A DNA stretch of 64,000 bases, from NCBI RefSeq assembly GCF_004745075.1, contig NZ_RHFH01000012.1, positions 1 to 64,000 of the forward strand, read 5' to 3'. This document shows, in pieces, positions 1-64,000 of the stretch. The notes beneath the pieces are model-generated. The model did not search any database. It was not told the DNA's origin and was given only the letters and a program-made list of their open reading frames with translations. The translations under genes and the position numbers were made by a program. Source of the stretch: Brevibacterium sp. S111 (lineage in GTDB: Bacteria > Actinomycetota > Actinomycetes > Actinomycetales > Brevibacteriaceae). Position 1 is the first letter of the stretch, and every line of letters starts with the position of its first letter.

Positions 1-302
1 AGCATGATCTGGTCATGGATCTCGCCTGTCGGGACCACCCTGGGGGTTACGTTCCAGCACCATTGAATCTTTCGTGTGAAGGTGCGAGTGCTGGTAGCGA
101 AATCGCCTCGTGGCTGCGTGCTGGTCAGCCATACGATGAAGCTGGTGAAGTCGGCCTTCTTCGCCGAATCGGTGCGCTTCTGAGTCGCTGAACAGCCGCA
201 GTGTTTGCACCGCCATCTGGTGCGTCCGGCACCGGTTTTGCCATTCTTGACGAGCTTGTTTGCACATACACGACAGACGGGGTGATTTCTGGGATTGGGC
301 AC
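1..302 (-). CDS. IS1249-family transposase, N-terminal part (cut by window edge)
   Basis: The minus-strand reading frame starting at a GTG (302) stays open to the window edge, so only about 100 N-terminal residues are visible. It has a zinc-ribbon near the start (CRVCANK, then RWRCKHCGCS), followed by an F-x-x-F-x-x-W helix segment, an RTFTRKIQWCW stretch and a PTGEIHDQI end. This is the typical opening of IS1249-type (IS256-group) transposases: N-terminal zinc ribbon, then the DDE domain, which here lies outside the window. The ATG-initiated frames over the same bases give no recognisable protein. Whether the element is intact cannot be judged. No terminal inverted repeat could be identified in 303-395. 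Confidence 0.75.
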   Translation of the reverse strand, partial: MPNPRNHPVCRVCANKLVKNGKTGAGRTRWRCKHCGCSATQKRTDSAKKADFTSFIVWLTSTQPRGDFATSTRTFTRKIQWCWNVTPRVVPTGEIHDQIM

Positions 303-395
303 TGAACATGGTTGCAGAGCATGTTCAATCCAGTCTTGCGCCACTGGCTACTGGGCAAGCAGGCTATCCTGTACACACATTTTGGCCTATAGCCC

Positions 396-602
396 TCATC
401 TGCGGCTCTTGATCCCGGGACGGACTCGATTGTCCATCCGAGTCCGGTACGGTCGGAGCGCCTTGTCGGAGACTCCGCACCCGGCCTCGCACTCGAGCAG
501 CGGGGCATTCGCCAGTGGCGCCTCGGCGCCGGGTTCGATGGTGCCGGCGGTGTCGATGAGACGGCAGTAGCAGTCCGGACACAGGAATGGTGCATATCTC
601 AT
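396..602 (-). CDS. Small Cys-rich protein (putative zinc ribbon), unknown function
   Basis: 68 residues from an ATG at 602 preceded by GAGGAG at suitable spacing; an ATG 15 bases upstream (617) has no such site. The N-terminal half contains CPDCYC, and later LLECEAGCGV supplies a second Cys pair, so a C-x2-C plus C-x3-C zinc-binding arrangement is possible. The C-terminus is basic (RPGIKSRR). I do not recognise the family. It lies between the transposase fragment and a GntR regulator and could be host sequence or cargo of the mobile region. The start choice rests on the ribosome binding site. The coding assignment is moderate because the overlapping frames are also open in this GC-rich stretch. 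Confidence 0.4.
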   Translation of the reverse strand: MRYAPFLCPDCYCRLIDTAGTIEPGAEAPLANAPLLECEAGCGVSDKALRPYRTRMDNRVRPGIKSRR

Positions 603-739
603 ACAGATGCTCCTCATGGGCCAGACTCCGCTGACCTGTCATTGGGCATGCGGGCCACGGGCCGACATGAGCGCATGCAATCTGCACGCACCGTCGTTTT
701 CAGACTAGCAGTCGCAGATGTGTGCCGGACGCGATTCGC
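603..739. other. Short intergenic stretch
   Basis: Lies between the Cys-rich ORF and the GntR regulator, upstream of the first and downstream of the second. I see no clear hairpin or promoter in it. Confidence 0.3.
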
Positions 740-1378
740 TCAGGCTTGGCCGGCCCGAGCATAGGCGCCGAGGACCTGACGCTCGGAGTCTCCGAGGTAG
801 GTTGCAAGCTTCTCCGCGGCGGCGCCCGGGCTGTCCTCGAGGTAGGTCTCGAGCACCTGGTGATTGCGGCCGATGAACGGCGCGTGCAGATAGTCGAGGA
901 CCTCGACCTTGAGGAAGGCCAAACGCAGCTCGGCGAGCACATTGGCAAACGAACGCATCAGCCGCCTGCTGTCCGAGAGCGAGACCACCGCGTTGTGGAA
1001 GGCCATGTTCGCCGTGCCCACGCTCATCCAGTCCTCGGCCGCCGCCGCAGTTTCCGCGGCTTCGATGGCCGCTCTCATCTGCGTCGCGTTCGGGTGGTTC
1101 CTCTGCGCGTGCTCGAGCACCGAGCATTCGACGTGATGACGGACCCGGTAGATGTCGATGACGTCGGCCGTGCTCGGCGAGGCCACGGACACGCCTCGGT
1201 GCGGGATATGTGTGACCAGCCCCTGCTCCCCGAGCACCCGGAACGCTTCGCGCAGGGTATTGCGGGAGACGTCGAACTCCTTGGCCAGAGACGTTTCGGA
1301 CAAGCGGTCGCCGGGGCGCAACTCACCGGCGATGAGCCGCTCGGTGAGTCTGTTGACCAGGGAGGATTCGTGATTCAC
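740..1378 (-). CDS. GntR-family (FadR/FCD subgroup) transcriptional regulator
   Basis: 212 residues, normal for the FCD subgroup. The N-terminal winged helix-turn-helix is clear (residues about 8-70, including SLAKEFDVSRNTLREAFRVL), followed by an all-helical FCD effector domain with the usual acidic and His residues (FHNAV, NHQVL) that bind a metal and a carboxylic acid ligand. The GTG start at 1378 is preceded by GGAGG only one base away, so the exact start is uncertain. It is transcribed divergently from the lactam/5-oxoproline operon that begins at 1591, which makes it the probable local regulator, with the inverted repeat at 1468-1486 as candidate site. Neighbouring pxp operons in other bacteria also carry local regulators; the effector here is not known. 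Confidence 0.85.
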   Translation of the reverse strand: MNHESSLVNRLTERLIAGELRPGDRLSETSLAKEFDVSRNTLREAFRVLGEQGLVTHIPHRGVSVASPSTADVIDIYRVRHHVECSVLEHAQRNHPNATQMRAAIEAAETAAAAEDWMSVGTANMAFHNAVVSLSDSRRLMRSFANVLAELRLAFLKVEVLDYLHAPFIGRNHQVLETYLEDSPGAAAEKLATYLGDSERQVLGAYARAGQA

Positions 1379-1463
1379 ACCTCCATCCTAATGACACATG
1401 CCCATCATCGGTGACGTTCTGTCGACAGTTTCCGCAAGAAAATGTGATCTGGGTCTACCTCTG

Positions 1464-1491
1464 TTGAACAATCAATGCTAGATTGTATAGC
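1464..1491 (+). promoter_or_regulatory. Promoter of the pxp operon with an overlapping inverted repeat (GntR operator candidate)
   Basis: TTGAAC (1464-1469) and TATAGC (1486-1491) are 16 bases apart and point at the operon starting at 1591, leaving a leader of about 90 bases. An inverted repeat ACAATC-7 bases-GATTGT (1468-1486) fills the spacer. The right arm, GATTGTATA, resembles half of the ATTGTATACAAT-type sites bound by many FCD regulators. Binding here would block RNA polymerase. Confidence 0.5.
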
Positions 1492-1590
1492 GATCTTCCG
1501 GATTGCGGTCGAGCGCCGACACTGCGGTCACCTCGATTTCGCTTTCGGATCGTCACCACACCAGGCCCCGTCACACAGTCGGAGACTCCA

Positions 1591-2883
1591 ATGTCGCAAT
1601 CACCGGAACCCCAACCATCCGGTTCCTCCTCGAACGCCGCCACCGGTTCGCAGCCGAACACCTTAGACGGCAAGATCAGCCGCACCGCCATCATCGGTGC
1701 CATCTTCCTCATGGCCACCTCGGCGATCGGGCCGGGATTCATCACGCAGACGGCCACGTTCACCGCCCAGATGGGTGCGGCCTTCGCCTTCGCGATCTTC
1801 GTGTCGATCCTCATCGACATCGCCATTCAGCTCAATGTCTGGCGGATGGTGACCTCCTCGGGCAAACGCGCCGCGCAGCTGGCATCCTCGGCCGTCCCCG
1901 GATCGGGCATCGTCCTCTCGATCCTCATCGTCATCGGCGGCCTGGCCTTCAACATCGGCAACATCGCCGGCGGTGGCCTCGGCCTCAACGCGCTGCTGGG
2001 CATCGACCCGAAGCTCGGCGGTCTCGTCACAGGAGTGCTGGCCATCGGGATCTTCCTGTTCAAACGCGCCGGCAAGGTCGTCGACACCGTCGTGCTCGTC
2101 CTCGGCGTCGGGATGATCATCCTCACCTGCATCGTCGCGATCGTGTCGAATCCGCCCGTCGGCGAGGCGATCAAGCAGTCCTTCGTCCCCGACACCATCA
2201 ACTTCGCGACCGTGACGACCATCGTCGGCGGCACAGTCGGCGGCTACATCACCTACTCCGGCGCTCACCGCTACCTCGACTCGGGCAAGATCGGACCGCA
2301 GCACGCTCCCTCGGTCATGCGCTCGGCGCTGTCGGGAATCCTCGTCACCGGCATCATGCGCTACGTGCTCTTCCTCGCCATCCTCGGCGTCGTCGCCTCC
2401 GGAGTCGCCCTCGACCTCGACTCGAATGTCGCGAACCCGGCCGGTCAGGCCTTCGCCGCCGTGCTCGGCGATGCCGGAATGCGCATCTTCGGGGCGATCT
2501 TCTGGGCTGCGGCACTGAGCTCGGTCATCGGCGCCGCCTACACCTCGGCGACCTTCCTCTCGGCGTTCTCCACGCGCCTCGCAGGCGGCTGGCCGCTGCA
2601 GCTGGCGACCGTGACCTTCATCGTCGTCTCACTCATCGTCTACCTCATCGTCGGCACCGCACCGGCTACGCTGCTCGTCTTCGTCGGCGGCTTCAACGGC
2701 CTCATCCTGCCCATCGGCCTGACGATCTTCATGTACATCGGCTGGTTCAGACCACGCCTGCTGAGCACGGACGCGTACCCGAAGTGGTTGCTCATCATCG
2801 GCACCGCGGCAACACTGGTCACGTGGTACACGGCTGTGCAGTCCATCGGCCCCATCTTCGCAATGATCGGAATCGGAGGGTGA
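1591..2883 (+). CDS. NRAMP-fold transporter (YcsG-like), candidate lactam/5-oxoproline carrier
   Basis: 430 residues, about eleven hydrophobic segments, after a hydrophilic Ser/Pro-rich N-terminus. The start ATG (1591) is chosen for GGAG at 1581-1584; an upstream in-frame start at 1483 would run through the promoter. The fold is the NRAMP/divalent-metal type found as YcsG in the B. subtilis ycs-kip (pxp) cluster. The Asp-Pro-Gly-Asn motif of helix 1 is replaced by ATSAIGPGF, and the Met-Pro-His region of helix 6 by [10 protein letters not shown], so the metal site of classical NRAMP proteins is missing. As first gene of the operon, with pxpA two bases downstream, it more likely imports an organic substrate such as 5-oxoproline; this is inference. 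Confidence 0.8.
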
Positions 2884-2885
2884 CA

Positions 2886-3671
2886 ATGACCACCACGAAC
2901 GAACTGAGAATCGACCTCAACTCTGACCTCGGGGAGAACGTACCCGACCGTGTCGTCAGCGACGATGCGGCCATGCTCGGCCTCGTCACGAGCGCCAACG
3001 TCTCGTGCGGCTTCCATGCCGGCAACCCCGAAGGCATCCGGGCCACCGTCGATGCCGCCACCCGCGGCGGCGTCGTCATCGGCGCCCACCCCGGCTACGA
3101 CGACTACGAAGGCTTCGGTCGACGCGCCCTCGACGTCCCGGCCGCAACCCTGCAGGCTCAGGTCGAATACCAGATCGGCGCCCTCCTCGGCCTGACCACC
3201 GCGGTCGGCGGCACGGTCTCCTACGTCAAGCCGCACGGCGGGCTGTACAACGCGATCGTCCGCGACCAGGCGCAGGCGAAGGTCGTCGTCGATGCGGTCA
3301 AGGCCGTCGACGACTCCCTTGTCTTCTTGGGCCTCGCCGGCAGCGTGGCCAACCGGGTTGCCGCCGAGGCCGGTCTGACGGTCGCCGCCGAAGCCTTCGC
3401 CGACCGCGCGTACAACCCCGACGGTTCCCTGGTCTCCCGCAGCGAGCCGAATGCCGTCCTCCACGACCCCGAGGCCGTGGCCGCCCGCGTGCTGCGTCTC
3501 GTCCAGACCGGTCAGGTCGAAGCGATCGACGGCAGCCTCGTCGATGTCGACGCCCAATCGATCTGCTTCCACGGCGATTCGCAGGGATCGATCGACATGG
3601 CCCGCGCCGCGCGCGAGCTCCTCGAATCCGAAGGGGTCACCATCGCCGCATTCGCCGGAGCCGGGCGATGA
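2886..3671 (+). CDS. pxpA: 5-oxoprolinase subunit A (LamB/YcsF family)
   Basis: 261 residues, full length. PxpA with PxpB and PxpC forms the prokaryotic ATP-dependent 5-oxoprolinase, which opens 5-oxo-L-proline to L-glutamate; homologues act on other lactams. Family motifs are present in order: DLNSDLGEN near the N-terminus, [29 protein letters not shown] and, near the C-terminus, CFHGDSQGS. The cytoplasmic enzyme is encoded two bases after the transporter and its last four bases (ATGA) overlap the next gene, which indicates translational coupling. Confidence 0.93.
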
Positions 3672-4453
3672 GCGCGAAGTCCACCGCCGGTGCCGAAGCC
3701 CGCGCCCGCATCCGGGCCGGGGCCTCGGAGCCCACCTCGGGGATGGCGCCGGGCCTCGTCCAGGCGAACCTCATCTCCGTGCCCGCCGACTGGGCCTTCG
3801 ACGTCCTGCTGTTCACCCAACGCAACCCGAAGCCGTGCCCGGTCATCGACGTCCTCGAACCCGGGCAGGTCGAATCGGGTCTGGCCCCGGGCAGCGATCT
3901 GCGCACCGACATCCCCGGCTACCGGATCTGGGAGAACGGCCAGCTCACCGGAGAGGTCACCGACGCCACGCATGCGTGGGAGGAACACCCGAACCTCGTG
4001 TCCTTCCTCATCGGCTGCTCCTTCACCTTCGAAAACGGACTCACCGAGGCGGGCATCCCGATCCGCCACCAGGACGCCGGACGCAATGTGCCGATGTACC
4101 GCACCTCCACCGCGTGCGCCCCGGCCGGTCGGATCAGCGGAGACATGGTCGTGTCCATGCGCCCGATCCCGGCCGCCCAGGTCGCCGAGGCGGTGCGCAT
4201 CACCGACCGCTTCCCCGCCGTCCACGGCGCTCCCGTCCACATCGGCGAACCCGCTCAGATCGGCATCACCGACCTGAGCACACCGGATTTCGGAGACGCC
4301 CCGGCCATCGCCGACGGTGACATTCCCGTGTTCTGGGCGTGCGGAGTCACCCCGCAGGCAGCCGTCCAAGCCTCGGGGGTGCCGTTTGCGATCACGCACT
4401 CACCAGGGAAGATGTTCATCACCGACGAACCGGAAGACACCTACCGCCGATGA
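3668..4453 (+). CDS. Putative hydro-lyase, DUF1445 / D-glutamate cyclase-like (YcsI)
   Basis: 261 residues. Family features seen: an N-terminal segment [26 protein letters not shown] in the middle, VSMRPIP, and near the C-terminus [15 protein letters not shown]. Related proteins are annotated as putative hydro-lyases. The family also includes a domain of mitochondrial D-glutamate cyclase, which interconverts D-glutamate and 5-oxo-D-proline, so a role in providing the D-isomer to the same pathway is plausible but not shown. It starts with ATGA overlapping the pxpA stop and itself overlaps the next gene by four bases, so it sits in the middle of a tightly coupled operon. Confidence 0.85.
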
Positions 4454-6090
4454 CGACCGACCTGACCTTCCACACCGCTTCCCGGCGTCACCTCCTCGTC
4501 GAATGCGCCGACCTGGCTGCGACGATGACCCTGCACCAGAGCCTGGAGACGGCTGACCTGCCCGGCGTCGTCGAGCTCATCCCCGCCGCCCGCACCGTGC
4601 TCATCGACTTCGATCCCCGCCGCACCGGCGCCGGGATCCTCGAGCGGGCGATCCGCGGGCTCGACCGCACCGAATCCGCCTGGGCTGCGGCTCGGGAGGT
4701 CAGCATCCCGGTGACCTACGACGGGGAAGACCTCGCCGAGGTGGCCGAACTCCTCTCCGTCTCCCCCACCGAGGTCATCGCCCGTCACCAAGCGGCGACC
4801 TGGGAGGTCGCATTCGCCGGGTTCGCTCCCGGTTTCGGCTACCTCGCCGGTGACGACGAACTCTTCGATGTTCCTCGCCGCTCTTCCCCGCGCACCCGTG
4901 TGCCCGTGGGTTCGGTGGCCCTGGCCGGCGAGTTCACCGGCGTCTACCCTCGATCCTCCCCCGGCGGGTGGCAGCTCATCGGACGCACCGAAGTGAGACT
5001 GTGGGATCTCGACCAGCAGCCCCCGGCTCTGTTCGTCCCCGGCACGATCGTGAAGTTCACCGATGCGGAGCGGGACTCCATCAGCGTGGGACACGAGGCA
5101 GCGAGCGCGAGCGCGGACGAACAGGCCGGCGCGTCTGCTCCGGCGACGGAGGCGAGCGCGTCATCGGCACACACCCTCGAGGTCCTCCGCCCCGGTCTGC
5201 AGCTGCTCGTCCAAGACCTCGGGCGTCCCGGCTTCGCCTCGATGGGCGTCAGCAGTGCCGGAGCCGCCGACCGCACGGCCCTGACGACCGCGAACCGGCT
5301 CGTCGGAAACGCCGAAGACGCGGCCGGACTCGAGAGCTTCGGCGGCGGGGCACGGCTGCGGTTCACCGGTGAAGGAGTCGCCGCGGTCGCCGGAGCCGAC
5401 GGGACGATCACCGTCACCGCCGGCGATGGCAGGGTGTACACGCCCCGCCTCGGCGAGGCCTTCGCTGTGGCCGACGGGGACGAACTCGAACTCGGCACCA
5501 CCACCCGCGGCATCCACCGCTACCTCGCCCTCCGCGGCGGCATCGACGTCACCACGGCCTTGGACAGTGCGTCGGCGGACACACTCGCGGGACTCGGGCC
5601 GGCAGCCCTCGGCAAGGGCACGACGCTCGACCTGCACACCCCCGTCGCCGCACCCCACCTCGTCGATCCGGTCCCAGCTGCCGCACGCGACCTGCCCCAG
5701 CCCGGTCAGACCGTGACTCTGACGGTGACCTTGGGCCCGCGGGAGGACTGGTTCACCTCGGCCGGCATCGACACGCTCCTGTCTCAGGAGTGGACGGTCA
5801 CCCACGAATCCGACCGGGTCGGGCTGCGCCTGTCCGGTGAGGTCCCGCTCGAACGTGCCCGCACCGGCGAGCTGCCGAGCGAGGGCGCGGTCACCGGGGC
5901 GCTGCAGGTCCCGCCGAACGGACAGCCGGTGCTCTTCGGCCCCGACCATCCGCTCACCGGCGGCTACCCGATCATCGCCAGCGTCGACGACACCGACCTC
6001 GCCGCGCAGCTGGCTCCGGGTGTCACGCTGCGCTTCACCACCTCTGCCCGTGCACACGAGGCACCCCGCACACACGAGAACGAAAGCTGA
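4450..6090 (+). CDS. Fused 5-oxoprolinase subunits B and C (KipI-KipA / AHS1-AHS2)
   Basis: 546 residues. Residues 1 to about 215 form the AHS1/KipI (PxpB) domain with APGFGYLAG and a conserved AGEFTG...SPGGW segment. A linker rich in Ala and Ser (about 216-242) follows. Residues 243 to the end form the AHS2/KipA (PxpC) domain with [30 protein letters not shown] and [10 protein letters not shown]. subtilis has these as separate kipI and kipA; fused versions are known in actinobacteria. The AHS1-AHS2 pair is also the carboxyltransferase part of urea carboxylase, which matters because a biotin carboxylase-BCCP gene follows after three bases. The start at 4450 (ATGA overlap with the preceding stop) is preferred over an in-frame ATG at 4339 inside the upstream gene. 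Confidence 0.9.
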
Positions 6091-6093
6091 ATC

Positions 6094-7884
6094 ATGTCGA
6101 CCATCCTCATCGCCAATCGCGGAGAAATCGCCGTCCGCATCATCCGCGCCTGCGCCGAACACGGGCACACCTCGGTGGCCGTCTACGCCGATCAGGACGC
6201 CGACGCCATGCATGTGCGCCTCGCCGACGAAGCCTTCGCTCTGCCCGGGACCGGTGCGGGTGAGACCTACCTCAACATCGAATCGATCCTCAGCGCGGCG
6301 CGGGCCGCCGGGGCCGATGCCGTCCACCCCGGCTACGGTTTTCTGTCGGAGAACGCGGACTTCGCCGCCGCCGTCGAGGCCGCCGGGCTCATCTGGATCG
6401 GCCCGAGCGCGGAGACCATCACGGCACTCGGCGACAAGGTCACTGCCCGCCAGCTCGCGCAGAAGGTCGGCGCTCCCCTGGCGCCGGGCATCGACCAGCC
6501 CCTGAAGGATGCGAGCGAGGTTGAGTCCTTCGCCGCCGAGGCGGGACTGCCGATCATCATCAAGGCCGCCCACGGCGGCGGCGGGCGCGGCATGAAGATC
6601 GTCCACGAGCTCACCGACGTGGCCGGCGCCTTCGATTCAGCGACCCGTGAGGCCGCCGAGGCGTTCGGTCGCTCCGAATGCTTCGTCGAGAAATACCTCG
6701 AACGTCCCCGTCACCTCGAAGTCCAGATCGTCGGCGACGGTCAGGGTCGTGTCGTGGCCGTCGGTGATCGCGACTGCTCCGCGCAGCGCCGCAACCAGAA
6801 ACTCATCGAGGAGGCACCCGCCCCGGGTTTGTCGGCGGATCAGCGCGAGCGCCTGCACCGTTCGGCCGAAGCGATCTGCGCCGAGGTGGACTACCGCGGT
6901 GCCGGCACCGTCGAATTCCTCCTCGCCGCCGACGGCACCATGACGTTCCTCGAAGTCAACACCCGGCTCCAGGTCGAACACCCTGTCACCGAGGCGACGA
7001 CCGGGATCGACCTCGTCGCCGAACAGTTCCGCATCGCCTTCGGCGACGGCCTGTCGCTCGACTCGACACCACGGCCGCAGGGGCATGCGATCGAGCTGCG
7101 CATCAACGCCGAGGACCCCGGCCGCGGCTTCCTGCCCACCCCGGGCCGCATCGACGTCCTCGACGTGCCCGGCGGGCCCGGCATCCGCTGGGATTCCGGT
7201 CTCCGTGCCGGTGACACGGTGCAGCCGGCCTTCGACTCCCTCTTCGCCAAGCTCATCGTCCACGGTCCCGGCCGGACTGCGGCAATCGCCCGGACGATCA
7301 CCGCGGCCAAGGAACTCCACGTCGAAGGGCCGGCCACCGTGCTGCCGTGTTCGCTGGCGATCCTGTCCGACGAGGCGTTCACCCGCCTCGGGGAAGACGG
7401 CGTCGAGGGCATCCACACTCAGTGGATCGAATCCGAGCTGCTGCCGCGCTTCGAGGCGCAGGACCGTCCCACACCGGGATCGGGTGGTCAGATGCAGCGG
7501 ATGCAGATCGAGATCGACGGGAAGCTCACGACCCTCGGGCTGCCCGCCGGGCTGCTCGCCGCCCTCGGTTCGGCCGGTGGGGCCGGTCAGGGCAGCACCG
7601 ATCAGGGCGGTGACAGCAGTGCCGCCGGCCACGGTGGAGCCGCCTCGGCGAGGGGAGGCGAAGGAGGGGCCGTCGCCGGGGATGTCACCGCACCTGTGCC
7701 CGGCAGCCTCGTCGACTTCCTCGTCGACGACGGTGCCGAAGTCGCCGCCGGAGACGAGGTCGCCGTGCTGTCGGCGATGAAGATGGAGACCCGGGTCGAA
7801 GCACCGGTCGCGGGCACGTTCCACCGGGTCGCGGCCGTCGGCGATGTCGTCGCGGTCGACCAGGCCATCGCACGCATCGGCTGA
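6094..7884 (+). CDS. Biotin carboxylase fused to biotin carboxyl carrier domain
   Basis: 596 residues. Biotin carboxylase domain (about 1-450): ANRGEIAVRI at the N-terminus, the Gly-rich ATP-grasp loop AHGGGGRGMKIV, EKYLERPRHLEVQ, and EVNTRLQVEHPVTE. A Gly/Ala/Ser-rich linker follows (about 490-525), then a biotinyl domain with the acceptor Lys563 in SAMKMET. It would carboxylate its own biotin with ATP and bicarbonate. No acyl-CoA carboxyltransferase (AccD/PccB type) lies nearby; the gene is the last of the pxp operon, three bases after the PxpB-PxpC fusion, whose AHS domains are homologous to the carboxyltransferase of urea carboxylase. The last 11 codons are the first unit of a 33-bp tandem repeat that continues past the stop. 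Confidence 0.92.
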   Translation: MSTILIANRGEIAVRIIRACAEHGHTSVAVYADQDADAMHVRLADEAFALPGTGAGETYLNIESILSAARAAGADAVHPGYGFLSENADFAAAVEAAGLIWIGPSAETITALGDKVTARQLAQKVGAPLAPGIDQPLKDASEVESFAAEAGLPIIIKAAHGGGGRGMKIVHELTDVAGAFDSATREAAEAFGRSECFVEKYLERPRHLEVQIVGDGQGRVVAVGDRDCSAQRRNQKLIEEAPAPGLSADQRERLHRSAEAICAEVDYRGAGTVEFLLAADGTMTFLEVNTRLQVEHPVTEATTGIDLVAEQFRIAFGDGLSLDSTPRPQGHAIELRINAEDPGRGFLPTPGRIDVLDVPGGPGIRWDSGLRAGDTVQPAFDSLFAKLIVHGPGRTAAIARTITAAKELHVEGPATVLPCSLAILSDEAFTRLGEDGVEGIHTQWIESELLPRFEAQDRPTPGSGGQMQRMQIEIDGKLTTLGLPAGLLAALGSAGGAGQGSTDQGGDSSAAGHGGAASARGGEGGAVAGDVTAPVPGSLVDFLVDDGAEVAAGDEVAVLSAMKMETRVEAPVAGTFHRVAAVGDVVAVDQAIARIG

Positions 7885-7965
7885 GGCATCGGCCAGTCCA
7901 TCGCACGCATCGGCTGCGGCATCGCCCAGTCCATCGCACGCATCGGCTGAGGCATCCCAGGCGAC
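7867..7965 (+). repeat. 33-bp tandem repeat, three units, spanning the end of the biotin carboxylase gene
   Basis: Three copies with a 33-base period (units aligned at 7867, 7900 and 7933), few mismatches. The first copy contains the last codons and the TGA of the carboxylase. The unit is 11 codons long, so beyond the stop the frame again reads QSIARIG twice, with TGC instead of TGA in copy 2 and a TGA in copy 3. Confidence 0.9.
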
Positions 7966-8033
7966 AACGGAATAGAGTGGTGGACAGCAATGGTTATCCA
8001 CCACCGATAGCGTCCACCTCAGGAGGAACATTC

Positions 8034-8507
8034 ATGTCACGTCTGTCAGTCGGCGACACCGCCCCGGACTTCACCCTCGTCAATCAGGACGGGAAGTCCG
8101 TGAGCCTCAGCGACTTCAAGGGCCAGCGGGTCGTCGTCTACTTCTACCCGGCCGCCATGACCCCGGGCTGCACGACCGAGGCGTGCGATTTCCGGGATTC
8201 GCTCTCGGCGCTCAAGGCCGCCGGGATCAACGTGCTGGGCATCTCTCCGGACAAGCCGGAGAAGCTGCAGCAGTTCATCGAGAAGGAGGGCCTGAACTTC
8301 GACCTCCTCTCCGACGAGGACAAGTCGATGATGACCGCCTGGGGTGCCTTCGGCGAGAAGAAGAACTACGGCAAGGTCGTCCAGGGCGTCATCCGCTCGA
8401 CCGTCGTCGTCGATGCCGAGGGCAAGGTCGAACTCGCCCAGTACAACGTCAAGGCCACCGGACACGTCGCCCGCGTGCGCAAGGCGCTGGGCATCGACGC
8501 AGCCTGA
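8034..8507 (+). CDS. bcp: Thioredoxin-dependent peroxiredoxin, Bcp/PrxQ type
   Basis: 157 residues, normal length. Reduces hydroperoxides in the cytoplasm using thioredoxin. The peroxidatic Cys46 is in TPGCTTEAC and the resolving Cys51 five residues later, the atypical 2-Cys arrangement of Bcp/PrxQ. VYFYPAAMTPGCT, LGISPD and GVIRSTVVVD are family features. Start at 8034 is supported by AGGAGG at 8021-8026; upstream in-frame starts lack such a site. It stands alone, between the pxp operon and tRNA-Leu. Confidence 0.93.
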   Translation: MSRLSVGDTAPDFTLVNQDGKSVSLSDFKGQRVVVYFYPAAMTPGCTTEACDFRDSLSALKAAGINVLGISPDKPEKLQQFIEKEGLNFDLLSDEDKSMMTAWGAFGEKKNYGKVVQGVIRSTVVVDAEGKVELAQYNVKATGHVARVRKALGIDAA

Positions 8508-8547
8508 GCGACCGCTCGCGCGACCGCGGCCGAGGTTTTCAGCATCC

Positions 8548-8580
8548 CGCGACGCCCCTGCTAATCTTGAGGGCGTCGCG
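8548..8580 (+). terminator. Hairpin downstream of bcp
   Basis: A 10-bp stem (CGCGACGCCC / GGGCGTCGCG) with a 13-base loop, 40 bases after the bcp stop and 20 bases before tRNA-Leu. There is no T run, so termination would be weak. The loop contains TAATCT (8562-8567), which could serve as the -10 element of the tRNA. Confidence 0.45.
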
Positions 8581-8600
8581 GTCGCCTCGGCGGGCGTTCG

Positions 8601-8682
<82 letters not shown>

Positions 8683-8689
8683 CCGCAGT

Positions 8690-8725
8690 CCCCGGTGTGG
8701 AGATCGAACAGTTTCCGCACCGGGG
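8690..8725 (+). terminator. Terminator-like hairpin after tRNA-Leu
   Basis: A 12-bp stem (CCCCGGTGTGGA / TCCGCACCGGGG, one G-T pair) with a 12-base loop, starting 8 bases after the tRNA and followed by ATCTTTCATTC. Position and stem strength fit tRNA transcript termination. Confidence 0.65.
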
Positions 8726-8870
8726 ATCTTTCATTCTCCGACGCTCATCGTCCACGCTCGTTCGCCCATCACAAAAGATGCACACCGCCCTACATTTCGT
8801 ACACCGATTTCCACATTGCGTCCCTGCCATCAGTACGCAAACAGAGGTGCTGAACGTAATGTGGTGATTG
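8726..8870. other. Intergenic region between tRNA-Leu terminator and the acetyltransferase leader
   Basis: Somewhat less GC-rich than its surroundings. No gene is supported. A CCACATT (8811-8817) and an AATGTGG (about 8858) form a distant inverted pair of unknown meaning. Confidence 0.3.
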
Positions 8871-8936
8871 CCCCAGAACCGGAGAGGTTTGTTGCCCCGG
8901 GACCGCAGAGGTAGCCGCGCCGGAACCACAGAAAGG
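8871..8936 (+). repeat. Degenerate 23-24-bp triplicate in the acetyltransferase leader
   Basis: Three consecutive related units of the form (G)CCCC-r-G-r-ACC-n-n-AGAGG (starting near 8871, 8895 and 8918). The last unit provides the ribosome binding sequence GAAAGG of the gene at 8943. Confidence 0.5.
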
Positions 8937-8942
8937 ACGACG

Positions 8943-9419
8943 ATGACGTCATCTTCAGCACCGACGATCCGCCCCACCGCCCCTGCCGACGAAGCCCGCT
9001 GGAAGGAACTCTTCCGCGCCTATCGTGAGTTCTACCGGCTGCCCGAGTCCGAAGAGATCGTCTCCCGGGTGTGGGGATGGATCACCGAGCCTGATCATGA
9101 GGTGCAGAGCCTCGTCGCCGAGGTGGACGGGCGGATCATCGCCATCGCCGACTACCGCCGCTTCGCTCGCCCGTCGACCGGGTCGACGGGAATCTGGCTC
9201 GACGACCTCTTCACCGACCCCGAGGAACGCGGTTCCGGCGCCGGACGTACCCTCATCGCCCGGCTGCAGACCATCGCCGCCGAGGAGGGGCGCTCCGTCG
9301 TCCGCTGGATCACCGCATCCGACAACGAGCGGGCCCAGGTGCTCTATGAGAAGGTCGCCTCGCGGACGAACTGGGTCACCTATGACGCGAAGCCGGCAGC
9401 CGAAGCCGCGGGCTCTTAG
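8943..9419 (+). CDS. GNAT-family N-acetyltransferase
   Basis: 158 residues, single GNAT domain. The start at 8943 has GAAAGGACG immediately upstream; a longer frame from 8868 would begin inside the repeat. GNAT features: an N-terminal TIRPTAPADEARW, the central strand VAEVDGRIIAIADYR, the acetyl-CoA pyrophosphate loop LDDLFTDPEERGSGAGRTLI, and a C-terminal SDNERAQVLYEKV motif. The substrate is unknown; similar short enzymes acetylate small amines or antibiotics. It is monocistronic and convergent with the TetR gene. Confidence 0.85.
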   Translation: MTSSSAPTIRPTAPADEARWKELFRAYREFYRLPESEEIVSRVWGWITEPDHEVQSLVAEVDGRIIAIADYRRFARPSTGSTGIWLDDLFTDPEERGSGAGRTLIARLQTIAAEEGRSVVRWITASDNERAQVLYEKVASRTNWVTYDAKPAAEAAGS

Positions 9420-9464
9420 GCCATTCGTTCGCGCAGTTCGGCGCGGAAGAGGAGCCGGAAGCGT

Positions 9465-10091
9465 TCACCAATCGCACACCTCCTGGCGCAGACCCGCGAT
9501 GAGGGCTCGCAGTCCGAGGTCAAATGCGGCCACAGCTGATGACGACTCAGCGAAGCGCGGGTCGAGTGCCGCTCGGATCTCGGAGAACCGCTCATCCGCA
9601 GAGTCTTGGGCGATGAGGTCGTCGGGGGCGATGATGTCGAGGGCAGAACCGAGGACGTGGGCTTCGACCGTGCGCATGACCGCCACCGTCCTCGTCTCCG
9701 GCCAGCCGCCTCGGCGCAGGCCCGCGACTACTGCGTCGTACATCTGATACGTCGAAAGATCGCTGATCGATGTCGTCGCGAGCAGGCGGATGAGGTTGGG
9801 GTGGGCGGCGAACGCACGCAGATACGAGCGGGCCCACGACTCGAGCGCTTCGTCCCAGCGCACCCTGTCCGCGGATGAGGACACCGAGGCGAACGGACCG
9901 ACGTCGATGTCGGAGACGATGCGGGCGCGCATGAGTTCGATGAGTTCGGCACGCCCGGAGACATGGTTGTACAGGGAGGACACCTGTCTGTCGACACGTG
10001 AGGCCAGCGTACGCATCGACAGAGCTTCAGCACCCTCCTCGTCGACGAGGACGAGCGCGGCATCGACGAGCCGCTGCCGATTGAGCCTCAT
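9465..10091 (-). CDS. TetR/AcrR-family transcriptional regulator
   Basis: 208 residues from ATG 10091, chosen because GCAGGAG lies just upstream; another ATG at 10115 would add eight charged residues. The N-terminal helix-turn-helix (LSMRTLASRVDRQVSSLYNHV, about residues 25-45) is typical of the TetR group with a C1-type ligand domain. The remaining about 150 residues are helical and variable, as expected for a ligand pocket. It is divergent from an amidohydrolase-permease pair and a perfect 6-3-6 palindrome lies in the shared 130-base gap, so it probably represses that pair and perhaps itself. The ligand is unknown. Confidence 0.88.
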   Translation of the reverse strand: MRLNRQRLVDAALVLVDEEGAEALSMRTLASRVDRQVSSLYNHVSGRAELIELMRARIVSDIDVGPFASVSSSADRVRWDEALESWARSYLRAFAAHPNLIRLLATTSISDLSTYQMYDAVVAGLRRGGWPETRTVAVMRTVEAHVLGSALDIIAPDDLIAQDSADERFSEIRAALDPRFAESSSAVAAFDLGLRALIAGLRQEVCDW

Positions 10092-10155
10092 TTTGCTCCT
10101 GCCTTCCTCTTCCATCGTTCCCGCTAGGAGTGTATCGTGTTCTCAGTCACAGACA

Positions 10156-10170
10156 CGAACACTGTTCGTA
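10156..10170. promoter_or_regulatory. TetR operator candidate
   Basis: Perfect palindrome ACGAAC-ACT-GTTCGT in the gap between the TetR gene and the amidohydrolase. TATATC (10170-10175) abuts it and may be the -10 element of the amidohydrolase promoter, so bound repressor would occlude it. Confidence 0.55.
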
Positions 10171-10220
10171 TATCGTGACGGGACGACGAAGACGTGCAGC
10201 GAAGCGGGAGCAGAATCGAC

Positions 10221-11867
10221 GTGACGATCTCACATTTCCACAATGGCACCATCTGGCTCGGGTCCGCCGGCGAGACGAGCGACGCACTGCTCGTCGTCGA
10301 CGGCATCGTCGCCGCGGTGGGTTCGGCCCTGGTCACGGATTCGCTCGCCGAGGCGTCCCTCGCCTCCCGTGCAGACGTCGAGAGAGTCGACCTCGACGGC
10401 GGCTTCCTCATGCCCGCCTTCGGCGATGGTCACGCCCACCCGATCTTCGGCGGGCTCGAAGCGGAGGGACCGCAGGTGCGCTCGTGTCCCAGCGTCGACG
10501 AGGTCGTCGCCGAGGTGCGTCGTTTCGCCGCAGCGAACCCGGACATCGAGTGGATCACCGGCGCATCGTATGACGGCAGCCTCGTCGAGGGCGGACTCTT
10601 CGACGCCCGCTGGCTCGACGAGGCGGTTCCCGACCGGCCGGTCGTGCTGCGCGCTTGGGACTATCACACCGTATGGTGCAATTCGCGGGCCCTTGAACTC
10701 GCCGACATCACGGCCGAGACACCCGAACCGATGCTGGGTGAGATCCCCCGCCGGGGCGACGGGTCGCCGCTCGGCACGCTGCGCGAGTGGGGCGCGGTCG
10801 ATCTCGTCGACGCCGTCCGTCCGCCGCTGGACGAGACCATTCGGCTCCGCGCTCTCGAATGTGCGGCCGACTACTACCTCCAGCGCGGCGTCACCTGGGT
10901 CCAAGATGCCTGGGTCGAGCCGGCCGACGTCGACACCTACTGCAAGGCCTCTGCCCAGGGGCGGCTCAAGCTCCGGTTCAACCTCGCCCTCTACGCCGAC
11001 CCGCGCCATTTCGCGCACCAGATGCCGGACATGATCGAAGCCAAGCAGCGCGTGGATGCTCTGGCCGATCCGCACCTCAGTGCCAACACCGTGAAGTTCT
11101 TTGCCGACGGGGTCGTCGAGAACGAGACCGGGTCACTGCTCAATCCCTACTGCTCCTCGCTGCACAATCACGGGCTGCGGGTGTGGGAGGGAGAGACCCT
11201 CGCCGAGGCGGTGCGAGCCGTCGACGCCGCGGGCTTCCAGGTTCACATCCACGCCATCGGCGATGCCGCCGTGCGGCAGGCCCTCGACGCCATCGAATCG
11301 GCGATCGTCGCGAACGGGCCCCGCGATCGCCGCCCAGTGATCGCCCACGCCCAGATCGTCGATTCCGCAGATCTCGCTCGCTTCGCCGAGCTCGGGGTCA
11401 TCGCGAACATGCAGCCTCTGTGGGCACAGCTCGATGACCTCATGACCGTCCTCACGATCCCCCGCCTCGGCGAGGAACGGGCAGCCACGCAGTATCGGAT
11501 GCGCAGCATCCTCGACAGCGGAGGGGATCTCTCTTTCGGCTCGGACTGGCCGTGCACCTCGGGCACGCCCGTCGAAGGTCTGGCGATCGGCACAAGCAGA
11601 CAGAACGAGCAGGGCGAACCAACCGGCGGATGGACACCGGAGGAGATCGTCGATATCGATCGTGCCCTCGACGCGTACTCGACGGCGGTGGCCCACCAAG
11701 CCTTCGCCGATCACTCTCCCGCAGCCTGGGGCGAGATTCGGCCCGGGGCGAGCGCTGATCTCATCAGATTCGACCGCGACCTTCGAGAACTGCCTCCGCG
11801 GGAACTCGCTGTGATGCCTGTTCACACCACCTACCTCGGCGGCGTTGCCGTGCATTCAGCACCCTGA
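10221..11867 (+). CDS. Metal-dependent amidohydrolase, YtcJ-like (Amidohydro_3)
   Basis: 548 residues from GTG 10221, chosen for the GGGAG at 10206-10210 and because the family begins directly with the first beta strand (HFHNGTIWLG); an upstream GTG at 10194 is possible. Metal-site motifs are in order: GHAHP (His71, His73), KFFADGVVENETG, VHIHAIGDAAVRQAL, VIAHAQI and FGSDWPCTSG. The family hydrolyses N-acyl and amide bonds of diverse small molecules; no specific substrate can be read from the sequence. It is divergent from the TetR regulator and followed after 14 bases by an amino-acid/amine permease, so the pair probably imports and cleaves one compound. Confidence 0.88.
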   Translation: MTISHFHNGTIWLGSAGETSDALLVVDGIVAAVGSALVTDSLAEASLASRADVERVDLDGGFLMPAFGDGHAHPIFGGLEAEGPQVRSCPSVDEVVAEVRRFAAANPDIEWITGASYDGSLVEGGLFDARWLDEAVPDRPVVLRAWDYHTVWCNSRALELADITAETPEPMLGEIPRRGDGSPLGTLREWGAVDLVDAVRPPLDETIRLRALECAADYYLQRGVTWVQDAWVEPADVDTYCKASAQGRLKLRFNLALYADPRHFAHQMPDMIEAKQRVDALADPHLSANTVKFFADGVVENETGSLLNPYCSSLHNHGLRVWEGETLAEAVRAVDAAGFQVHIHAIGDAAVRQALDAIESAIVANGPRDRRPVIAHAQIVDSADLARFAELGVIANMQPLWAQLDDLMTVLTIPRLGEERAATQYRMRSILDSGGDLSFGSDWPCTSGTPVEGLAIGTSRQNEQGEPTGGWTPEEIVDIDRALDAYSTAVAHQAFADHSPAAWGEIRPGASADLIRFDRDLRELPPRELAVMPVHTTYLGGVAVHSAP

Positions 11868-11881
11868 GCGAAAGGACGACG

Positions 11882-13261
11882 ATGCCCCACCCACAAGACA
11901 CCACAGCCCCTCACGGCGACGAGAAACCTCAGGCTGGCGGCGAAGGACAGCTCCGTCGAGCGCTCGGGGTCCCGTCTCTGGTGTTCTTCGGCCTTGTCTA
12001 CATGGTGCCCCTCACGGTTTTCACGACCTACGGCATCGTCACTCAGGTCAGCGGCGGTCGGGTGCCGCTGGCCTACGTGATCACTCTCCTCGCAATGGTC
12101 TTCACCGCCAGATCATACGCAAAGATGGCCCACGAACTGCCCTACGCCGGGTCCGCCTACACCTACACGCAGAAGAGCTTCGGGGCAGGCATCGGCTTCG
12201 TCGCCGGATGGGCACTGCTCCTCGACTACCTGTTCCTGCCGATGATCAACTACCTCGTCATCGGCATCTACCTGTCCGCCGCGTTCCCGATGATCCCCTC
12301 CTGGGTATTCGTGCTCACCGCGATCGTTCTCGTCACCCTCCTCAATGTCATCGGCATCGTCTCCGTGGCACGTGCCAATATCGTCATCATCGTGGCGCAG
12401 GCGATCTTCATCATCACCTTCGCGGCCCTTGGCATCGCCTCGATGTCGGGAACCGGCAGCGTCGACCTCGCCGTCCCGTTCACCGGCGATGGGACCGCGG
12501 AGGGATTCGGCAATGTCATGGCCGGCGCCGCGATCCTGTGCCTGTCGTTCCTCGGCTTCGATGCGGTCTCGACCCTGTCCGAGGAGGCCAAAGATGCCAA
12601 GCGCACCGTACCTCGCGCGATCGTCATCGCCACCATCACGGGCGGTCTCATCTACATTGTGCTCTCGTTCCTCGCTCAACTCGTCTACCCGTCGAATGAC
12701 TTCGCCGACGTCGACTCGGGCGCACTCGATGTCATGGCCGCCGCGGGAGGTGAATTCCTCACGATCTTCTTCACCGCCGCCTATGTCGCCGGCGCCTGCG
12801 GGTCCGCACTGACCTCGCAGGCCTCGGTCTCACGCATCCTCTTCGCAATGGGACGTGACGGTGTCCTGCCGAAGAGATTCTTCGGACGCCTCTCACCGCG
12901 TTTCCACAGCCCGATTCCGGCGACGCTGTCGGTTGGAGTGGTCTCACTGTTCGCATTGGCCATCGACCTCGGGTTCCTCTCGGAGATGATCAGCTTCGGC
13001 GCGCTCATCGCGTTCTCCGCAGTCAACCTCGCGGTGATCAAACACTTCATCATCGATGGGAAGCGGCGCGGAGCCCACGCCGTGATGAGCTTCATCGTGC
13101 TGCCGGGAATCGGGTTCTGCCTCACTCTGTGGCTGTGGACGAGCCTGTCACCGCGCACCCTGCTCATCGGCCTGGTCTGGCTCGTCATCGGCACCAGCTA
13201 CCTCACATTCGTCACACGAGGCTTCAGACGTCCGACGCCGATGCTTGACCTGAGCGAGTGA
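11882..13261 (+). CDS. APC-superfamily amino acid/amine permease
   Basis: 459 residues with about twelve hydrophobic segments. Conserved APC features are present: LRRALGVPSLVFFGLVYMVP in the first helix, the ELPYAGSAYTYTQKSFG segment after helix 2, and LSFLGFDAVSTLSEEAKD in helix 6, followed by RTVPRAI. The short form and PAGSAY-like segment place it near putrescine/ethanolamine/amino acid importers. The start has a GAAAGGACGACG leader, identical to the one before the acetyltransferase at 8943. The 14-base gap to the amidohydrolase indicates one operon under the TetR regulator. Confidence 0.88.
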   Translation: MPHPQDTTAPHGDEKPQAGGEGQLRRALGVPSLVFFGLVYMVPLTVFTTYGIVTQVSGGRVPLAYVITLLAMVFTARSYAKMAHELPYAGSAYTYTQKSFGAGIGFVAGWALLLDYLFLPMINYLVIGIYLSAAFPMIPSWVFVLTAIVLVTLLNVIGIVSVARANIVIIVAQAIFIITFAALGIASMSGTGSVDLAVPFTGDGTAEGFGNVMAGAAILCLSFLGFDAVSTLSEEAKDAKRTVPRAIVIATITGGLIYIVLSFLAQLVYPSNDFADVDSGALDVMAAAGGEFLTIFFTAAYVAGACGSALTSQASVSRILFAMGRDGVLPKRFFGRLSPRFHSPIPATLSVGVVSLFALAIDLGFLSEMISFGALIAFSAVNLAVIKHFIIDGKRRGAHAVMSFIVLPGIGFCLTLWLWTSLSPRTLLIGLVWLVIGTSYLTFVTRGFRRPTPMLDLSE

Positions 13262-13336
13262 CCCCTCGTCGATCATGCTTCGAAGGTCGGCAGAGGCCCA
13301 GCCGATTCGAACCGACCGGAAGGACACCTGCCCAGT

Positions 13337-13966
13337 TCAGCCCTCCTGCTGAAGAAACTGCTCAATCGTCTCGATCGTCGAGGCATTGCCACGGTGCACG
13401 GTTGCGTTCATGCCCACGGCACGAGCACCCTCTGCGCAGATGTCGTGGTCATCGATGAAGAGCACGTCCTGAGGTTCAGCGCCCATGCGTTCGAGCGCAT
13501 TCTCATAGGCCTCCGGTTCCGGCTTGAGCAGACCGGTCTCGTGACTGTAGAGGATCGGATCGAAGACTGCACTGAACCCGAATCGGCGTTCCTCTTCGCA
13601 ACGAGCGCCGTCGACCGAATTCGACAGGATCGCGACTCCAGCACGCGATCGGAGTGAGTCCGCATAGTCGAACAGTTCGGTGTTGAGTCGACCGCAGTAC
13701 TCGTCCCACATGTCCGCCTGCATCGCCTCGGCCAGGTCCGAATCCATCTCCAGCGCTCGGCCCACCTTCGACCAATACTCGGTTCTCGTGTCCGCTCGAC
13801 GATCGATGACCGGCAAGTCCGCCGCCCGGAGACGTGCTCGGTACTCCTCCACTGAAAATCCGGATCGCTCCTGCCACCGACGCTGGAATTGCGGCCGCAC
13901 AGTGTCGTCATCAACAACCTCGAGGACTCCCCCGATGTCGAAGAGCACCCATCTTCTCAAGTCCAT
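13337..13966 (-). CDS. HAD-superfamily hydrolase (subfamily IA)
   Basis: 209 residues. HAD motifs are in order: the nucleophile Asp10 in FDIGGVLEV (with Gly at the second acid position, as in YihX-type phosphatases), LSNS for motif II, KPEPEAYENAL for motif III, and FIDDHDICAEGARAVGM for motif IV. The helical cap lies between motif I and motif II. Probably a phosphatase for a small sugar phosphate or nucleotide; the substrate is not identifiable. It is convergent with the permease gene and has no operon partner. Confidence 0.88.
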   Translation of the reverse strand: MDLRRWVLFDIGGVLEVVDDDTVRPQFQRRWQERSGFSVEEYRARLRAADLPVIDRRADTRTEYWSKVGRALEMDSDLAEAMQADMWDEYCGRLNTELFDYADSLRSRAGVAILSNSVDGARCEEERRFGFSAVFDPILYSHETGLLKPEPEAYENALERMGAEPQDVLFIDDHDICAEGARAVGMNATVHRGNASTIETIEQFLQQEG

Positions 13967-14004
13967 GCGGCAACCCTACCTGCCGATACCCGCACCCCTT
14001 GAGT

Positions 14005-14056
14005 GAATAGCCCAGTTAGAGGCGAATAGCCCAGGTTCAAATCTGGGCTGCCCACC
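14005..14056 (+). other. tRNA-like remnant with a 19-bp direct repeat
   Basis: GAATAGCCCAG occurs twice, 19 bases apart (14005-14015, 14024-14034). The second copy runs into GGTTCAAATC, the invariant T-arm sequence of tRNAs, and forms a 7-bp hairpin AGCCCAG/CTGGGCT before GCCCACC, which resembles an acceptor end. A canonical 5-bp T-stem would contain one mismatch and no complete tRNA can be folded. It may be a decayed tRNA 3' end or an old attachment site. Confidence 0.3.
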
Positions 14057-14090
14057 TTAAACTGTGCCGTGGCGAAAAATACCCCGCCTC

Positions 14091-14119
14091 TTGCAATAGT
14101 GTGTCCCACACACTAAAGT
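14091..14119 (+). promoter_or_regulatory. padR promoter with a 7-3-7 palindromic operator; likely leaderless start
   Basis: TTGCAA (14091-14096) and TAAAGT (14114-14119) are 17 bases apart. The palindrome AGTGTGT-CCC-ACACACT (14098-14114) fills the spacer, the typical placement for PadR autoregulation. The ATG at 14127 lies 8 bases after the -10 element, so the mRNA would start at or next to the start codon, and no ribosome binding sequence is visible. Confidence 0.6.
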
Positions 14120-14126
14120 GTGTCGC

Positions 14127-14474
14127 ATGAACGAGGATGCGCAGAAGGCGCTGACCACACACGAACTGGAGCTGCGGCGCGGCACCGTCGTCTTCGCCAG
14201 TCTCGTCGCCTGCAGCCGCCCGCAGTACGGCTACTCGCTGCTGACGACGCTCACCGAGGCGGGAATTCCCACCGAGGCGAACACTCTCTATCCCCTGCTG
14301 CGACGACTCGAGAAGCAGGGCCTACTCACATCCGAGTGGAGCACCGAGCAGGCTCGCCCCCGCAAGTACTACACCGTCACTGACAGCGGCGCCGAAGTCG
14401 CTGCCGCACTCCACTCTCAGTGGCTCGAACTCGACTCCAGCATCACGAAGCTCTGGAAGGACGGCACACCATGA
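14127..14474 (+). CDS. PadR-family transcriptional regulator
   Basis: 115 residues from ATG 14127. The winged helix is clear: RRGTVVFASLVACSRPQYGY, then TLYPLLRRLEKQGLLTSEW and the wing KYYTVTDSGAE. It ends soon after the wing (short PadR type). An in-frame GTG nine bases upstream lies within the promoter. The gene overlaps the next one by four bases (ATGA), a membrane protein with a PadR-partner type N-terminal domain; such regulator-membrane protein pairs are common in Gram-positive bacteria and are usually repressed by their own PadR protein. Confidence 0.9.
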   Translation: MNEDAQKALTTHELELRRGTVVFASLVACSRPQYGYSLLTTLTEAGIPTEANTLYPLLRRLEKQGLLTSEWSTEQARPRKYYTVTDSGAEVAAALHSQWLELDSSITKLWKDGTP

Positions 14475-15445
14475 GTGCGCTCACCGAAATCTACGTCGAC
14501 AACGTCGTCCGTCATCTGCCCGAGAACACGCGTGCGGACATCGCCGCCGAGATCACCGCCACGATCGACGATACGGTCGAGGCCCGCCTCGGCGAGGATC
14601 CTCAGCCGAACCCCGAACACACGGCCGCCGTCGAACGCGAAGTGCTCGAAGAACTCGGCGATCCGGCCGTGCTGTCGCGGGAGTATTCGAACTCGCCGCA
14701 GCACTTCATCGGCCCGAAGTCGTACCCCCTCTTCCTCTGGACACTGCGCTGGATCCTGCCCATCGTCGGTCTGATAGCGGTGCTCGCCAACGTGGTGGTC
14801 ACCGTCGCCACCACCCCCGATGTCCAGCTCGGGGAACTGATCGGCAGCACTGTCGGCAACACCGTCTCCGCACTGCTGACCGCCTTCGCCGTCATCGCGA
14901 TCATCATCGGCCTCGGCGACCGCCGTGCCGACGGCGCGGCCCTGCCCCGCATGCCCGGGCAGCAGAAGGGCGCGTGGACGATCGATGATCTCGATCGTCG
15001 CGATGTCCGCGGCAGGCAGATCCGCGCCGAGGCAGCCCTTGGGCTGGTCTTCATCCTCGCGTTGGCGACGATCCCCTTCATCCCGACGAGCCTGCTCTAC
15101 GTCGGCCACATCAACCACGGCGGGACGTTCATCAATCCGGACCTCGGCACGGGCTGGCTGCTCGGCTACTGGGGCTTCCTCGCCCTCCTGGCCGTGGTCG
15201 AGATCATCAGGTTCGTGAATGCCTCGACGCGACCGACCGTGGCGATCATCGGCGGGATCATCGATGTGGCCATGGCCGTCTTCCTCACCATCGCCCTGCT
15301 CACCCAGCCGGTCCTCCACCCTGAGATCACGAGCGCTCCGAACGCCGACATCCAACAGATCATCGCGGCCGCAGCAATCTGGATCATCACGATCTGGGAC
15401 CAGGTGAGTACGTGGCGGACGTATCGCGCCCAGCAGAGCCGATGA
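14471..15445 (+). CDS. Membrane protein with N-terminal HAAS/DUF1700-like domain, partner of PadR
   Basis: 324 residues. Residues 1 to about 85 form a soluble helical segment (YVDNVVRHLPENTRADIAAEI, then EVLEELGDPAVLSREY), which is the HAAS/permease-prefix type domain found downstream of padR genes. Six to seven transmembrane segments follow (first near residues 92-118). A loop of about 50 residues (near 145-195) is rich in Arg and Asp. The function of such proteins is not established; they may sense or relay membrane stress. The ATGA overlap with padR implies strict co-expression. Confidence 0.8.
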   Translation: MSALTEIYVDNVVRHLPENTRADIAAEITATIDDTVEARLGEDPQPNPEHTAAVEREVLEELGDPAVLSREYSNSPQHFIGPKSYPLFLWTLRWILPIVGLIAVLANVVVTVATTPDVQLGELIGSTVGNTVSALLTAFAVIAIIIGLGDRRADGAALPRMPGQQKGAWTIDDLDRRDVRGRQIRAEAALGLVFILALATIPFIPTSLLYVGHINHGGTFINPDLGTGWLLGYWGFLALLAVVEIIRFVNASTRPTVAIIGGIIDVAMAVFLTIALLTQPVLHPEITSAPNADIQQIIAAAAIWIITIWDQVSTWRTYRAQQSR

Positions 15446-15490
15446 GGACGGCAGCAGTCCTCTGACGCCCGGCCGCAGTACTCGTGCAGC

Positions 15491-16819
15491 TCAGCTGCGG
15501 CGGCTGGAGATGACCGTGAACTTCTTGTTCCGGGCCAGCTGTTCGCTGGGCCCGATGATGGCTTCGAGGCGATCCCGGTAGCGCAGGTGCGTGTTGAACA
15601 CGGTGATCACCTGTCCGCCGGGCGCCAGATGTGCCGCGGCCGTGGCCATGAGTGCCGCGGCGGTCTCGGTTTCGATCGTCGTGCCCTGATGGAACGGCGG
15701 GTTGAGGACGACGAGGTCGAACTCCCCCAAGGCCGCCACGTCGGCATCGGCGCCGTCCGCGGCATCACCGAGGACGATGTCGACGTCGATTCCGTTCGCC
15801 TCCGCTGTGGCCCTCGCCGAGGCGACCGCCGCCTTGGACACATCCACGCCGGTTCCCCGTGAAGCCCCCGTGGCACGCATGGCAGCGGTCAGCAGCCAAC
15901 CGTTCCCGCAGCCGAGGTCAAGGATGGAATCCGCAACAGCGGCGGGTAAGGCGGTCGAGACCGTCGTCGGAGACGAAGAGTCAGAGTCAGTTCCGGGCAG
16001 AGTCGCCAACAGCGCATCGAGGAGCAGCGTCGAACCTTCGTCGCTGCGCACCCCGGAGAAGCAGGCACCGTGGGCTCTGACCTCAAGGTCTCCGACTGTT
16101 GAGTGAGCGATGATTCCGCGCTTCGGGAAGCTCGGCAGGCTCGGTGACGACAGCGGTCGGCTGCCGATGATCATCCGGTGCTTGCCCACTCCCGGAGAGA
16201 CGTCGACCCGACCGAAGCCGCGGGAGAGCTCCTTGTTCACCGCCCGACTCATCGAGTCGCTGCGGCCGATGACGATGATCAGCGACACATGCGGCTGGAG
16301 TGCGGCAATGGACTCGGCGAGCGCGTTCGTGGCCTTCGGCGCGTTGATGATCGCCCAGGTCTCCCGGCCACTCTCCCCCGCGAGGACGTCTCCGCCGGCC
16401 GCCGTGTCGCACCCGAGCGTCGAGCGCCCACGCCCCGCCTCGGCGGGCGAGGCGATCTCCTCGAGGGAGGTGATCAGCGCAGCGTCGGCAGCCTCGGCGG
16501 CAGCACGGGATTCGTCGATGCGATCGTGATGGACGGCCACCTCGGCGAGTTCGCTGAGCAGGCGAGCCTGGAGTCCGCGGGCATCATCGACGACGATGAG
16601 GCGATGCGGGGCGTCGGCGATCGCTTCGGCGTCGATGAAGGCACCGGCCGCGTCACGACCGGACACGTCGAGTTCACGGAGGCGGCGGCCGATGATGTAT
16701 TCGACGAGCATGCGCGCCTGCGGCAGACCAGGCACATCGCGCAGCTGCGGAAATTCCGCCAGCAGATCCCGGCTGCGATGGGCGGCGACAGAATCAGGGG
16801 ACAGCAGGGAGGCGGACAT
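15491..16819 (-). CDS. Class I SAM methyltransferase, RlmG/RsmC-like (rRNA guanine-N2 type)
   Basis: 442 residues with two tandem methyltransferase-fold halves. The N-terminal half (1 to about 220) lacks a SAM motif, while the C-terminal half has SILDLGCGNGWLL (motif I) and the catalytic VVLNPPFHQG (N-P-P-F). This architecture matches RlmG and RsmC, which methylate the N2 of a guanine in 23S or 16S rRNA. Which of the two it replaces cannot be decided here; the family signature MTS (methyltransferase small) covers both. It stands alone, upstream of ptsH on the same strand. Confidence 0.82.
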   Translation of the reverse strand: MSASLLSPDSVAAHRSRDLLAEFPQLRDVPGLPQARMLVEYIIGRRLRELDVSGRDAAGAFIDAEAIADAPHRLIVVDDARGLQARLLSELAEVAVHHDRIDESRAAAEAADAALITSLEEIASPAEAGRGRSTLGCDTAAGGDVLAGESGRETWAIINAPKATNALAESIAALQPHVSLIIVIGRSDSMSRAVNKELSRGFGRVDVSPGVGKHRMIIGSRPLSSPSLPSFPKRGIIAHSTVGDLEVRAHGACFSGVRSDEGSTLLLDALLATLPGTDSDSSSPTTVSTALPAAVADSILDLGCGNGWLLTAAMRATGASRGTGVDVSKAAVASARATAEANGIDVDIVLGDAADGADADVAALGEFDLVVLNPPFHQGTTIETETAAALMATAAAHLAPGGQVITVFNTHLRYRDRLEAIIGPSEQLARNKKFTVISSRRS

Positions 16820-16872
16820 TCGATCAGTCTAATCCGACCGGACCGCTTGCCGCCTCATCGGCTGTGCAGCGA

Positions 16873-17154
16873 TCAGCCCTCAGCGTCGTGATCGGACTCG
16901 ATGAGCTGTTTGAGGGCAGCCAGTGCCTCATCGGCACCGTCGCCTTCGGCGCGCAGAACGACCTTCTGCCCGTATTCCGCGCCGAGGCCCATGAGGGAGA
17001 GCACGCTGGCCGCGTCGAGAGCATCCTCGGCGGATTCGCCCTCGAGGGCGATGGTGATCTCGAGATCATAGTCTCCGGCCGCCTCGGCCAGCAGAGCTGC
17101 TGGGCGGGCATGCAGGCCGACGGTGCTTCCAACGGTTGCGATGGTCTCTGCCAT
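16873..17154 (-). CDS. ptsH: Phosphocarrier protein HPr
   Basis: 93 residues. Transfers phosphate from enzyme I to the sugar-specific EIIA. The phosphorylated His15 lies in VGLHARPAA. Ser50 in DAASVLSLMGLG occupies the position of the regulatory Ser46 of Firmicutes HPr, although HPr kinase is generally absent in actinobacteria. GAAGGAC precedes the start. It follows ptsI after 117 bases and is the last gene of the fructose PTS cluster. Confidence 0.95.
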   Translation of the reverse strand: MAETIATVGSTVGLHARPAALLAEAAGDYDLEITIALEGESAEDALDAASVLSLMGLGAEYGQKVVLRAEGDGADEALAALKQLIESDHDAEG

Positions 17155-17271
17155 GTCGCTGTCCTTCCTGTTCAGACCGCCCGGGTGCGGGTCGATCGAG
17201 TTCTTCGACGCTACTTGGTGGTGCGGTTGTCGCGCTGGGTGCCTCTCGGGCTCACGCCCGGACGAGCCGGC

Positions 17272-18942
17272 TCACAGACCGAGCTCGTCGAGGATCGGCA
17301 GCTCGGCTCGAACCGCGGCTTTCGCCTCGCCCGGACTCCGTGCCGTAAGAGCACGCCGGGCAATCTGCTGTGCTTGGTCCATGGTGACACCGGTCAGCAC
17401 TTCTGCCACAGCCGACAGGGCACGCGGTGCCATCGACAGGCTGGTGACTCCGAGTCCGACGAGCACGACGGCCAATGCCGGATCGGCTGCGGCCTCTCCG
17501 CAGACCCCCACCGATTTCTCGGCAACGGTGCCTTGGGTCGCGGCCATGCCGATCAGTTGGAGGACGGCCGGCTGCCACGAGTCGCTGAGTTCTGCCAGAC
17601 CGCCGAGCATGCGGTCAGAGGCCATGACGTACTGGGTCAGATCATTCGTGCCGATGGACGTGAACTCGACCTCAGCAAGGATCGATGACGCCTGCAGCGC
17701 CGCCGAGGGGACCTCGACCATGACACCGGCAACCGGCAGGCCGGCCGCGTGGACGAGCGTCGAGAACTGCTTGGCCTCCTCTGCTGTGGCGATCATCGGA
17801 GCCATGACGTGAACGGTGACCGCATGTTTCTGCGCGGCCACGGCGATGGCCTCCAGCTGACGTTCGAGCACGCCCTGGGCCCTTCGGCTGGTCCGGAATC
17901 CGCGCACCCCCAAGGCCGGGTTCGGTTCTTCGCTGTCGGTGAGGAACGGCAGCGGTTTGTCGGCTCCGGCGTCGAGGGTGCGCACGACGACCTTGTGATC
18001 GTCGAAGGCCGCGAACACCTCCCCGTAGGCTTCGGCCTGCTCTTCCACGGTCGGTTCGGTGTCACGATCGAGGAAGCAGAATTCCGTGCGCAGCAGACCG
18101 ACTCCTTCGGCACCGGCAGCAGCAGCCGCCCGTGCCTGAGTTCCGTCACCGACATTGGCACGCAGCGGGATCCTGGTGCCGTCCTTGAGCAGGCAGGGAC
18201 CGGTGAAGGACTGCAGCCGACCGGCCGTCTCCTTCCACGCTTCGACGAGCTCGGCCTCGGCGGCACCGGGTTCGGTGCGCAGGACGCCGGTGCCGCCGTC
18301 GACGAAGACGGAGGTGCGATCGGGGATGTCGCGGACCCCGGCGGCTGCGACTACGGCGGGAATGCCCAACGAGCGGGCGAGGATGGCCGTGTGACTCTGC
18401 GGTCCGCCCTCCTCGCAGACCAGGCCGAGCACGAGCTCGGGATCCAAGGTGGCGGTGTCGGCAGGAGCGAGATCCGTGCCGATGAGCACGAAGGGTTCGG
18501 CCGAATACGGGATGCCGGGTGCCGGCACTCCGCGCAGTCGGGCGACGAGGCGGGCACGCACATCGAGGACATCGGCCGCGCGTTCGGCCATATAACCGCC
18601 CAGCTTCTCCAACTGGGCTGCGGTCTCCTCAGCCACCGTCCAGATCGCGGTCTCCGCATCGGTGTCGGACAGGCGTTTGATCGCCGTCTTCACCAGCGTG
18701 GGGTCCTTGGCCATGAGCGCCGTGGCTTTGAGCACGTCGCGGGCATCACCGGTGACCGTTTCGGACCGCTCACGCAGTTCGGCGTGCACGGCGGCCGAGG
18801 CCTCACGGATCCTGTTCGCCTCCGCTTCCTGGTCGGCCGGGGCCGGCTTCGCCACGGGCGCGGACACCGGTTCGGGCATGTTCAGCGCCGGGGCGATGAC
18901 ACGCCCGGGCACGACTCCGATACCTGAGAACTCTGCGGACAT
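17272..18942 (-). CDS. ptsI: PTS enzyme I (phosphoenolpyruvate-protein phosphotransferase)
   Basis: 556 residues from ATG 18942, preferred over an ATG at 18948 because the GAGGAAGGA then has correct spacing. The phospho-acceptor His184 is in GGPQSHTAILARSLGIPAVV. The C-terminal PEP-binding barrel has GVMVEVPSAAL, SIGTNDLTQYVMASDR and the catalytic Cys in GVCGEAAADP. It carries phosphate from PEP to HPr in the cytoplasm. It lies 38 bases after fruA, so EI is co-transcribed with the fructose-specific components rather than with a distant general PTS operon. Confidence 0.95.
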   Translation of the reverse strand: MSAEFSGIGVVPGRVIAPALNMPEPVSAPVAKPAPADQEAEANRIREASAAVHAELRERSETVTGDARDVLKATALMAKDPTLVKTAIKRLSDTDAETAIWTVAEETAAQLEKLGGYMAERAADVLDVRARLVARLRGVPAPGIPYSAEPFVLIGTDLAPADTATLDPELVLGLVCEEGGPQSHTAILARSLGIPAVVAAAGVRDIPDRTSVFVDGGTGVLRTEPGAAEAELVEAWKETAGRLQSFTGPCLLKDGTRIPLRANVGDGTQARAAAAAGAEGVGLLRTEFCFLDRDTEPTVEEQAEAYGEVFAAFDDHKVVVRTLDAGADKPLPFLTDSEEPNPALGVRGFRTSRRAQGVLERQLEAIAVAAQKHAVTVHVMAPMIATAEEAKQFSTLVHAAGLPVAGVMVEVPSAALQASSILAEVEFTSIGTNDLTQYVMASDRMLGGLAELSDSWQPAVLQLIGMAATQGTVAEKSVGVCGEAAADPALAVVLVGLGVTSLSMAPRALSAVAEVLTGVTMDQAQQIARRALTARSPGEAKAAVRAELPILDELGL

Positions 18943-18980
18943 CCCCATTCCTTCCTCTCTTGCCGATCTTGCCGAAGCGT

Positions 18981-21191
18981 TCAGACTCGCGAAGCGTCAG
19001 CCTTCGAGGACACCGGTTCGTCGGCCTGCGCCGCATCGGACGCAACGGCTCCGGAATCGGTCGATGCGGTCGCGGTCGACTTCGATGCCGCCGGAGCGGT
19101 CGCCTCGGCGAGGCCGGCTGCACCGCCCTTGCGGACGAAGATCTTCAGCACCAGCACCAGCAGGGCGCTGATGATCGTGCCGACGACGATGGAGAGCAGG
19201 AACAGCAGGAACGAGTCGATGGCGAAGAAGACGAACACTCCGCCGTGCGGGGCCTGGCTGGTCACGGAGAAGGCCATCGTCATGCCGCCCGTGACGCCGG
19301 CGCCGACGATCGAGGCGGGGATCACGCGCAGCGGATCGGAGGCGGCGAAGGGAATCGCTCCTTCGGAGATGAACGCGGCACCGAGCAGCCACGCGGCCTT
19401 TCCGTTCTCCTTCTCCGCTTGGGAGAAGATGCGGGGACGCAGCGCTGTGGCCAGCGCCATGGCCAGGGGCGGAACCATTCCGGCGGCCATGACCGTGGCC
19501 ATGATCTCCCAGGGCACCGGGTTCTCGACGGAGCCTGCGGCGAGTCCGGCGACGGCGAACGAGTACGCGACCTTGTTGACCGGCCCGCCCAGGTCGACGG
19601 CCATCATGACGCCGAGGATGAGTCCGAGGAGGACGGCAGCGGTTCCGGTCATCGAGCTCAGCCAGCTGTTGAGGCCCTCGGTCAGGGCGCTGATCGGTCC
19701 GCCGAGGACCATGAACATCAGACCCGAGGAGACGAGGGAGGCCACCAGCGGAATGATCACGACCGGCATCAGCCCGCGCAGCCACCTCGGCGCGGCGAAG
19801 GAACCGATCCAGTGGGCGATATAGCCGGCGAGGAGTCCGCCGATGATGCCGCCGATGAAGCCGGCGCCCATGAGCACGGCCACGGCACCGACGGTGAATC
19901 CGGGGGCGATTCCGGGCCGGTCGGCGATTGCGTAGGCGATGTAGCCGGCCAGTGCGGCGACGAGGAAGCCCATCGACAGGTTGCCGATCTGGAAGGAGAC
20001 GGCCCCCAGGTAGGCACCGACCGGTCCCAGCGCCAGGTCGCCGTATTCGGTGGGCAGGTTCCACAGGGAGTTGCCCAGGACGATGTCCTCGGAGTAGTCG
20101 GGAATGTCGAATCCGCCGAGGAGGAAGCCCAGAGCCATGAGCAGACCGCCGGCGGCGACGAAGGGGATCATATAGCTGACGCCGGTCAGCAGCACCCGCT
20201 TGAGGTGGGCACCGATGCTTTCCCGTGAGCTTGTCGAGTTCGACGATTCCTCGTCGGCGGTGTGAGCGGCGGCGAGTCTGCGGCCGTTCGGGGTGTCCGC
20301 CTCGGCGAGGGCTTTGCGGATGAGCCCCTGCGGATCGTCGATTCCGGCTTTGACCGGCACCTGCACATAGGGTTTGCCCGCGAAACGGGCCTTGTCGCGG
20401 ACGTCGACATCGACGGCGAAGACGACGGCGTCGGCGCCATCGATGATGGACTGGTCGATCGGGGTCGTGCCGCTCGAGCCCTGGGTCTCGGTGACGACGT
20501 CGATGCCCATTTCGGACCCGGCCTGGACGAGGGCGTCGGCGGCCATGTAGGTGTGAGCGATTCCCGTCGGGCAGGCCGTGACGGCAACGACGCGGCGGGG
20601 GTCTTCGGCGGCCGAGGCTGAGTCTGCGGAGGCTGGGGCCGCGGCGGTTGCGGACGCTGCTGCAGTTGCGGACGCTGCGGCGGTGTCACCGGGGTTCGCT
20701 GCGGTGGAGCCGGCGGGTGCGTGCTCGGTGTCCGCTTCGCGCAGGCCGAGGGCGGTCTCGACGAGGTCGACGACTTCCTGCTCGGTCGCGGCAGCGCGCA
20801 GGGAGGCGACGAAGTCCTTCTTCACCAGGGAGCGGGCGAGCTTCGACAGCAGTGCGAGGTGTTCCTTCCCGGCACCGTCCGGGGCGGCGATCATGAATAC
20901 GAGATCGGCGGGTCCGTCCTTGGCGCCGAAGTCGACCGGCGGGTTGAGACGAGCCATCGCCAAGCTCGGCGTGGTGACCGCGTCGGTGCGGGCGTGCGGG
21001 ATGGCGATGCCGCCGGGAACACCCGTCGGGGTCTTCTCCTCGCGGGCGATCGCCGCGGTCGCCAGCCCTTCGGCGGAGTTCGCGCGGCCCTGTTCGGCGA
21101 TTGCGGTGGCCATGGCGCGGATGACAGCGGACGACTCCGTCCCCTGATCCGCGTCGAGGATCACCAGTTCCGTTGTGATGAGCGATGTCAT
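18981..21191 (-). CDS. fruA: Fructose-specific PTS permease EIIABC
   Basis: 736 residues, three PTS domains in one chain. EIIA (1 to about 150) has the phosphorylated His66 in GIAIPHART. An Ala-rich linker follows (about 155-197). EIIB (about 198-300) has Cys207 in VTACPTGIAHTYM. EIIC (about 320 to 690) is the membrane channel with roughly nine to ten helices and ends in a soluble Ala/Ser-rich tail. It imports fructose as fructose-1-phosphate. It is translationally coupled to fruK (ATGA overlap) and followed by ptsI. Confidence 0.95.
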   Translation of the reverse strand: MTSLITTELVILDADQGTESSAVIRAMATAIAEQGRANSAEGLATAAIAREEKTPTGVPGGIAIPHARTDAVTTPSLAMARLNPPVDFGAKDGPADLVFMIAAPDGAGKEHLALLSKLARSLVKKDFVASLRAAATEQEVVDLVETALGLREADTEHAPAGSTAANPGDTAAASATAAASATAAAPASADSASAAEDPRRVVAVTACPTGIAHTYMAADALVQAGSEMGIDVVTETQGSSGTTPIDQSIIDGADAVVFAVDVDVRDKARFAGKPYVQVPVKAGIDDPQGLIRKALAEADTPNGRRLAAAHTADEESSNSTSSRESIGAHLKRVLLTGVSYMIPFVAAGGLLMALGFLLGGFDIPDYSEDIVLGNSLWNLPTEYGDLALGPVGAYLGAVSFQIGNLSMGFLVAALAGYIAYAIADRPGIAPGFTVGAVAVLMGAGFIGGIIGGLLAGYIAHWIGSFAAPRWLRGLMPVVIIPLVASLVSSGLMFMVLGGPISALTEGLNSWLSSMTGTAAVLLGLILGVMMAVDLGGPVNKVAYSFAVAGLAAGSVENPVPWEIMATVMAAGMVPPLAMALATALRPRIFSQAEKENGKAAWLLGAAFISEGAIPFAASDPLRVIPASIVGAGVTGGMTMAFSVTSQAPHGGVFVFFAIDSFLLFLLSIVVGTIISALLVLVLKIFVRKGGAAGLAEATAPAASKSTATASTDSGAVASDAAQADEPVSSKADASRV

Positions 21192-22420
21192 CGTGCCTCC
21201 TCGGCTTCGGGGACTGAGCCCTGTTGATGATGTCGGTGGGAAAGATCGTCGATCGGTGCGTATGCGGATGTGTGCTCGGGTGTGCCCGCGGATGGTGTTT
21301 CGGGGGCAGTCAGGGGTGTCACGGTCACCGCGTCGGTTCGTGCATCCTCCGGGCTCGGCACCCCGGTGCCGCGCATCCGGGCGGCAGCGGCTCCATAGGC
21401 GACGGCCTGGGCCAGCGCCTCACCGGGTTCACGACCGCGGGTGAGACCGAGCAGGTACCCGGCCAGAGTGGAGTCGCCTGCGCCCACGGTGCTCACGACC
21501 TCCATCGGCGGGTGCTTGGCGTGCCAGACGGTCTCGGGCAGAGCGAGAACTGCGCCTCCGGCACCCAGGGTCGCAAGTATCGAACGAGGGCGAGGGCCGG
21601 CCGCTGCGAGCAGGGTCGAAGCGGCTCGGGCGGTGAGCTGCGGTGACGATTCCAGCCGTGCGGCGATCTCGAACAGCTCCGCTGTTTCGAGCGGTTCCGG
21701 GGCCTCGAGCGGTTCTGTGGTCTCGAGCGGCTTTGGGACCTCGAGCGGTTGGGCCGATGCGGGCTGTCCGCTCGGGTGACCGTCGCAGTGCGGCTGAGCT
21801 TCTTCGCGGAGACCGGCGGCCTGCAGCAGTCCTGCGGCGCCGAGGAGCTCGGCGAGCTCTTCCGCGTTCGGCTTGATGAGATCCGGTGATGCCTGCAGTG
21901 CCGCAGCCAGGGGACCCCCGGAAGTGTCAACGGCGATGGAGGGAGGTTCGTCGAGTTCACGGATGCGTACGATGGCCCGGGCGTAGAAGTCATCGCCGAC
22001 TCCCGGAGGCAGAGATCCGGCCAGGACGACCCACTCTGCCTCGGCGGCCAGCTCTGCCACGAGGTCGAGCAGATCGGCCTGGCTGTGCGGGCTCAGGGAG
22101 GAGCCGGGTTCGTTGATCTTCGTCGTCGTGCCGTCGGGCTCGGTGACGGTGATATTGGACCGCAGCGGTGTGCCGGTGGGAACGGAGCGGTGAGCCAGTC
22201 CGATCGCATCGAGTCCGGTGAGCACGGGATCGTCGCTGTCTCCGGGCAGAACCGCCAGGGTCACGCGATCGGCCGCTGCCACTGCACGAGAGACGTTGAC
22301 GCCCTTGCCGCCGGGCTGCTGTCCGGCCCAGACCGCCCGCTGCACCTGACCACGGAGAACGGGGCCGCCGAGTTCGATGGTCCGGTCGAGACTCGGATTC
22401 GCTGTCAGGGTGAGGATCAT
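21188..22420 (-). CDS. fruK: 1-phosphofructokinase with repeat insertion and C-terminal extension
   Basis: 410 residues, about 100 longer than typical FruK (near 310). PfkB-family motifs are present: QPGGKGVNVSRAV near the N-terminus, WVVLAGSLPPG, LIKPNAEELAELL and the catalytic STVGAGDSTLAGYLLGL. The extra length is an insert of about 50 residues near 213-262 made of PLE-x-x-(E/K)-like hexapeptides (from an 18-bp DNA repeat), and a C-terminal tail of about 45 residues rich in Thr, Pro, Glu and His. The active site is intact, so it should phosphorylate fructose-1-phosphate to fructose-1,6-bisphosphate. It overlaps fruR upstream and fruA downstream by four bases each. Confidence 0.93.
   Translation of the reverse strand: MILTLTANPSLDRTIELGGPVLRGQVQRAVWAGQQPGGKGVNVSRAVAAADRVTLAVLPGDSDDPVLTGLDAIGLAHRSVPTGTPLRSNITVTEPDGTTTKINEPGSSLSPHSQADLLDLVAELAAEAEWVVLAGSLPPGVGDDFYARAIVRIRELDEPPSIAVDTSGGPLAAALQASPDLIKPNAEELAELLGAAGLLQAAGLREEAQPHCDGHPSGQPASAQPLEVPKPLETTEPLEAPEPLETAELFEIAARLESSPQLTARAASTLLAAAGPRPRSILATLGAGGAVLALPETVWHAKHPPMEVVSTVGAGDSTLAGYLLGLTRGREPGEALAQAVAYGAAAARMRGTGVPSPEDARTDAVTVTPLTAPETPSAGTPEHTSAYAPIDDLSHRHHQQGSVPEAEEAR
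21669..21755 (-). repeat. 18-bp minisatellite inside fruK
   Basis: TCGAGCGG recurs with an exact 18-base period at 21687, 21705, 21723 and 21741, and a more diverged copy (TCGAACAG) at 21669. Each unit adds six codons, so copy number changes keep the frame. It encodes the Pro-Leu-Glu-rich insert of the kinase. Confidence 0.9.
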
Positions 22421-23211
22421 GGAGCGACCACCTCGACCTCCGCATTCTCCAAGTGAGTCGACATCGGCTCGCCGGGCACCGCGTCGGTGATGAGGACATC
22501 GATCTGGTCCAATGCGGCGAAGCGCACCAGGGAGACGGCACCGAATTTCGCAGAGTCGGCGAGCACGACGACCTTGCGTCCGGAGTTGACGAACGCCGAC
22601 TTCGTCGCCGCCTCGTCGTGGTCGGGAGTGGAGACGCCGTCGTCGCCGAGTCCGTTGGTGCCGAGCACAGCGAGATCGACACGGTGACCGTCGATGGCCG
22701 CAATCGTCTGCGGTCCGACCATGGCACGAGTGACCGGACGAAAACGACCGGGAAGGACGAAGATCTCGACCCCGGGTGCTCCGGCCAGACTGTCGATGAC
22801 CGACAGGGAGTTCGTGATCACGCGCAGCTGCCGGGGAGCCTGTCCGGCAGAGCGACGTTCATGGGCTTCGTGTGCGATCGCTCGGGCGAACGCCGCGCAG
22901 GTCGTCCCTCCGTCCAAGGAGATGCTCATCGTCTCGTCCAACAGGCTCAGCGCGGACTGCGCGATCGTGGTCTTTTCGTCGAGATTGTGGATCTCGCGGT
23001 CATCGAATGTCAGCTCTTCGAGGCTGTGCGGGCGACACGGCACCGCTCCCCCGTGGACGCGCTGCAGAGATCCGGCCTTCTCGAGTGCGGCGAGATCGCG
23101 GCGGACGGTTTCCGTGGTGATGTCGAAGTCGGCTGCCAGATCGGTGACACTGACCCGCCCCGCTTCGCTGACCAGATCAGCGATACGTCGTTGCCGTTCT
23201 TCAGCGAACAC
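22417..23211 (-). CDS. fruR: DeoR-family regulator of the fructose operon
   Basis: 264 residues, full DeoR/GlpR architecture. The helix-turn-helix (FAEERQRRIADLVSEAGRVS, then DITTETVRRDLAALEKAG) is followed by the sugar-phosphate isomerase-like sensor domain with ISLDGGTTCAAFARA and NSLSVIDSLAG; DSAKFG near the C-terminus is conserved. Family members bind phosphorylated sugars, here probably fructose-1-phosphate or fructose-1,6-bisphosphate. It is the first gene of the operon and overlaps fruK by four bases, so it should autoregulate the whole cluster. Confidence 0.9.
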   Translation of the reverse strand: MFAEERQRRIADLVSEAGRVSVTDLAADFDITTETVRRDLAALEKAGSLQRVHGGAVPCRPHSLEELTFDDREIHNLDEKTTIAQSALSLLDETMSISLDGGTTCAAFARAIAHEAHERRSAGQAPRQLRVITNSLSVIDSLAGAPGVEIFVLPGRFRPVTRAMVGPQTIAAIDGHRVDLAVLGTNGLGDDGVSTPDHDEAATKSAFVNSGRKVVVLADSAKFGAVSLVRFAALDQIDVLITDAVPGEPMSTHLENAEVEVVAP

Positions 23212-23262
23212 GTCCGGCCCTTTCCTTCGCGCGGTTCGTCGTCGATCCGGACGAAACCCACG

Positions 23263-23341
23263 TGGTTATCTGTTGGTTTGAATGATCTTATGACGCTATT
23301 CACGTATCGTCAATCACACTCCAACGCATATCCACTTATTC
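23263..23341 (-). promoter_or_regulatory. Promoter of fruR-fruK-fruA-ptsI-ptsH with repeated GTTGG elements
   Basis: On the minus strand TTGACG (23313-23308) and TAAGAT (23290-23285) are 17 bases apart, a near-consensus promoter with a start near 23278 and a leader of about 65 bases. TGTTGG elements lie around it: TGTTGGTTTGA on the plus strand at about 23270-23280 over the start site, and CGTTGGAGTG and TGTTGGAATAA on the minus strand upstream (about 23317-23345). They are candidate FruR sites. Confidence 0.6.
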
Positions 23342-23401
23342 CAACATCATGTTCTTACGGAACGTCACAGCGTCGGTCCGCGAGCGGCGATGCAGATGAC
23401 A

Positions 23402-23432
23402 AGTGCCCCAGAACTCGGCGTTCTGGGGCACT
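23402..23432 (-). terminator. Terminator hairpin after the MHS transporter gene
   Basis: A perfect 13-bp stem (AGTGCCCCAGAAC / GTTCTGGGGCACT) with a 5-base loop, 54 bases past the stop of the minus-strand transporter. There is no T run, as is common in high-GC genomes. Confidence 0.7.
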
Positions 23433-23485
23433 CGTCAGACGCGGCCGCGGCGGGCCGCCTCGGTGATGGGATCAGGGCCGACGAA

Positions 23486-24862
23486 TCAGCGCCCGACGCG
23501 CTTGTACGCCGAGGAATCGGCATTGTCGATCGTCGAATGCTTCCGGTTGTCGTGCATGAACAGCACGGCCACGAAGCCGACGATCGCGACGATGACGACA
23601 TAGATGGCGAACCAGGTGGCCATTCCGGCGTCGCGGAACCACAGGGCGACGTACTCGGCGGACCCGCCGAAGAGCGAGTTGCCGATCGCGTAGGTGAACC
23701 CGACGCCGATGCCGCGGATGTGGGCGGGGAACATCTCGGCCTTCACGATGCCGGAGATCGAGGTGTACATGCTGATGAACGCCATGGCGATGATGATGAG
23801 GATGCCGGCGGTGACCATCGACTGGGCCTTGCCGATCATGCTCAGCATCGGGATGGGCAGGGCGATCATGCCGATGACGAAGATGAGCATGTTGTTCTTC
23901 CGGCCGATCTTGTCCGAGAGCATGCCGGCCAGGGGCTGCATGAAGACGAAGATGAGCAGACAGATCGTCATCAGATCAGCGATGGAGCCCTTGTTGAAGA
24001 TCTCCTCGCCGGGGGTGCCTTCGTTCTGCAGCAGCAGGAACTTCTGCATATAGGTGGTGAAGACGTAGAACACGAGCGAACCGACGCAGGTGATGCCGAG
24101 CACGACGAGGAAGGCGCGAGGGTGACGCAGAACCTCGCAGAAGCTGCCCGAGTTCTCATCCTTGCGGGTGTCAGCCGAGGTGGTCTCGGTGAGTCCGCGG
24201 CGCAGCCAGATGGAGACGATGGCGGCCGCGGCCCCGATGACGAACGGCAGACGCCACCATCCGTCCTCGATCTGCTCGGTGCCCAGGGTGTGGGTCATGA
24301 TGACGGCCAAGAGGCTGGCCAGCAGCTGTCCGCCGATGAGGGTGACGTACTGGAAGGAGGAGTAGAAGCCGCGCTTGCCTTCGGTGGCGACTTCGGACAT
24401 GTAGGTCGCGGTCGCACCGTACTCACCGCCGACGGCGAGTCCCTGGACCATGCGCACGAGCAGCAGCAGGATGGCCGCCCAGGATCCGACGGTCGCGCTG
24501 GTCGGCAGGATCGCCATGCACAGGGAGCCGGCGCACATGAGCAGGATCGAGATGAGCATCGAGTTCTTACGGCCCATCCGGTCGGCGGCGCGACCGAAGA
24601 TGTAGCCGCCGATGGGACGCATGAGGAAGCCGACGAAGAAGACGCCGGCGGACTGCATGAGCGACAGGGTCGGGTTGCCCTCGACGAAGAACTGCTCAGC
24701 GAAGTAGACGCTGAAGAAGGCGTAGATATAGAAGTCGAACCATTCGACGAGGTTGCCCGACGAGGCCGCGATGATGGCCTTGACGGTCTGCCATTCCGAT
24801 TTCTTCTCACCATCGGCGCCGGAGGCGCTCACCCGGCCGAGCTTCTCTTGCGAATCTGTCAC
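23486..24862 (-). CDS. MFS transporter, metabolite:H+ symporter (MHS) family
   Basis: 458 residues from a GTG at 24862, which has AGAAGGA seven bases upstream; an ORF extension to 24964 lacks one. Twelve transmembrane segments are expected. The MHS signature GNLVEWFDFYIYAFFS is present in helix 1, followed by RPIGGYIFGRAADRMGRK (MFS loop 2-3 motif) and LAVGGEYGATATYMSEVA. The group transports dicarboxylates, 2-oxoglutarate, proline/betaine or shikimate; the substrate is undetermined. It is transcribed on the same strand as the fructose operon but ends at its own terminator. Confidence 0.85.
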   Translation of the reverse strand: MTDSQEKLGRVSASGADGEKKSEWQTVKAIIAASSGNLVEWFDFYIYAFFSVYFAEQFFVEGNPTLSLMQSAGVFFVGFLMRPIGGYIFGRAADRMGRKNSMLISILLMCAGSLCMAILPTSATVGSWAAILLLLVRMVQGLAVGGEYGATATYMSEVATEGKRGFYSSFQYVTLIGGQLLASLLAVIMTHTLGTEQIEDGWWRLPFVIGAAAAIVSIWLRRGLTETTSADTRKDENSGSFCEVLRHPRAFLVVLGITCVGSLVFYVFTTYMQKFLLLQNEGTPGEEIFNKGSIADLMTICLLIFVFMQPLAGMLSDKIGRKNNMLIFVIGMIALPIPMLSMIGKAQSMVTAGILIIIAMAFISMYTSISGIVKAEMFPAHIRGIGVGFTYAIGNSLFGGSAEYVALWFRDAGMATWFAIYVVIVAIVGFVAVLFMHDNRKHSTIDNADSSAYKRVGR

Positions 24863-25157
24863 TGAGTCTTCCTTCTGTTTCGTGTATGACGCACAGAGCG
24901 CCCAGGTCACCTTACTGCCCCGGACAAGCGGCTGACGCATCGTTGCCGCCATCGAAATCCGCAACCGGACGCACGAAACCTCGCCGAATACGGCCAGGCG
25001 GTCGCTGCTGACGCCCGTGCTCTGGCGGGCCGAGTGAGGAATGTCTCAATCTCGTCTGCGCGATTCTCGCTCCGAGATGCGAACCGCCGCCCGGTGGACA
25101 GGGGCGGGTGTGCTACAAATTGAGGGAGCTTCGTCCAATGTCGCACCAGGAGAGATC
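24863..25157. other. Intergenic region between the MHS transporter and UspA genes
   Basis: About 295 bases between two divergent genes, holding their promoters. I see no strong hairpin, no RNA gene and no convincing ORF; short open frames here are not supported. Confidence 0.4.
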
Positions 25158-25565
25158 ATGACAATCCTCGTCGGTTATTCCCCCTCGCCCGAAGGCAAGG
25201 CCGCTGTCGAATTCGGAATCGAGCAGGCCCGCGCATTCGACGATGTCCTCGTCGTGCTCAATGCCGGAATAGGTGAGACTCCCGACGAACGCGGTGTGGC
25301 CACCAGCAAAGACATCGAAGAGCTCAAGGAGACGCTGCAGTCTTCCGAGGTCTCCCACGAGATCCTTCAATTCCTCCGCGGCAACGATCCCGTCGAAGAG
25401 CTCCTGGCGCTGGCCGAGGCGACCGCCGATACCCGAATGATCGTCATCGGCTCCCGTCGCCGCTCCCCCGTCGGCAAGCTCATCATGGGCTCGACGGCGC
25501 AGCGGATCATCCTCGACTCCGATGTTCCCGTCGTGTCTGTGAAGGTCGACCGCACGAAGAAGTAG
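25158..25565 (+). CDS. Universal stress protein, UspA family
   Basis: 135 residues, single Usp domain. Begins TILVGYSPSPEGKAAV. The ATP-binding G-x2-G-x9-G-(S/T) motif is present in GSRRRSPVGKLIMGSTAQRI, so it is probably the nucleotide-binding type. The start at 25158 follows CCAGGAGAG. It stands alone and is convergent with the phosphatase gene, with only 27 bases between the two stops. Its role in stress survival is general to the family and not specific to this context. Confidence 0.9.
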   Translation: MTILVGYSPSPEGKAAVEFGIEQARAFDDVLVVLNAGIGETPDERGVATSKDIEELKETLQSSEVSHEILQFLRGNDPVEELLALAEATADTRMIVIGSRRRSPVGKLIMGSTAQRIILDSDVPVVSVKVDRTKK

Positions 25566-25592
25566 TCGCGCGCGCCGGCTCGCCAACCGACT

Positions 25593-26381
25593 TCAGTCAT
25601 CGGTGCGAACCGGTGCGTCCCATTCGTCCAGGTCGGATTCGCTCCAGTCGCCATAAGTCGGATTGGGCAGGACGATCCATTCGGTGCCGAACTTCGCACG
25701 GTTCTTCTCCACCAGCTCCCTCTGCTCGTCGACGGACGCATCCGCGAATGCGCCATCGAAATCGTGCAGGGTGTCACCGAGCTGCATGAGCAGGGTGTGG
25801 TTCGCCTCGACCTTCGCACGCCGTTCGTCCTTCGGCGGGCCCAGCAGCATCACGTGGTCGTCATCGGCCTGGGGCAGGCCCAGCTTGGCAATGGCTTCGA
25901 CATTCTCCGCCCGATTCTCTTCCGTCCGGTCCGAGACGTAGTAGATGTCGACTCCGAGCTGGTCGGCATGTTCGAAGAATGCCAACGCACCGGGGATCAT
26001 GGTCGGCTCCCCGTTCTTCTCCCAGTCGTCCCACGTGTCCCAGCCGCTGAAGTCATGGCACTTGGCGATATCGCGGGCCAGCAGCTTCGAATTGTCGATG
26101 GCAGTCTCATCGAGGTCGGTCATGATGGCCAGATCTTCCCCGTCCGGGGCCTTGGAAACGGCCTTGTCGAGCTGACGCGCAGCCATCTCATAGGTCTGTC
26201 CCTGCAGTGCCATCGCCTCGGCGCTCTGCTGCTGCCACTTCACACCCATGGTGTAGGCCGAGACGTCGCAGTCATCCGCCGCTTCGTCACCCGATACCGG
26301 ACCCGAATTGAGGATGTATCCGATCACCCCGACGATGAGCACGAGCAGAATCGTCAGGGCAGGAACGAGGGCCTTCTTCAT
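25593..26381 (-). CDS. Membrane-anchored class C acid phosphatase-like HAD protein (lipoprotein e(P4) type)
   Basis: 262 residues. Residues 5-24 form one hydrophobic segment with short basic N-terminus (signal anchor; no lipobox Cys). The HAD nucleophile motif DLDETAIDN is the one of the class C phosphatase/e(P4) family, followed by FEHADQLGVDIYYVSDRTEE (motif II region) and ALLGPPKDERRAKVEAN. It should act outside the membrane on nucleotide 5'-monophosphates or other phosphomonoesters. Cys39 and Cys108 could form a disulphide. It is monocistronic. Confidence 0.82.
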   Translation of the reverse strand: MKKALVPALTILLVLIVGVIGYILNSGPVSGDEAADDCDVSAYTMGVKWQQQSAEAMALQGQTYEMAARQLDKAVSKAPDGEDLAIMTDLDETAIDNSKLLARDIAKCHDFSGWDTWDDWEKNGEPTMIPGALAFFEHADQLGVDIYYVSDRTEENRAENVEAIAKLGLPQADDDHVMLLGPPKDERRAKVEANHTLLMQLGDTLHDFDGAFADASVDEQRELVEKNRAKFGTEWIVLPNPTYGDWSESDLDEWDAPVRTDD

Positions 26382-26495
26382 TCATCTTCCTTCTTCAGTG
26401 TTCTTCTTTACGGACAACTGTCAGCTCAGGCGGGCATCAGCCGTCGTGGCCGGCACGGCCGCTCGACGGCTCCGCAGCAGCCTGGGAGCGTCGGA

Positions 26496-27656
26496 TCAGT
26501 CGTTGCCGGCGATGGCGGCGACGAGCGCGTCGACGTCCTCTCTCGTCGTGTCGAAGGCGCACATGAGACGGACGATGCCCGTCTCCAAGGGCCAGTCCGC
26601 GAAAGCGAACTTCTGTCGCGCACGCTCGGCCACCTCGGCGGGCATGCGCACGAACACGACGTTCGACTCGACCCTCTGCACGATCTCGAGCCCGACCATG
26701 CCCTTGCTCTCGGCGGCCTCGGCGAGTCTTTCGGCGAGGTACTCGGCCATGTCGTTCGACGCGGTCGCCGAAACCCGCCACAGGTCGCCTCCGTACAGCG
26801 CGTTGAGCTGGGCGGACAGGAAGCGCATCTTCGACGCCAGCTGCAGATTCATCTTTCGCAGGAAACGCATGCCCTGGCTGATGTCGGGGTTGAGGACGAT
26901 GACTGCCTCGGCGCCGAGCAGGCCGTTCTTCGTTCCGCCGAGGCTGACGATGTCGACCCCGACCGCGGTCGTGATGTCGCCCAAACCGACCCCGAGATGG
27001 GCGGCGGCGTTGCCGAGGCGGGAGCCGTCGACGTGGACGAGCATGTCGAGTTCATGCGCGGTGTCGGCGATCGCCGCGCTTTCGTCGGGGGTGTAGGTCG
27101 TGCCCCATTCCGTGGACTGGGAGATGCTCACAGCCAGCGGTTGGGCATTGTGCTCGGAACCGCGGCCGACGATCGCACCCCTGATGGTCTCCGGGGTGAG
27201 CTTGCCGTTCTCGGTCGCGGCACCGACGATCTTGAGTCCGCCGACTTTCTCGGGTGCGCCGGTCTCGTCGTAGTTGATGTGCGCCGAGGCGGCCGTGATC
27301 ACCGCAGCCCAGCGAGGCAGTGCCGACTGCAGGGCCAGCACATTGGCACCGGTGCCGTTGAAGACCGGGAACGCCTGTGCGCTGGGGCCGAAATGTCCCT
27401 TCATCACCTCGTGGAGATGCGCCGTCCACGGGTCGTCGCCGTAGCCGGGCGCATGGCCGACATTGGCCTCGGCGATGGCGGTGATGACCTCCGGGTGGGC
27501 ACCCGCCCAGTTGTCCGAGCCGAAGTTGCGCGGATGGGCCGCGAGGGAGGATTCGGGTGCCGGGGCTGACGTCCGGCCGTCTGCTGTCAGTGTGTCGTCG
27601 TTCACAGCTTCAGGGTATCGCCACTTCCCGACCGGCGCATTCTGATCCGAAGCCAT
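26496..27656 (-). CDS. PLP-dependent aldolase, low-specificity threonine aldolase / beta-eliminating lyase family
   Basis: 386 residues. After a hydrophilic N-terminus it reads NFGSDNWAGAHPEVI, then GYGDDPWTAHLHE, FNGTGANVLAL, HVDGSRLGNAA, and the PLP lysine in SLGGTKNGLLG, all characteristic of L-threonine aldolase-fold enzymes that cleave beta-hydroxy amino acids to glycine and an aldehyde. The start ATG is only three bases after the stop of the kinase gene, so it is the last gene of the eda operon. Its link to sugar-acid breakdown is not obvious; it may act on a hydroxy-amino acid formed from, or feeding, the same pathway. Confidence 0.88.
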   Translation of the reverse strand: MASDQNAPVGKWRYPEAVNDDTLTADGRTSAPAPESSLAAHPRNFGSDNWAGAHPEVITAIAEANVGHAPGYGDDPWTAHLHEVMKGHFGPSAQAFPVFNGTGANVLALQSALPRWAAVITAASAHINYDETGAPEKVGGLKIVGAATENGKLTPETIRGAIVGRGSEHNAQPLAVSISQSTEWGTTYTPDESAAIADTAHELDMLVHVDGSRLGNAAAHLGVGLGDITTAVGVDIVSLGGTKNGLLGAEAVIVLNPDISQGMRFLRKMNLQLASKMRFLSAQLNALYGGDLWRVSATASNDMAEYLAERLAEAAESKGMVGLEIVQRVESNVVFVRMPAEVAERARQKFAFADWPLETGIVRLMCAFDTTREDVDALVAAIAGND

Positions 27657-27659
27657 GGC

Positions 27660-28259
27660 TCATCCGCGATCGCTGAGCTGGGCTCTGGTCTGCCTGATCA
27701 CCTCGGCGCTGTCGAAGCCGTGTCTGTCATTGTCGACGTCGACGATCCTCACTCCCCGCCACAGGCACTCGACGGCTGAGGCACGCGACCAGAATTCGTC
27801 CCAGTTCTCGAGCTTCCAATGATCGCGCGACAGCCCTCGGGCCGCTACCCGCTCGCGGATGGCCTCACCATCGACGGCGACGCGGACGACGACCCATTCG
27901 GCCTGCGGCCAGTCATGGTCGCCGGCATTGTCCTCGAGGAAGGAAGCATCGGGAAGGTAGCGGCCGAAGGGGGCGTCGAGGACGACGCTGCGGCCCAGCC
28001 GCAGGTTGTCGCCGGCGACCGCGAGCAGCGTCTGGTACTCGAGGTCCATCACGCGATCCTGATAGATGGGGTTGTCGTCTCGTCCGCAGGGGTCGGTTCC
28101 GGCGATCTCGAGCAGTGCCTCGGTCAGTCGCCCGCAGACGACGTCCTTGTCGAGGAGGGCGGCTCCGAATTCGGCGGCAAGTGCCGTGCTCACGCTGGAC
28201 TTGCCGCTGCCGGCGGGGCCGATGACGACGAAGACCGTCGGGGTCTCTGAGCCGATCAC
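27660..28259 (-). CDS. P-loop kinase (AAA_33 / gluconokinase-like)
   Basis: 199 residues from a GTG at 28259 that overlaps the MFS stop (GTGA). The Walker A GPAGSGKSS is at residues 14-22. Other visible segments are LLDKDVVCGRLTE, a Gln/Asp-rich middle part and VVVRVAVDGEAIRERVAARG (a lid-like region with Arg residues). This is the size of small-molecule kinases of the gluconokinase/shikimate-kinase type. It lies between the transporter and the PLP aldolase, in the operon that begins with KDPG aldolase, so its substrate is probably a sugar acid or keto-deoxy sugar acid. No PfkB-type KDG kinase lies in the cluster. Confidence 0.75.
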   Translation of the reverse strand: MIGSETPTVFVVIGPAGSGKSSVSTALAAEFGAALLDKDVVCGRLTEALLEIAGTDPCGRDDNPIYQDRVMDLEYQTLLAVAGDNLRLGRSVVLDAPFGRYLPDASFLEDNAGDHDWPQAEWVVVRVAVDGEAIRERVAARGLSRDHWKLENWDEFWSRASAVECLWRGVRIVDVDNDRHGFDSAEVIRQTRAQLSDRG

Positions 28260-29596
28260 TGCCGCTCCCGGCTGCGGTCCTTGACGAAGAAGCCATAGGA
28301 GATCGCTCCGATGACGAGCAGCACTGCGCCGACGAGGAACACCGAGTTGAAGTTTCCGGTGGTGTCGACGAGCCAGCCGGTGACGACCGGGGCCAGGGCA
28401 GCGCCGATGAACCCGCCGAAGTTCTGGATCGCGCCCAAGGAGGCGACCTGCTCGCTCGGTGCCACATCGGAGGCCAGGGTCCACAGGCAGCCGATCGGCA
28501 CCTGCGAGAAGAAGTAGCCCAGGCACAGCAGCACGATGATCAGCGGCACATTGTCGACATAGGCCGTCGGGAACACCGAGGCGGCCGCGAGGACGGCGCC
28601 GCCGACGATCGGAACCTTGCGGGCGAAGATCGCGGGCCTGCCCTGTCGGATGAGGACGCCGGAGAACCATCCTCCCGCGAGGACTCCGAGCACACCCATG
28701 AGGAACGGCAGCGCCGCGAGCCACCCGGTCTCCTGCAGGCTGAAGCCGAGATCGGTCTCGATGTAGCTGGGCAGCCAGGTGAGGTAGACCCAGACCGTGT
28801 AGAAGATGCCGAAGGCGCCGATGATCATGAAGTAGGTGTTCGGCTTCGTGAACAGAGTCCCCCAGCCGACCTTCTCGGCGCCTTCGACCACGGCGTCGGC
28901 TTCGGCCTCGGTGGCCTCATCGAGCTGGTCCGAGATCTCGTCGGCTGCGGCATCGGCGGCGTCGTCGCCCTTGAGGATGTGCTCCTCACGCAGCGTCGGG
29001 TCGCGGTAGATGCGCAGCCACACGAGCATGACGATGATGCCGAGGGCGCCGACGATGATGAACATGCCGCGCCAGGACATCGTGAGCATCAGGAAGGTCA
29101 GCAGAGGTGGCGCCAGCGCGTTGGCGATCTGCGAACCGGTGTTGACCAGGGCGATCGGGAACGCGCGCTCCTTGGCGGAGAACCAACGTTCATTGACCTT
29201 GAGACCGGCCGTGAAGAACGGAGATTCCGCGACTCCGAGCGCCACTCGCAGCGCATAGAGCACGCCGAAGGAATTCGCCGCAGCGGTGACCATGCCCACC
29301 AGTGACCAGGCACCGGAGGCGAACGCGAACATCTTCTTCGCACCGAATTTGTCGACGAGGTAGCCGGCCGGCAGATTCGCGATCGCGTAGGGCCAGGAGA
29401 AAGCCGAAAGCAGAAGGCCCATCTGGGTCGCGCTGAGGTCGAACTCCTGCGCGATGGTCGTATTGCCCACGCTGAGGGTGGAGCGGTCGAGGTAGTTGAC
29501 GATGCCGCCGATGACCAGCAGGGTGACGAAGATCCAGCGGATCCGTCGCGGGTTGCGCGTCCTCGCCGTGCGACGGGGGCTGGCCACGGCGCTCAT
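28256..29596 (-). CDS. MFS transporter, anion:cation symporter (ACS) type, probable sugar-acid importer
   Basis: 446 residues with twelve predicted transmembrane segments and a long acidic Ala-rich loop near residues 210-250 between the two halves. IRWIFVTLLVIGGIVNYLDRSTLSVGN at the start (NYLDR) and GVAESPFFTAGLKVNERWF resemble the hexuronate/galactonate transporters of the ACS family. It is coupled to eda upstream and to the kinase downstream by four-base overlaps, which supports a role in importing the sugar acid whose 2-keto-3-deoxy derivative is cleaved by Eda. Confidence 0.87.
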   Translation of the reverse strand: MSAVASPRRTARTRNPRRIRWIFVTLLVIGGIVNYLDRSTLSVGNTTIAQEFDLSATQMGLLLSAFSWPYAIANLPAGYLVDKFGAKKMFAFASGAWSLVGMVTAAANSFGVLYALRVALGVAESPFFTAGLKVNERWFSAKERAFPIALVNTGSQIANALAPPLLTFLMLTMSWRGMFIIVGALGIIVMLVWLRIYRDPTLREEHILKGDDAADAAADEISDQLDEATEAEADAVVEGAEKVGWGTLFTKPNTYFMIIGAFGIFYTVWVYLTWLPSYIETDLGFSLQETGWLAALPFLMGVLGVLAGGWFSGVLIRQGRPAIFARKVPIVGGAVLAAASVFPTAYVDNVPLIIVLLCLGYFFSQVPIGCLWTLASDVAPSEQVASLGAIQNFGGFIGAALAPVVTGWLVDTTGNFNSVFLVGAVLLVIGAISYGFFVKDRSRERQ

Positions 29597-30255
29597 TCCT
29601 GATCTCCGTGTCCGCGCGCCGAAGCGATGGCCGCGAGCATGGTGCGGGCAGCGGTGGTGACGTCACCGCAGTCTCCGCTGCTGCGAGCCGCCTTGGTCAC
29701 TGAGCTGCCGACACCGATCGCCGCGGCACCCGCGTCGATCCACTCCGAGACGTTCTCGGGGGTCGCACTGCCTGCGGGCAGGATCGGCGCTTGGGCCAAG
29801 GGGGCGCGGACGGTCTTGAGATATCCGGGACCCGAGATCTCGGTCGGGAACAGTTTGACGATGTCAGCACCGGCGCTGAGGGTCTCGACCACCTCGGTGG
29901 GGGTGAACGCGCCGCTGATGCTCACCGCCTGGTAGCGGTTGGCGACCTCGAGCATCCCGCGGTCGAGGTTCGGGCTCACGAGCATCTGCGCGCCCGCCTC
30001 GATGCAGCTGTAGGCCGACTGCGCGTCAAGGACGGTTCCTGCCCCGATGACGACGCCCTGAGCGGAGTACTCTTCGCTCAGCGCTGTGATGATGCGCTTG
30101 GCGCCGGGCACCGAGAGCGTGATCTCAAGGGCACGGATTCCGCCGGCGATCGCCGCATGGGCGACGGCGAGTGCTTCGTCTTCGGAATCGAGTCGGATGA
30201 TGAGCACGGCTCCGGTGTCATGGATGGCTCGGAGGGCCTCGAACTTCGTTAACAT
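29593..30255 (-). CDS. eda: 2-dehydro-3-deoxy-phosphogluconate (KDPG/KDPGal) aldolase
   Basis: 220 residues from ATG 30255; a GTG at 30273 is the next upstream start. Class I aldolase of the KDPG type: the Glu in IRALEITLSVPG, the loop GAGTVLDAQ, and the Schiff-base Lys in IVKLFPTE are all present, and GAAAIGVGSSV binds the phosphate. It splits KDPG (or the 6-phospho-galacto form) into pyruvate and glyceraldehyde-3-phosphate. First gene of an operon with an MFS transporter, a P-loop kinase and a PLP aldolase, divergent from a DeoR regulator. No ribosome binding sequence is visible, so the transcript may be short-leadered. Confidence 0.92.
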   Translation of the reverse strand: MLTKFEALRAIHDTGAVLIIRLDSEDEALAVAHAAIAGGIRALEITLSVPGAKRIITALSEEYSAQGVVIGAGTVLDAQSAYSCIEAGAQMLVSPNLDRGMLEVANRYQAVSISGAFTPTEVVETLSAGADIVKLFPTEISGPGYLKTVRAPLAQAPILPAGSATPENVSEWIDAGAAAIGVGSSVTKAARSSGDCGDVTTAARTMLAAIASARGHGDQE

Positions 30256-30270
30256 ATTCACGCACGCTAT

Positions 30271-30313
30271 CACATATATTCACACGCTTTGGGAATCGAT
30301 GTGAACATGTGTG
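30271..30313. promoter_or_regulatory. Inverted repeat between eda and the DeoR gene, operator candidate
   Basis: CACATATATTCAC (30271-30283) and GTGAACATGTGTG (30301-30313) are inverted relative to each other with 11 of 13 bases matching and centres 30 bases apart. They lie in the 79-base divergent gap. DeoR-family proteins often bind such spaced repeats as tetramers. A TACCCT at 30323-30328 is a possible -10 for the regulator, whose GTG lies seven bases further on. Confidence 0.5.
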
Positions 30314-30334
30314 CATTGTTGGTACCCTGGAATC

Positions 30335-31129
30335 GTGCCCCCACATCCGAAGCCCTCCGCCCCGCTGATCCCCGATCAGCGACAGCACGAGATCGTCGAG
30401 CTGCTCCGTGCCTCCGTGGCGCTCAGCGTACGTGAACTCACCGAGACGATGAACGTCTCCCATATGACGGTGCGTCGCGATATAGCGGCACTCGAAGAGG
30501 CGGGTCTGGTCGAATCGGTCCCTGGGGGCGTCCGGCTGATCGGCTCTCCGCGCCAGCAGACACCCGTCGAGCGGGCACCGCGCACCGAGCTCGAGACGCC
30601 GGCGAAGCAGGCGATCGCTCGAGCGGCCGCCGCTCATGTCCGTCCGGGTTCGACGGTCTTCCTCGATGCCGGCACCACCTGCGAAGCGATCGTCGAACGC
30701 CTCCTGACCATCAGCGATATCACCGTCGTGACCAACGACTTCCTTTCGGCCATGCGGCTCATGGCCGAAGACGTCATGGCGATCCACACCGGCGGCACCA
30801 TCGACAGCAACAGCGGCTCCTCGAGCGGTCCCCTGGCAGCAGCGACACTGAACGCCATGTCGATCGACATGGCCTTCCTCAGCGCCGGCGCCTGGGACCT
30901 CGATCATGGCCTGACCACCTCGGAGACGGACAAACTGACGCTCAAACGCGCGGCGGATCAGGCGGCGGAGCGCACGATCCTCGTGGCCGATTCGTCGAAG
31001 TTCGGCACTCATGCCAGGTTCAGGGCCCTCAACCTCGACGAACTCGACCTCATCATCACCGATGACCGTCTGCCCGAGAAGGAACGCACCCGCCTCGAGG
31101 ACTCCGGAATCCACCTCGAGTACGCCTGA
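30335..31129 (+). CDS. DeoR-family transcriptional regulator of the eda operon
   Basis: 264 residues from GTG 30335; an in-frame ATG-less start at 30311 would lie in the operator. Helix-turn-helix: IPDQRQHEIVELLRASVALS, then NVSHMTVRRDIAALEEAG. The sensor domain has VFLDAGTTCEAIVERL and VTNDFLSAMRL, and later VADSSKFG. It is the typical DeoR/GlpR size and probably responds to a phosphorylated sugar acid. It is divergent from eda with only 79 bases between starts, so it should be the local repressor. The start lies about seven bases after a possible -10, so its mRNA may be leaderless. Confidence 0.88.
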   Translation: MPPHPKPSAPLIPDQRQHEIVELLRASVALSVRELTETMNVSHMTVRRDIAALEEAGLVESVPGGVRLIGSPRQQTPVERAPRTELETPAKQAIARAAAAHVRPGSTVFLDAGTTCEAIVERLLTISDITVVTNDFLSAMRLMAEDVMAIHTGGTIDSNSGSSSGPLAAATLNAMSIDMAFLSAGAWDLDHGLTTSETDKLTLKRAADQAAERTILVADSSKFGTHARFRALNLDELDLIITDDRLPEKERTRLEDSGIHLEYA

Positions 31130-31528
31130 GACCTACGCTCGTCGGGCGTCTTCCACCGGGCATCACCCACCGGCAACTCCACACACTCCCGTTGCACCGG
31201 GGTGTTCCGCGGCCGCCGAGGCGAATTGTGCCGAACGCGGTGTTCTGCCGCCAACGGTGTGGGGCGCTCCCCACCAGTGCGGTTTGCTCCCGGTCCGGCT
31301 CAGTGCCGGCACGAGCAGGCACGAACCGCGCAGGCACGAGCCGAAAACCCGGTCCGAACGCGCACGATCCGAACGCGCACGGTCCGGATACGCACGGTCC
31401 GAACACACAACAGCGCGCCAGGAGTGCCTCCACACGTCACGTGTGACGTACGTGGGCACCTCTGGCGCGCTGGTGTCAGCCTCGGCCGGACCGCGCTGGT
31501 ATCAGCGACGGCCGGTTCGCACTGGGAC
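31130..31528. repeat. Repeat-rich intergenic region between the DeoR gene and sucD
   Basis: About 400 bases without a credible gene. It contains 15-bp tandem repeats (CGAACGCGCACGATC-like, units at 31355, 31370 and 31385 plus a partial one), looser GGCACGAGC repeats at about 31309-31340, and a 26-bp repeat with units at 31467, 31493 and 31519. Open frames here only reflect the repeats. Confidence 0.7.
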
Positions 31529-31544
31529 TCAGGCGAGGAGTTCG
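31467..31544 (-). repeat. 26-bp tandem repeat over the sucD stop codon
   Basis: Units start at 31467, 31493 and 31519. The first two agree at most positions (GCGCTGGTRTCAGC...CGGCCGG). The third, more diverged, contains the complement of the sucD stop (31529-31531). The copies therefore lie downstream of the gene in its own orientation. Confidence 0.7.
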
Positions 31545-32425
31545 CGCATGAGTTCGGCGGTCTCGGTCGGGGTCTTGCCGACCTTGACGCCCGCAGCCTC
31601 GAGGGCTTCCTTCTTAGCCTGGGCGGTTCCCGAGGAGCCGGAGACGATGGCGCCGGCGTGGCCCATGGTCTTGCCCTCGGGAGCGGTGAAGCCTGCGACG
31701 TAGCCGACGACCGGCTTCGTCACGTTCTCCTTGATGAAGGCGGCTGCACGCTCTTCGGCGTCGCCGCCGATTTCGCCGATCATGACGATGGCTTCGGTCT
31801 CCGGGTCGGCCTCGAAGGCTTCGAGCGCATCGATGTGCGTGGTGCCGATGACCGGGTCTCCGCCGATGCCGATGGCGGTGGAGAAGCCGAGGTCACGCAG
31901 CTCGTACATCATCTGGTAGGTCAGCGTGCCGGACTTCGAGACCAGTCCGAGCTTGCCCTTCTTCGTGATGTTGGCCGGAATGATGCCGGCCAGCGACTCG
32001 CCGGGGGTGATGATGCCCGGGCAGTTGGGCCCGATGATGCGGGTGGCGTTGCCGGCCGCCTGAGCACGAGCCCAGACTTCGGCCGAGTCCTGGACCGGGA
32101 TGCCCTCGGTGATGATGACGAGCAGCCCGATCTTCGCGTCGATGGCCTCGATCGCGGCGTCCTTGGAGAAGGCCGGCGGCACGAAGGCCACGGACACATC
32201 GGCACCGGTGGCTTCCATCGCTTCGGACACGGAGGCGAAGACGGGGAGCTCGACCTCGTTGCCGTCCTTGTCATTGTGCTTCACGGTGGTGCCGGCCTTG
32301 CGGGCGTTGACACCGCCGACGATGTTCGATCCGGCAGCGAGCATGCGAGCAGTGTGCTTCGAGCCCTCTCCGCCGGTGATGCCCTGGACGATGATCTTCG
32401 AATCGGAATTCAGAAAGACAGACAT
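31529..32425 (-). CDS. sucD: Succinyl-CoA synthetase alpha subunit
   Basis: 298 residues. With SucC it makes succinate, CoA and ATP/GTP from succinyl-CoA in the TCA cycle. CoA-binding N-terminal domain: [15 protein letters not shown] and [12 protein letters not shown]. The phosphorylated His is in [29 protein letters not shown] and [10 protein letters not shown] are also conserved. It follows sucC after 18 bases. A tandem repeat covers the stop codon. Confidence 0.96.
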
Positions 32426-32443
32426 TGTTGTAAAGACCTTTCC

Positions 32444-33613
32444 TTACTTGGCAGCAGCCAGTTCGGCGGCCTTGTCGGCTCCACCGTCCATCGTGTCAGT
32501 GAGCGTGACGAGCGGGTGCGCGGCCTTCTGCAGGATGGCGCGCCCCTCTTCCACGTTGTTGCCGTCGAGGCGGACGACCAGCGGCTTGGTGGCCTGCGAC
32601 CCAAGGATCTCGAGGGCCTTGACGATGCCGTCGGCCACGGCGTCACAGGCGGTGATTCCGCCGAAGACGTTGACGAAGACGGACTTGACCTGGTCATCGC
32701 CGAGGATGACGTCGAGTCCGTTGGCCATGACCTCAGCCGAGGCGCCGCCTCCGATGTCGAGGAAGTTCGCGGGCTTGACGTTCGAGTGCTTCTCACCGGC
32801 GTAGGCGACGACGTCGAGGGTCGACATGACCAGACCCGCACCGTTGCCGATGATTCCGACTTCGCCGTCGAGCTTGACGTAGTTGAGGTCGAGCTTCTTG
32901 GCCTTGAGCTCGAGAGGGTTCTCTGCGCTGATGTCGCGCAGCTCCTCGTGCTCCTTGTGGCGGAAGTCGGCGTTGTCGTCCAGGGAGACCTTGCCGTCGA
33001 GGGCGATGATGTCGCCGGCACCGGTCTTGACCAGAGGGTTGACCTCGACCAGGGTGGCGTCCTCGGACTCGAAGACGGTCCACAGGCTCGTCAGGACGGG
33101 AGCGATCTTCGCGGCGGTGTCGGCGTCGAAGCCGGCAGCCTCGGCGATCTCGGCAGCCTTGGCATCGTTGATGCCGTCGATGGCGGAGACGGGGATCTTG
33201 GCGAGCGCTTCCGGGCGTTCCACGGCGAGCTGCTCGATCTCCATGCCGCCTTCCTTCGAGCACATGGCCAGATAGGTGCGGTTGGAGCGGTCGAGGAGGA
33301 CGGAGAAGTAGTACTCCTCCGCGATGTCGGCACCTTCGGCGATCATCACCTTTTCGGTGACGTGACCCTTGATGTCGAGTCCGAGGATGTCCTTGGCCCG
33401 GGCTTCGGCCTCATCAGGGTTCTTCGCGACCTTGACGCCGCCGGCCTTTCCGCGGCCGCCCATCTTGACCTGAGACTTCACGACCACGGTTCCGCCGCCG
33501 AGAGCCTCGGCTGCCTTCTTCGCTTCTTCTGGCGTCGTCGCGACCTGAGCCTTGAGCACGGGCACTCCGTGCTTCTCGAACAGGTCACGTGCTTGATACT
33601 CGAAAAGATCCAC
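32444..33613 (-). CDS. sucC: Succinyl-CoA synthetase beta subunit
   Basis: 389 residues from a GTG at 33613, preceded by GAAGGAATA; an extension to 33781 would run through the promoter region. ATP-grasp domain: [19 protein letters not shown] at the start, then [43 protein letters not shown] and the C-terminal [17 protein letters not shown]. First gene of sucCD. The 197-base gap to a divergent MarR gene holds its promoter, which I cannot place with certainty. Confidence 0.96.
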
Positions 33614-33777
33614 GTGTATTCCTTCGTTTCTGCTGCCGGGTGGTTGGCCCCTGCAGGTTCGTTGACGGATGCAACAACCAAGGACAACCATATTCCCAAA
33701 GGCACCCGTCCATCCAAACGCGCATGTCAAATAGACGTTGGGGGTAAGCAATGTCTCGTCAAAAAGTATCTTTGGCG

Positions 33778-33804
33778 TCAAGATTCTTGATATGGACGTA
33801 AAAT
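33778..33804 (+). promoter_or_regulatory. MarR operator candidate and leaderless promoter element
   Basis: TCAAGATTCTTGA (33778-33790) is a perfect 13-base palindrome of the form often bound by MarR proteins. TAAAAT (33799-33804) ends six bases before the ATG at 33811, so transcription would begin near the start codon. No ribosome binding sequence is visible. Confidence 0.5.
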
Positions 33805-33810
33805 CGTTGC

Positions 33811-34305
33811 ATGGACGAAGTAGATCGAATAGTCGCAGCCTGGCGGCGTGAGCGTCCGGACCTCGATGTCTCTCCGATGGAGATCCTCTCCCGCGTCTCG
33901 CGATTGGCCAGGCAGTTGGATCTGGCTCGGAAGTCGAGCTTCTCCGATTACGGCATCGAGGGATGGGCCTTCGATGTCCTCTCCGCCCTGCGCCGCTCGG
34001 GCGAACCCTATCAGCTCTCCCCCTCGACGCTGCTGCAGGAGACCCTGGTCACCAGCGGGACGATGACCAACCGCATCGACCGGCTCGTCACCCGCGGCTG
34101 GGTCGAACGTCGGCCGGATCCCGGAGACCGACGCGGGGTGCTCGTCCACCTCACCGAGAGCGGTCGCGCCACCGTCGACTCCGCACTGGCCGATCTGCTC
34201 GTGAAGGAACGGGCGATCCTCAGCGGACTCACGGCCGCGGGAAGCCGCAATCTCGCGTCCCTGCTCCGAGAGCTCTCCACCGGATTCGACAGCGACGAGG
34301 ACTGA
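33811..34305 (+). CDS. MarR-family transcriptional regulator
   Basis: 164 residues. The winged helix is visible: [20 protein letters not shown], then [40 protein letters not shown]. The N-terminal and C-terminal helices make the dimer interface. Very probably autoregulated through the palindrome just upstream. It is followed after four bases by a GNAT acetyltransferase gene, suggesting a two-gene operon in which an acetylated or detoxified compound may be the signal; sucC is divergent. Confidence 0.9.
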
Positions 34306-34309
34306 GACC

Positions 34310-35002
34310 ATGCCACCTGCTGACCTCACGGACTTCACCGGCGCACAGCCGCCTCGGCGAGAGACGATCCACGGTCGATTCGTCGACCTCGAACCCTTGG
34401 ATTCGGCCGCTCACGGCGATGACCTCTTCGCGGAAGTCACGGCACCGACCGGGATCGACGACCGGTTCCGGTACCTGCCGCAGACTCCGCAGACCGATCG
34501 CGGGGAGTTCGATTCCTGGATCGCCGAGGCGGCCGGCAGCCCCGATCCCCTGTTCTTCGCCGTCGTCGACCGGTCCACCGGTCGGGCGCTGGGGCGGCAG
34601 GCGCTCATGCGCATCGATGCCGCCAACGGAGTCATCGAGATCGGGCACATCCTCTGGGGTCCGAGTCTGTCGCGGACCGCCGCGGCCACCGAGGCGCTCT
34701 TCCTCTGCGCCGAGCTCGTCTTCGCTTCCGGATTCCGCCGCTTCGAATGGAAGTGCGATGACGACAATGTGCCGTCGAAGCGGGCGGCCGAGCGCTTCGG
34801 CTTCACCTTCGAAGGCGTGTTCCGTCAGCACCTCGTGGTCAAGGGACGCAACCGCGATACCGCGTGGTTCTCGATCATCGACAGCGAATGGCCGTCCCTG
34901 CGGCAGGGATACCGGGCCTGGTTCGACGAGGCGAACTTCGATGCAGACGGCCGCCAGCGTGAGAGTCTGCGCGCGCTCATCGCCGCTGCCCGCCACGGCT
35001 GA
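34310..35002 (+). CDS. GNAT-family acetyltransferase, RimJ/RimL type
   Basis: 230 residues. RimJ/RimL-like signatures: HGRFVDLEPLDSAAHGDDLF at the start, GRALGRQALMRID, IEIGHILWGPSLSRTAAATEA, and the C-terminal RRFEWKCDDDNVPSKRAAERFGFTFEGVFRQ. Enzymes of this group acetylate protein N-termini or small substrates, and longer versions with this motif set are common in actinobacteria. GAGGACTGAG, which includes the MarR stop, acts as ribosome binding region, implying coupling with the MarR gene. Confidence 0.88.
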   Translation: MPPADLTDFTGAQPPRRETIHGRFVDLEPLDSAAHGDDLFAEVTAPTGIDDRFRYLPQTPQTDRGEFDSWIAEAAGSPDPLFFAVVDRSTGRALGRQALMRIDAANGVIEIGHILWGPSLSRTAAATEALFLCAELVFASGFRRFEWKCDDDNVPSKRAAERFGFTFEGVFRQHLVVKGRNRDTAWFSIIDSEWPSLRQGYRAWFDEANFDADGRQRESLRALIAAARHG

Positions 35003-35122
35003 GGCCCTCTGTGCGTCGCCGGCCCGTTCGCCGTTTCGCCGCGCGTCCGCCCGGGCTCGGGCACGGGCGGACATTAGGCTGGAACTGACACCACACGGCC
35101 CCTGACGACACCTCGAGGAACC

Positions 35123-35833
35123 ATGCGACTTCGCCCCCTTGCCCTTCTGTCCGCCGCTGCGCTGCTGGCCACGACGACGGCCTGCGTGTCGACTCCCGAG
35201 GAGACCCGCCCCCAGCCCCGCCCTTCGGTGAGCAAGGAGGAGGTCACGCCGATCGAGACGCCCAAGGATGCGCCGAAGGTGTCCATCGTCGACTCCTCAC
35301 CCGGCGGGGCGAAGGACACCGACCCGCTGTGGCAGGGCCTCGCCGAGGCGGCCGAGAAGAAGTCCGAGGCCTACCTCAAGGTCTACGTGCACACCGGCAA
35401 TCCCGAAGTGCCCGACTCCGGAGAGATGACCGTGACCGCCGACAGCCCAGACAGTGTCAGCGTCACCCTCGATGCGGACAGCGTCGATGACGACCTCTCC
35501 CCGTTCCTGCTCCTCCACGGCACTTTCGAGGTCGAGGAGATCGGCAACTCGGCGTTCACGCTCAAGAACGTCGACGACAAGGACATCCCCGAGCTCGATC
35601 CGAAGGGCCCGGACGACGAGAAGCGCTGCACTGCCGAGGACGCGCAGGAGCGGATCGGTCTTGCCGCGGACGACCTCGCCGAGGATCCCGGCCGCCGCGA
35701 AGAGTTCCGACAGCAGTGGGGCGGCTCACCTCGCGTGTGGTGGGGTATCCAGATGACGGCGATCAGCCTCGGGGAAGAGGGCGAAGTCGCCGGCGACTTC
35801 CTCACCGAAGCCTGCGGCGACTACCTCCAGTAA
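35123..35833 (+). CDS. Putative lipoprotein, unknown function
   Basis: 236 residues. The N-terminal signal (RLRPLALLSAAALLATTTAC) ends in a Cys at residue 21, a weak lipobox (TTAC), so lipid anchoring is probable but not certain. The mature part starts with a Pro/Glu-rich stretch and then has an alpha/beta-like domain rich in Asp and Glu. No enzymatic motif is seen. GAGGAACC precedes the start. It is monocistronic, upstream of the FAD monooxygenase by 18 bases, which may make them co-transcribed. Confidence 0.65.
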   Translation: MRLRPLALLSAAALLATTTACVSTPEETRPQPRPSVSKEEVTPIETPKDAPKVSIVDSSPGGAKDTDPLWQGLAEAAEKKSEAYLKVYVHTGNPEVPDSGEMTVTADSPDSVSVTLDADSVDDDLSPFLLLHGTFEVEEIGNSAFTLKNVDDKDIPELDPKGPDDEKRCTAEDAQERIGLAADDLAEDPGRREEFRQQWGGSPRVWWGIQMTAISLGEEGEVAGDFLTEACGDYLQ

Positions 35834-35851
35834 GACCAGTCGCGTGAGCCT

Positions 35852-37045
35852 ATGAAGATCGCCATCGTCGGAGCCGGAATCGGCGGGCTCTCTGCGGCCG
35901 TCGGGCTGCAGAGAGCCGGTGCCGAGGTGACCGTGTTCGAACGCGCTCCCGAAGTCAGGGCCGGCGGTTCGGGTCTGTCGATCTTCGCCAACGGTCTGGC
36001 GGCACTGGACGCATTGGGCCTCTCCGAGGACTTCGACGCGGTGACCGACCGCAGTGTCGAAGGTTTCGCCGCAGGTCAGCGTCGCGCCGATGGACGCTGG
36101 ATCGCCCAGGTCCCCAACGACTCCGTCGGGGCGCTGCGCATCGTCGACCGCGCCGATCTCCACCGGATCCTCTTCGGGGCTCTGGCACCGGGGACCGTCC
36201 GCACCGACGCGGCAGCGGTCGCGTCCGCGACCGACGGCACCCTGACTGTCACCGCGGGTGCGGTCGGCACGGATTCCGAGGCACAGCTTGCGGCCGAGCA
36301 GCGTTTCGACCTCATCATCGCCGCCGACGGCCTGCACAGTCGGATCCGCTCAGTCGTCGCCGGAAGAACGGTCGCACCGCGGTACTCCGGTTATTCCGCG
36401 TGGCGGGGCATCACCTCGGTGCCGGTGGATCTGGAGCGTGCCGCCGGGGAATCGGTGGGATGCGGGCGCCGCTTCGGCATCGCTCCGCTGGCCGATGGCC
36501 GCGTCTACTGGTTCGCCGTGGCGAACATGCCCCAGGATGCCGTTTTCGCCCGTGAGAAGGCGACCGTCGAGGCGATGTTCGCAGGTTGGCACCGCCCCAT
36601 CGCCGAACTCATCGAAGCCACCCCCGCCGAGGCGGTCCGTCGCACCCCGATCAGCGACCTCTCCCACCGGTTGGCTCGATTCCATCGGGGCCGGGTGGTG
36701 CTCCTCGGCGATGCCGCGCACGCGATGACGCCCGACCTCGGGCAGGGAGGCGGCCAGGCGCTCGAGGACGCGGCGACACTGACCGCGCTGCTCGCCCCGC
36801 TGGCTGAGCGCGGTGCTGCGCTGCGTGCAGAACTCGATGAGGCCCTGCACCGGTACGATGCGCTGCGCAGGCCGCGCTCACAGTCGATCGCCCGGAAGTC
36901 ACGTCTCATGGGGCATATGTTCCAGCTCGACTCCCCGCTGTTGGCACGGGTCCGCAACGCGGTGTTCTCGGTCGTTCCCTCGCGACTCATCGCCGCGCAG
37001 GCCGCGAGCGTGCAGAGATGGTCACCGCCGGCTCCGCCTCGGTGA
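35852..37045 (+). CDS. FAD-dependent monooxygenase (group A, salicylate hydroxylase-like)
   Basis: 397 residues. The N-terminal Rossmann motif IVGAGIGGLSAAVGLQRAG binds FAD, LIIAADGLHSRIRS is the conserved DG motif, and GDAAHAMTPDLGQGGGQALEDA binds the flavin ribityl part. It should use NAD(P)H and oxygen to hydroxylate or epoxidise an aromatic or isoprenoid substrate; the substrate cannot be read from sequence. Only 18 bases separate it from the lipoprotein gene and there is no other pathway gene nearby. Confidence 0.87.
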   Translation: MKIAIVGAGIGGLSAAVGLQRAGAEVTVFERAPEVRAGGSGLSIFANGLAALDALGLSEDFDAVTDRSVEGFAAGQRRADGRWIAQVPNDSVGALRIVDRADLHRILFGALAPGTVRTDAAAVASATDGTLTVTAGAVGTDSEAQLAAEQRFDLIIAADGLHSRIRSVVAGRTVAPRYSGYSAWRGITSVPVDLERAAGESVGCGRRFGIAPLADGRVYWFAVANMPQDAVFAREKATVEAMFAGWHRPIAELIEATPAEAVRRTPISDLSHRLARFHRGRVVLLGDAAHAMTPDLGQGGGQALEDAATLTALLAPLAERGAALRAELDEALHRYDALRRPRSQSIARKSRLMGHMFQLDSPLLARVRNAVFSVVPSRLIAAQAASVQRWSPPAPPR

Positions 37046-37090
37046 GTTCGCTCCCCCGCGGTGAGGAGTCCCCGCGGCCGAAACGGCACA

Positions 37091-37130
37091 GCGGTTCAGT
37101 CGGCCAGGGCGCGGTTCAGTCGGCCAGGGC
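37091..37130 (-). repeat. 20-bp tandem duplication at the end of the membrane protein gene
   Basis: GCGGTTCAGTCGGCCAGGGC occurs twice in direct succession (37091-37110 and 37111-37130) with no mismatch, plus GCGGTT of a third unit. The stop codon (complement at 37116-37118) lies in the inner copy, and the outer copy lies downstream of the gene. The period is not a multiple of three. Confidence 0.9.
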
Positions 37131-37529
37131 GCGGTTGTAGGCCTCGACGACCGGGGGCAGGAAGAAGCCCATGATCACGGCGATGGCGGTGAGCAGGCAG
37201 GCCAGGCCCAGCCACAGAGATCCGCCGATGACGCTGAAGGCGAAGACGATGACGAGCAGCTCGAACGCGATCGCCGCGGGTCGCGCCCACCGGTGCAGCC
37301 GCCACGCCCCACGTGCCGCGGCACCGACTCCGGCCGCGAAGATGAGGAACATGACGGCCAGGCCGACCAGCGATGCGGCCAGCTCACCCGCGCCGATGGC
37401 CGTGATGATGAACGACAGCGCCGAACCGACCAGGGCCAGCGCCTGAATGCCGAGGACGACGACGACCAGGGTCATCGCCCGCGGAGTCGGGACACCGTGC
37501 CCGGCAGGATCCTGTGAGCCTCCGGGCAC
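37116..37529 (-). CDS. Small membrane protein with four hydrophobic segments, unknown function
   Basis: 137 residues from GTG 37529; ATG 37475 (119 residues) is an alternative and no start has a strong ribosome binding sequence. After a short Gly/Pro-rich N-terminus there are hydrophobic stretches at about 19-37, 46-70, 80-100 and 105-125, with Arg-Trp-rich turns (RGAWRLHRWARP). I do not recognise the family; the layout resembles small actinobacterial integral membrane proteins. It is followed after 24 bases (in gene orientation upstream) by the add stop on the same strand, so it could be co-transcribed behind adenosine deaminase. Confidence 0.6.
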   Translation of the reverse strand: MPGGSQDPAGHGVPTPRAMTLVVVVLGIQALALVGSALSFIITAIGAGELAASLVGLAVMFLIFAAGVGAAARGAWRLHRWARPAAIAFELLVIVFAFSVIGGSLWLGLACLLTAIAVIMGFFLPPVVEAYNRALAD

Positions 37530-37552
37530 GGCAGACCGGTCACTGCGAGAAC

Positions 37553-38656
37553 TCAAATGTTCACCCGAGCGAATCCGGGGATGAGGATCTCGTCGAGCAT
37601 GCGCTCGCGCACATCCAGCGGCAGGAAGGCAGCGGTCACCGCGTTCACGGTGGCCCATTCGAGATCCGTCTGCGTCCATCCCGCCTCATCGACGAGCAGA
37701 CGCATCTCCCGCGACATGGACGTGCCGGACATGAGCCGGTTGTCCGGGTTGATGGTCACGGCGAAGCCGAGATCCTTCAGCCCCGTGATCGGGTGGCTGG
37801 CGATGGTGCCGCCGATGTCGGTCTGCAGGTTCGAGCTCGGGCACAGCTCCAGCGGGATCTGCTGGTCGAGGACCCACGCGGCGAGGCTGCCGAGCTGTCC
37901 CTCTCCATCGACGATCTCCATGTCCTCGACGATCCGGGCGCCGTGGCCCAGACGCTGAGCGTGGCAGATGGTGATCGCCTCGTGGATGGATTCCTTGCCT
38001 GCGGCCTCACCGGCGTGGATCGTCACGGGCACATAGGCCTGATGGAGGGCGTTGAACGCGGAGAGGTGCGCCGAGGGCGGGAAGCCGTTCTCCGGTCCGG
38101 CGATGTCGAAGCCGACGACACCGGATTCCGAGCCCTTCTCACGGTGACGGATGGCCAGTTCCGCGATCGCCAGGGAATTGTCGGCCTGACGCATAGCGGT
38201 GATGAGCTGGCCGACGCGGATGTACTTGCCCTCGGCGGCAGCTTCCGAGACACCGGCCTCGAGCCCGTCCTGGACTGCCTCGACGACGGTGTCGAGCTCC
38301 AGCCCGCCCTCGAGATGCTGTTCGGGAGCCCACCGGGCCTCGGCATAGAACACGCCGTCGGCGACCTGGTCGAGCACCCATTCCTTGGCCACGCGACGCA
38401 GATTGTCTTCGGTCTGCATCACGGCCACGGTGTGAGAGAAGGTCTCGAGGTAGCGGACGAGATCACCGGAGTTCGCGGATTCCGCGAACCATCTGCCCAG
38501 CGACTCCGCGTCGGCGGCGGGCAGGGTGTGGCCGATCTGATCGGCCAGCTCGATCATCGTCGACGGGCGCAGCCCGCCGTCGAGGTGATCGTGGAGGGAC
38601 ACTTTGGGCAGCTGCAGGATGGGGTCGTCGGAGGCGACGCCGGCGGGTACATTCAT
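37553..38656 (-). CDS. add: Adenosine deaminase
   Basis: 367 residues from ATG 38656; a GTG one codon upstream is an alternative. Zinc and catalytic motifs are in order: SLHDHLDGGLRP (two His ligands), TIHAGEAAG (third His), the catalytic Glu in the same segment, RLGHGAR, and a C-terminal NPDNRLMSGT with the fourth ligand Asp. It deaminates adenosine to inosine in purine salvage. A BMP-type nucleoside-binding lipoprotein is encoded 42 bases upstream on the same strand, which fits nucleoside uptake followed by deamination. Confidence 0.95.
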   Translation of the reverse strand: MNVPAGVASDDPILQLPKVSLHDHLDGGLRPSTMIELADQIGHTLPAADAESLGRWFAESANSGDLVRYLETFSHTVAVMQTEDNLRRVAKEWVLDQVADGVFYAEARWAPEQHLEGGLELDTVVEAVQDGLEAGVSEAAAEGKYIRVGQLITAMRQADNSLAIAELAIRHREKGSESGVVGFDIAGPENGFPPSAHLSAFNALHQAYVPVTIHAGEAAGKESIHEAITICHAQRLGHGARIVEDMEIVDGEGQLGSLAAWVLDQQIPLELCPSSNLQTDIGGTIASHPITGLKDLGFAVTINPDNRLMSGTSMSREMRLLVDEAGWTQTDLEWATVNAVTAAFLPLDVRERMLDEILIPGFARVNI

Positions 38657-38698
38657 CACCGTCTCAGCTTATCCGATGACACCGCCGTCGGCCGCTCA

Positions 38699-39844
38699 TC
38701 ATTTCTCCAGGTCGATGTCCCCGCTCTTGATCCGCTCGCGCAGGTCCGTGATGCCTCGACCGGCATCGGAGACGCGGGAGAGGAACCCGTCCTCGGCGAT
38801 GATGCGGACCCCGCCGTTGTCGAGCGTGCCCATGTAGTCCCGGTCGCCGACGCGGAAGCCGCTGATCTCCTCCGGTCCGCGCTTCGGCGCGGGGGCCACC
38901 TCGTCGGGGTTCTTGCTCTGCGGCCAGTCGGGGAACATCGTGCGCAGCCCGCGGCGGACGTTGGGTTCGATGCTCGCCACGATCGACTGCGAGAACCCAC
39001 CCGCGGTGCCGTACCACACGAGCTTCGGCAGGATCGGGCTCTTCTCGTCCTCGACCTCGGTGTCGTCGGCGGCCTCGGCCAGATCCTTGCGCTTCTCGTC
39101 CGCCGCGGTCACCGCCCCCATCGCTGCGGCCGAACCGAAGGGCACGAGGACGTCGGCGTCATCGTCGAAGGACTCATCGAAATAGTCCTCACCGGCCGTG
39201 CGGGTATCGGAGATCGATCTGCTCGCCGAGGCGGTGCTGCGATAGGACGTCACCGTCGCCGCGCCTTCGTCCTTCTCGTCGTTGTACAGATCGACCCCGG
39301 CGTCGAAGGCGCTGAGGATGGCTCCGGCCTGCGGGAACCCGTGGGAGACGACGACGCCGACCTTCCCCGTCTCCGAGGCGGTGGCCGCGGTGTACCCGGC
39401 GATGAACGCCGGCGGGACGAGGTCGAAGTCGATGCTCAGCACGTTCTTCGGCAGGTCTTCGGTGCCGCTGGAGACCCCGAGGAAGAGCTCCTTCGGATGC
39501 GCGGCGGCGAAGTCGGCGAGCTCGTCGGCACCGCCGGGTCCGATCACCGTGGTCAGTGCGCAGTCCTGCCGGTGCATCCGATCCAGGGCCGCCGAGGTGG
39601 CCGACCCTCCCGAGACCCGTTGACTCGAGGTGCCGGAGAAGACACCGGCTTCGCGGGCCAGTTCCGTCTCGGCGAGTGTGAGGGCACCGGCCGCATGATC
39701 GTCGAATCCGGCGGGAGCGGAGACGAGGCAGCCCAGCCGGGTCTCCTCGAGCGGTTCGGGAGCGGTCACGGAGCAGGCGCCGAGCGCCAGCGTGCTCACC
39801 GCACCGAGTGCGGCCAGCAGGGTGGACCGGGCTCTCATCCTCAT
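38699..39844 (-). CDS. BMP-family substrate-binding lipoprotein (purine nucleoside type)
   Basis: 381 residues. Signal peptide with lipobox LALGAC gives a lipoprotein (Cys23). The mature part has the BMP/Med periplasmic-binding fold: GCLVSAPAGFDDHA, then FAAAHPKELFLGVSSG, FIAGYTAATASETGKVGVVV and VPFGSAAAMGA. Such proteins bind nucleosides or simple sugars and normally work with an ABC permease, but no ABC genes lie beside it; only add follows. The DEKDE-rich stretch near 190 may be a flexible loop. The gene start has two ATGs four codons apart (39844 and 39838). Confidence 0.82.
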   Translation of the reverse strand: MRMRARSTLLAALGAVSTLALGACSVTAPEPLEETRLGCLVSAPAGFDDHAAGALTLAETELAREAGVFSGTSSQRVSGGSATSAALDRMHRQDCALTTVIGPGGADELADFAAAHPKELFLGVSSGTEDLPKNVLSIDFDLVPPAFIAGYTAATASETGKVGVVVSHGFPQAGAILSAFDAGVDLYNDEKDEGAATVTSYRSTASASRSISDTRTAGEDYFDESFDDDADVLVPFGSAAAMGAVTAADEKRKDLAEAADDTEVEDEKSPILPKLVWYGTAGGFSQSIVASIEPNVRRGLRTMFPDWPQSKNPDEVAPAPKRGPEEISGFRVGDRDYMGTLDNGGVRIIAEDGFLSRVSDAGRGITDLRERIKSGDIDLEK

Positions 39845-39941
39845 GAGTCCTAGATTATCGGCCGGCGGTGCGGGCAGGGTAATCAGCCGGCAGGCCCGGG
39901 CCCGCGGCGGCGGGGCCCGTGCTCAGCTGCGGCTCGGGAGA

Positions 39942-41114
39942 TCAGCGATCACGGTCGAGGACCCTGAGCGCGGTGGCGGTGAAGACGCGGGCTGCGATGG
40001 CCACCGCGCGTTCGTCGATGAGCAGATCACCCTGATGGATGTCATAGGTGATGCCGCCGGGCGTGCGGGTGCCCAGCCGGATGAGCGCGCCCGGGCAGTG
40101 GGTGAGGTACCAGGCGAAGTCCTCTCCGCCCATCGACTGCGGAGTCAGCTGCACTGCGTTCTCTCCCAGCTCACCGCGCACAGCGGATTCGATGAGTGTC
40201 ACCTGGTCTTCGGTGTTGACCACGGGAGGCACACCTCGGCGGTGCTCGAGATCGACGTCGACTCCGTACGGACCGGCGATGCGATCGACGAGTTCGGGAA
40301 GCACCTCGGCGACCTGGTTCCACCCGTCGACGTCGAGACAGCGCAGGGTCCCGCGCAGAATCCCCTCGCTGGGAACGACGTTCGCGGCATGACCGGCGCT
40401 GATCTCACCCCACACCAGAGAGATCGCGTGGCGGGGGTCGATGAGACGGCCCAGCGTCGAGGGCAGATCGGTGGCGAGCTTGCCGAGGGCGTAGACGAGG
40501 TCCTCGGTCAGGTGCGGCCGGGAGGTGTGCCCGCCGTGCCCGGAGAGACGGATGATGACGGTGTCTCCGGCAGCCGTGATCGCACCGATGCGCGAACCCA
40601 CCTTGCCGATGTCGACATTCGGATCGCAGTGGACGGCGTAGACCTCGGGCACATCATCGAGGACGCCCTGGGAGATCACGCGCAGCGCCCCGCCCGGGGT
40701 GACCTCCTCGCCCGGCTGGAAGATCAGGCGGACGCGACCGCCGAGTCCGCCGGGACGGGTCTCGTGGATGCGCTGCAGGGCGATGCCGGCGCCGATGAGG
40801 GAGGTCAGGTGCACATCGTGGCCGCAGGCGTGGGCGACACCGGGCACCGTCGAACGGAACTCCTCGTCGATGAGGTCGTCGACGGGCAGAGCGTCGATAT
40901 CGGCACGCAGCCCCACGGCCACCGGCCCCTCCCCGACCTCGCAGACGACACCGGTGCCCTCGAGTCGCCGCGGCTGGAGCCCGGCGGCTTCGAGGCGGGC
41001 GACGATCTTGTCGGTGGTCTCGAACTCTCGGAAGGACAGTTCCGGGTGGGCATGGATGTCGCGGCGGAAATCGATGAGCTCTGCACCGATGTCAGCGATT
41101 GTCGAGCTGATCAT
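39942..41114 (-). CDS. M20D-family amidohydrolase (N-acyl-amino acid / hippurate hydrolase-like)
   Basis: 390 residues. Conserved M20 features: DIDALPVDD (metal-site Asp), ACGHDVHLTSLIGAG (His and second ligand), PGEEVTPGGALRVI, and the C-terminal GGEDFAWYL. Family members remove acyl groups from amino acids or cleave indole-3-acetyl conjugates and hippurate. GAAGGACCTGAC precedes the ATG. It is monocistronic, 97 bases from the BMP lipoprotein start and on the same strand, so an operon with it is possible but not required. Confidence 0.9.
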   Translation of the reverse strand: MISSTIADIGAELIDFRRDIHAHPELSFREFETTDKIVARLEAAGLQPRRLEGTGVVCEVGEGPVAVGLRADIDALPVDDLIDEEFRSTVPGVAHACGHDVHLTSLIGAGIALQRIHETRPGGLGGRVRLIFQPGEEVTPGGALRVISQGVLDDVPEVYAVHCDPNVDIGKVGSRIGAITAAGDTVIIRLSGHGGHTSRPHLTEDLVYALGKLATDLPSTLGRLIDPRHAISLVWGEISAGHAANVVPSEGILRGTLRCLDVDGWNQVAEVLPELVDRIAGPYGVDVDLEHRRGVPPVVNTEDQVTLIESAVRGELGENAVQLTPQSMGGEDFAWYLTHCPGALIRLGTRTPGGITYDIHQGDLLIDERAVAIAARVFTATALRVLDRDR

Positions 41115-41223
41115 GTCAGGTCCTTCGTCAGCGGGAAGTTCGGGGATGGCTGGTGTCGACCATTGGAAGCAATGCTAAGCACAGACCGTCACATCTGTGC
41201 TCACTGCGACCAATTTCGACATA

Positions 41224-41265
41224 CTTCCCGCGACGGGCATCGGCCTTCCTGCGAAGGGCATCGGC
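41224..41265 (-). repeat. 21-bp tandem duplication immediately downstream of the manC stop
   Basis: Two units (41224-41244, 41245-41265) differ at two of 21 positions. In gene orientation they begin with the base after the TGA, so both copies are non-coding. Confidence 0.9.
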
Positions 41266-42375
41266 TCAGAGCAATTCGTCGAGCCCCCGCTCCCCTGCCG
41301 CGGACACGGCCTTCTTCACATCCTGAGCGTGAGAGCGGGAGGTGATGAGCAGAACGTCGTCGGTGTCGACGACGACGAGGTCTTCGAGTCCGACGATCGC
41401 CACCGTCCGCGGCCCTTCGGAGAAGACCACGCCCGAGGCATCGACTTCGAGCAGATCGGTGTTGCCGCCGATGGAGATGACCCCACGCGGTTCGCCGGGC
41501 ACGGGCTGGCGCAGTCGGGCCACGGAGTCGAAGTCGCCGACGTCGTCCCAGCCGAAGTCGCCGGGGATGACGATCACACGGCCGGCGGCAGCAGCGGGTT
41601 CGGCCACGACATAGTCGATGGCGCGCTTCTCCAGGCCCGGCCACACCTCCTCGAGCACCTCCTGATGCTCGGGGGTGTCCCAGGCCTCGGAGATCCGGGA
41701 GAGTCCGGCGAAGAGGGCGGGGTCCTCCTCGGCGAGGATCTCGAGCAGGGATTCCGCTTTGGCGATGAACATGCCGGCGTTCCACCGGTAGCGTCCGGAA
41801 TTCACGTACCGACGGGCAGTGCTCGCGGCGGGCTTCTCCGCGAACGCCAGCGCCCGACGAGCGGTGGGCGCCCCGTCGAGGCCGAGCAGATCGCCGGTCT
41901 TGATGTAGCCGTAGGCGGTCGCGGGGTTGCGGGGCATGATGCCGACGGTGACGATGTCCCCGGTCTCGGCGGCAGCCACGGCTTGGTCGATGACGAGGCG
42001 GAACTCGTCGACGTTCGTGATCGAGTGATCGGCGGAGAACGACCCGACGATCGCCGCAGGGTCTTCGCGGGCGATGAGCATGGTGGCCAGGCCGATCGCC
42101 GCGGCGGAGTCCTTGGGTGAGGGTTCGGCGACGATCTGAGTCCGTGAGATCCCGGGCAGCTGGGAGGCGACCTGGTCGAGGTGGGTCTCGCCGGTGACCA
42201 CCCAGACCTTGTCCTCACCGACCATGGGTGCCACCCGATCCCAGGTGGCCTGGATCAGGCTGCGACCGAGCCCGAGCACATCGTGGAGGAACTTCGGGTT
42301 GGCGCGACGGGACAGCGGCCAGAGGCGGGTTCCCGAACCGCCTGCGGGGATGATGGCGTGGAAATGGGTATTCAC
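41266..42375 (-). CDS. manC: Mannose-1-phosphate guanylyltransferase
   Basis: 369 residues from GTG 42375, where HFHAIIPAGGSGTRLWPLSR begins directly; an ATG at 42402 would add nine residues. Nucleotidyltransferase motifs are present: AGGSGTRLWPLSR (GTP binding), NPKFLHDVLG, GSFSADH, GYIKTGD, FAEKP, and IPGDFGWDDVGD. It makes GDP-mannose for cell-wall mannans or glycolipids. No PMI/PMM gene lies beside it. It is divergent from sdhC. Confidence 0.9.
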   Translation of the reverse strand: MNTHFHAIIPAGGSGTRLWPLSRRANPKFLHDVLGLGRSLIQATWDRVAPMVGEDKVWVVTGETHLDQVASQLPGISRTQIVAEPSPKDSAAAIGLATMLIAREDPAAIVGSFSADHSITNVDEFRLVIDQAVAAAETGDIVTVGIMPRNPATAYGYIKTGDLLGLDGAPTARRALAFAEKPAASTARRYVNSGRYRWNAGMFIAKAESLLEILAEEDPALFAGLSRISEAWDTPEHQEVLEEVWPGLEKRAIDYVVAEPAAAAGRVIVIPGDFGWDDVGDFDSVARLRQPVPGEPRGVISIGGNTDLLEVDASGVVFSEGPRTVAIVGLEDLVVVDTDDVLLITSRSHAQDVKKAVSAAGERGLDELL

Positions 42376-42742
42376 GGATTCAGTGTCCCAGAGTTCGGGC
42401 ATCGCTTCCCCGAGGTTGTCCGCCGTGTCGGAAGAGCTCAGCTGCAGTGTGGCGGTGGGGACAACCCCACCCCGGGGCCGCCTCGGTGACGGTCGGGGAC
42501 TGCGTCGACGTCAACCGCGGGGCTCGGAAGGGTCGTGCAGGTCAGGCCGGAGATCTCATCATTTAGCGCACACGACTGTGATGTAAATGAAAATCCGTGA
42601 GACGGGAAATCCCAGTTTTGAGGGAATTGCCAGGGTTGAGGTGTGATCCGGCACGCTGAGCGGTGTCTCGACTGGCACCGGAGCGGTCTTCGGCGTAGTT
42701 TCTAGACGTACACACCCCAATACTCAAGATGGAGGATGCTCC
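42376..42742. other. Intergenic region between manC and sdhC
   Basis: About 365 bases holding the divergent promoters of manC and sdhCDAB. It contains short inverted repeats (such as GGTGT...ACACC-like pairs) but no hairpin strong enough to call a riboswitch. No ORF is supported. Confidence 0.4.
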
Positions 42743-43120
42743 GTGGCCAAAGCGTCTACGGGCACTCTGTACCGAGGAAACGAAGGAATGTGGTCCTGGG
42801 TCGCGCATCGCGTCACAGGCGTCGGAATCTTCTTCTTCCTTCTGGTCCACGTGCTCGATACTGCACTCGTCCGCGTCTCGCCCGAGGCCTACAACGCAGT
42901 GATCGGAACCTACAAGACACCCGTCATGGCATTCGGTGAGATCGCCCTGGTCGCCGCAATCGCGTTCCACGCGTTCAACGGGCTGCGCGTCATTCTCGTC
43001 GATTTCTCGAAGAGTGGCCCGAAGAATCAGAAGAAGCTGTTCTGGGGAGTCATGGTCCTTTGGCTCATCATCATGATCGCCTTCATTCCTCGCCAGCTGA
43101 TGCACACTTTCGGAGGCTGA
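42743..43120 (+). CDS. sdhC: Succinate dehydrogenase cytochrome b556 subunit
   Basis: 125 residues from a GTG with GGAGG at 42731-42735. Three hydrophobic segments. MWSWVAHRVTGVGIFFFLLVHVLD has the conserved His in HRVTG, and AFHAFNGLRV has another His likely to bind heme. It anchors SdhAB in the membrane. It opens the sdhCDAB operon; sdhD begins two bases after its stop. Confidence 0.94.
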   Translation: MAKASTGTLYRGNEGMWSWVAHRVTGVGIFFFLLVHVLDTALVRVSPEAYNAVIGTYKTPVMAFGEIALVAAIAFHAFNGLRVILVDFSKSGPKNQKKLFWGVMVLWLIIMIAFIPRQLMHTFGG

Positions 43121-43121
43121 C

Positions 43122-43571
43122 ATGAGCACAACATCCATTCCGGCTCCGCGGACCGGCTACTCCCGGCACAAGTCGACGCGTTCGAAGTTCGAGATGTTCG
43201 CATGGCTGTTCATGCGCGTCTCCGGCGTCATCCTCGTGATCCTCATCTTCGGCCACCTGTTCGTCAACCTGTGGGCCGGCGACGGTGTCCAGGCCATCGA
43301 CTTCGGATTCGTCGCAGGCAAGTGGGCCAGCCCGTTCTGGCAGATCTGGGATCTGCTCATGCTGTGGCTGGCGATGCTGCACGGCACCAACGGCCTGCGC
43401 ACCATCATCATGGACTACTCCGAGAAGCCCAGCACCCGCATGGCTCTGCAGGTGATCCTCTACATCGCCTCGATCATCGTCATCGTGCTCGGCACGCTCG
43501 TCATCTTCACGTTCGATCCCTGCCCGGCCGGAGCGGACCCCTCGGTCCTGGCTGAGTTCTGCAAGGCCTAA
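43122..43571 (+). CDS. sdhD: Succinate dehydrogenase membrane anchor subunit
   Basis: 149 residues with three hydrophobic segments and a hydrophilic N-terminus. FAWLFMRVSGVILVILIFGHLFVN and MLHGTNGLRTIIMDYSEKP carry His residues expected for heme/quinone sites. The C-terminus ends with a Cys/Pro-rich tail (DPCPAGADPS). It lies between sdhC and sdhA. Confidence 0.92.
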   Translation: MSTTSIPAPRTGYSRHKSTRSKFEMFAWLFMRVSGVILVILIFGHLFVNLWAGDGVQAIDFGFVAGKWASPFWQIWDLLMLWLAMLHGTNGLRTIIMDYSEKPSTRMALQVILYIASIIVIVLGTLVIFTFDPCPAGADPSVLAEFCKA

Positions 43572-43580
43572 AGGAGAAAC

Positions 43581-45341
43581 ATGCAGGTACATCATTACGA
43601 CGTCGTCATCGTCGGCGCCGGCGGCGCCGGCATGCGTGCGGCGATCGAATCGGGCCAGCGCGCCCGGACCGCCGTTCTCACGAAGCTCTACCCCACCCGT
43701 TCGCACACCGGTGCCGCCCAGGGCGGAATGTGCGCCGCACTGGCGAACGTGGAAGAGGACAACTGGGAATGGCACACCTTCGACACCGTCAAGGGCGGTG
43801 ACTACCTGGTCGACCAGGACGCCGCCGAGGTGATGGCCAAGGAAGCCATCGACGCCGTGCTCGATCTCGAGAAGATGGGGCTGCCCTTCAACCGCACCCC
43901 CGAAGGCAAGATCGACCAGCGTCGCTTCGGCGGTCACACCCGTGACCACGGCAAGTCGGCCGTGCGCCGTTCCTGCTACGCGGCCGACCGCACCGGCCAC
44001 ATGATCCTCCAGACCCTGTATCAACAGTGCGTCAAGCACGGCGTGGAGTTCTACAACGAGTTCTACGTCCTCGACCTCGTCATGACCGAGGTCGACGGGG
44101 TCAAACGCCCGGCCGGCGTCGTGGCCTACGAACTGGCCACCGGCGAGATCCACATCTTCCAGGCCAAGTCGGTCGTCTTCGCCACCGGCGGAGTCGGCAA
44201 GGTCTTCAAGACCACGTCGAACGCCCACACCCTGACCGGCGACGGAATGGCCGTGACCTACAACCGCGGCATCCCGCTCGAGGACATGGAGTTCTTCCAG
44301 TTCCACCCCACGGGCCTCGCCGGTCTGGGCATCCTGCTCTCCGAGGCGGCTCGCGGTGAAGGCGGAATCCTCCGCAACTCCGACGGTGAGCGCTTCATGG
44401 AGCGCTACGCCCCGACGATCAAGGACCTCGCTCCGCGTGACATCGTCGCGCGTTCGATGGCCAACGAGGTCCGTGAGGGTCGCGGCTGCGGTCCGAACAA
44501 GGACTACGTCCTCCTCGACCTCACCCACCTCGAACCGGCGCATATCGATGCCAAGCTGCCGGACATCACGGAGTTCGCCCGCACCTACCTCGGCGTCGAG
44601 CCCTACACCGAGCCCGTGCCGGTGTTCCCGACCGCGCACTACGCCATGGGCGGCATCCCGACGAACATCAAGGCCGAGGTCCTCGGCGACAACGACACCG
44701 TCGTGCCCGGCCTCTACGCCGCAGGCGAATGCGCCTGTGTGTCCGTGCACGGCTCGAACCGTCTGGGCACGAACTCGCTTCTCGACATCAACGTCTTCGG
44801 CAAGCGCGCCGGCATCGCCGCCGCGGAATACGCCCAGACCGCCGATTCCGTGGAACTTCCGGAGAGCCCGGAGACACAGGTCGTCGAGATGCTCGAGAAG
44901 ATGCGCACCTCGGATGGCACCGAACGCATCGGCGCCATCCGCAAGGATCTGCAGGAGATCATGGACTCCAACGTCCAGGTGTTCCGCACCGACGAGACTC
45001 TGCGCGAGGCACTCGACGAGATCGCCAAGCTGCGCGAACGCTACAACAACGTGGGCATCCAGGACCGCGGCAAGCGCTACAACCTCGATCTGCTCGAGGC
45101 TGTCGAGCTGGGCTTCCTGCTCGAACTCGCCGAGGTCATCTCCGTCGCGGCCATCCACCGCAAGGAATCGCGCGGCGGACACTTCCGCGAGGACTTCCCC
45201 GATCGTGATGACGAGAAGTTCATGCACCACACGATGACCTACCTCGATCCCGAAGCGGAGACCGACGGCATCAAGGGCATGCGTCTTGAGACGAAGCCCG
45301 TCATCGTCACCCGTTACCAGCCGATGGAGCGTAAGTACTGA
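43581..45341 (+). CDS. sdhA: Succinate dehydrogenase flavoprotein subunit
   Basis: 586 residues, full length. FAD motif DVVIVGAGGAGMRAAIESGQ; the His that covalently binds FAD is in TRSHTGAAQGGMCAAL; FGGHTRDHGKSAVRR, EFFQFHPTGLAGLG and PTAHYAMGGIPTN carry substrate and flavin residues. It oxidises succinate to fumarate. AAAGGAG precedes the ATG. The stop overlaps the start of sdhB by one base. Confidence 0.97.
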   Translation: MQVHHYDVVIVGAGGAGMRAAIESGQRARTAVLTKLYPTRSHTGAAQGGMCAALANVEEDNWEWHTFDTVKGGDYLVDQDAAEVMAKEAIDAVLDLEKMGLPFNRTPEGKIDQRRFGGHTRDHGKSAVRRSCYAADRTGHMILQTLYQQCVKHGVEFYNEFYVLDLVMTEVDGVKRPAGVVAYELATGEIHIFQAKSVVFATGGVGKVFKTTSNAHTLTGDGMAVTYNRGIPLEDMEFFQFHPTGLAGLGILLSEAARGEGGILRNSDGERFMERYAPTIKDLAPRDIVARSMANEVREGRGCGPNKDYVLLDLTHLEPAHIDAKLPDITEFARTYLGVEPYTEPVPVFPTAHYAMGGIPTNIKAEVLGDNDTVVPGLYAAGECACVSVHGSNRLGTNSLLDINVFGKRAGIAAAEYAQTADSVELPESPETQVVEMLEKMRTSDGTERIGAIRKDLQEIMDSNVQVFRTDETLREALDEIAKLRERYNNVGIQDRGKRYNLDLLEAVELGFLLELAEVISVAAIHRKESRGGHFREDFPDRDDEKFMHHTMTYLDPEAETDGIKGMRLETKPVIVTRYQPMERKY

Positions 45342-46129
45342 TGAGCACCGACACCACCCCAGAGCCAGCCTCGAAGATCGATCTACCCGAGCATGTCTCG
45401 GGCGAAGGCGGAAGCATTCCGTCCTTCGACTGCACCTTCCAGATCGCACGGTTCGACCCCGAACTCGATTCGGAGCCGCACTGGGAGGAATACAACATCA
45501 CGATGTACGGCACCGACCGCGTGCTGGATGCCCTCCACAAGATCAAATGGGAGATCGACGGCTCGCTGTCCTTCCGCCGGTCCTGCGCCCACGGCGTCTG
45601 CGGCTCCGATGCGATGCGCATCAACGGCCGCAACCGCCTGGCCTGCAAGACGCTGCTGAAGGACCTCGACACGTCGAAGCCCATCATCGTCGAGGCGATC
45701 AAGGGCCTTCCGCTCGAGAAGGACATGATCGTCGACATGGAGCCCTTCTTCCAGTCGTACCGTGAGGTCATGCCGTTCCTCGTCACCTCCGGTCACGAGC
45801 CCACCCGTGAGCGTCTGCAGTCGGCCGAACAGCGTGCGGCCTTCGACGACACCACGAAGTGCATCCTCTGCGCGGCCTGCACCTCCTCGTGCCCCGTGTT
45901 CTGGACCGACGGTCAGTACTTCGGACCGGCCGCGATCGTCAACGCGCACCGTTTCATCTTCGATTCGCGTGACGAGGGCGGCGACATGCGCCTCGAGATC
46001 CTCAACGACAAGGAAGGCGTGTGGCGCTGCCGCACCACCTTCAACTGCACCGAGGCCTGCCCTCGCGGCATCGAGATCACCAAGGCCATCGCCGAGGTGA
46101 AGCAGGCGATCCTGCAGCGCGCCTTCTGA
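45341..46129 (+). CDS. sdhB: Succinate dehydrogenase iron-sulfur subunit
   Basis: 262 residues. 2Fe-2S site: RRSCAHGVCGSDAM then RLACKTLL. 4Fe-4S and 3Fe-4S sites: CILCAACTSSCPV and FNCTEACPRGIEITKAI. It passes electrons from SdhA to the membrane anchors. ATG lies in TGATG overlapping the sdhA stop. Last gene of sdhCDAB, closed by the hairpin at 46158-46183. Confidence 0.97.
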   Translation: MSTDTTPEPASKIDLPEHVSGEGGSIPSFDCTFQIARFDPELDSEPHWEEYNITMYGTDRVLDALHKIKWEIDGSLSFRRSCAHGVCGSDAMRINGRNRLACKTLLKDLDTSKPIIVEAIKGLPLEKDMIVDMEPFFQSYREVMPFLVTSGHEPTRERLQSAEQRAAFDDTTKCILCAACTSSCPVFWTDGQYFGPAAIVNAHRFIFDSRDEGGDMRLEILNDKEGVWRCRTTFNCTEACPRGIEITKAIAEVKQAILQRAF

Positions 46130-46157
46130 TCGCGACTGCCTGAAGTCCTACTGCTGC

Positions 46158-46187
46158 GGCCCCGCACCGATCGGTGTGGGGCCGTTT
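46158..46187 (+). terminator. Rho-independent terminator of sdhCDAB
   Basis: Stem GGCCCCGCACC / GGTGTGGGGCC (11 bp, one G-T pair), tetraloop GATC, then GTTTT. It is 28 bases after the sdhB stop and lies outside the IS110 element. Confidence 0.9.
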
Positions 46188-46348
46188 TCGCATTCTGCCG
46201 CCTCGGTTCCGGTGGGGGGTGCCCCTATGTTTTAAGTCAAGGGGCAGATACGAGTTTCTTCAAGAATATCTGGTGGGCCCGAAACGGCAGGGATGATCGG
46301 TCCGGGAACCGTCTCCCGAACTGGTCAGGCACTTCGTGACCGGTCGGT

Positions 46349-47560
46349 TCAGGCGGCGGTCGCCGCCTCGGGTGCGTGGAAGTAGGCACCGTCGCGAAGC
46401 ATCGCGTACAGGACGTTGCAACGACGGCGAGCCAACGCGATCAACGCCTGATTGTGCTTCTTATGCTCGGCGCGCTTCTTGTCGTAATACGCCCTCGACA
46501 ATGGGTCCTTCAACGCCGCGAAGGCCGACAAGAACAGAGCCCGCTTGAGGATCTTGTTCCCCCGCCGCGACGAGTGGTCTCCCCGAATCGATGTCCCTGA
46601 CCGCCAGGTCACTGGTGCCAGTCCGGCATAGGATGCGAGGTGTCCGGCGGATTCGAAGTCCTTACCCACGACCTCGGTCAGGATCCTCGCCGCGGTCCTG
46701 ACGCCGACTGCCGGCATCGACGTCAGGAGCCCGAAAAGCGGATGCGTTTTCACCAGTTCCTCGATGCGCACCAACACCTCATCCCGCGACGCACGTATCT
46801 GCGCCAACGAGTTCGCCAACTGCGGCAGCACGAGTCCCGCCGCGTCCGTGCCCGACACCACCACGGTCTGCCCGTCCAAGGCGGTGAAGATCGCCGCGGC
46901 CCACCGCTTCCACGCCCTGGGCGCCTGTCTACGCAGCAGAGTCTCGACGCGGTGTTTGCCGGCATGCCGTAGCGCTTTCGGTGTCGGGTACTTCGCCAAC
47001 ACGGCCAGCATGGCGGGATGATCCAAGTGCGGGCCGATGACGGTCTCCAACCCGGGGTGGATCTGGGTGAGCAGTCCGCGGATCCGGTTCGACGTGGCCG
47101 TTGCCTGTTTGGCGAGGTCATCGTCGTAGCCACACAGCATCGACAACTCGGCGACGTTCTCATCCGCCACCCGGATACCCCGCAGAGTGTGGGGCATCGT
47201 CCTGGCGGCTTCAGCGATGATCGCGGCATCGCGTGCATCCGTTTTCGCCTCACCCGGGTGTAGGTCGGCGATGCGGCGCATCGCCAACCCAGGCAGATAG
47301 GCGACCGTGATGGACTCGGCTTGGGCGACCGCGACCGGCAAGGCGCCGATAGTGGCGGGCTGGTCGACGACCACCAGCAGAGTTCCGTGCTTGCGCAGCC
47401 GGCCAAGCAAAGCCCGGAGTTTCGTTTCGTTCTGCGGCAGAGCTTTTGACAGTAACTGTTTGCCGTCGCGGTCGAGTGCGACGGCGTGGTGGTTGTGTTT
47501 GCCGACATCGATGCCGATGAATACGTCGATGTCAGCGTGGTTGGTGATCATGTCACTCAT
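46349..47560 (-). CDS. IS110-family transposase (DEDD recombinase)
   Basis: 403 residues from ATG 47560, preceded by GAAGAAG; a longer frame to 47659 runs into the leader. RuvC-like N-terminal domain: IDVFIGIDVGKHNHHAVAL (first acid) and KTDARDAAIIAEAAR (later acids). C-terminal Transposase_20 domain: SMPAVGVRTAARILTEVV and the serine-containing RSGTSIRGDHSSRRGNK. IS110 recombinases act with a bridge RNA encoded in the element's non-coding end. No frameshift is seen, so it may be active. Confidence 0.93.
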   Translation of the reverse strand: MSDMITNHADIDVFIGIDVGKHNHHAVALDRDGKQLLSKALPQNETKLRALLGRLRKHGTLLVVVDQPATIGALPVAVAQAESITVAYLPGLAMRRIADLHPGEAKTDARDAAIIAEAARTMPHTLRGIRVADENVAELSMLCGYDDDLAKQATATSNRIRGLLTQIHPGLETVIGPHLDHPAMLAVLAKYPTPKALRHAGKHRVETLLRRQAPRAWKRWAAAIFTALDGQTVVVSGTDAAGLVLPQLANSLAQIRASRDEVLVRIEELVKTHPLFGLLTSMPAVGVRTAARILTEVVGKDFESAGHLASYAGLAPVTWRSGTSIRGDHSSRRGNKILKRALFLSAFAALKDPLSRAYYDKKRAEHKKHNQALIALARRRCNVLYAMLRDGAYFHAPEAATAA

Positions 47561-47820
47561 CTTCTTCGACTCATGTGACCGAATATTTGGTTGTGGTTCG
47601 GCTGGCCGGTACTGCTGGATGGCTCCTGGGCTCGGCATCCACGTTACGGTCGGGCTCAAGGCATGTGTTCTGCCAGTGGTTCTGGCCCCTATCAGCGATT
47701 TCCCTGGTGCCTTCGAACCCCGGTGACTACACCCCCCGGATCATGATGACTGGGGGCATCAATCATGCCGGGGTCCTCAGGCCAGCGACCCCTTTCTATC
47801 CTGACGGATGAAGGGGCTAC
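47561..47820 (-). ncRNA. Candidate bridge RNA region of the IS110 element
   Basis: About 260 bases upstream of the transposase, in the place where IS110-group elements encode the bridge RNA. In the minus orientation it holds paired segments such as ACCCCGG...CCGGGGT (roughly 47703-47775 region) with intervening loops. Exact RNA ends and the target- and donor-binding loops cannot be set by eye. Confidence 0.4.
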
Positions 47821-47846
47821 TTAAAAGGTAACGGGGCGTCCGGTCC

Positions 47847-47894
47847 ACGGCGCCTCGGCGCGGGTGGAGGACGGCGCGTCGGCGCGGGTGGAGG
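47847..47894. repeat. 24-bp tandem duplication between the IS110 element and dac
   Basis: Two units (47847-47870 and 47871-47894) differ at one base. Each contains GCGCSTCGGCGCGGGTGGAGG. It lies just outside the element, 79 bases before the carboxypeptidase start. Confidence 0.9.
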
Positions 47895-47972
47895 ATCACG
47901 ACCTGCTTCACTTCGGTGCGGGTGAGGCAAACCTGAGGACAGCGGGACGGACGCGAAAGTAGACTGGGGCGC

Positions 47973-49202
47973 ATGCGTTTCACCCGCTCGTCAGCTTCCT
48001 CACTGCTCGCACTGCTCCTCGGTGCCGTGGCCGCAACAGTTCTGGTCGCGGCCCAGCTCGCCTACTCCCCCGCACCGGCGAAGGCAGCGCCACAGCCGGC
48101 GGAGTCGACGGCGCCGGCGTACGTGACGCCTGACGACCTCGGCGATGGGGCGAAGCCGCCGAAGCCGGTGGGCGTCTCCTGGCTCGTCGGTGACCTCGAC
48201 AGTGGGAATCTGCACGCGGCGAAGAACACCGAGAAGCGGCACGCACCGGCTTCGACGATCAAACTGCTCACGGCTCTCGCTCTCGTCGATGTGCTCGATG
48301 ACAAGAAGCAGAAGGTCAAGGCCGAATTCGAGGACATGGAGATCGACGGCACGAAGGTCGGGCTCATGCAGACGAACAGCTACACGGTCGATCTGCTCTT
48401 CCACGCCATGCTGATGTCGAGTGCCAATGATGCCGCGAACGCCCTCGGGCGGGCCGCCGGTGGTCAGGACAAGGCCGTGAAGCTCATGAACGACAAGGCC
48501 GCCGAGCTGGGGCTGGAGAACACGCATGCGGTGAACACCTCGGGCCTCGACGCGAAGGGGCAGTACACGAGCGCCGAGGACCTCATGAAGCTCGCGTGGG
48601 CCGTCTGCGAGGACGACTATCTCATGAAGGTCATCGGGACCGAGACTTATAAATTCCCCGGCGGGAAGAATCCGCAGACGAAAGAGAAGTTCAAAGGCTA
48701 CGAGATTCAGAACCACACAAAGATCGTCGGGCAGGTCGACGGCGGACTGGGTCTGAAGAACGGCTTCACTCGCGCCGCGAAGGGCTCGTATGTGGCCGTA
48801 GCCGAACGAGACGGACACCGTGTCGTGGCGACGATGCTCGGCATCGACAACAACTCCCGGCAGGCCGCCGTCGACCTCCTCGAATGGGACTTCGCGCAGA
48901 AGGATCCGAAATCGCTGCAGACCGTTCCGGTGGGGACTCAGGCAACCGCCGAGGCGGACCCCACCGCTTCGGGCAGCGGCAGCGATGCCGGTGGAACCGA
49001 CGAAGGGACGGCAGCGGCGTCGGCGGAGAAGTCGACGCCCGAAGAATCGGAGGGGGCGGCTGCCTCGGTGGCGTCTCGCTCCTTGGGTGCGGCGATGGAC
49101 AATCCCCTCGCTCTCGGACTGCTTGCCGTGGGCGTCGTTCTGCTCACCCTCACTGCCGTGTTCTGGGTCAGGCTGCGGGCGCGCATGCAGGGGCGTCGCT
49201 GA
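47973..49202 (+). CDS. D-alanyl-D-alanine carboxypeptidase (DacC/PBP5-type)
   Basis: 409 residues. Signal anchor (about residues 8-30), then the penicillin-binding domain with HAPASTIKLLTALAL (SxxK), SSANDAANALG (SxN) and GLKNGFTRAAKGS in place of the KTG motif (K-N-G). After about residue 325 an Ala/Ser/Glu-rich stretch of some 50 residues leads to a C-terminal transmembrane helix (about 376-400) and a basic end. It trims peptidoglycan pentapeptides outside the membrane. The KNG variant occurs in some actinobacterial enzymes. It stands alone. Confidence 0.92.
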   Translation: MRFTRSSASSLLALLLGAVAATVLVAAQLAYSPAPAKAAPQPAESTAPAYVTPDDLGDGAKPPKPVGVSWLVGDLDSGNLHAAKNTEKRHAPASTIKLLTALALVDVLDDKKQKVKAEFEDMEIDGTKVGLMQTNSYTVDLLFHAMLMSSANDAANALGRAAGGQDKAVKLMNDKAAELGLENTHAVNTSGLDAKGQYTSAEDLMKLAWAVCEDDYLMKVIGTETYKFPGGKNPQTKEKFKGYEIQNHTKIVGQVDGGLGLKNGFTRAAKGSYVAVAERDGHRVVATMLGIDNNSRQAAVDLLEWDFAQKDPKSLQTVPVGTQATAEADPTASGSGSDAGGTDEGTAAASAEKSTPEESEGAAASVASRSLGAAMDNPLALGLLAVGVVLLTLTAVFWVRLRARMQGRR

Positions 49203-49563
49203 GCTCTCGTCGCCCTGCATCGGCACGAAGCACCCTTCTCGACGAAGGTCTCACGGCGGTCACCGGCCGCGCATCTATGACCTCACGGGCCTCGAGTGGA
49301 CAATTCTCGCTCGCGTCGGATATGCTGGTTCTTTGCGTTCGAAGTTGTCCGCATTCATCGAACCGGTCGATGAGTTGCTCCTGACGACCGACAGTGAGAG
49401 TCGTAGGCCCCGATCCTGGTTCGCCCTTGCAGATGAATGTTCCGGACACCGTGTCTCTTCGAAACGCAGATCCCCATTGGCGATCACCCAGTCGCCGACT
49501 TCAGAACCTGACGAATAGCGTGCGTAGTTGCCTGCTATTCACAACCGAAGAAAGGAGGGAACC
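49203..49563 (+). promoter_or_regulatory. Promoter and long leader of the 56-aa ORF
   Basis: TGGACA (49297-49302) and TATGCT (49321-49326), 18 bases apart, form a good promoter. The leader would be about 230 bases long. Near its end GAATAGC (49513-49519) and GCTATTC (49534-49540) form a 7-bp hairpin with a 14-base loop, ten bases before the AAAGGAGG ribosome binding site (near 49550). No ORF in this leader is supported. Confidence 0.55.
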
Positions 49564-49734
49564 ATGTCTGAGTTCCCACAGTGGGTCCAGCGCGGACTCA
49601 TCCACGCAGGAATGATCGATCCCAAGATCAGCCGCGAATCCCGCGGTGAGACCACGATCGAAGATTCGACCGGTCGCATCGTGCTGTTCACCGGCACCTC
49701 GCTGCGCGAGATCACGCCGATGGCAGCCGCCTGA
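49564..49734 (+). CDS. Small protein of 56 residues, unknown function
   Basis: Starts at an ATG with AAAGGAGGG upstream, the best ribosome binding site in the area. The sequence has a Trp-containing N-terminus (FPQWVQRGLIHAGMIDP), a charged middle part (SRESRGETTIEDSTG) and a hydrophobic C-terminal strand (IVLFTGTSLREITPM). No known motif and no Cys. A strong promoter, a long leader with a hairpin and a terminator-like structure downstream suggest a real, well-expressed gene. I do not recognise the family. Confidence 0.65.
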   Translation: MSEFPQWVQRGLIHAGMIDPKISRESRGETTIEDSTGRIVLFTGTSLREITPMAAA

Positions 49735-49751
49735 CCGCCTGAACTGAAGAG

Positions 49752-49793
49752 GACGCCCACTCGCTGCCGGGTTTTACGCAGCGTGTGGGCGTC
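49752..49793 (+). terminator. Hairpin after the 56-aa ORF
   Basis: GACGCCCAC-T-CGCTGC pairs with GCAGCG-T-GTGGGCGTC (15 pairs around one T-T mismatch, 10-base loop), 18 bases after the stop. It is not followed by a T run. Confidence 0.7.
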
Positions 49794-49922
49794 TGCTCAT
49801 TCACTCCGGCCTCCGGCGGCCGGGTCCGACGCAGCCGACGATCGCCGTGAGCATGCCCATTCGCTCAGCGCATCGATTCCCGATACTGTGAATGCCGAAG
49901 AGACCTCCCAACCCCACCGGCT

Positions 49923-52037
49923 ATGTCTGATCTCCGCACTGATTCTGCGCACCTGGACGCTTCCCCCGCAGCGTCGACCCGATTTCAGCATCTCGAGGGG
50001 CTCCGCGGGTTCTCCATTGCCTTGGTCGTCATCTTCCACGTCTTCATCGGACGCGTCTCCTCCGGGGTGGATGTGTTCCTCTTCCTCGGTGGCACACTCC
50101 TACTGTCTTCACAGATCCGCAACGCTGAGCGACTCCACGGACGTTCCTTCACCCGTTCGGTGCTGCGCGTCCTCCTGCGTCTGCTCCCCGCGCTCCTCGC
50201 AGTCGTCGCCGCGACCGTCGGCGGAGTCCTCATCTTCTACCCGCACCTGGACTGGGGACAGTGGCTGACGGATGCTTCAGCCGCCGCGAGCTTCTGGATC
50301 AACTGGCGTTTCGTCTCTCTCGGTTCCGATTACGATGCAGCGGGGATCGACAGCAGTCCCCTGCAGCATCTGTGGTCGATGTCGGTCCAGTTCCAAATCT
50401 ATATTGCGATCATCGCACTCGTCTTCGCCTCACGTGGCCGTTCGGCACGGGTGCGGATGCGTCCACTGGTGTGGATCATCGCCCTGTTGTCGATGCTCTC
50501 GCTCCTCTGTGCGACCTGGATGACCCTCGCCGGCGATCAGGGGGTGAACTACTACTCGACCTTCTCACGCTTCTGGGAGATCGGTGCCGGTGCGCTCCTC
50601 GGCCTGGTGCTGTTCGACGCCGAGCGCATCCGGGGCTCATCATGGCCCCGGTGGCTCAGCGCCGTGCTGTCATGGGTCGGAGTGGTCATGATCTTCTCCG
50701 TCGGGCTGTTCTTCGACGGTGCCGAACAGTTCCCGGGACCGCTGACTCTCGTTCCCCTCCTCGGTGCTCTGCTTCTCATCGGGGCCGGGCTCGTGCGCCA
50801 GAGGAAGCCGCCGATCATCATCCGAGTTTTGGAGTCGGCACCGCTGACCCGCCTCGGCACGATCGCCTACTCCTTGTACCTGTGGCATTGGCCGCTGCTC
50901 ATCCTCACCGTCAGAGTCACCGGCATCGATGCGAAGAACCCTCTCGTCGGCGTCCCGGTCATTCTCGCTTCTCTGCTGCTGGCCGAGCTCACGCATCGGT
51001 GGGTGGAAATCCCTCTGCGCCAGCGGACGGGGCCGGAGCCGCTGTCTCCCGCCATCGCCCGGGCGCGGGTCGGCATGGTGGCGGTTCTGGTCCTCCTCCT
51101 CGTCTCTCCCCCGGCCTGGGCCGTTGGTCTCGTCGCGAACAGGGCCTACGTCGAGCACAAGATCTCGGCTGTCATCGCTGAAGGCCGCCCCGACTCCTAC
51201 CCGGGCGCCGGTGAGATCCTCGACGGAATCGAACCACGCCTCGATGTGCCGATCATGCCGGGCCTGGCCTCACGGGACCCGATGATGCCGCCGACGGAGG
51301 CCGACCGATGTACGACACCGCAGAGCGACGACGCGATCATCTTCGACAAAGCCGACGGCGATCCGTGCTGGTACGGTGACACCGACTCGGAGCGATCACT
51401 GTATGTCGTCGGCGGATCACACAGCGAACAGTGGCTTGGAGCTCTCGACATCATCGGCAAGCGCCGAGGCATCCGGATCGTGCCTTTCACCCGCGCCGGC
51501 TGCCCTCTGCACTACAGTCCCACCGATGATCCGGACTGCATCTCGTGGTCACGAAAGGTCGAAGAACACATCAGAATGCATCCGCCTTCGGAGGGCATAT
51601 TCATGTCCTCGACCCGACCCACCGGAGACCAGGAGGAGGAGCCTGACTACGTCCCGGACGAGTACATCGACGTCTTCGAGCGTCTGGCCGAAGAGGAGAA
51701 CACGATCTTCGCCGTTCGCGACACTCCGTGGCTGCAACTCGGCGACGGCGAGCACGTCGATCCGCGCGTCTGCGTTGGCGAGGACCCGAGCCGACGCTCA
51801 TGCACCGTACCCGCCGAGTCGGTTCTGGCCGAGACCAACCCCGCTGCGGAAGTCTTCGATACCGACAGCTTCATCCATCTCGACCTGAGCGAATCACTCA
51901 TCCAAGACGGTCACGTGCAACCCGTGATCGGAAACGTCCTGGTCTTCCGTGACTGGAACCATCTGACCCATCAGTATGTGCGCACTCTGGCCGCGGAGGT
52001 AGAACGGCAGATGTTCTCGGACGCCGCCGATTCATAA
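49923..52037 (+). CDS. Membrane acyltransferase fused to an SGNH domain (OafA/YrhL-like)
   Basis: 704 residues. Residues about 20-400 form the acyltransferase-3 membrane domain with some ten hydrophobic segments: FQHLEGLRGFSIALVVIFHV (motif with conserved Arg and His), LQHLWSMSVQFQIYI, GTIAYSLYLWHWPLLIL. Residues about 470-700 form an extracytoplasmic SGNH hydrolase-like domain: VVGGSHSEQWLGAL (Ser) and the C-terminal NHLTHQYVR (Asp replaced by Asn-His-Leu-Thr-His). Such proteins acetylate cell-surface polysaccharide or peptidoglycan. It stands alone; no ribosome binding site with high score was seen. Confidence 0.88.
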   Translation: MSDLRTDSAHLDASPAASTRFQHLEGLRGFSIALVVIFHVFIGRVSSGVDVFLFLGGTLLLSSQIRNAERLHGRSFTRSVLRVLLRLLPALLAVVAATVGGVLIFYPHLDWGQWLTDASAAASFWINWRFVSLGSDYDAAGIDSSPLQHLWSMSVQFQIYIAIIALVFASRGRSARVRMRPLVWIIALLSMLSLLCATWMTLAGDQGVNYYSTFSRFWEIGAGALLGLVLFDAERIRGSSWPRWLSAVLSWVGVVMIFSVGLFFDGAEQFPGPLTLVPLLGALLLIGAGLVRQRKPPIIIRVLESAPLTRLGTIAYSLYLWHWPLLILTVRVTGIDAKNPLVGVPVILASLLLAELTHRWVEIPLRQRTGPEPLSPAIARARVGMVAVLVLLLVSPPAWAVGLVANRAYVEHKISAVIAEGRPDSYPGAGEILDGIEPRLDVPIMPGLASRDPMMPPTEADRCTTPQSDDAIIFDKADGDPCWYGDTDSERSLYVVGGSHSEQWLGALDIIGKRRGIRIVPFTRAGCPLHYSPTDDPDCISWSRKVEEHIRMHPPSEGIFMSSTRPTGDQEEEPDYVPDEYIDVFERLAEEENTIFAVRDTPWLQLGDGEHVDPRVCVGEDPSRRSCTVPAESVLAETNPAAEVFDTDSFIHLDLSESLIQDGHVQPVIGNVLVFRDWNHLTHQYVRTLAAEVERQMFSDAADS

Positions 52038-52065
52038 CCGACCACACCGCACGCTGAGCCTGCGG

Positions 52066-52569
52066 TCAGCTGCGTCCGGCCATCTCGCAGGTCCACCCCT
52101 CAGGGATGTCCGGGTTCGCCAGAGTCTCGAGAATCTCTGCGCCGAGATCATCGGTGAGCAGATCGTCGCCAGCCGGGTAGAGGATCTTCTCCTCCTTCTC
52201 ATTGTGCGCTTCGAGTCCGTCTTCGAGGGACTTCCAGACCGGGGCGATCTCGGCCTTGTCGGCACCCGCATCCAGCTTGGCTGCGATCTCGTCCATCCGA
52301 TCCCACAGCTCACCATGCTCACGGAGCATGACGAAGACCGGACCCATGAGTCCTCCGGTCTTCATCGCCGGAAAGTGCAGAACCTCTTCGACATAGATGT
52401 GGTGGCGCAGCCCCGCTGCGCCCGTGTTGAAAGCCTCGACGTCGAGCGGTCCACCCGCCGACAACGTCCGCGCGAAGGTCTCGAAATATCCGTCGATGCG
52501 ATGGTGGTCACGCTCAAGGACCTCGCCGACGCTGAGTCGTCCGTTCTCCTCTGTTCCTGAGCCTGTCAT
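52066..52569 (-). CDS. Hemerythrin-domain protein
   Basis: 167 residues from ATG 52569, chosen for GAAGGAG upstream; the frame continues to 52671. Hemerythrin HHE features: LERDHHRIDGYFETF, RHHIYVEEVLHFPAM, LREHGELWDRMDEI and LEAHNEKEEKILYPAGDDLL. These His, Glu and Asp residues can bind a di-iron centre. It resembles the DUF2249/HHE regulators or iron/NO-handling proteins of actinobacteria; the role is not defined. Convergent with the acyltransferase gene and downstream of nrdF on the same strand. Confidence 0.85.
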   Translation of the reverse strand: MTGSGTEENGRLSVGEVLERDHHRIDGYFETFARTLSAGGPLDVEAFNTGAAGLRHHIYVEEVLHFPAMKTGGLMGPVFVMLREHGELWDRMDEIAAKLDAGADKAEIAPVWKSLEDGLEAHNEKEEKILYPAGDDLLTDDLGAEILETLANPDIPEGWTCEMAGRS

Positions 52570-52661
52570 GGTGTGCAACTCCTTCGACTGTCGGTGCGAG
52601 GAAATCGTCCTCGTCTGTCGATTGTGCCACTTCTGCCGAGGCGTCGGGTGAGCAGAGAAAG

Positions 52662-52699
52662 AGCGGCCCACCCGAGCCGGATTGCTCGAATGGGCCGCT
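52662..52699 (-). terminator. Terminator downstream of nrdF
   Basis: A 9-bp stem (AGCGGCCCA / TGGGCCGCT) with an internal GAGC/GCTC pair, followed on the minus strand by CTTTCTCT. It lies 24 bases after the nrdF stop and separates the nrd operon from the hemerythrin gene. Confidence 0.75.
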
Positions 52700-52722
52700 T
52701 CAGTTCTCAGGACTCAGCGGTC

Positions 52723-53853
<1,131 letters not shown>

Positions 53854-53864
53854 GTGCCAGTGGA

Positions 53865-56027
53865 TCAGAGCATGCAGGAGACGCAGCCTTCGACCTCCGT
53901 GCCCTGCAGAGCGAGCTGCCGGAGCCGGATGTAGTAGATGGTCTTGATGCCCTTGCGCCAGGCGTAGATCTGCGCCTTGTTGATGTCACGAGTGGTGGCG
54001 GTGTCCATGAAGAACAGAGTCAGCGACAGTCCCTGATCCACGTGCTTCGTGGCCTCGGCGTAGGTGTCGATGATCTTCTCGTAGCCGATCTCGTAAGCAT
54101 CCTGGTAGTACTCGAGGTTGTCGTTGTCCATGAAGGGCGCCGGGTAGTACACGCGCCCGACCTTGCCTTCCTTGCGGATTTCGATCTTCGAGGCCACCGG
54201 GTGGATCGACGAGGTCGAGTTGTTGATGTAGGAGATCGAGCCCGTCGGAGGCACGGCCTGCAGGTTCTGGTTGTAGATGCCGTGCTCGGCGACCTGGGCC
54301 TTGAGCTCGCGCCAGTCCTCCTGGGTCGGGATCTGCACACCCGCCTCGTCGAAGAGCTCCTTGACGCGTGTGGTCCGCGGCTGCCACACCTCATCGGTGT
54401 ACTTGTCGAAGTATTCGCCGGTGGCGTACTTCGAACGTTCGAAGCCGGCGAAGGTCGCGCCGCGCTCCTTCGCAATCTCCATCGACGCCCGTACACAGTG
54501 GTAGGCGACGGTGTAGAAGTACATGTTCGTGAAGTCCAGGCCCTCATCGGAGCCGTAGTAGACGTGCTCACGGGCGAGGTAGCCGTGCAGGTTCATCTGG
54601 CCCAGACCGATGGCGTGCGACATGTCGTTGCCGCGCGCGATCGACGGCACGGACTGGATGTCCGAGGTCTCGGCGACTGCGGTGAGGCCGCGGATCGCGG
54701 TCTCGATGGTCTGACCGAAGTTCTCCGAATCCATCGTCAGCGCGATGTTGAGCGAACCGAGGTTGCAGGAGATGTCCTTGCCGACCACGTCGTAGCCGAG
54801 ATCATCGTCGTACTTGCTGGGTTCGGAAACCTGGAGGATCTCCGAGCACAGGTTGGACATGATGATCTTGCCGTCGATCGGATTCGCCTTGTTGACGGTG
54901 TCCTCGAACATGACGTACGGGTAGCCGGACTCGAACTGGATCTCGGCGAGAGTCTGGAAGAATTCGCGCGCTTTGATCTTCTTCTTCTTGATCGCTGCGT
55001 TGTCGACCAGCTCCGTGTACTTCTCGGTGACATTGATGTCGGAGAAGGGCACACCGTAGACGCGCTCGACGTCATAGGGGCTGAAGAGGTACATGTCCTC
55101 ATTGCGCTTGGCCAATTCGAAGGTGATGTCGGGGATCACGACGCCCAGGGACAGAGTCTTGATCCGGATCTTCTCATCGGCGTTCTCGCGCTTGGTGTCG
55201 AGGAACTTGTAGATGTCGGGGTGGTGGGCGTGGAGGTACACGGCACCGGCACCCTGACGGGCGCCGAGCTGGTTGGCGTAGGAGAACGAGTCCTCGAGCA
55301 GCTTCATGACCGGGATGACGCCTGAGGACTGGTTCTCGATCTTCTTGATCGGGGCTCCGGACTCACGGATGTTCGTCAGGGCGAAGGCCACACCGCCGCC
55401 GCGCTTGGACAGCTGCAGAGCGGAGTTGATGGAGCGGCCGATCGACTCCATGTTGTCTTCGATGCGCAGCAGGAAGCAGGAGACGAGCTCGCCGCGCTGG
55501 CGCTTGCCGGCATTGAGGAAGGTCGGGGTGGCCGGCTGGAAGCGGCCGCTGATGATCTCGTCGACGAGCTGGGTCGCCAGCGTCTCATCGCCACGGGCGA
55601 GGAAGAGAGCGACCATGACGACGCGATCCTCGAAGCGCTCGAGGTAACGCTTGCCGTCGAAGGTCTTCAGCGTGTACGAGGTGTAGAACTTGAAAGCTCC
55701 GAGGAAGGTCTGGAAGCGGAACTTGTGATCGTAGGCCCGTTTCGACAGGTTCTCGATGAACTCGAAAGAGTACTGTTCGAGGACTTCGGGCTCGTAGTAG
55801 TCCTTCTCGACGAGGTAGTCGAGCTTCTCCTTGAGGTCATGGAAGAAGACGGTGTTGTTGTTCACGTGCTGCAGGAAGTACTGCCGAGCAGCCTGCTTGT
55901 CACGTTCGAACTGAATCCGTCCGCTCTCGTCATACAGGTTCAGCATGGCGTTGAGCGCGTGGTAGTCCAGATCCGTCTCTTCGCGGATGATGTCCTCTAC
56001 ATTGCGGTCTTCAGCGAGCTCGCGCAC
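53865..56027 (-). CDS. nrdE: Class Ib ribonucleotide reductase alpha subunit
   Basis: 720 residues from a GTG at 56027, which overlaps nrdI. Catalytic Cys pair and partners are in [26 protein letters not shown] and CNLGSLN, and the C-terminal GCVSCML has the CxxC that exchanges electrons with NrdH. The substrate loop region [19 protein letters not shown] is conserved. It reduces ribonucleoside diphosphates. NrdE has no ATP cone, as expected for class Ib. Start choice is uncertain because the overlap with nrdI is 31 bases. Confidence 0.95.
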
Positions 56028-56410
56028 AGTTTATCCAATCCTAGATTCACAGCGTCGACGTCCTCCTGAGTGCCCAGGAGTTCGACTCGATACATGAGGG
56101 GTACTTGACACTTTGCTGCGACCTTGTGGGCCGCGCGGCAATAGTCCTCGCCGAAGTTCGTGTTTCCGGCGCCGATGACTCCGACCAAATGGCGGCGGTT
56201 CTCTTCGACATTGAGGAATTTGATGACTTGCCTGGGAACAGCCCCGCGATTGCGACCGGCCCCGTAGGTGGGGGTGACGAGAACGAATGGCTCATCCACT
56301 CGAAGCGTCTCTTCCTTGGTCAACGTCGGCAACCGCACTGCCGGGTGGCGCAGCTTGCTGACGAAGCGGTGCGTGTACTCGGAGTTGGCAGAGAAGTAGA
56401 CCAGAAGCAT
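55997..56410 (-). CDS. nrdI: Flavodoxin-like NrdI
   Basis: 137 residues from ATG 56410. Begins [17 protein letters not shown]; flavin-phosphate binding Ser/Asn in [11 protein letters not shown], then [26 protein letters not shown] and [17 protein letters not shown]. It reduces the manganese site of NrdF by delivering superoxide or electrons. Its stop lies 31 bases inside the nrdE start, and its start follows the nrdH stop by one base. Confidence 0.93.
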
Positions 56411-56411
56411 T

Positions 56412-56657
56412 TCAGGCCACGACGGAAGCGTTCTGCTCGCCGACGAGAGTGGCGATCTTGTCCGGACGGAATCCCGACCAGTGATCGTTGTCGGTGACAA
56501 CGACGGGGGCCTGCATGTAGCCCATGGCCTTGACGACGTCGAGGGCGTTCTCGTCGACGCTGAGATCGACCGACTTGTACTTCAGCCCTTTGGCATCGAG
56601 CGCACGGTAGGTTGCATTGCACTGGACACAAGCCGGCTTGGTGTACACGGTGATCAT
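56412..56657 (-). CDS. nrdH: Glutaredoxin-like NrdH
   Basis: 81 residues. Redox-active CVQC (Cys10 and Cys13), and the C-terminal WSGFRPDKI signature of NrdH. Delivers electrons to NrdE and is itself reduced by thioredoxin reductase. GAAGGAG precedes the ATG. First gene of nrdHIEF, controlled by the two NrdR boxes upstream. Confidence 0.95.
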
Positions 56658-56763
56658 GACGACTCCTTCATTCTGCCTTGCGGCTCCGCGTTCTGGGTGG
56701 TGTGGCCGGCCTCTTCACCCGCCGATTCATGATGAAAATCACGAGGCGCAGGCTCAAGGGTGA

Positions 56764-56779
56764 CCACTAGATGTTGTGT
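56764..56779. promoter_or_regulatory. NrdR box 2 (candidate)
   Basis: CCACTAGATGTTGTGT matches 12 of 16 positions of the NrdR consensus ACACTATATATAGTGT. It is about 105 bases upstream of nrdH. Confidence 0.6.
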
Positions 56780-56794
56780 TCGGGTACGACCTTA

Positions 56795-56810
56795 CCCCTA
56801 TATCCAGTGT
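56795..56810. promoter_or_regulatory. NrdR box 1 (candidate)
   Basis: CCCCTATATCCAGTGT matches 12 of 16 positions of the same consensus. Its centre is 31 bases from the centre of box 2, three helical turns, the phasing NrdR operators usually show. Confidence 0.65.
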
Positions 56811-56829
56811 TACACCAGTGTGATTACGA

Positions 56830-56990
56830 GGTTCCACACCCTGTGACTTCACCGTCCACATTCGTCCACAGGCTGTGAACGACACCTATGTAGTTCGATG
56901 ACCAGCGCGGACACTGGGAACAACGCTCGACAACCGAATTCTCTTCCCGTTTTCCACCGCCGTTATCCACCGGTTTCCACAGGAAAAATT
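56830..56990 (+). promoter_or_regulatory. Cluster of DnaA-box-like nonamers
   Basis: In the plus direction, GGTTCCACA (56830), CCGTCCACA (56852), TCGTCCACA (56862), TTTTCCACC (56950), TTATCCACC (56963) and GTTTCCACA (56973) differ from TT(A/G/T)TCCACA-type boxes at one or two positions each, and all lie in the same orientation. They are in the gap between nrdH and moxR. Confidence 0.4.
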
Positions 56991-57001
56991 TTTGCCTGTG
57001 G
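56977..57001. repeat. 25-bp palindrome CCACAGG-N11-CCTGTGG with A5T5 core
   Basis: CCACAGG (56977-56983) and CCTGTGG (56995-57001) are perfect inverted arms around AAAAATTTTTG. The left arm is part of the last DnaA-like nonamer. It lies about 320 bases upstream of moxR. Confidence 0.7.
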
Positions 57002-57321
57002 GTGTGTCGGGGCCTCCTCGGCGATCGTCTGCACACGGTGGAGTGAGGCACCCGTCACGCAGTCGTGGAGGCCGCGATCACACTGCTCTGCACTCCTTGT
57101 TCCGCGCTTCGTCCTCAACCTTCTTCCATCCGTCCCCCCGACCGATTCCCAGCGGTCCCTTGTCGTCTCACCGACGGTACAGATCGGTCCGGACATGAGA
57201 TCTTCGCAGGCACCCCACGCCGGGACGTGTGTCAGCACTGGAACGACTTCGGCTGTCTCTGTGTCAGGGCCAACCAATATGCTGGAGACCACACCGCACC
57301 GAATCGAGAGGCTCCAGGACT
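57002..57321. other. Intergenic region upstream of moxR
   Basis: About 320 bases to the moxR start, with no supported gene. Part of the same 660-base gene-free span that holds the NrdR boxes and the DnaA-like cluster. AT-rich in parts; contains the moxR promoter, which I cannot place. Confidence 0.4.
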
Positions 57322-58317
57322 ATGACGGCAACGGCACCGGCCAATACTCAGGAGATCGCGCACGCACAGTCGATCCTCAACGGCCTCGAGTCCTACCTCG
57401 ACCATTTCGTCGTCGGCCAGCAGCGTCTGCGCGAGTCGCTGCTCATCGGACTCCTCTCCAGCGGACACCTGCTGCTCGAAAGCGTCCCGGGCCTGGCGAA
57501 GACCACCGCCGCCGCGGCATTGGCCAATGCGGTCGCCGGGAAGTTCTCCCGCATCCAGTGCACTCCTGACCTGCTGCCGGCCGACATCATCGGTTCGCAG
57601 ATCTACAACGCACATGAGGGCTCGTTCAACACCGTGCTCGGACCGGTGCATGCCAATATCGTCCTCCTCGACGAGATCAACAGGTCCTCGGCGAAGACCC
57701 AGTCGGCGATGCTTGAGGCCATGCAGGAGAAGCAGACGACGATCGGCGGCAGACGCTTCGAACTCCCCCGTCCCTTCCTCGTCATGGCCACACAGAACCC
57801 GATCGAGCAGGAGGGCACCTACCAGCTGCCCGAAGCCCAGCTCGACCGGTTCATGATCAAGGACCTGCTCACTCACCCGAACCCCAACGAAGAGGTCGAG
57901 ATCCTCTCTCGCCTCGATTCCGGCGTCTTCGACAAGGACTCGGTTCCCGAACCCGCCTGCACGCTCGACGATGTCACGACCATGCAGCGCTACGCTCGCA
58001 CCATCTACATCGACCCCGCGATCACCCGATATCTCGTCGAACTCGTCCACGCCACCCGCAATACGGGCAAATACCTCGGCCGGTTCGCCCCGTTCATCGA
58101 GTACGGGGCCAGCCCGCGCGCCTCGATCGCCTTCACGAACGCCGGCCGGGCGCTGGCGATGCTCCGCGGCCGCAACTACGTCATTCCCGAAGACATCAAG
58201 GATCTTGCCCACCGCGTGCTCGCCCACCGCATCCAGCTGAACTTCGAAGCCGCCGCCGAGAACATCACGAGCGCCCAGATCGTCGATGCCCTTCTCATGG
58301 CCGTTCCCACTCCCTGA
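57322..58317 (+). CDS. MoxR-family AAA+ ATPase
   Basis: 331 residues from ATG 57322. Walker A in LLESVPGLAKTTAAAAL, Walker B in ANIVLLDEINRSS, sensor region MATQNPIEQEGTYQLPEAQLDRF; the C-terminal lid domain follows. MoxR ATPases act as chaperones for proteins with VWA domains and their genes usually precede DUF58 and VWA genes, as here. The start follows CCAGGACT. First gene of a six-gene operon; 13 bases to the next gene. Confidence 0.9.
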   Translation: MTATAPANTQEIAHAQSILNGLESYLDHFVVGQQRLRESLLIGLLSSGHLLLESVPGLAKTTAAAALANAVAGKFSRIQCTPDLLPADIIGSQIYNAHEGSFNTVLGPVHANIVLLDEINRSSAKTQSAMLEAMQEKQTTIGGRRFELPRPFLVMATQNPIEQEGTYQLPEAQLDRFMIKDLLTHPNPNEEVEILSRLDSGVFDKDSVPEPACTLDDVTTMQRYARTIYIDPAITRYLVELVHATRNTGKYLGRFAPFIEYGASPRASIAFTNAGRALAMLRGRNYVIPEDIKDLAHRVLAHRIQLNFEAAAENITSAQIVDALLMAVPTP

Positions 58318-58330
58318 TCGGCGCACGCCC

Positions 58331-59215
58331 ATGACTGTTCTGCTCAATCGCATCAAGGCGCGGATGACCATCCACGCTCACCGGCGGACCCGACGCCTCC
58401 TCGACGGCGACTACTCCTCGGTCTTCCACGGTCACAGCCTCGACTTCGACGACCTGCGCGACTACATCCCCGGCGATGAGATCCGCGACATCGACTGGAA
58501 GGCCACGGCCCGCCACACCGAACCGCTGGTCAAACGCTATGTCGCCCACCGTCGGCACATCCTCGGCCTCGTCGTCGACACCTCCCGGAACTTCGACGCA
58601 GTGACCTCCGCCGGCACCGACAAGCGTCACCTGGCGATCCTCATGGCCGGCATGGTCGGCTACCTCGCCGTGCGGCACGGGGACGATGTCATGCTCATCC
58701 ACGGCGGCGCCGACCGCACCACCGCCTCGCCCAAGAAGGGCAGCGAAGCCCACCTCGAACACCTGCTGCAGCAGATCCTCGCCGAATCCGGGACCGACTC
58801 CCCCGGGGCGATCAGCACGCAGCTGCAGTGGATCACCAGCCATATCAGTCACCGGATGCTGCTCGTCGTCATCTCCGATCAGGCACCGTTGGGTCCCGAG
58901 GAGGAAGCGACGATCCGTCGGCTGCGTGCCCAGCACGAGGTCCTGTGGATCACGGTCACCGACGCGGACCTCGCGGGCCTTCCGGCCGCCTCGGCGCCGT
59001 TCGACGTCGCCCGGCCCGATCACGGGCTGCCCACCTCGGTGATGCGGAAGCCGCAGGTGAGACAGGAATTCGCCCTCGCCGAGGCGGCCCGCCGCCAACA
59101 GCGCAGCGACCTCCTCGCGAAGCTGGGCATCGCCCACACCGAGATCGACCACCCGAAGTCGGCCCTCGGCCGACTCCACACCCTTCTGCTGAGGCATCGC
59201 CGTGGGCCCCGCTGA
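58331..59215 (+). CDS. DUF58-domain protein
   Basis: 294 residues. The hallmark DYIPGDEIRDIDWKATARH is present after an N-terminal helix, then VVDTSRNFD and a VWA-like alpha/beta region. Members of this family lie beside MoxR and VWA genes but their biochemical role is unknown. It follows moxR after 13 bases and overlaps the next gene by 14 bases. Confidence 0.87.
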   Translation: MTVLLNRIKARMTIHAHRRTRRLLDGDYSSVFHGHSLDFDDLRDYIPGDEIRDIDWKATARHTEPLVKRYVAHRRHILGLVVDTSRNFDAVTSAGTDKRHLAILMAGMVGYLAVRHGDDVMLIHGGADRTTASPKKGSEAHLEHLLQQILAESGTDSPGAISTQLQWITSHISHRMLLVVISDQAPLGPEEEATIRRLRAQHEVLWITVTDADLAGLPAASAPFDVARPDHGLPTSVMRKPQVRQEFALAEAARRQQRSDLLAKLGIAHTEIDHPKSALGRLHTLLLRHRRGPR

Positions 59216-59654
59216 ACTCGTCGGACCGCTGCAGATCTCACCCGCGTGGTATGTCGCGGCGACGCTCGTGCTCCTCATCGTGCTCGGCAACTACTTCGCC
59301 CCGCTCTTCCGGCTCGCGGCCGGCGCCACGGGCGCATCCGGCCCGCGGGTCCCGATCCCCGTGCGCAGCACCTACCTCTCACGCATCGCCGCAGTCGAGA
59401 CCGGGCTGAACACGGAGCGCCCGGACGTCCGCGATGCGGCCAGGCAGCTGGCGAAGATCGTCCGCGAATTCGCTCACGACGCCTGGGGTGTCAAGGCCGA
59501 GCATCTGACCTACCGGGATGCCGCAGTCGCCGGTCTCGACGACCTCGCCGCCTGCCTGCTCGGTCTCTACGAAGCGGAGTTCGCGAAGACCGAACCGGCC
59601 GGCCTGGATGCACAGATCGCCGATGCCAGGAAGCTGGTGGCTCGATGGTCCTGA
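59202..59654 (+). CDS. Small membrane protein of the MoxR operon, unknown function
   Basis: 150 residues from a GTG within the end of the DUF58 gene. One transmembrane segment near residues 15-35 (ISPAWYVAATLVLLIVLGNYF), then a soluble helical domain (YLSRIAAVETGLNTER, VREFAHDAWGVKAEHLT, ALCLLGLYEAEFAKTE). It sits where BatD- or DUF4381-like proteins are found in related operons, but I see no such signature. It overlaps the following VWA gene by 10 bases. Confidence 0.75.
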   Translation: MGPAELVGPLQISPAWYVAATLVLLIVLGNYFAPLFRLAAGATGASGPRVPIPVRSTYLSRIAAVETGLNTERPDVRDAARQLAKIVREFAHDAWGVKAEHLTYRDAAVAGLDDLAACLLGLYEAEFAKTEPAGLDAQIADARKLVARWS

Positions 59655-60619
59655 TGTTCTGGTGGCTGGCCCTCATCCTGCTCGTTCTCGCGGTCGTCGC
59701 CGTGTACTGCTTGCGCCGCCCCAAGGCCACCGCCTCGTCGTTGGCCGTGGCACACAGCGGTCGGATGACGAACCTGCCGAGTTTCCGGCGAGCGATGCGC
59801 ACCCGCCTGACCATGACGGTCGCGTCCCTCGGCGTCATCGCCCTCACCGGTGTCTCTGCGCTGGCCGGAATCGCCCGACCGGCGTGGATCGAGACGGTCA
59901 ATCCGGAGAAGAAGATGCGCGACGTCATGCTCTGCCTCGACGTGTCCGGATCCATGCTCGGCTACGATGCCGACCTGCTCGAGGCGTATCAGGAACTCGT
60001 CGACCGCTTCGACGGCGAACGCATCGGCATGACCGTCTTCAATGCCACAGCCGTCTCCGCGTTCCCACTCACCGACGACTACGACATGGTGGAGAACTTC
60101 CTCGCCGAGGCCGAGGACGGGTTCCGCACATGGGGGTCGGAAGGCACCGACTATTCGTGGTCGACCTCCCCACCGAACATCGGCGGCTCCTCGCTCATCG
60201 GCGACGGACTGGTCAGCTGCGTCGACAACTTCGACCGCAAGGACGAGGATCGTTCCCGCTCGGTCATCTTCGCCACCGACAATATGCTCGCCGGCGATCC
60301 CCTGTTCGAGCTCAATGAAGCCGCCGATATCGCCGTCGAGGCCAAGGTGCGCGTCTACAGCCTTTCCCCGCCGTCGATCCTCACGACCACACAGACGAAG
60401 GAGCTGCGTTCCGTGTCCGATCGCACCGGCGGCAAGCAGTTCGACATGGGGTCGGCGTCGACCATCGACCGCATCGTCGAGGAGATCCAGAGCCAGGAGG
60501 CCGAGAACACTCCCGGCCGTTCGTACACGGTCGTCCATGACATGCCGGCGATCCCGCTCGGTCTCGCCGTCTTCGGCCTCGCCGGAGTCTTCGTGCTCGC
60601 GTGGAGGACTCGCTCATGA
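59645..60619 (+). CDS. VWA-domain membrane protein 1 (BatA-like)
   Basis: 324 residues from ATG 59645. Two N-terminal hydrophobic segments (about 4-22 and 57-78), then a von Willebrand A domain with an intact MIDAS start DVSGSM (Asp99), and a C-terminal segment near 305-320 that may re-anchor the protein. The arrangement is as in Bat/aerotolerance VWA proteins, with the domain outside the membrane or facing the cytoplasm. The stop overlaps the next start (ATGA). Confidence 0.87.
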   Translation: MVLMFWWLALILLVLAVVAVYCLRRPKATASSLAVAHSGRMTNLPSFRRAMRTRLTMTVASLGVIALTGVSALAGIARPAWIETVNPEKKMRDVMLCLDVSGSMLGYDADLLEAYQELVDRFDGERIGMTVFNATAVSAFPLTDDYDMVENFLAEAEDGFRTWGSEGTDYSWSTSPPNIGGSSLIGDGLVSCVDNFDRKDEDRSRSVIFATDNMLAGDPLFELNEAADIAVEAKVRVYSLSPPSILTTTQTKELRSVSDRTGGKQFDMGSASTIDRIVEEIQSQEAENTPGRSYTVVHDMPAIPLGLAVFGLAGVFVLAWRTRS

Positions 60620-61755
60620 TCTTCGACCCCGCGTTCTCCTGGTTCGGGTGGGGCTTCATCGTCCTCGCCCTCCTCACCGTGTGCCTCATCCCCGCCATCC
60701 GCGGCGATGGCCCACGGTGGAAATGGTTCGCCCGCATGGGCACCGTTGCGGTCCTCGCCGTCGCTCTGGCCCGCCCGGGCATCCCGATCAAATCGTCGAC
60801 CGAGGAATACGAGGCGCGGGCCGACGTCTACTTCGTCGTCGACACGACGACGTCGATGGCCGCCGAAGACTTCGCCGGTGACGGGACTCGCCTGTCAGGG
60901 GTGAAGAAGGACATGCTCGCCCTGGCCGATCAGTTCCCCGGCACCCGGCTGTCCATCATCACCTTCGCCTCGACCGCAGCGACCGTGATGCCGCTGACGA
61001 CCGACCATGCGGCGTTCGCCTCCGCCGTCGATGTCCTCACCCCGGAGGCCTCTCAGAACTCGAAGGGCTCATCCATCACCGAGGCGGGTGAGGAACTCGA
61101 GAAGCGGATAAGCGCGAACGACGAGGACCGTCCCGAGAACAAGAACGTCGTGTTCTACTTCGGCGACGGCGAACAGACGACCACGCAGAGCCCCGACTCC
61201 TGGTCATCATTCGCCTCCCGCATCGACAGCGGAGCCGTCTTCGGCTACGGCACCTCAGCCGGTGGGAAGATGCGCGAATCCCAACCCTTCGGCTACGGAT
61301 CGGGCATCGGCGACCCCGGTGGCACCGATGACGAACCCGGTCTCGGCAGTGACGACGACTCCCCGGACGAAGGTGGGGCCGGCGATTACGTGCGCGACCG
61401 CAACGGCAACCCCGGCATCTCGAAGATCGATGAGTCGAACCTCAAGCGCATCGCCTCTGACCTCGGCGTCGACTACCACCACCGTGACGGCAAGGGGGCG
61501 ATCTCCAGCATCTACACGGCCCCGAAGTACGACCAGGCGCTGGTGAAGAAGGACGGCCGCGTCACCGTCGACGAATACTTCTGGATCCCCCTCATCCTCG
61601 TGTTCGCTTGGATCGCCGTGGAGTTCGTCTTCGGCTTCCGGGAATATCTCCGGCTCAAAGCGATCACTCCACGCCGGCCTCGCCGAGGCGGCCCGCCCGG
61701 TCCCGGAGGCGTGCCCCACCAGCCCGGCCCAGGACAGTCAGGAGCCCCGCGATGA
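60616..61755 (+). CDS. VWA-domain membrane protein 2
   Basis: 379 residues. N-terminal transmembrane segments (about 8-26 and 42-52), a VWA domain with the MIDAS variant DTTTSM (Asp76, Thr in place of Ser at the third position), a Gly/Asp-rich loop near residues 225-275 and a hydrophobic segment near 325-345, ending in an Arg/Pro/Gly-rich tail. It pairs with the first VWA protein in the operon. Stop overlaps the next start by ATGA. Confidence 0.87.
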   Translation: MIFDPAFSWFGWGFIVLALLTVCLIPAIRGDGPRWKWFARMGTVAVLAVALARPGIPIKSSTEEYEARADVYFVVDTTTSMAAEDFAGDGTRLSGVKKDMLALADQFPGTRLSIITFASTAATVMPLTTDHAAFASAVDVLTPEASQNSKGSSITEAGEELEKRISANDEDRPENKNVVFYFGDGEQTTTQSPDSWSSFASRIDSGAVFGYGTSAGGKMRESQPFGYGSGIGDPGGTDDEPGLGSDDDSPDEGGAGDYVRDRNGNPGISKIDESNLKRIASDLGVDYHHRDGKGAISSIYTAPKYDQALVKKDGRVTVDEYFWIPLILVFAWIAVEFVFGFREYLRLKAITPRRPRRGGPPGPGGVPHQPGPGQSGAPR

Positions 61756-62537
61756 ACCGCTTGGTGACCCTGTGGTCGCGGTTGCGCCGGATCACGAAGA
61801 TCAACCTCATCCTCGGCACCGTCTTCGCCCTGGTCTTCGGCTATGTCGCGATGGCCACGTACTTCGGCACCGCCTCCCAGGTCCGCTACACCTCGAATGA
61901 CTTCCCCGGGGCGAAGAAGGCCGCGACCGCGTTCCTGCGCGTCAGCCCGATCCAACGCCACATCGGCTACTACAACCGAGGCACCGCCGAGGCGGCCGTC
62001 GGCGACTTCGACGCGGCGCAGACCGACCTCGAGTCCGCCCTGGAGATCGCTCCGACCTCCGCCGAATGCGCCGTGCGGATCAACCTTTCCTACGTCTACG
62101 AGAAGCAGGCCGATCAGATCGCCTCGCAGGACCCCGACCAATCACAGGAGCTCTACGACCGGTCGCTGAAGACGCTCGAGGAGGCCCCTGAGGAATGCCA
62201 GCCGGACAAGAGCGAAGAGAAGCAGAAGAACAAGCAGGCCAAGGAACGCGTCGAGGACAAGAAGAAGAGCGAAAAGGCCAAGGAAGACGGCACCGACGAC
62301 GATTCGCAGGATCAGGACTCACAGGACGAGGACTCGAAAGACAAACCCGAGGACGGCTCCTCATCCGAGGACGACGATGAACAGGACGAGAAGGAGCCCG
62401 ACGACTCCGAAGGCAGATCAGAGCGCGAGAAGAAGCGAGAGGAGCTGGAGAAGCGCGGTGAGGATTCCGACCGTCAGCAGCGCCAGCAGGGCCCCGGAGG
62501 CAACGGCGGACGCTCGACACCGGAAAAGCCGTGGTGA
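61752..62537 (+). CDS. TPR-like membrane protein with an acidic C-terminal tail
   Basis: 261 residues. One transmembrane segment near 17-38, then TPR-type helices (YNRGTAEAAVGDFDAAQTDLESALEIAPTSAECAVRINLSYVYEKQADQIA) and a long charged tail from about residue 155 (Lys/Glu- then Asp/Ser/Glu-rich) that ends in Pro/Gly. It resembles BatB/BatC-style partners with TPR repeats. The tail is low complexity and probably disordered. Last gene of the MoxR operon. Confidence 0.82.
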   Translation: MNRLVTLWSRLRRITKINLILGTVFALVFGYVAMATYFGTASQVRYTSNDFPGAKKAATAFLRVSPIQRHIGYYNRGTAEAAVGDFDAAQTDLESALEIAPTSAECAVRINLSYVYEKQADQIASQDPDQSQELYDRSLKTLEEAPEECQPDKSEEKQKNKQAKERVEDKKKSEKAKEDGTDDDSQDQDSQDEDSKDKPEDGSSSEDDDEQDEKEPDDSEGRSEREKKREELEKRGEDSDRQQRQQGPGGNGGRSTPEKPW

Positions 62538-62620
62538 GTCGCGACCCCGTCACACCGGTTCGTCGCTGACCGGCGAGGACCGTTCGCTTCGCCGGCCGAC
62601 GCCTGTGACATCATGAATCC

Positions 62621-63772
62621 ATGAACGCCGCAGACTCGACCCCCACTGCCTCAACGACACCTCGCCTCCGGGCCGTGCTGGAGACCTTCCCGCCCTATAT
62701 CCCGGGCAAGCCTCCCCGCGAAGTCACCGGGTTGCAGCCGTTCAAACTCTCCTCCAACGAGAACTTCCTCGCTCCGCTGCCCGAGGTCCTCGACGCCATG
62801 GTCTCCCACGCGAAGGATCCCGCTCACTACCCCGACGACGCGGCGGTGGCACTGCGTGAGGGCCTGGCCGATCGCCTCGGCGTCGGACTCGACGAACTCG
62901 TCGTCACCACCGGTGCCTCCGAACTCCTCGTCGCTCTGACCCAGATCACGTCGGATGCGAACACCGAGGCGATCTATCCGTGGCCGTCGTTCGAGATGTA
63001 CCCGCAGACGACCGGGCTCGCCGGTTCGGTCCGCCGCGAAGTGCCGCTGAGCGCCGACGGCCGCCACGACCTCGACGCGATGGCCGAAGCGATCACCGAT
63101 CGCACCGGCCTCATCATCCTCTGCTCACCGAACAACCCGACGGGTCCGGTGCTGCGCGATGCCGAAGTCCGCGCGTTCCTCGATCGGGTGCCCGCACATG
63201 TCCTCGTCGCCCTCGACGAAGCCTATTGGGAGTTCGCCACCGTCCCCGACCGGGTGCGCGGCCTCGACCTCGTCAGGGACTATCCGAACCTCGTGCTGCT
63301 GCGCACCTTCTCCAAGGCCCATGGTCTGGCGGGGCTGCGCGTCGGCTACGCCGTGGCACACCCGCCGGTCATCGAGGGTCTGCGCAAAGCCGTCATCCCC
63401 TTCGGCGTGACCGACATGAGTCAGGCCGGCGCTCTCGAATCGCTGCGCCACTGGGACGCCGTGCTCGACCGAGCGGCGCAGATCGCCGATACTCGCGACG
63501 CCTTCGCCGACGCCCTGCGCGAGCAGGGGTGGGAGGTGCCCGAAGCGCAGGCGAATTATGTGTGGCTGCCGCTGGGCGAGAAGTCCGCGGCCTTCGAAGA
63601 CGCCTGCGTCGAACAGGCCGTGGCGGTGCGCAACCTCGACGCCGGCGTGCGCATCAGCATCGGCGAAGACGAAGCGCTGGCCCGCGTTCTCGAGATCGCC
63701 GAGAGATTCCGCGCCGAACACTTCGCTGAGGTTCGCTCAGAGTCTGCTGAGGTTGGCCCAGAGTCTGTGTAG
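62621..63772 (+). CDS. Histidinol-phosphate/aromatic aminotransferase (HisC/Pat type)
   Basis: 383 residues. Class I/II aminotransferase motifs: KLSSNENFLAPLPEVL, ASELLVALTQI, CSPNNPTGPV, LVALDEAYWEFA and the PLP lysine in TFSKAHGLAGLRVGY. The family includes HisC and the actinobacterial phenylalanine aminotransferase Pat, and I cannot separate them by eye. No his genes lie around it, so Pat or a general aminotransferase is possible. The last 15 codons before the stop contain an in-frame 21-bp duplication (AEVRSES AEVGPES). Confidence 0.85.
   Translation: MNAADSTPTASTTPRLRAVLETFPPYIPGKPPREVTGLQPFKLSSNENFLAPLPEVLDAMVSHAKDPAHYPDDAAVALREGLADRLGVGLDELVVTTGASELLVALTQITSDANTEAIYPWPSFEMYPQTTGLAGSVRREVPLSADGRHDLDAMAEAITDRTGLIILCSPNNPTGPVLRDAEVRAFLDRVPAHVLVALDEAYWEFATVPDRVRGLDLVRDYPNLVLLRTFSKAHGLAGLRVGYAVAHPPVIEGLRKAVIPFGVTDMSQAGALESLRHWDAVLDRAAQIADTRDAFADALREQGWEVPEAQANYVWLPLGEKSAAFEDACVEQAVAVRNLDAGVRISIGEDEALARVLEIAERFRAEHFAEVRSESAEVGPESV
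63725..63766 (+). repeat. In-frame 21-bp tandem duplication at the end of the hisC-type gene
   Basis: Two units (63725-63745, 63746-63766) with three mismatches. Both are in frame with the gene and give the heptads AEVRSES and AEVGPES before the final Val and the stop. Confidence 0.9.
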
Positions 63773-63816
63773 CCGACCACCGTGCGCACCGGTTCGGGCC
63801 ACGGCAGCAGCGGTTG

Positions 63817-64000
63817 TCAGAGTTCGGCGAGTTCAAGCGCGATCGATACCGCCTGGACGGTCTCGGCGCGGGAGAGGTCGCGACCCAGCAGCTTCTCGAC
63901 CTTCGCCATCCGGGCCCGAACCGTGTGCCGGTGGATTCCGAGTTCTGAGGCAACGGCCTCCTTCGCCCCGGCCGCAGCGATATAGGCTCGCAGCGTCTCC
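63817..64000 (-). CDS. PucR-type regulator, C-terminal helix-turn-helix (cut by window edge)
   Basis: The last about 60 residues are visible on the minus strand, open to the window end. They read ETLRAYIAAAGAKEAVASEL, then GIHRHTVRARMAKVEKLLGR and DLSRAETVQAVSIALELAEL, the C-terminal HTH_30 domain of PucR-type regulators. The rest of the protein is outside the window. It is convergent with the aminotransferase gene, 44 bases apart. Confidence 0.85.
   Translation of the reverse strand, partial: ETLRAYIAAAGAKEAVASELGIHRHTVRARMAKVEKLLGRDLSRAETVQAVSIALELAEL

Follow-up and report, generated by a model that had tools for sequence, protein, structure and literature searches.

The window analysed, a stretch of 64,000 nucleotides from Brevibacterium sp. 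S111, contains an operon which probably specifies a biotin-dependent 5-oxoprolinase, that is, a system in which a biotin carboxylase fused to a BCCP (BC-BCCP) would charge biotin, a fused PxpB-PxpC protein (PxpBC) would N-carboxylate 5-oxoproline, and PxpA would open the activated ring. Intact BC, BCCP and carboxyltransferase (CT) modules lie in adjacent genes, their linkage is conserved, and the core of PxpC is shared with urea carboxylase. Further support comes from the several BC lineages found beside PxpBC, from a split type carrying the urea-carboxylase lysine and, independently, from a mycobacterial complex (PDB 9yx5). Against this reading count Arg143 of PxpB, the many loci lacking a BC (close relatives included), an asparagine in place of H236, and the presence of AccD4/AccD5 in 9yx5.

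PxpABC is a widespread bacterial route for the disposal of 5-oxoproline, and the chemistry given in the literature is an assumed phosphorylation. Biotin carboxylation, if true, would change its reaction mechanism and place an N-carboxylated lactam among the compounds made by biotin enzymes. The accB/accC genes now assigned to fatty acid synthesis in S. aureus, and perhaps in Lactiplantibacillus, would gain a further function, and the binding of PxpBC homologues to the mycobacterial acyl-CoA carboxylase complex would have a reason. Our literature search found no biotin mechanism for PxpABC; the S. aureus linkage is already in print.

Gene organization

The operon begins with a GntR/FCD regulator gene on the complementary strand (740–1378; Pfam GntR and FCD), from its place a probable PxpR-type 5-oxoproline sensor, and divergent from the transporter gene as is also seen in annotated plasmid operons. 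An inverted repeat (ACAATC-N7-GATTGT, 1468–1486) is a candidate operator for this regulator and recurs in Brevibacterium loci: the gap between the GntR and NRAMP genes holds an ACAAT-N7..11-ATTGT repeat in 22 of 23 loci scanned, a count made without a shuffled control (L015 has a different sequence and L018 none). The remaining genes are on the forward strand. The first specifies an NRAMP-like transporter of the PxpT/YcsG type, a probable 5-oxoproline importer (1591–2883; Pfam Nramp 1.5e-20, scored on the frame translated at 1588, with the ATG start read at 1591). It is followed by PxpA (LamB/YcsF, 2886–3671; PF03746, 1.7e-91; 331 bits against the NCBIfam PxpA subfamily model, cut-off 226) and by a putative hydro-lyase of the DUF1445/D-glutamate cyclase family (3668–4453; PF07286, 1.9e-67; NF003969, 398 bits, cut-off 324). 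Fused PxpB-PxpC (4450–6090) and BC-BCCP (6094–7884) complete the set. ATGA overlaps join PxpA to DUF1445 and DUF1445 to PxpBC, and a gap of 3 nt lies between PxpBC and BC-BCCP. The initial annotation took PxpA for the lactam-binding partner; a role as the ring-opening hydrolase is more probable.

As in the prokaryotic PxpABC systems of B. subtilis, E. coli and C. glutamicum (pxpTABC), PxpA, PxpB and PxpC are all present, with three Pfam models far above cut-off, and 5-oxoproline is the likely substrate. PxpBC falls marginally below the cut-offs of TIGR00724 (229.7/230.2) and TIGR00370 (140.5/145.55). Unlike those systems, PxpB and PxpC are here fused and followed by a dedicated BC-BCCP gene; no such gene is annotated in the 6 kb surrounding E. 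coli pxpBCA. The NRAMP-like transporter and GntR regulator are shared with C. glutamicum, where PxpR binds 5-oxoproline and not L-proline, L-glutamate, L-glutamine or L-aspartate, growth on 5-oxoproline requires PxpT, and a carboxylase goes unmentioned (PMC13274462).

The carboxyltransferase and the biotin carboxylase

PxpBC is a single frame of 546 aa in which CT_C_D (PF02682, 2.8e-62) occupies residues 6–195 and CT_A_B (PF02626, 8.8e-74) residues 265–530. An AF2 model with a pLDDT of 92.3 was used for the fold search, an earlier one built from 15 sequences being poor (pLDDT 61.8). The structures matched were Msmeg0435-0436, TTHA0988, YbgJK and K. lactis urea carboxylase; PxpC superimposed on K. 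lactis urea amidolyase (5i8i) with Z 34.5 and rmsd 1.9 over 288 residues at 32% identity, and matches ranked below the CT homologues had Z of 10.7 and less, each covering one part of the model. Among the PxpC columns at least 90% conserved in Pxp sequences, the commonest residue is that of urea carboxylase in 34 of 39; R456, R460 and D499 are conserved PxpC residues. This agrees with the homology to the urea carboxylase CT stated in the initial annotation.

PxpB is more divergent: urea carboxylase has a differing residue at 14 of 23 well-conserved columns, with one tie. Arg143 occupies the position of the general base Lys1605 of K. lactis urea amidolyase, a column which is Lys in 7 of 8 urea-type sequences and Arg in the window PxpB and all 55 BC-less ones. 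In view of this arginine and the differing columns, the chemistry may differ from that of urea carboxylase. Only the split type, with the urea-carboxylase Lys in nine BC-linked sequences, is distinct; none of the alignment columns listed separates BC-linked from BC-less canonical PxpBC.

BC-BCCP (596 aa) contains Biotin_carb_N, CPSase_L_D2, Biotin_carb_C and Biotin_lipoyl domains; a BT domain gave no Pfam match. Its biotinylation motif, AMKM, places Lys563 33 residues from the C-terminus. We take the active site of E. coli AccC to consist of K116, K159, H209, K238, E276, E288, N290, R292, Q294, V295, E296 and R338, and also H236; all of the first 12 are kept, the exception being H236, which is Asn. 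The downstream gene is therefore, as first annotated, a BC with a biotinyl domain. In its ATP-grasp BC, catalytic residues (H236 apart) and biotinylation motif it agrees with AccA3-like alpha subunits, and it resembles AccA3 by sequence match and in the tree.

Like urea carboxylase (K. lactis UC/UA, TIGR02712), the operon combines BC, BCCP and CT_A_B/CT_C_D modules and has the same PxpC fold. The earlier view that two proteins hold every module of such an enzyme stands as to their presence. Unlike in urea carboxylase, the modules are divided between two proteins, the CT halves are in reversed order, the base Lys is replaced by Arg143, and PxpA takes the place of allophanate hydrolase. A plain "urea carboxylase" label was rejected because of this arginine, the PxpA partner and scores of 164 and 512 bits against the TIGR02712 equivalog (cut-off 1304).

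Linkage of PxpBC with biotin carboxylases

The co-occurrence sought on the strength of the initial annotation holds in Brevibacterium, where the PxpBC and BC-BCCP pair is kept in 24 of 24 fetched loci, and in part beyond it. In the Actinomycetota sample a BC adjoins PxpC in 21 of 72 PxpB loci, drawn from few lineages, against about 1.5 expected by chance, but 49 of the 72 have neither BC nor BCCP nearby. For a few BC-less loci (L064, L081, L119, L120) the contig ends close by, so that an adjacent gene might have been missed. Close relatives of the window sequence without a BC gene are L029, L030 and L078 (54–56% identity). PxpA is present in all 56 BC-linked loci (in two pieces in L157) versus none of eight urea-type CT loci. 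On the BC tree the Pxp label requires six gains or losses, at least four of them forced by starred branches, which indicates that BCs from different lineages adjoin PxpBC. Each of eight f27 genomes has two BCs and a single frame holding two pieces of PF01039, counts that are compatible with pairing but no proof of it.

In the split type, both BC and BCCP occur in 10 of 12 BC-linked loci (L130, L131, L133–L138, L140–L143), the models being confirmed for L131 alone. The BCCP match in L158, at 29 bits, is doubtful. Sixteen plasmid regions were picked by hand from 725 records matching PxpBC and 240 matching DUF1445; fifteen lie outside the Actinomycetota and the sixteenth, from Tsukamurella, is actinobacterial. 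Eleven of them are BC-linked, which given this choice is no rate. A conserved pxpABC is described in Thermococci (PMC9258230), and S. aureus has pxpB, pxpC, pxpA, accB and accC within one six-gene operon (PMC11315280). This S. aureus operon, together with the pcp gene (pyroglutamyl peptidase) which follows the BC-type operon of Eleftheria terrae, supports 5-oxoproline as substrate.

We think it unlikely that a lactam or cyclic amide other than 5-oxoproline is N-carboxylated and then hydrolysed by PxpA. A candidate would be 5-oxo-D-proline, given the D-glutamate-cyclase-like neighbour: DUF1445 is found inside the operon and, among the 56 BC-linked loci, in the stretch retrieved for 39, and the BC-type locus of Rhizobium CB3060 has no NRAMP or DUF1445 but encodes DUF1989 and an ABC transporter for amino acids. 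The adjoining pcp argues otherwise, as do the GntR and NRAMP partners, which correspond to those of C. glutamicum for 5-oxo-L-proline, where the regulator bound none of the four L-amino acids named above (PMC13274462).

Mechanism and alternatives

In the 5-oxoproline pathway that we favor, the regulator would sense 5-oxoproline and the NRAMP-like protein import it. Judging by the established function of homologous domains, the BC domain would carboxylate the biotin on Lys563 of its own BCCP with ATP and bicarbonate, and would thus be the ATP consumer in place of PxpBC. Carboxybiotin would swing into the CT of PxpBC, where the carboxyl group would pass to the lactam nitrogen by analogy with urea carboxylase and urea; PxpA would open the amide so activated, and the N-carboxyglutamate formed would lose CO2 to give glutamate. 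Against it speaks B. subtilis PxpABC, which was reportedly rebuilt from its recombinant components A, B and C and active without a biotin protein (Niehaus, 2017). Lactam carboxylation before ring opening, as first proposed, fits the module logic, the linkage, the split-type lysine and 9yx5, but since BC-less PxpABC loci are common we infer this step rather than assert it. ATP-dependent lactam opening is shared with the OPLAH/hydantoinase-type 5-oxoprolinases and with caprolactamase CapAB; for the latter a role of bicarbonate is discussed and dissimilarity to PxpABC stated, with no biotin named (PMC8453981).

A mycobacterial structure brings similar components together. PDB 9yx5 is the M. smegmatis long-chain acyl-CoA carboxylase complex with MSMEG_0435-0436, the PxpC/PxpB homologues, bound (PxpB chain 44% identical); as in Brevibacterium these accompany an AccA3-type BC-BCCP. 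Unlike Brevibacterium, the BC is AccA3 itself, with AccD4/AccD5, as found by PDB searches, and 9yx5 was absent from the PDB matches to PxpA. The related PxpBC loci L074 and L075 have neither BC nor PxpA near. We would tentatively entertain the possibility that every PxpABC is biotin-dependent, with PxpBC a lactam N-carboxyltransferase everywhere. Where the operon has no BC gene, as in Mycobacterium and possibly in E. coli and B. subtilis, a housekeeping BC/BCCP would then be borrowed, for which 9yx5 is a hint in M. smegmatis; the ATP requirement described for these enzymes would be due to the biotin carboxylase.

It is improbable, in our estimation, that BC-BCCP is instead an extra acyl-CoA carboxylase alpha subunit serving an unlinked CoA CT and sharing no more than its regulation with a PxpABC that opens 5-oxoproline by ATP phosphorylation. 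The genome has PF02682 at one place and PF01039 at three (contigs C36, C13 and C2), none of these on the window's own contig, C5, in agreement with the original remark that no acyl-CoA carboxyltransferase is nearby. A possible client is the CT on C2, a 652-aa frame; the sole BC match on that contig lies at a distance of about 150 kb, in a frame of 1136 aa, which is as long as a pyruvate carboxylase. The resemblance to AccA3 also fits such a role. So do two published readings: S. aureus accB and accC, separate genes there, are classed under fatty acid synthesis (PMC11315280), and in L. pentosus a further BCCP/BC pair is taken as an extra ACC copy (PMC12427679). Yet of the four places with Biotin_carb_C, one of them BC-BCCP, an AccA-like frame on C36 (45% identical to it over 580 residues) and a BC adjoining the C13 CT are already at hand; the scanned neighbourhoods revealed no AccD5-like CT, the BCs beside PxpBC are of different lineages, and 9yx5 places PxpBC homologues on an AccA3-containing complex.

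That PxpBC phosphorylates the lactam, the biotin protein being regulatory or unrelated, is very improbable: phosphorylation is stated as an assumption in the introduction of PMC13274462 and PMC8453981 cites ATPase activity for PxpB and PxpC purified together, but Pfam found no kinase or ATP-grasp family in PxpBC, PxpC folds like the urea carboxylase CT, and the neighbourhood scan has BC and BCCP accompanying PxpBC in several arrangements.

Operon organization and putative substrate

The genes for PxpA (2886–3671), a DUF1445/D-glutamate-cyclase family protein (3668–4453), a fused PxpB-PxpC (4450–6090) and a biotin carboxylase joined to a biotinyl carrier domain (BC-BCCP, 6094–7884) look like a single transcription unit, since each of the later three either overlaps the gene before it or begins 3 nt after it. 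Upstream are an NRAMP-like transporter (1591–2883) and, on the minus strand, a GntR regulator (740–1378). The gene directly downstream of PxpBC does supply a biotinyl domain, as stated in the initial annotation, with Lys563 in an AMKM motif. The operon BC retains, H236 (here Asn) excepted, the active-site residues of E. coli AccC.

An inverted repeat, ACAATC-N7-GATTGT, lies between regulator and transporter (1468–1486), and 22 of the 23 Brevibacterium loci scanned have a repeat of the form ACAAT-N7..11-ATTGT. Three 33-bp tandem copies with 92% matches (7856–7956) run from the last BC-BCCP codons to beyond the stop. The D-glutamate-cyclase family gene beside a 5-oxoprolinase may point to a tie with 5-oxo-D-proline/D-glutamate. 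A few kb downstream, genes for an Amidohydrolase_3 protein and, after it, an amino-acid permease (10194–13261) possibly form another amide-use pair.

We propose that the BC would charge biotin, PxpBC would N-carboxylate 5-oxoproline, and PxpA, the operon's hydrolase candidate, would open the activated lactam, a step proposed from the chemistry of N-acyl carbamates. We consider such biotin-dependent lactam carboxylation likely for this operon; throughout the PxpABC family it seems rather doubtful. The main evidence against the family-wide reading is the reconstitution of Niehaus 2017, in which recombinant PxpA, B and C reportedly suffice. The parts of the operon are ordinary, their combination is unusual, and the biotin-linked PxpABC variant is new.

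According to PMC13274462, growth of C. glutamicum on 5-oxoproline requires the NRAMP-like PxpT together with PxpABC, and its GntR regulator PxpR has a KD of 726 nM for this compound; the window holds partners of the same families (GntR, NRAMP-like, PxpABC). The introduction of that paper says that phosphorylation by PxpBC "is assumed"; Pfam detected no kinase or ATP-grasp domain in the window PxpBC. In Eleftheria terrae a BC-type operon is followed by a pyroglutamyl peptidase gene, which also adjoins four BC-less loci. PMC11315280 describes one six-gene S. aureus operon with pxpB, pxpC, pxpA, accB and accC, the last two filed under fatty acid synthesis, and PMC12427679 reads an additional BCCP/BC pair as an extra ACC, noting pxpB/pxpC separately. 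Our literature search, in the partial texts returned, found no paper proposing or testing biotin-dependent 5-oxoproline carboxylation.

Linkage of biotin carboxylase to PxpBC

PF02682, the PxpB half, occurs once in the Brevibacterium sp. S111 genome. Its acyl-CoA carboxyltransferases (PF01039) lie at three places, on contigs C36, C13 and C2, and the search found none on the window's contig, C5, which confirms the earlier claim that no such enzyme is nearby. BCs occur at four places: on C2, in a 1136-aa frame as long as a pyruvate carboxylase; on C36, in an AccA-like frame of 611 aa; next to the C13 carboxyltransferase (CT); and in the operon, whose BC is 45% identical to the C36 gene across 580 residues.

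A PxpBC search gave 26 loci, of which 24, all Brevibacterium (best-segment identity 68–85%), have the BC gene and also PxpA, DUF1445 and the NRAMP-like gene. The other two (54–55%), from Microbacterium commune and an Actinomycetales bacterium, have PxpA and no BC. Of 296 Actinomycetota genomes drawn evenly, 76 held PF02682, at 88 places in all. Leaving out the window's own and seven whose frames exceed 1000 aa and were counted as complete urea carboxylases, we fetched 80, of which eight were classed as urea-type CTs and 72 as PxpB loci. In 21 of these 72 a BC lies within 6 kb of PxpC, 49 lack BC and BCCP, one has BCCP alone, and one (L093) has neither a PxpC match nor a BC. Chance, at about 2.1% per locus per 19.5-kb stretch (BC density from 23 sampled genomes, picked because their BC was linked or their case unclear), would give about 1.5 of 72; the 21 are not independent events, since they are confined to few lineages (families f27, f19/f35 and f2). 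PxpA is present in 21/21 BC-linked loci versus 0/8 urea-type CT loci. A phmmer scan of the neighbourhoods found no AccD5-like CT, though a distant one could escape a single own-genome query with a 60-bit floor.

Gene order varies. All eight f27 genomes, and a Lactiplantibacillus plasmid which adds an NRAMP gene, have PxpB-PxpC-BCCP-BC-DUF1445-PxpA; f19 genomes have PxpB-PxpC-PxpA-BCCP with the BC divergent (no BCCP was matched in L137 and L138, which lie near contig ends); the f35 genome has PxpA-PxpB-PxpC-BCCP-BC, all in one direction. Among 16 hand-chosen plasmid regions, the window's fused forms occur on eight plasmids (Klebsiella, Haematobacter, Pararhizobium, P. aeruginosa, Bartonella, Thioclava, Rhizobium CB3060 and Eleftheria) and separate forms on those of R. 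leguminosarum and Paraburkholderia; five further regions showed no BC near PxpBC. The Klebsiella plasmid, pKpN06-SIL, encodes another BC-BCCP protein as well (L145:941–2344); it adjoins a DUF1989 gene, and an IS1 transposase lies between it and the full pxp-BC operon.

In the BC tree (66 rows) the Pxp label requires six gains or losses, at least four forced by starred branches; one Pxp group falls with the own-genome AccA-like BC (inner forks partly weak, 97/73), one adjoins E. coli AccC and two lie elsewhere. In the PxpC tree (99 rows) the BC label changes six times, at least three forced. Thus more than one kind of biotin carboxylase is found next to PxpBC, a pattern that a single frozen operon, passed on by descent, explains less easily.

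Fold and active site of the carboxyltransferase

An AF2 model of the window PxpBC (76-row alignment, pLDDT 92.3) matched 3mml_G of Msmeg0435-0436 (Z 39.4, rmsd 1.6, 284 residues), TTHA0988 (37.9, 2.6, 461), E. coli YbgJK chain A (35.3, 1.9, 278), K. lactis urea amidolyase (34.5, 1.9, 288), urea carboxylase (26.4, 1.9, 288) and 9yx5_W (25.5, 2.1, 204). The residue most frequent in urea-type rows agrees at 34/39 well-conserved columns in PxpC and at 8/23, with one further tie, in PxpB. The window protein thus belongs to this kind of CT, with a PxpB half that carries its own signature.

PMC5770610 gives Lys1605 as the most likely CT general base of K. lactis urea amidolyase. By PDB alignment this is the Lys of TKYNP, whereas the window PxpB has Arg143 in that column. 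Arg stands there in 55/55 BC-less PxpB rows, Lys in 7/8 urea-type CTs, and BC-linked rows have 45 Arg and nine Lys. The nine are of the f19/f35 split type, with the motif PKYVRPRT, which L132 (BCCP only) shares.

The split urea-carboxylase-like sets (L130–L143 minus L132 and L139) have BC beside PxpB, PxpC, PxpA and mostly BCCP; PxpB is about 316 aa in both proteins read, with the catalytic Lys in the nine rows scored, and the BCCP motif is EVMKSF in L131 and L142, both read. In L131, the one split locus so searched, models for CT_C_D, CT_A_B, LamB_YcsF, BC and Biotin_lipoyl all matched, and its PxpB scored 108.8 bits with the urea carboxylase model versus 61.3 with the PxpB model. With the Lys rows, this indicates that a complete urea-carboxylase-like set with a PxpA partner, lysine included, exists in Actinomycetota. 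These sets may form a separate type of biotin-dependent lactam or amide carboxylase.

The mycobacterial complex and possible carboxylation in trans

The eight urea-type CTs of the sample (L122–L125, L127–L129, L139) stand alone. No BC was found in the sequence fetched around them (at most about 9 kb per side, less at contig ends), nor a biotin motif in their frames, so a BC such as AccA3 would have to serve them in trans.

PDB 9yx5, released 2025-11-26, is titled as an M. smegmatis long chain acyl-CoA carboxylase complex with MSMEG_0435-MSMEG_0436 bound. The AccA3 sequence is assigned to this entry, as are two propionyl-CoA carboxylase beta chains whose names, D5a and D4a, lead us to read them as AccD5 and AccD4. 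The entry also has two chains each of a PxpC and a PxpB homologue, and it was not found among the PxpA matches. Its PxpB homologue shares 44% identity with the window PxpB and aligns with Arg at the base position (motif VPRRAEPRTSVP). By its title and sequence matches, 9yx5 offers independent physical evidence that PxpBC homologues can join an AccA3-containing complex.

Family f7 is taken as Mycobacterium-like because the L074 PxpB is closest to the M. smegmatis chain. Eight of its PxpBC loci have neither BC nor PxpA (L074, L075, L077, L082, L086, L114–L116) and three have PxpA without BC (L084, L087, L117), a pattern that fits a borrowed AccA3.
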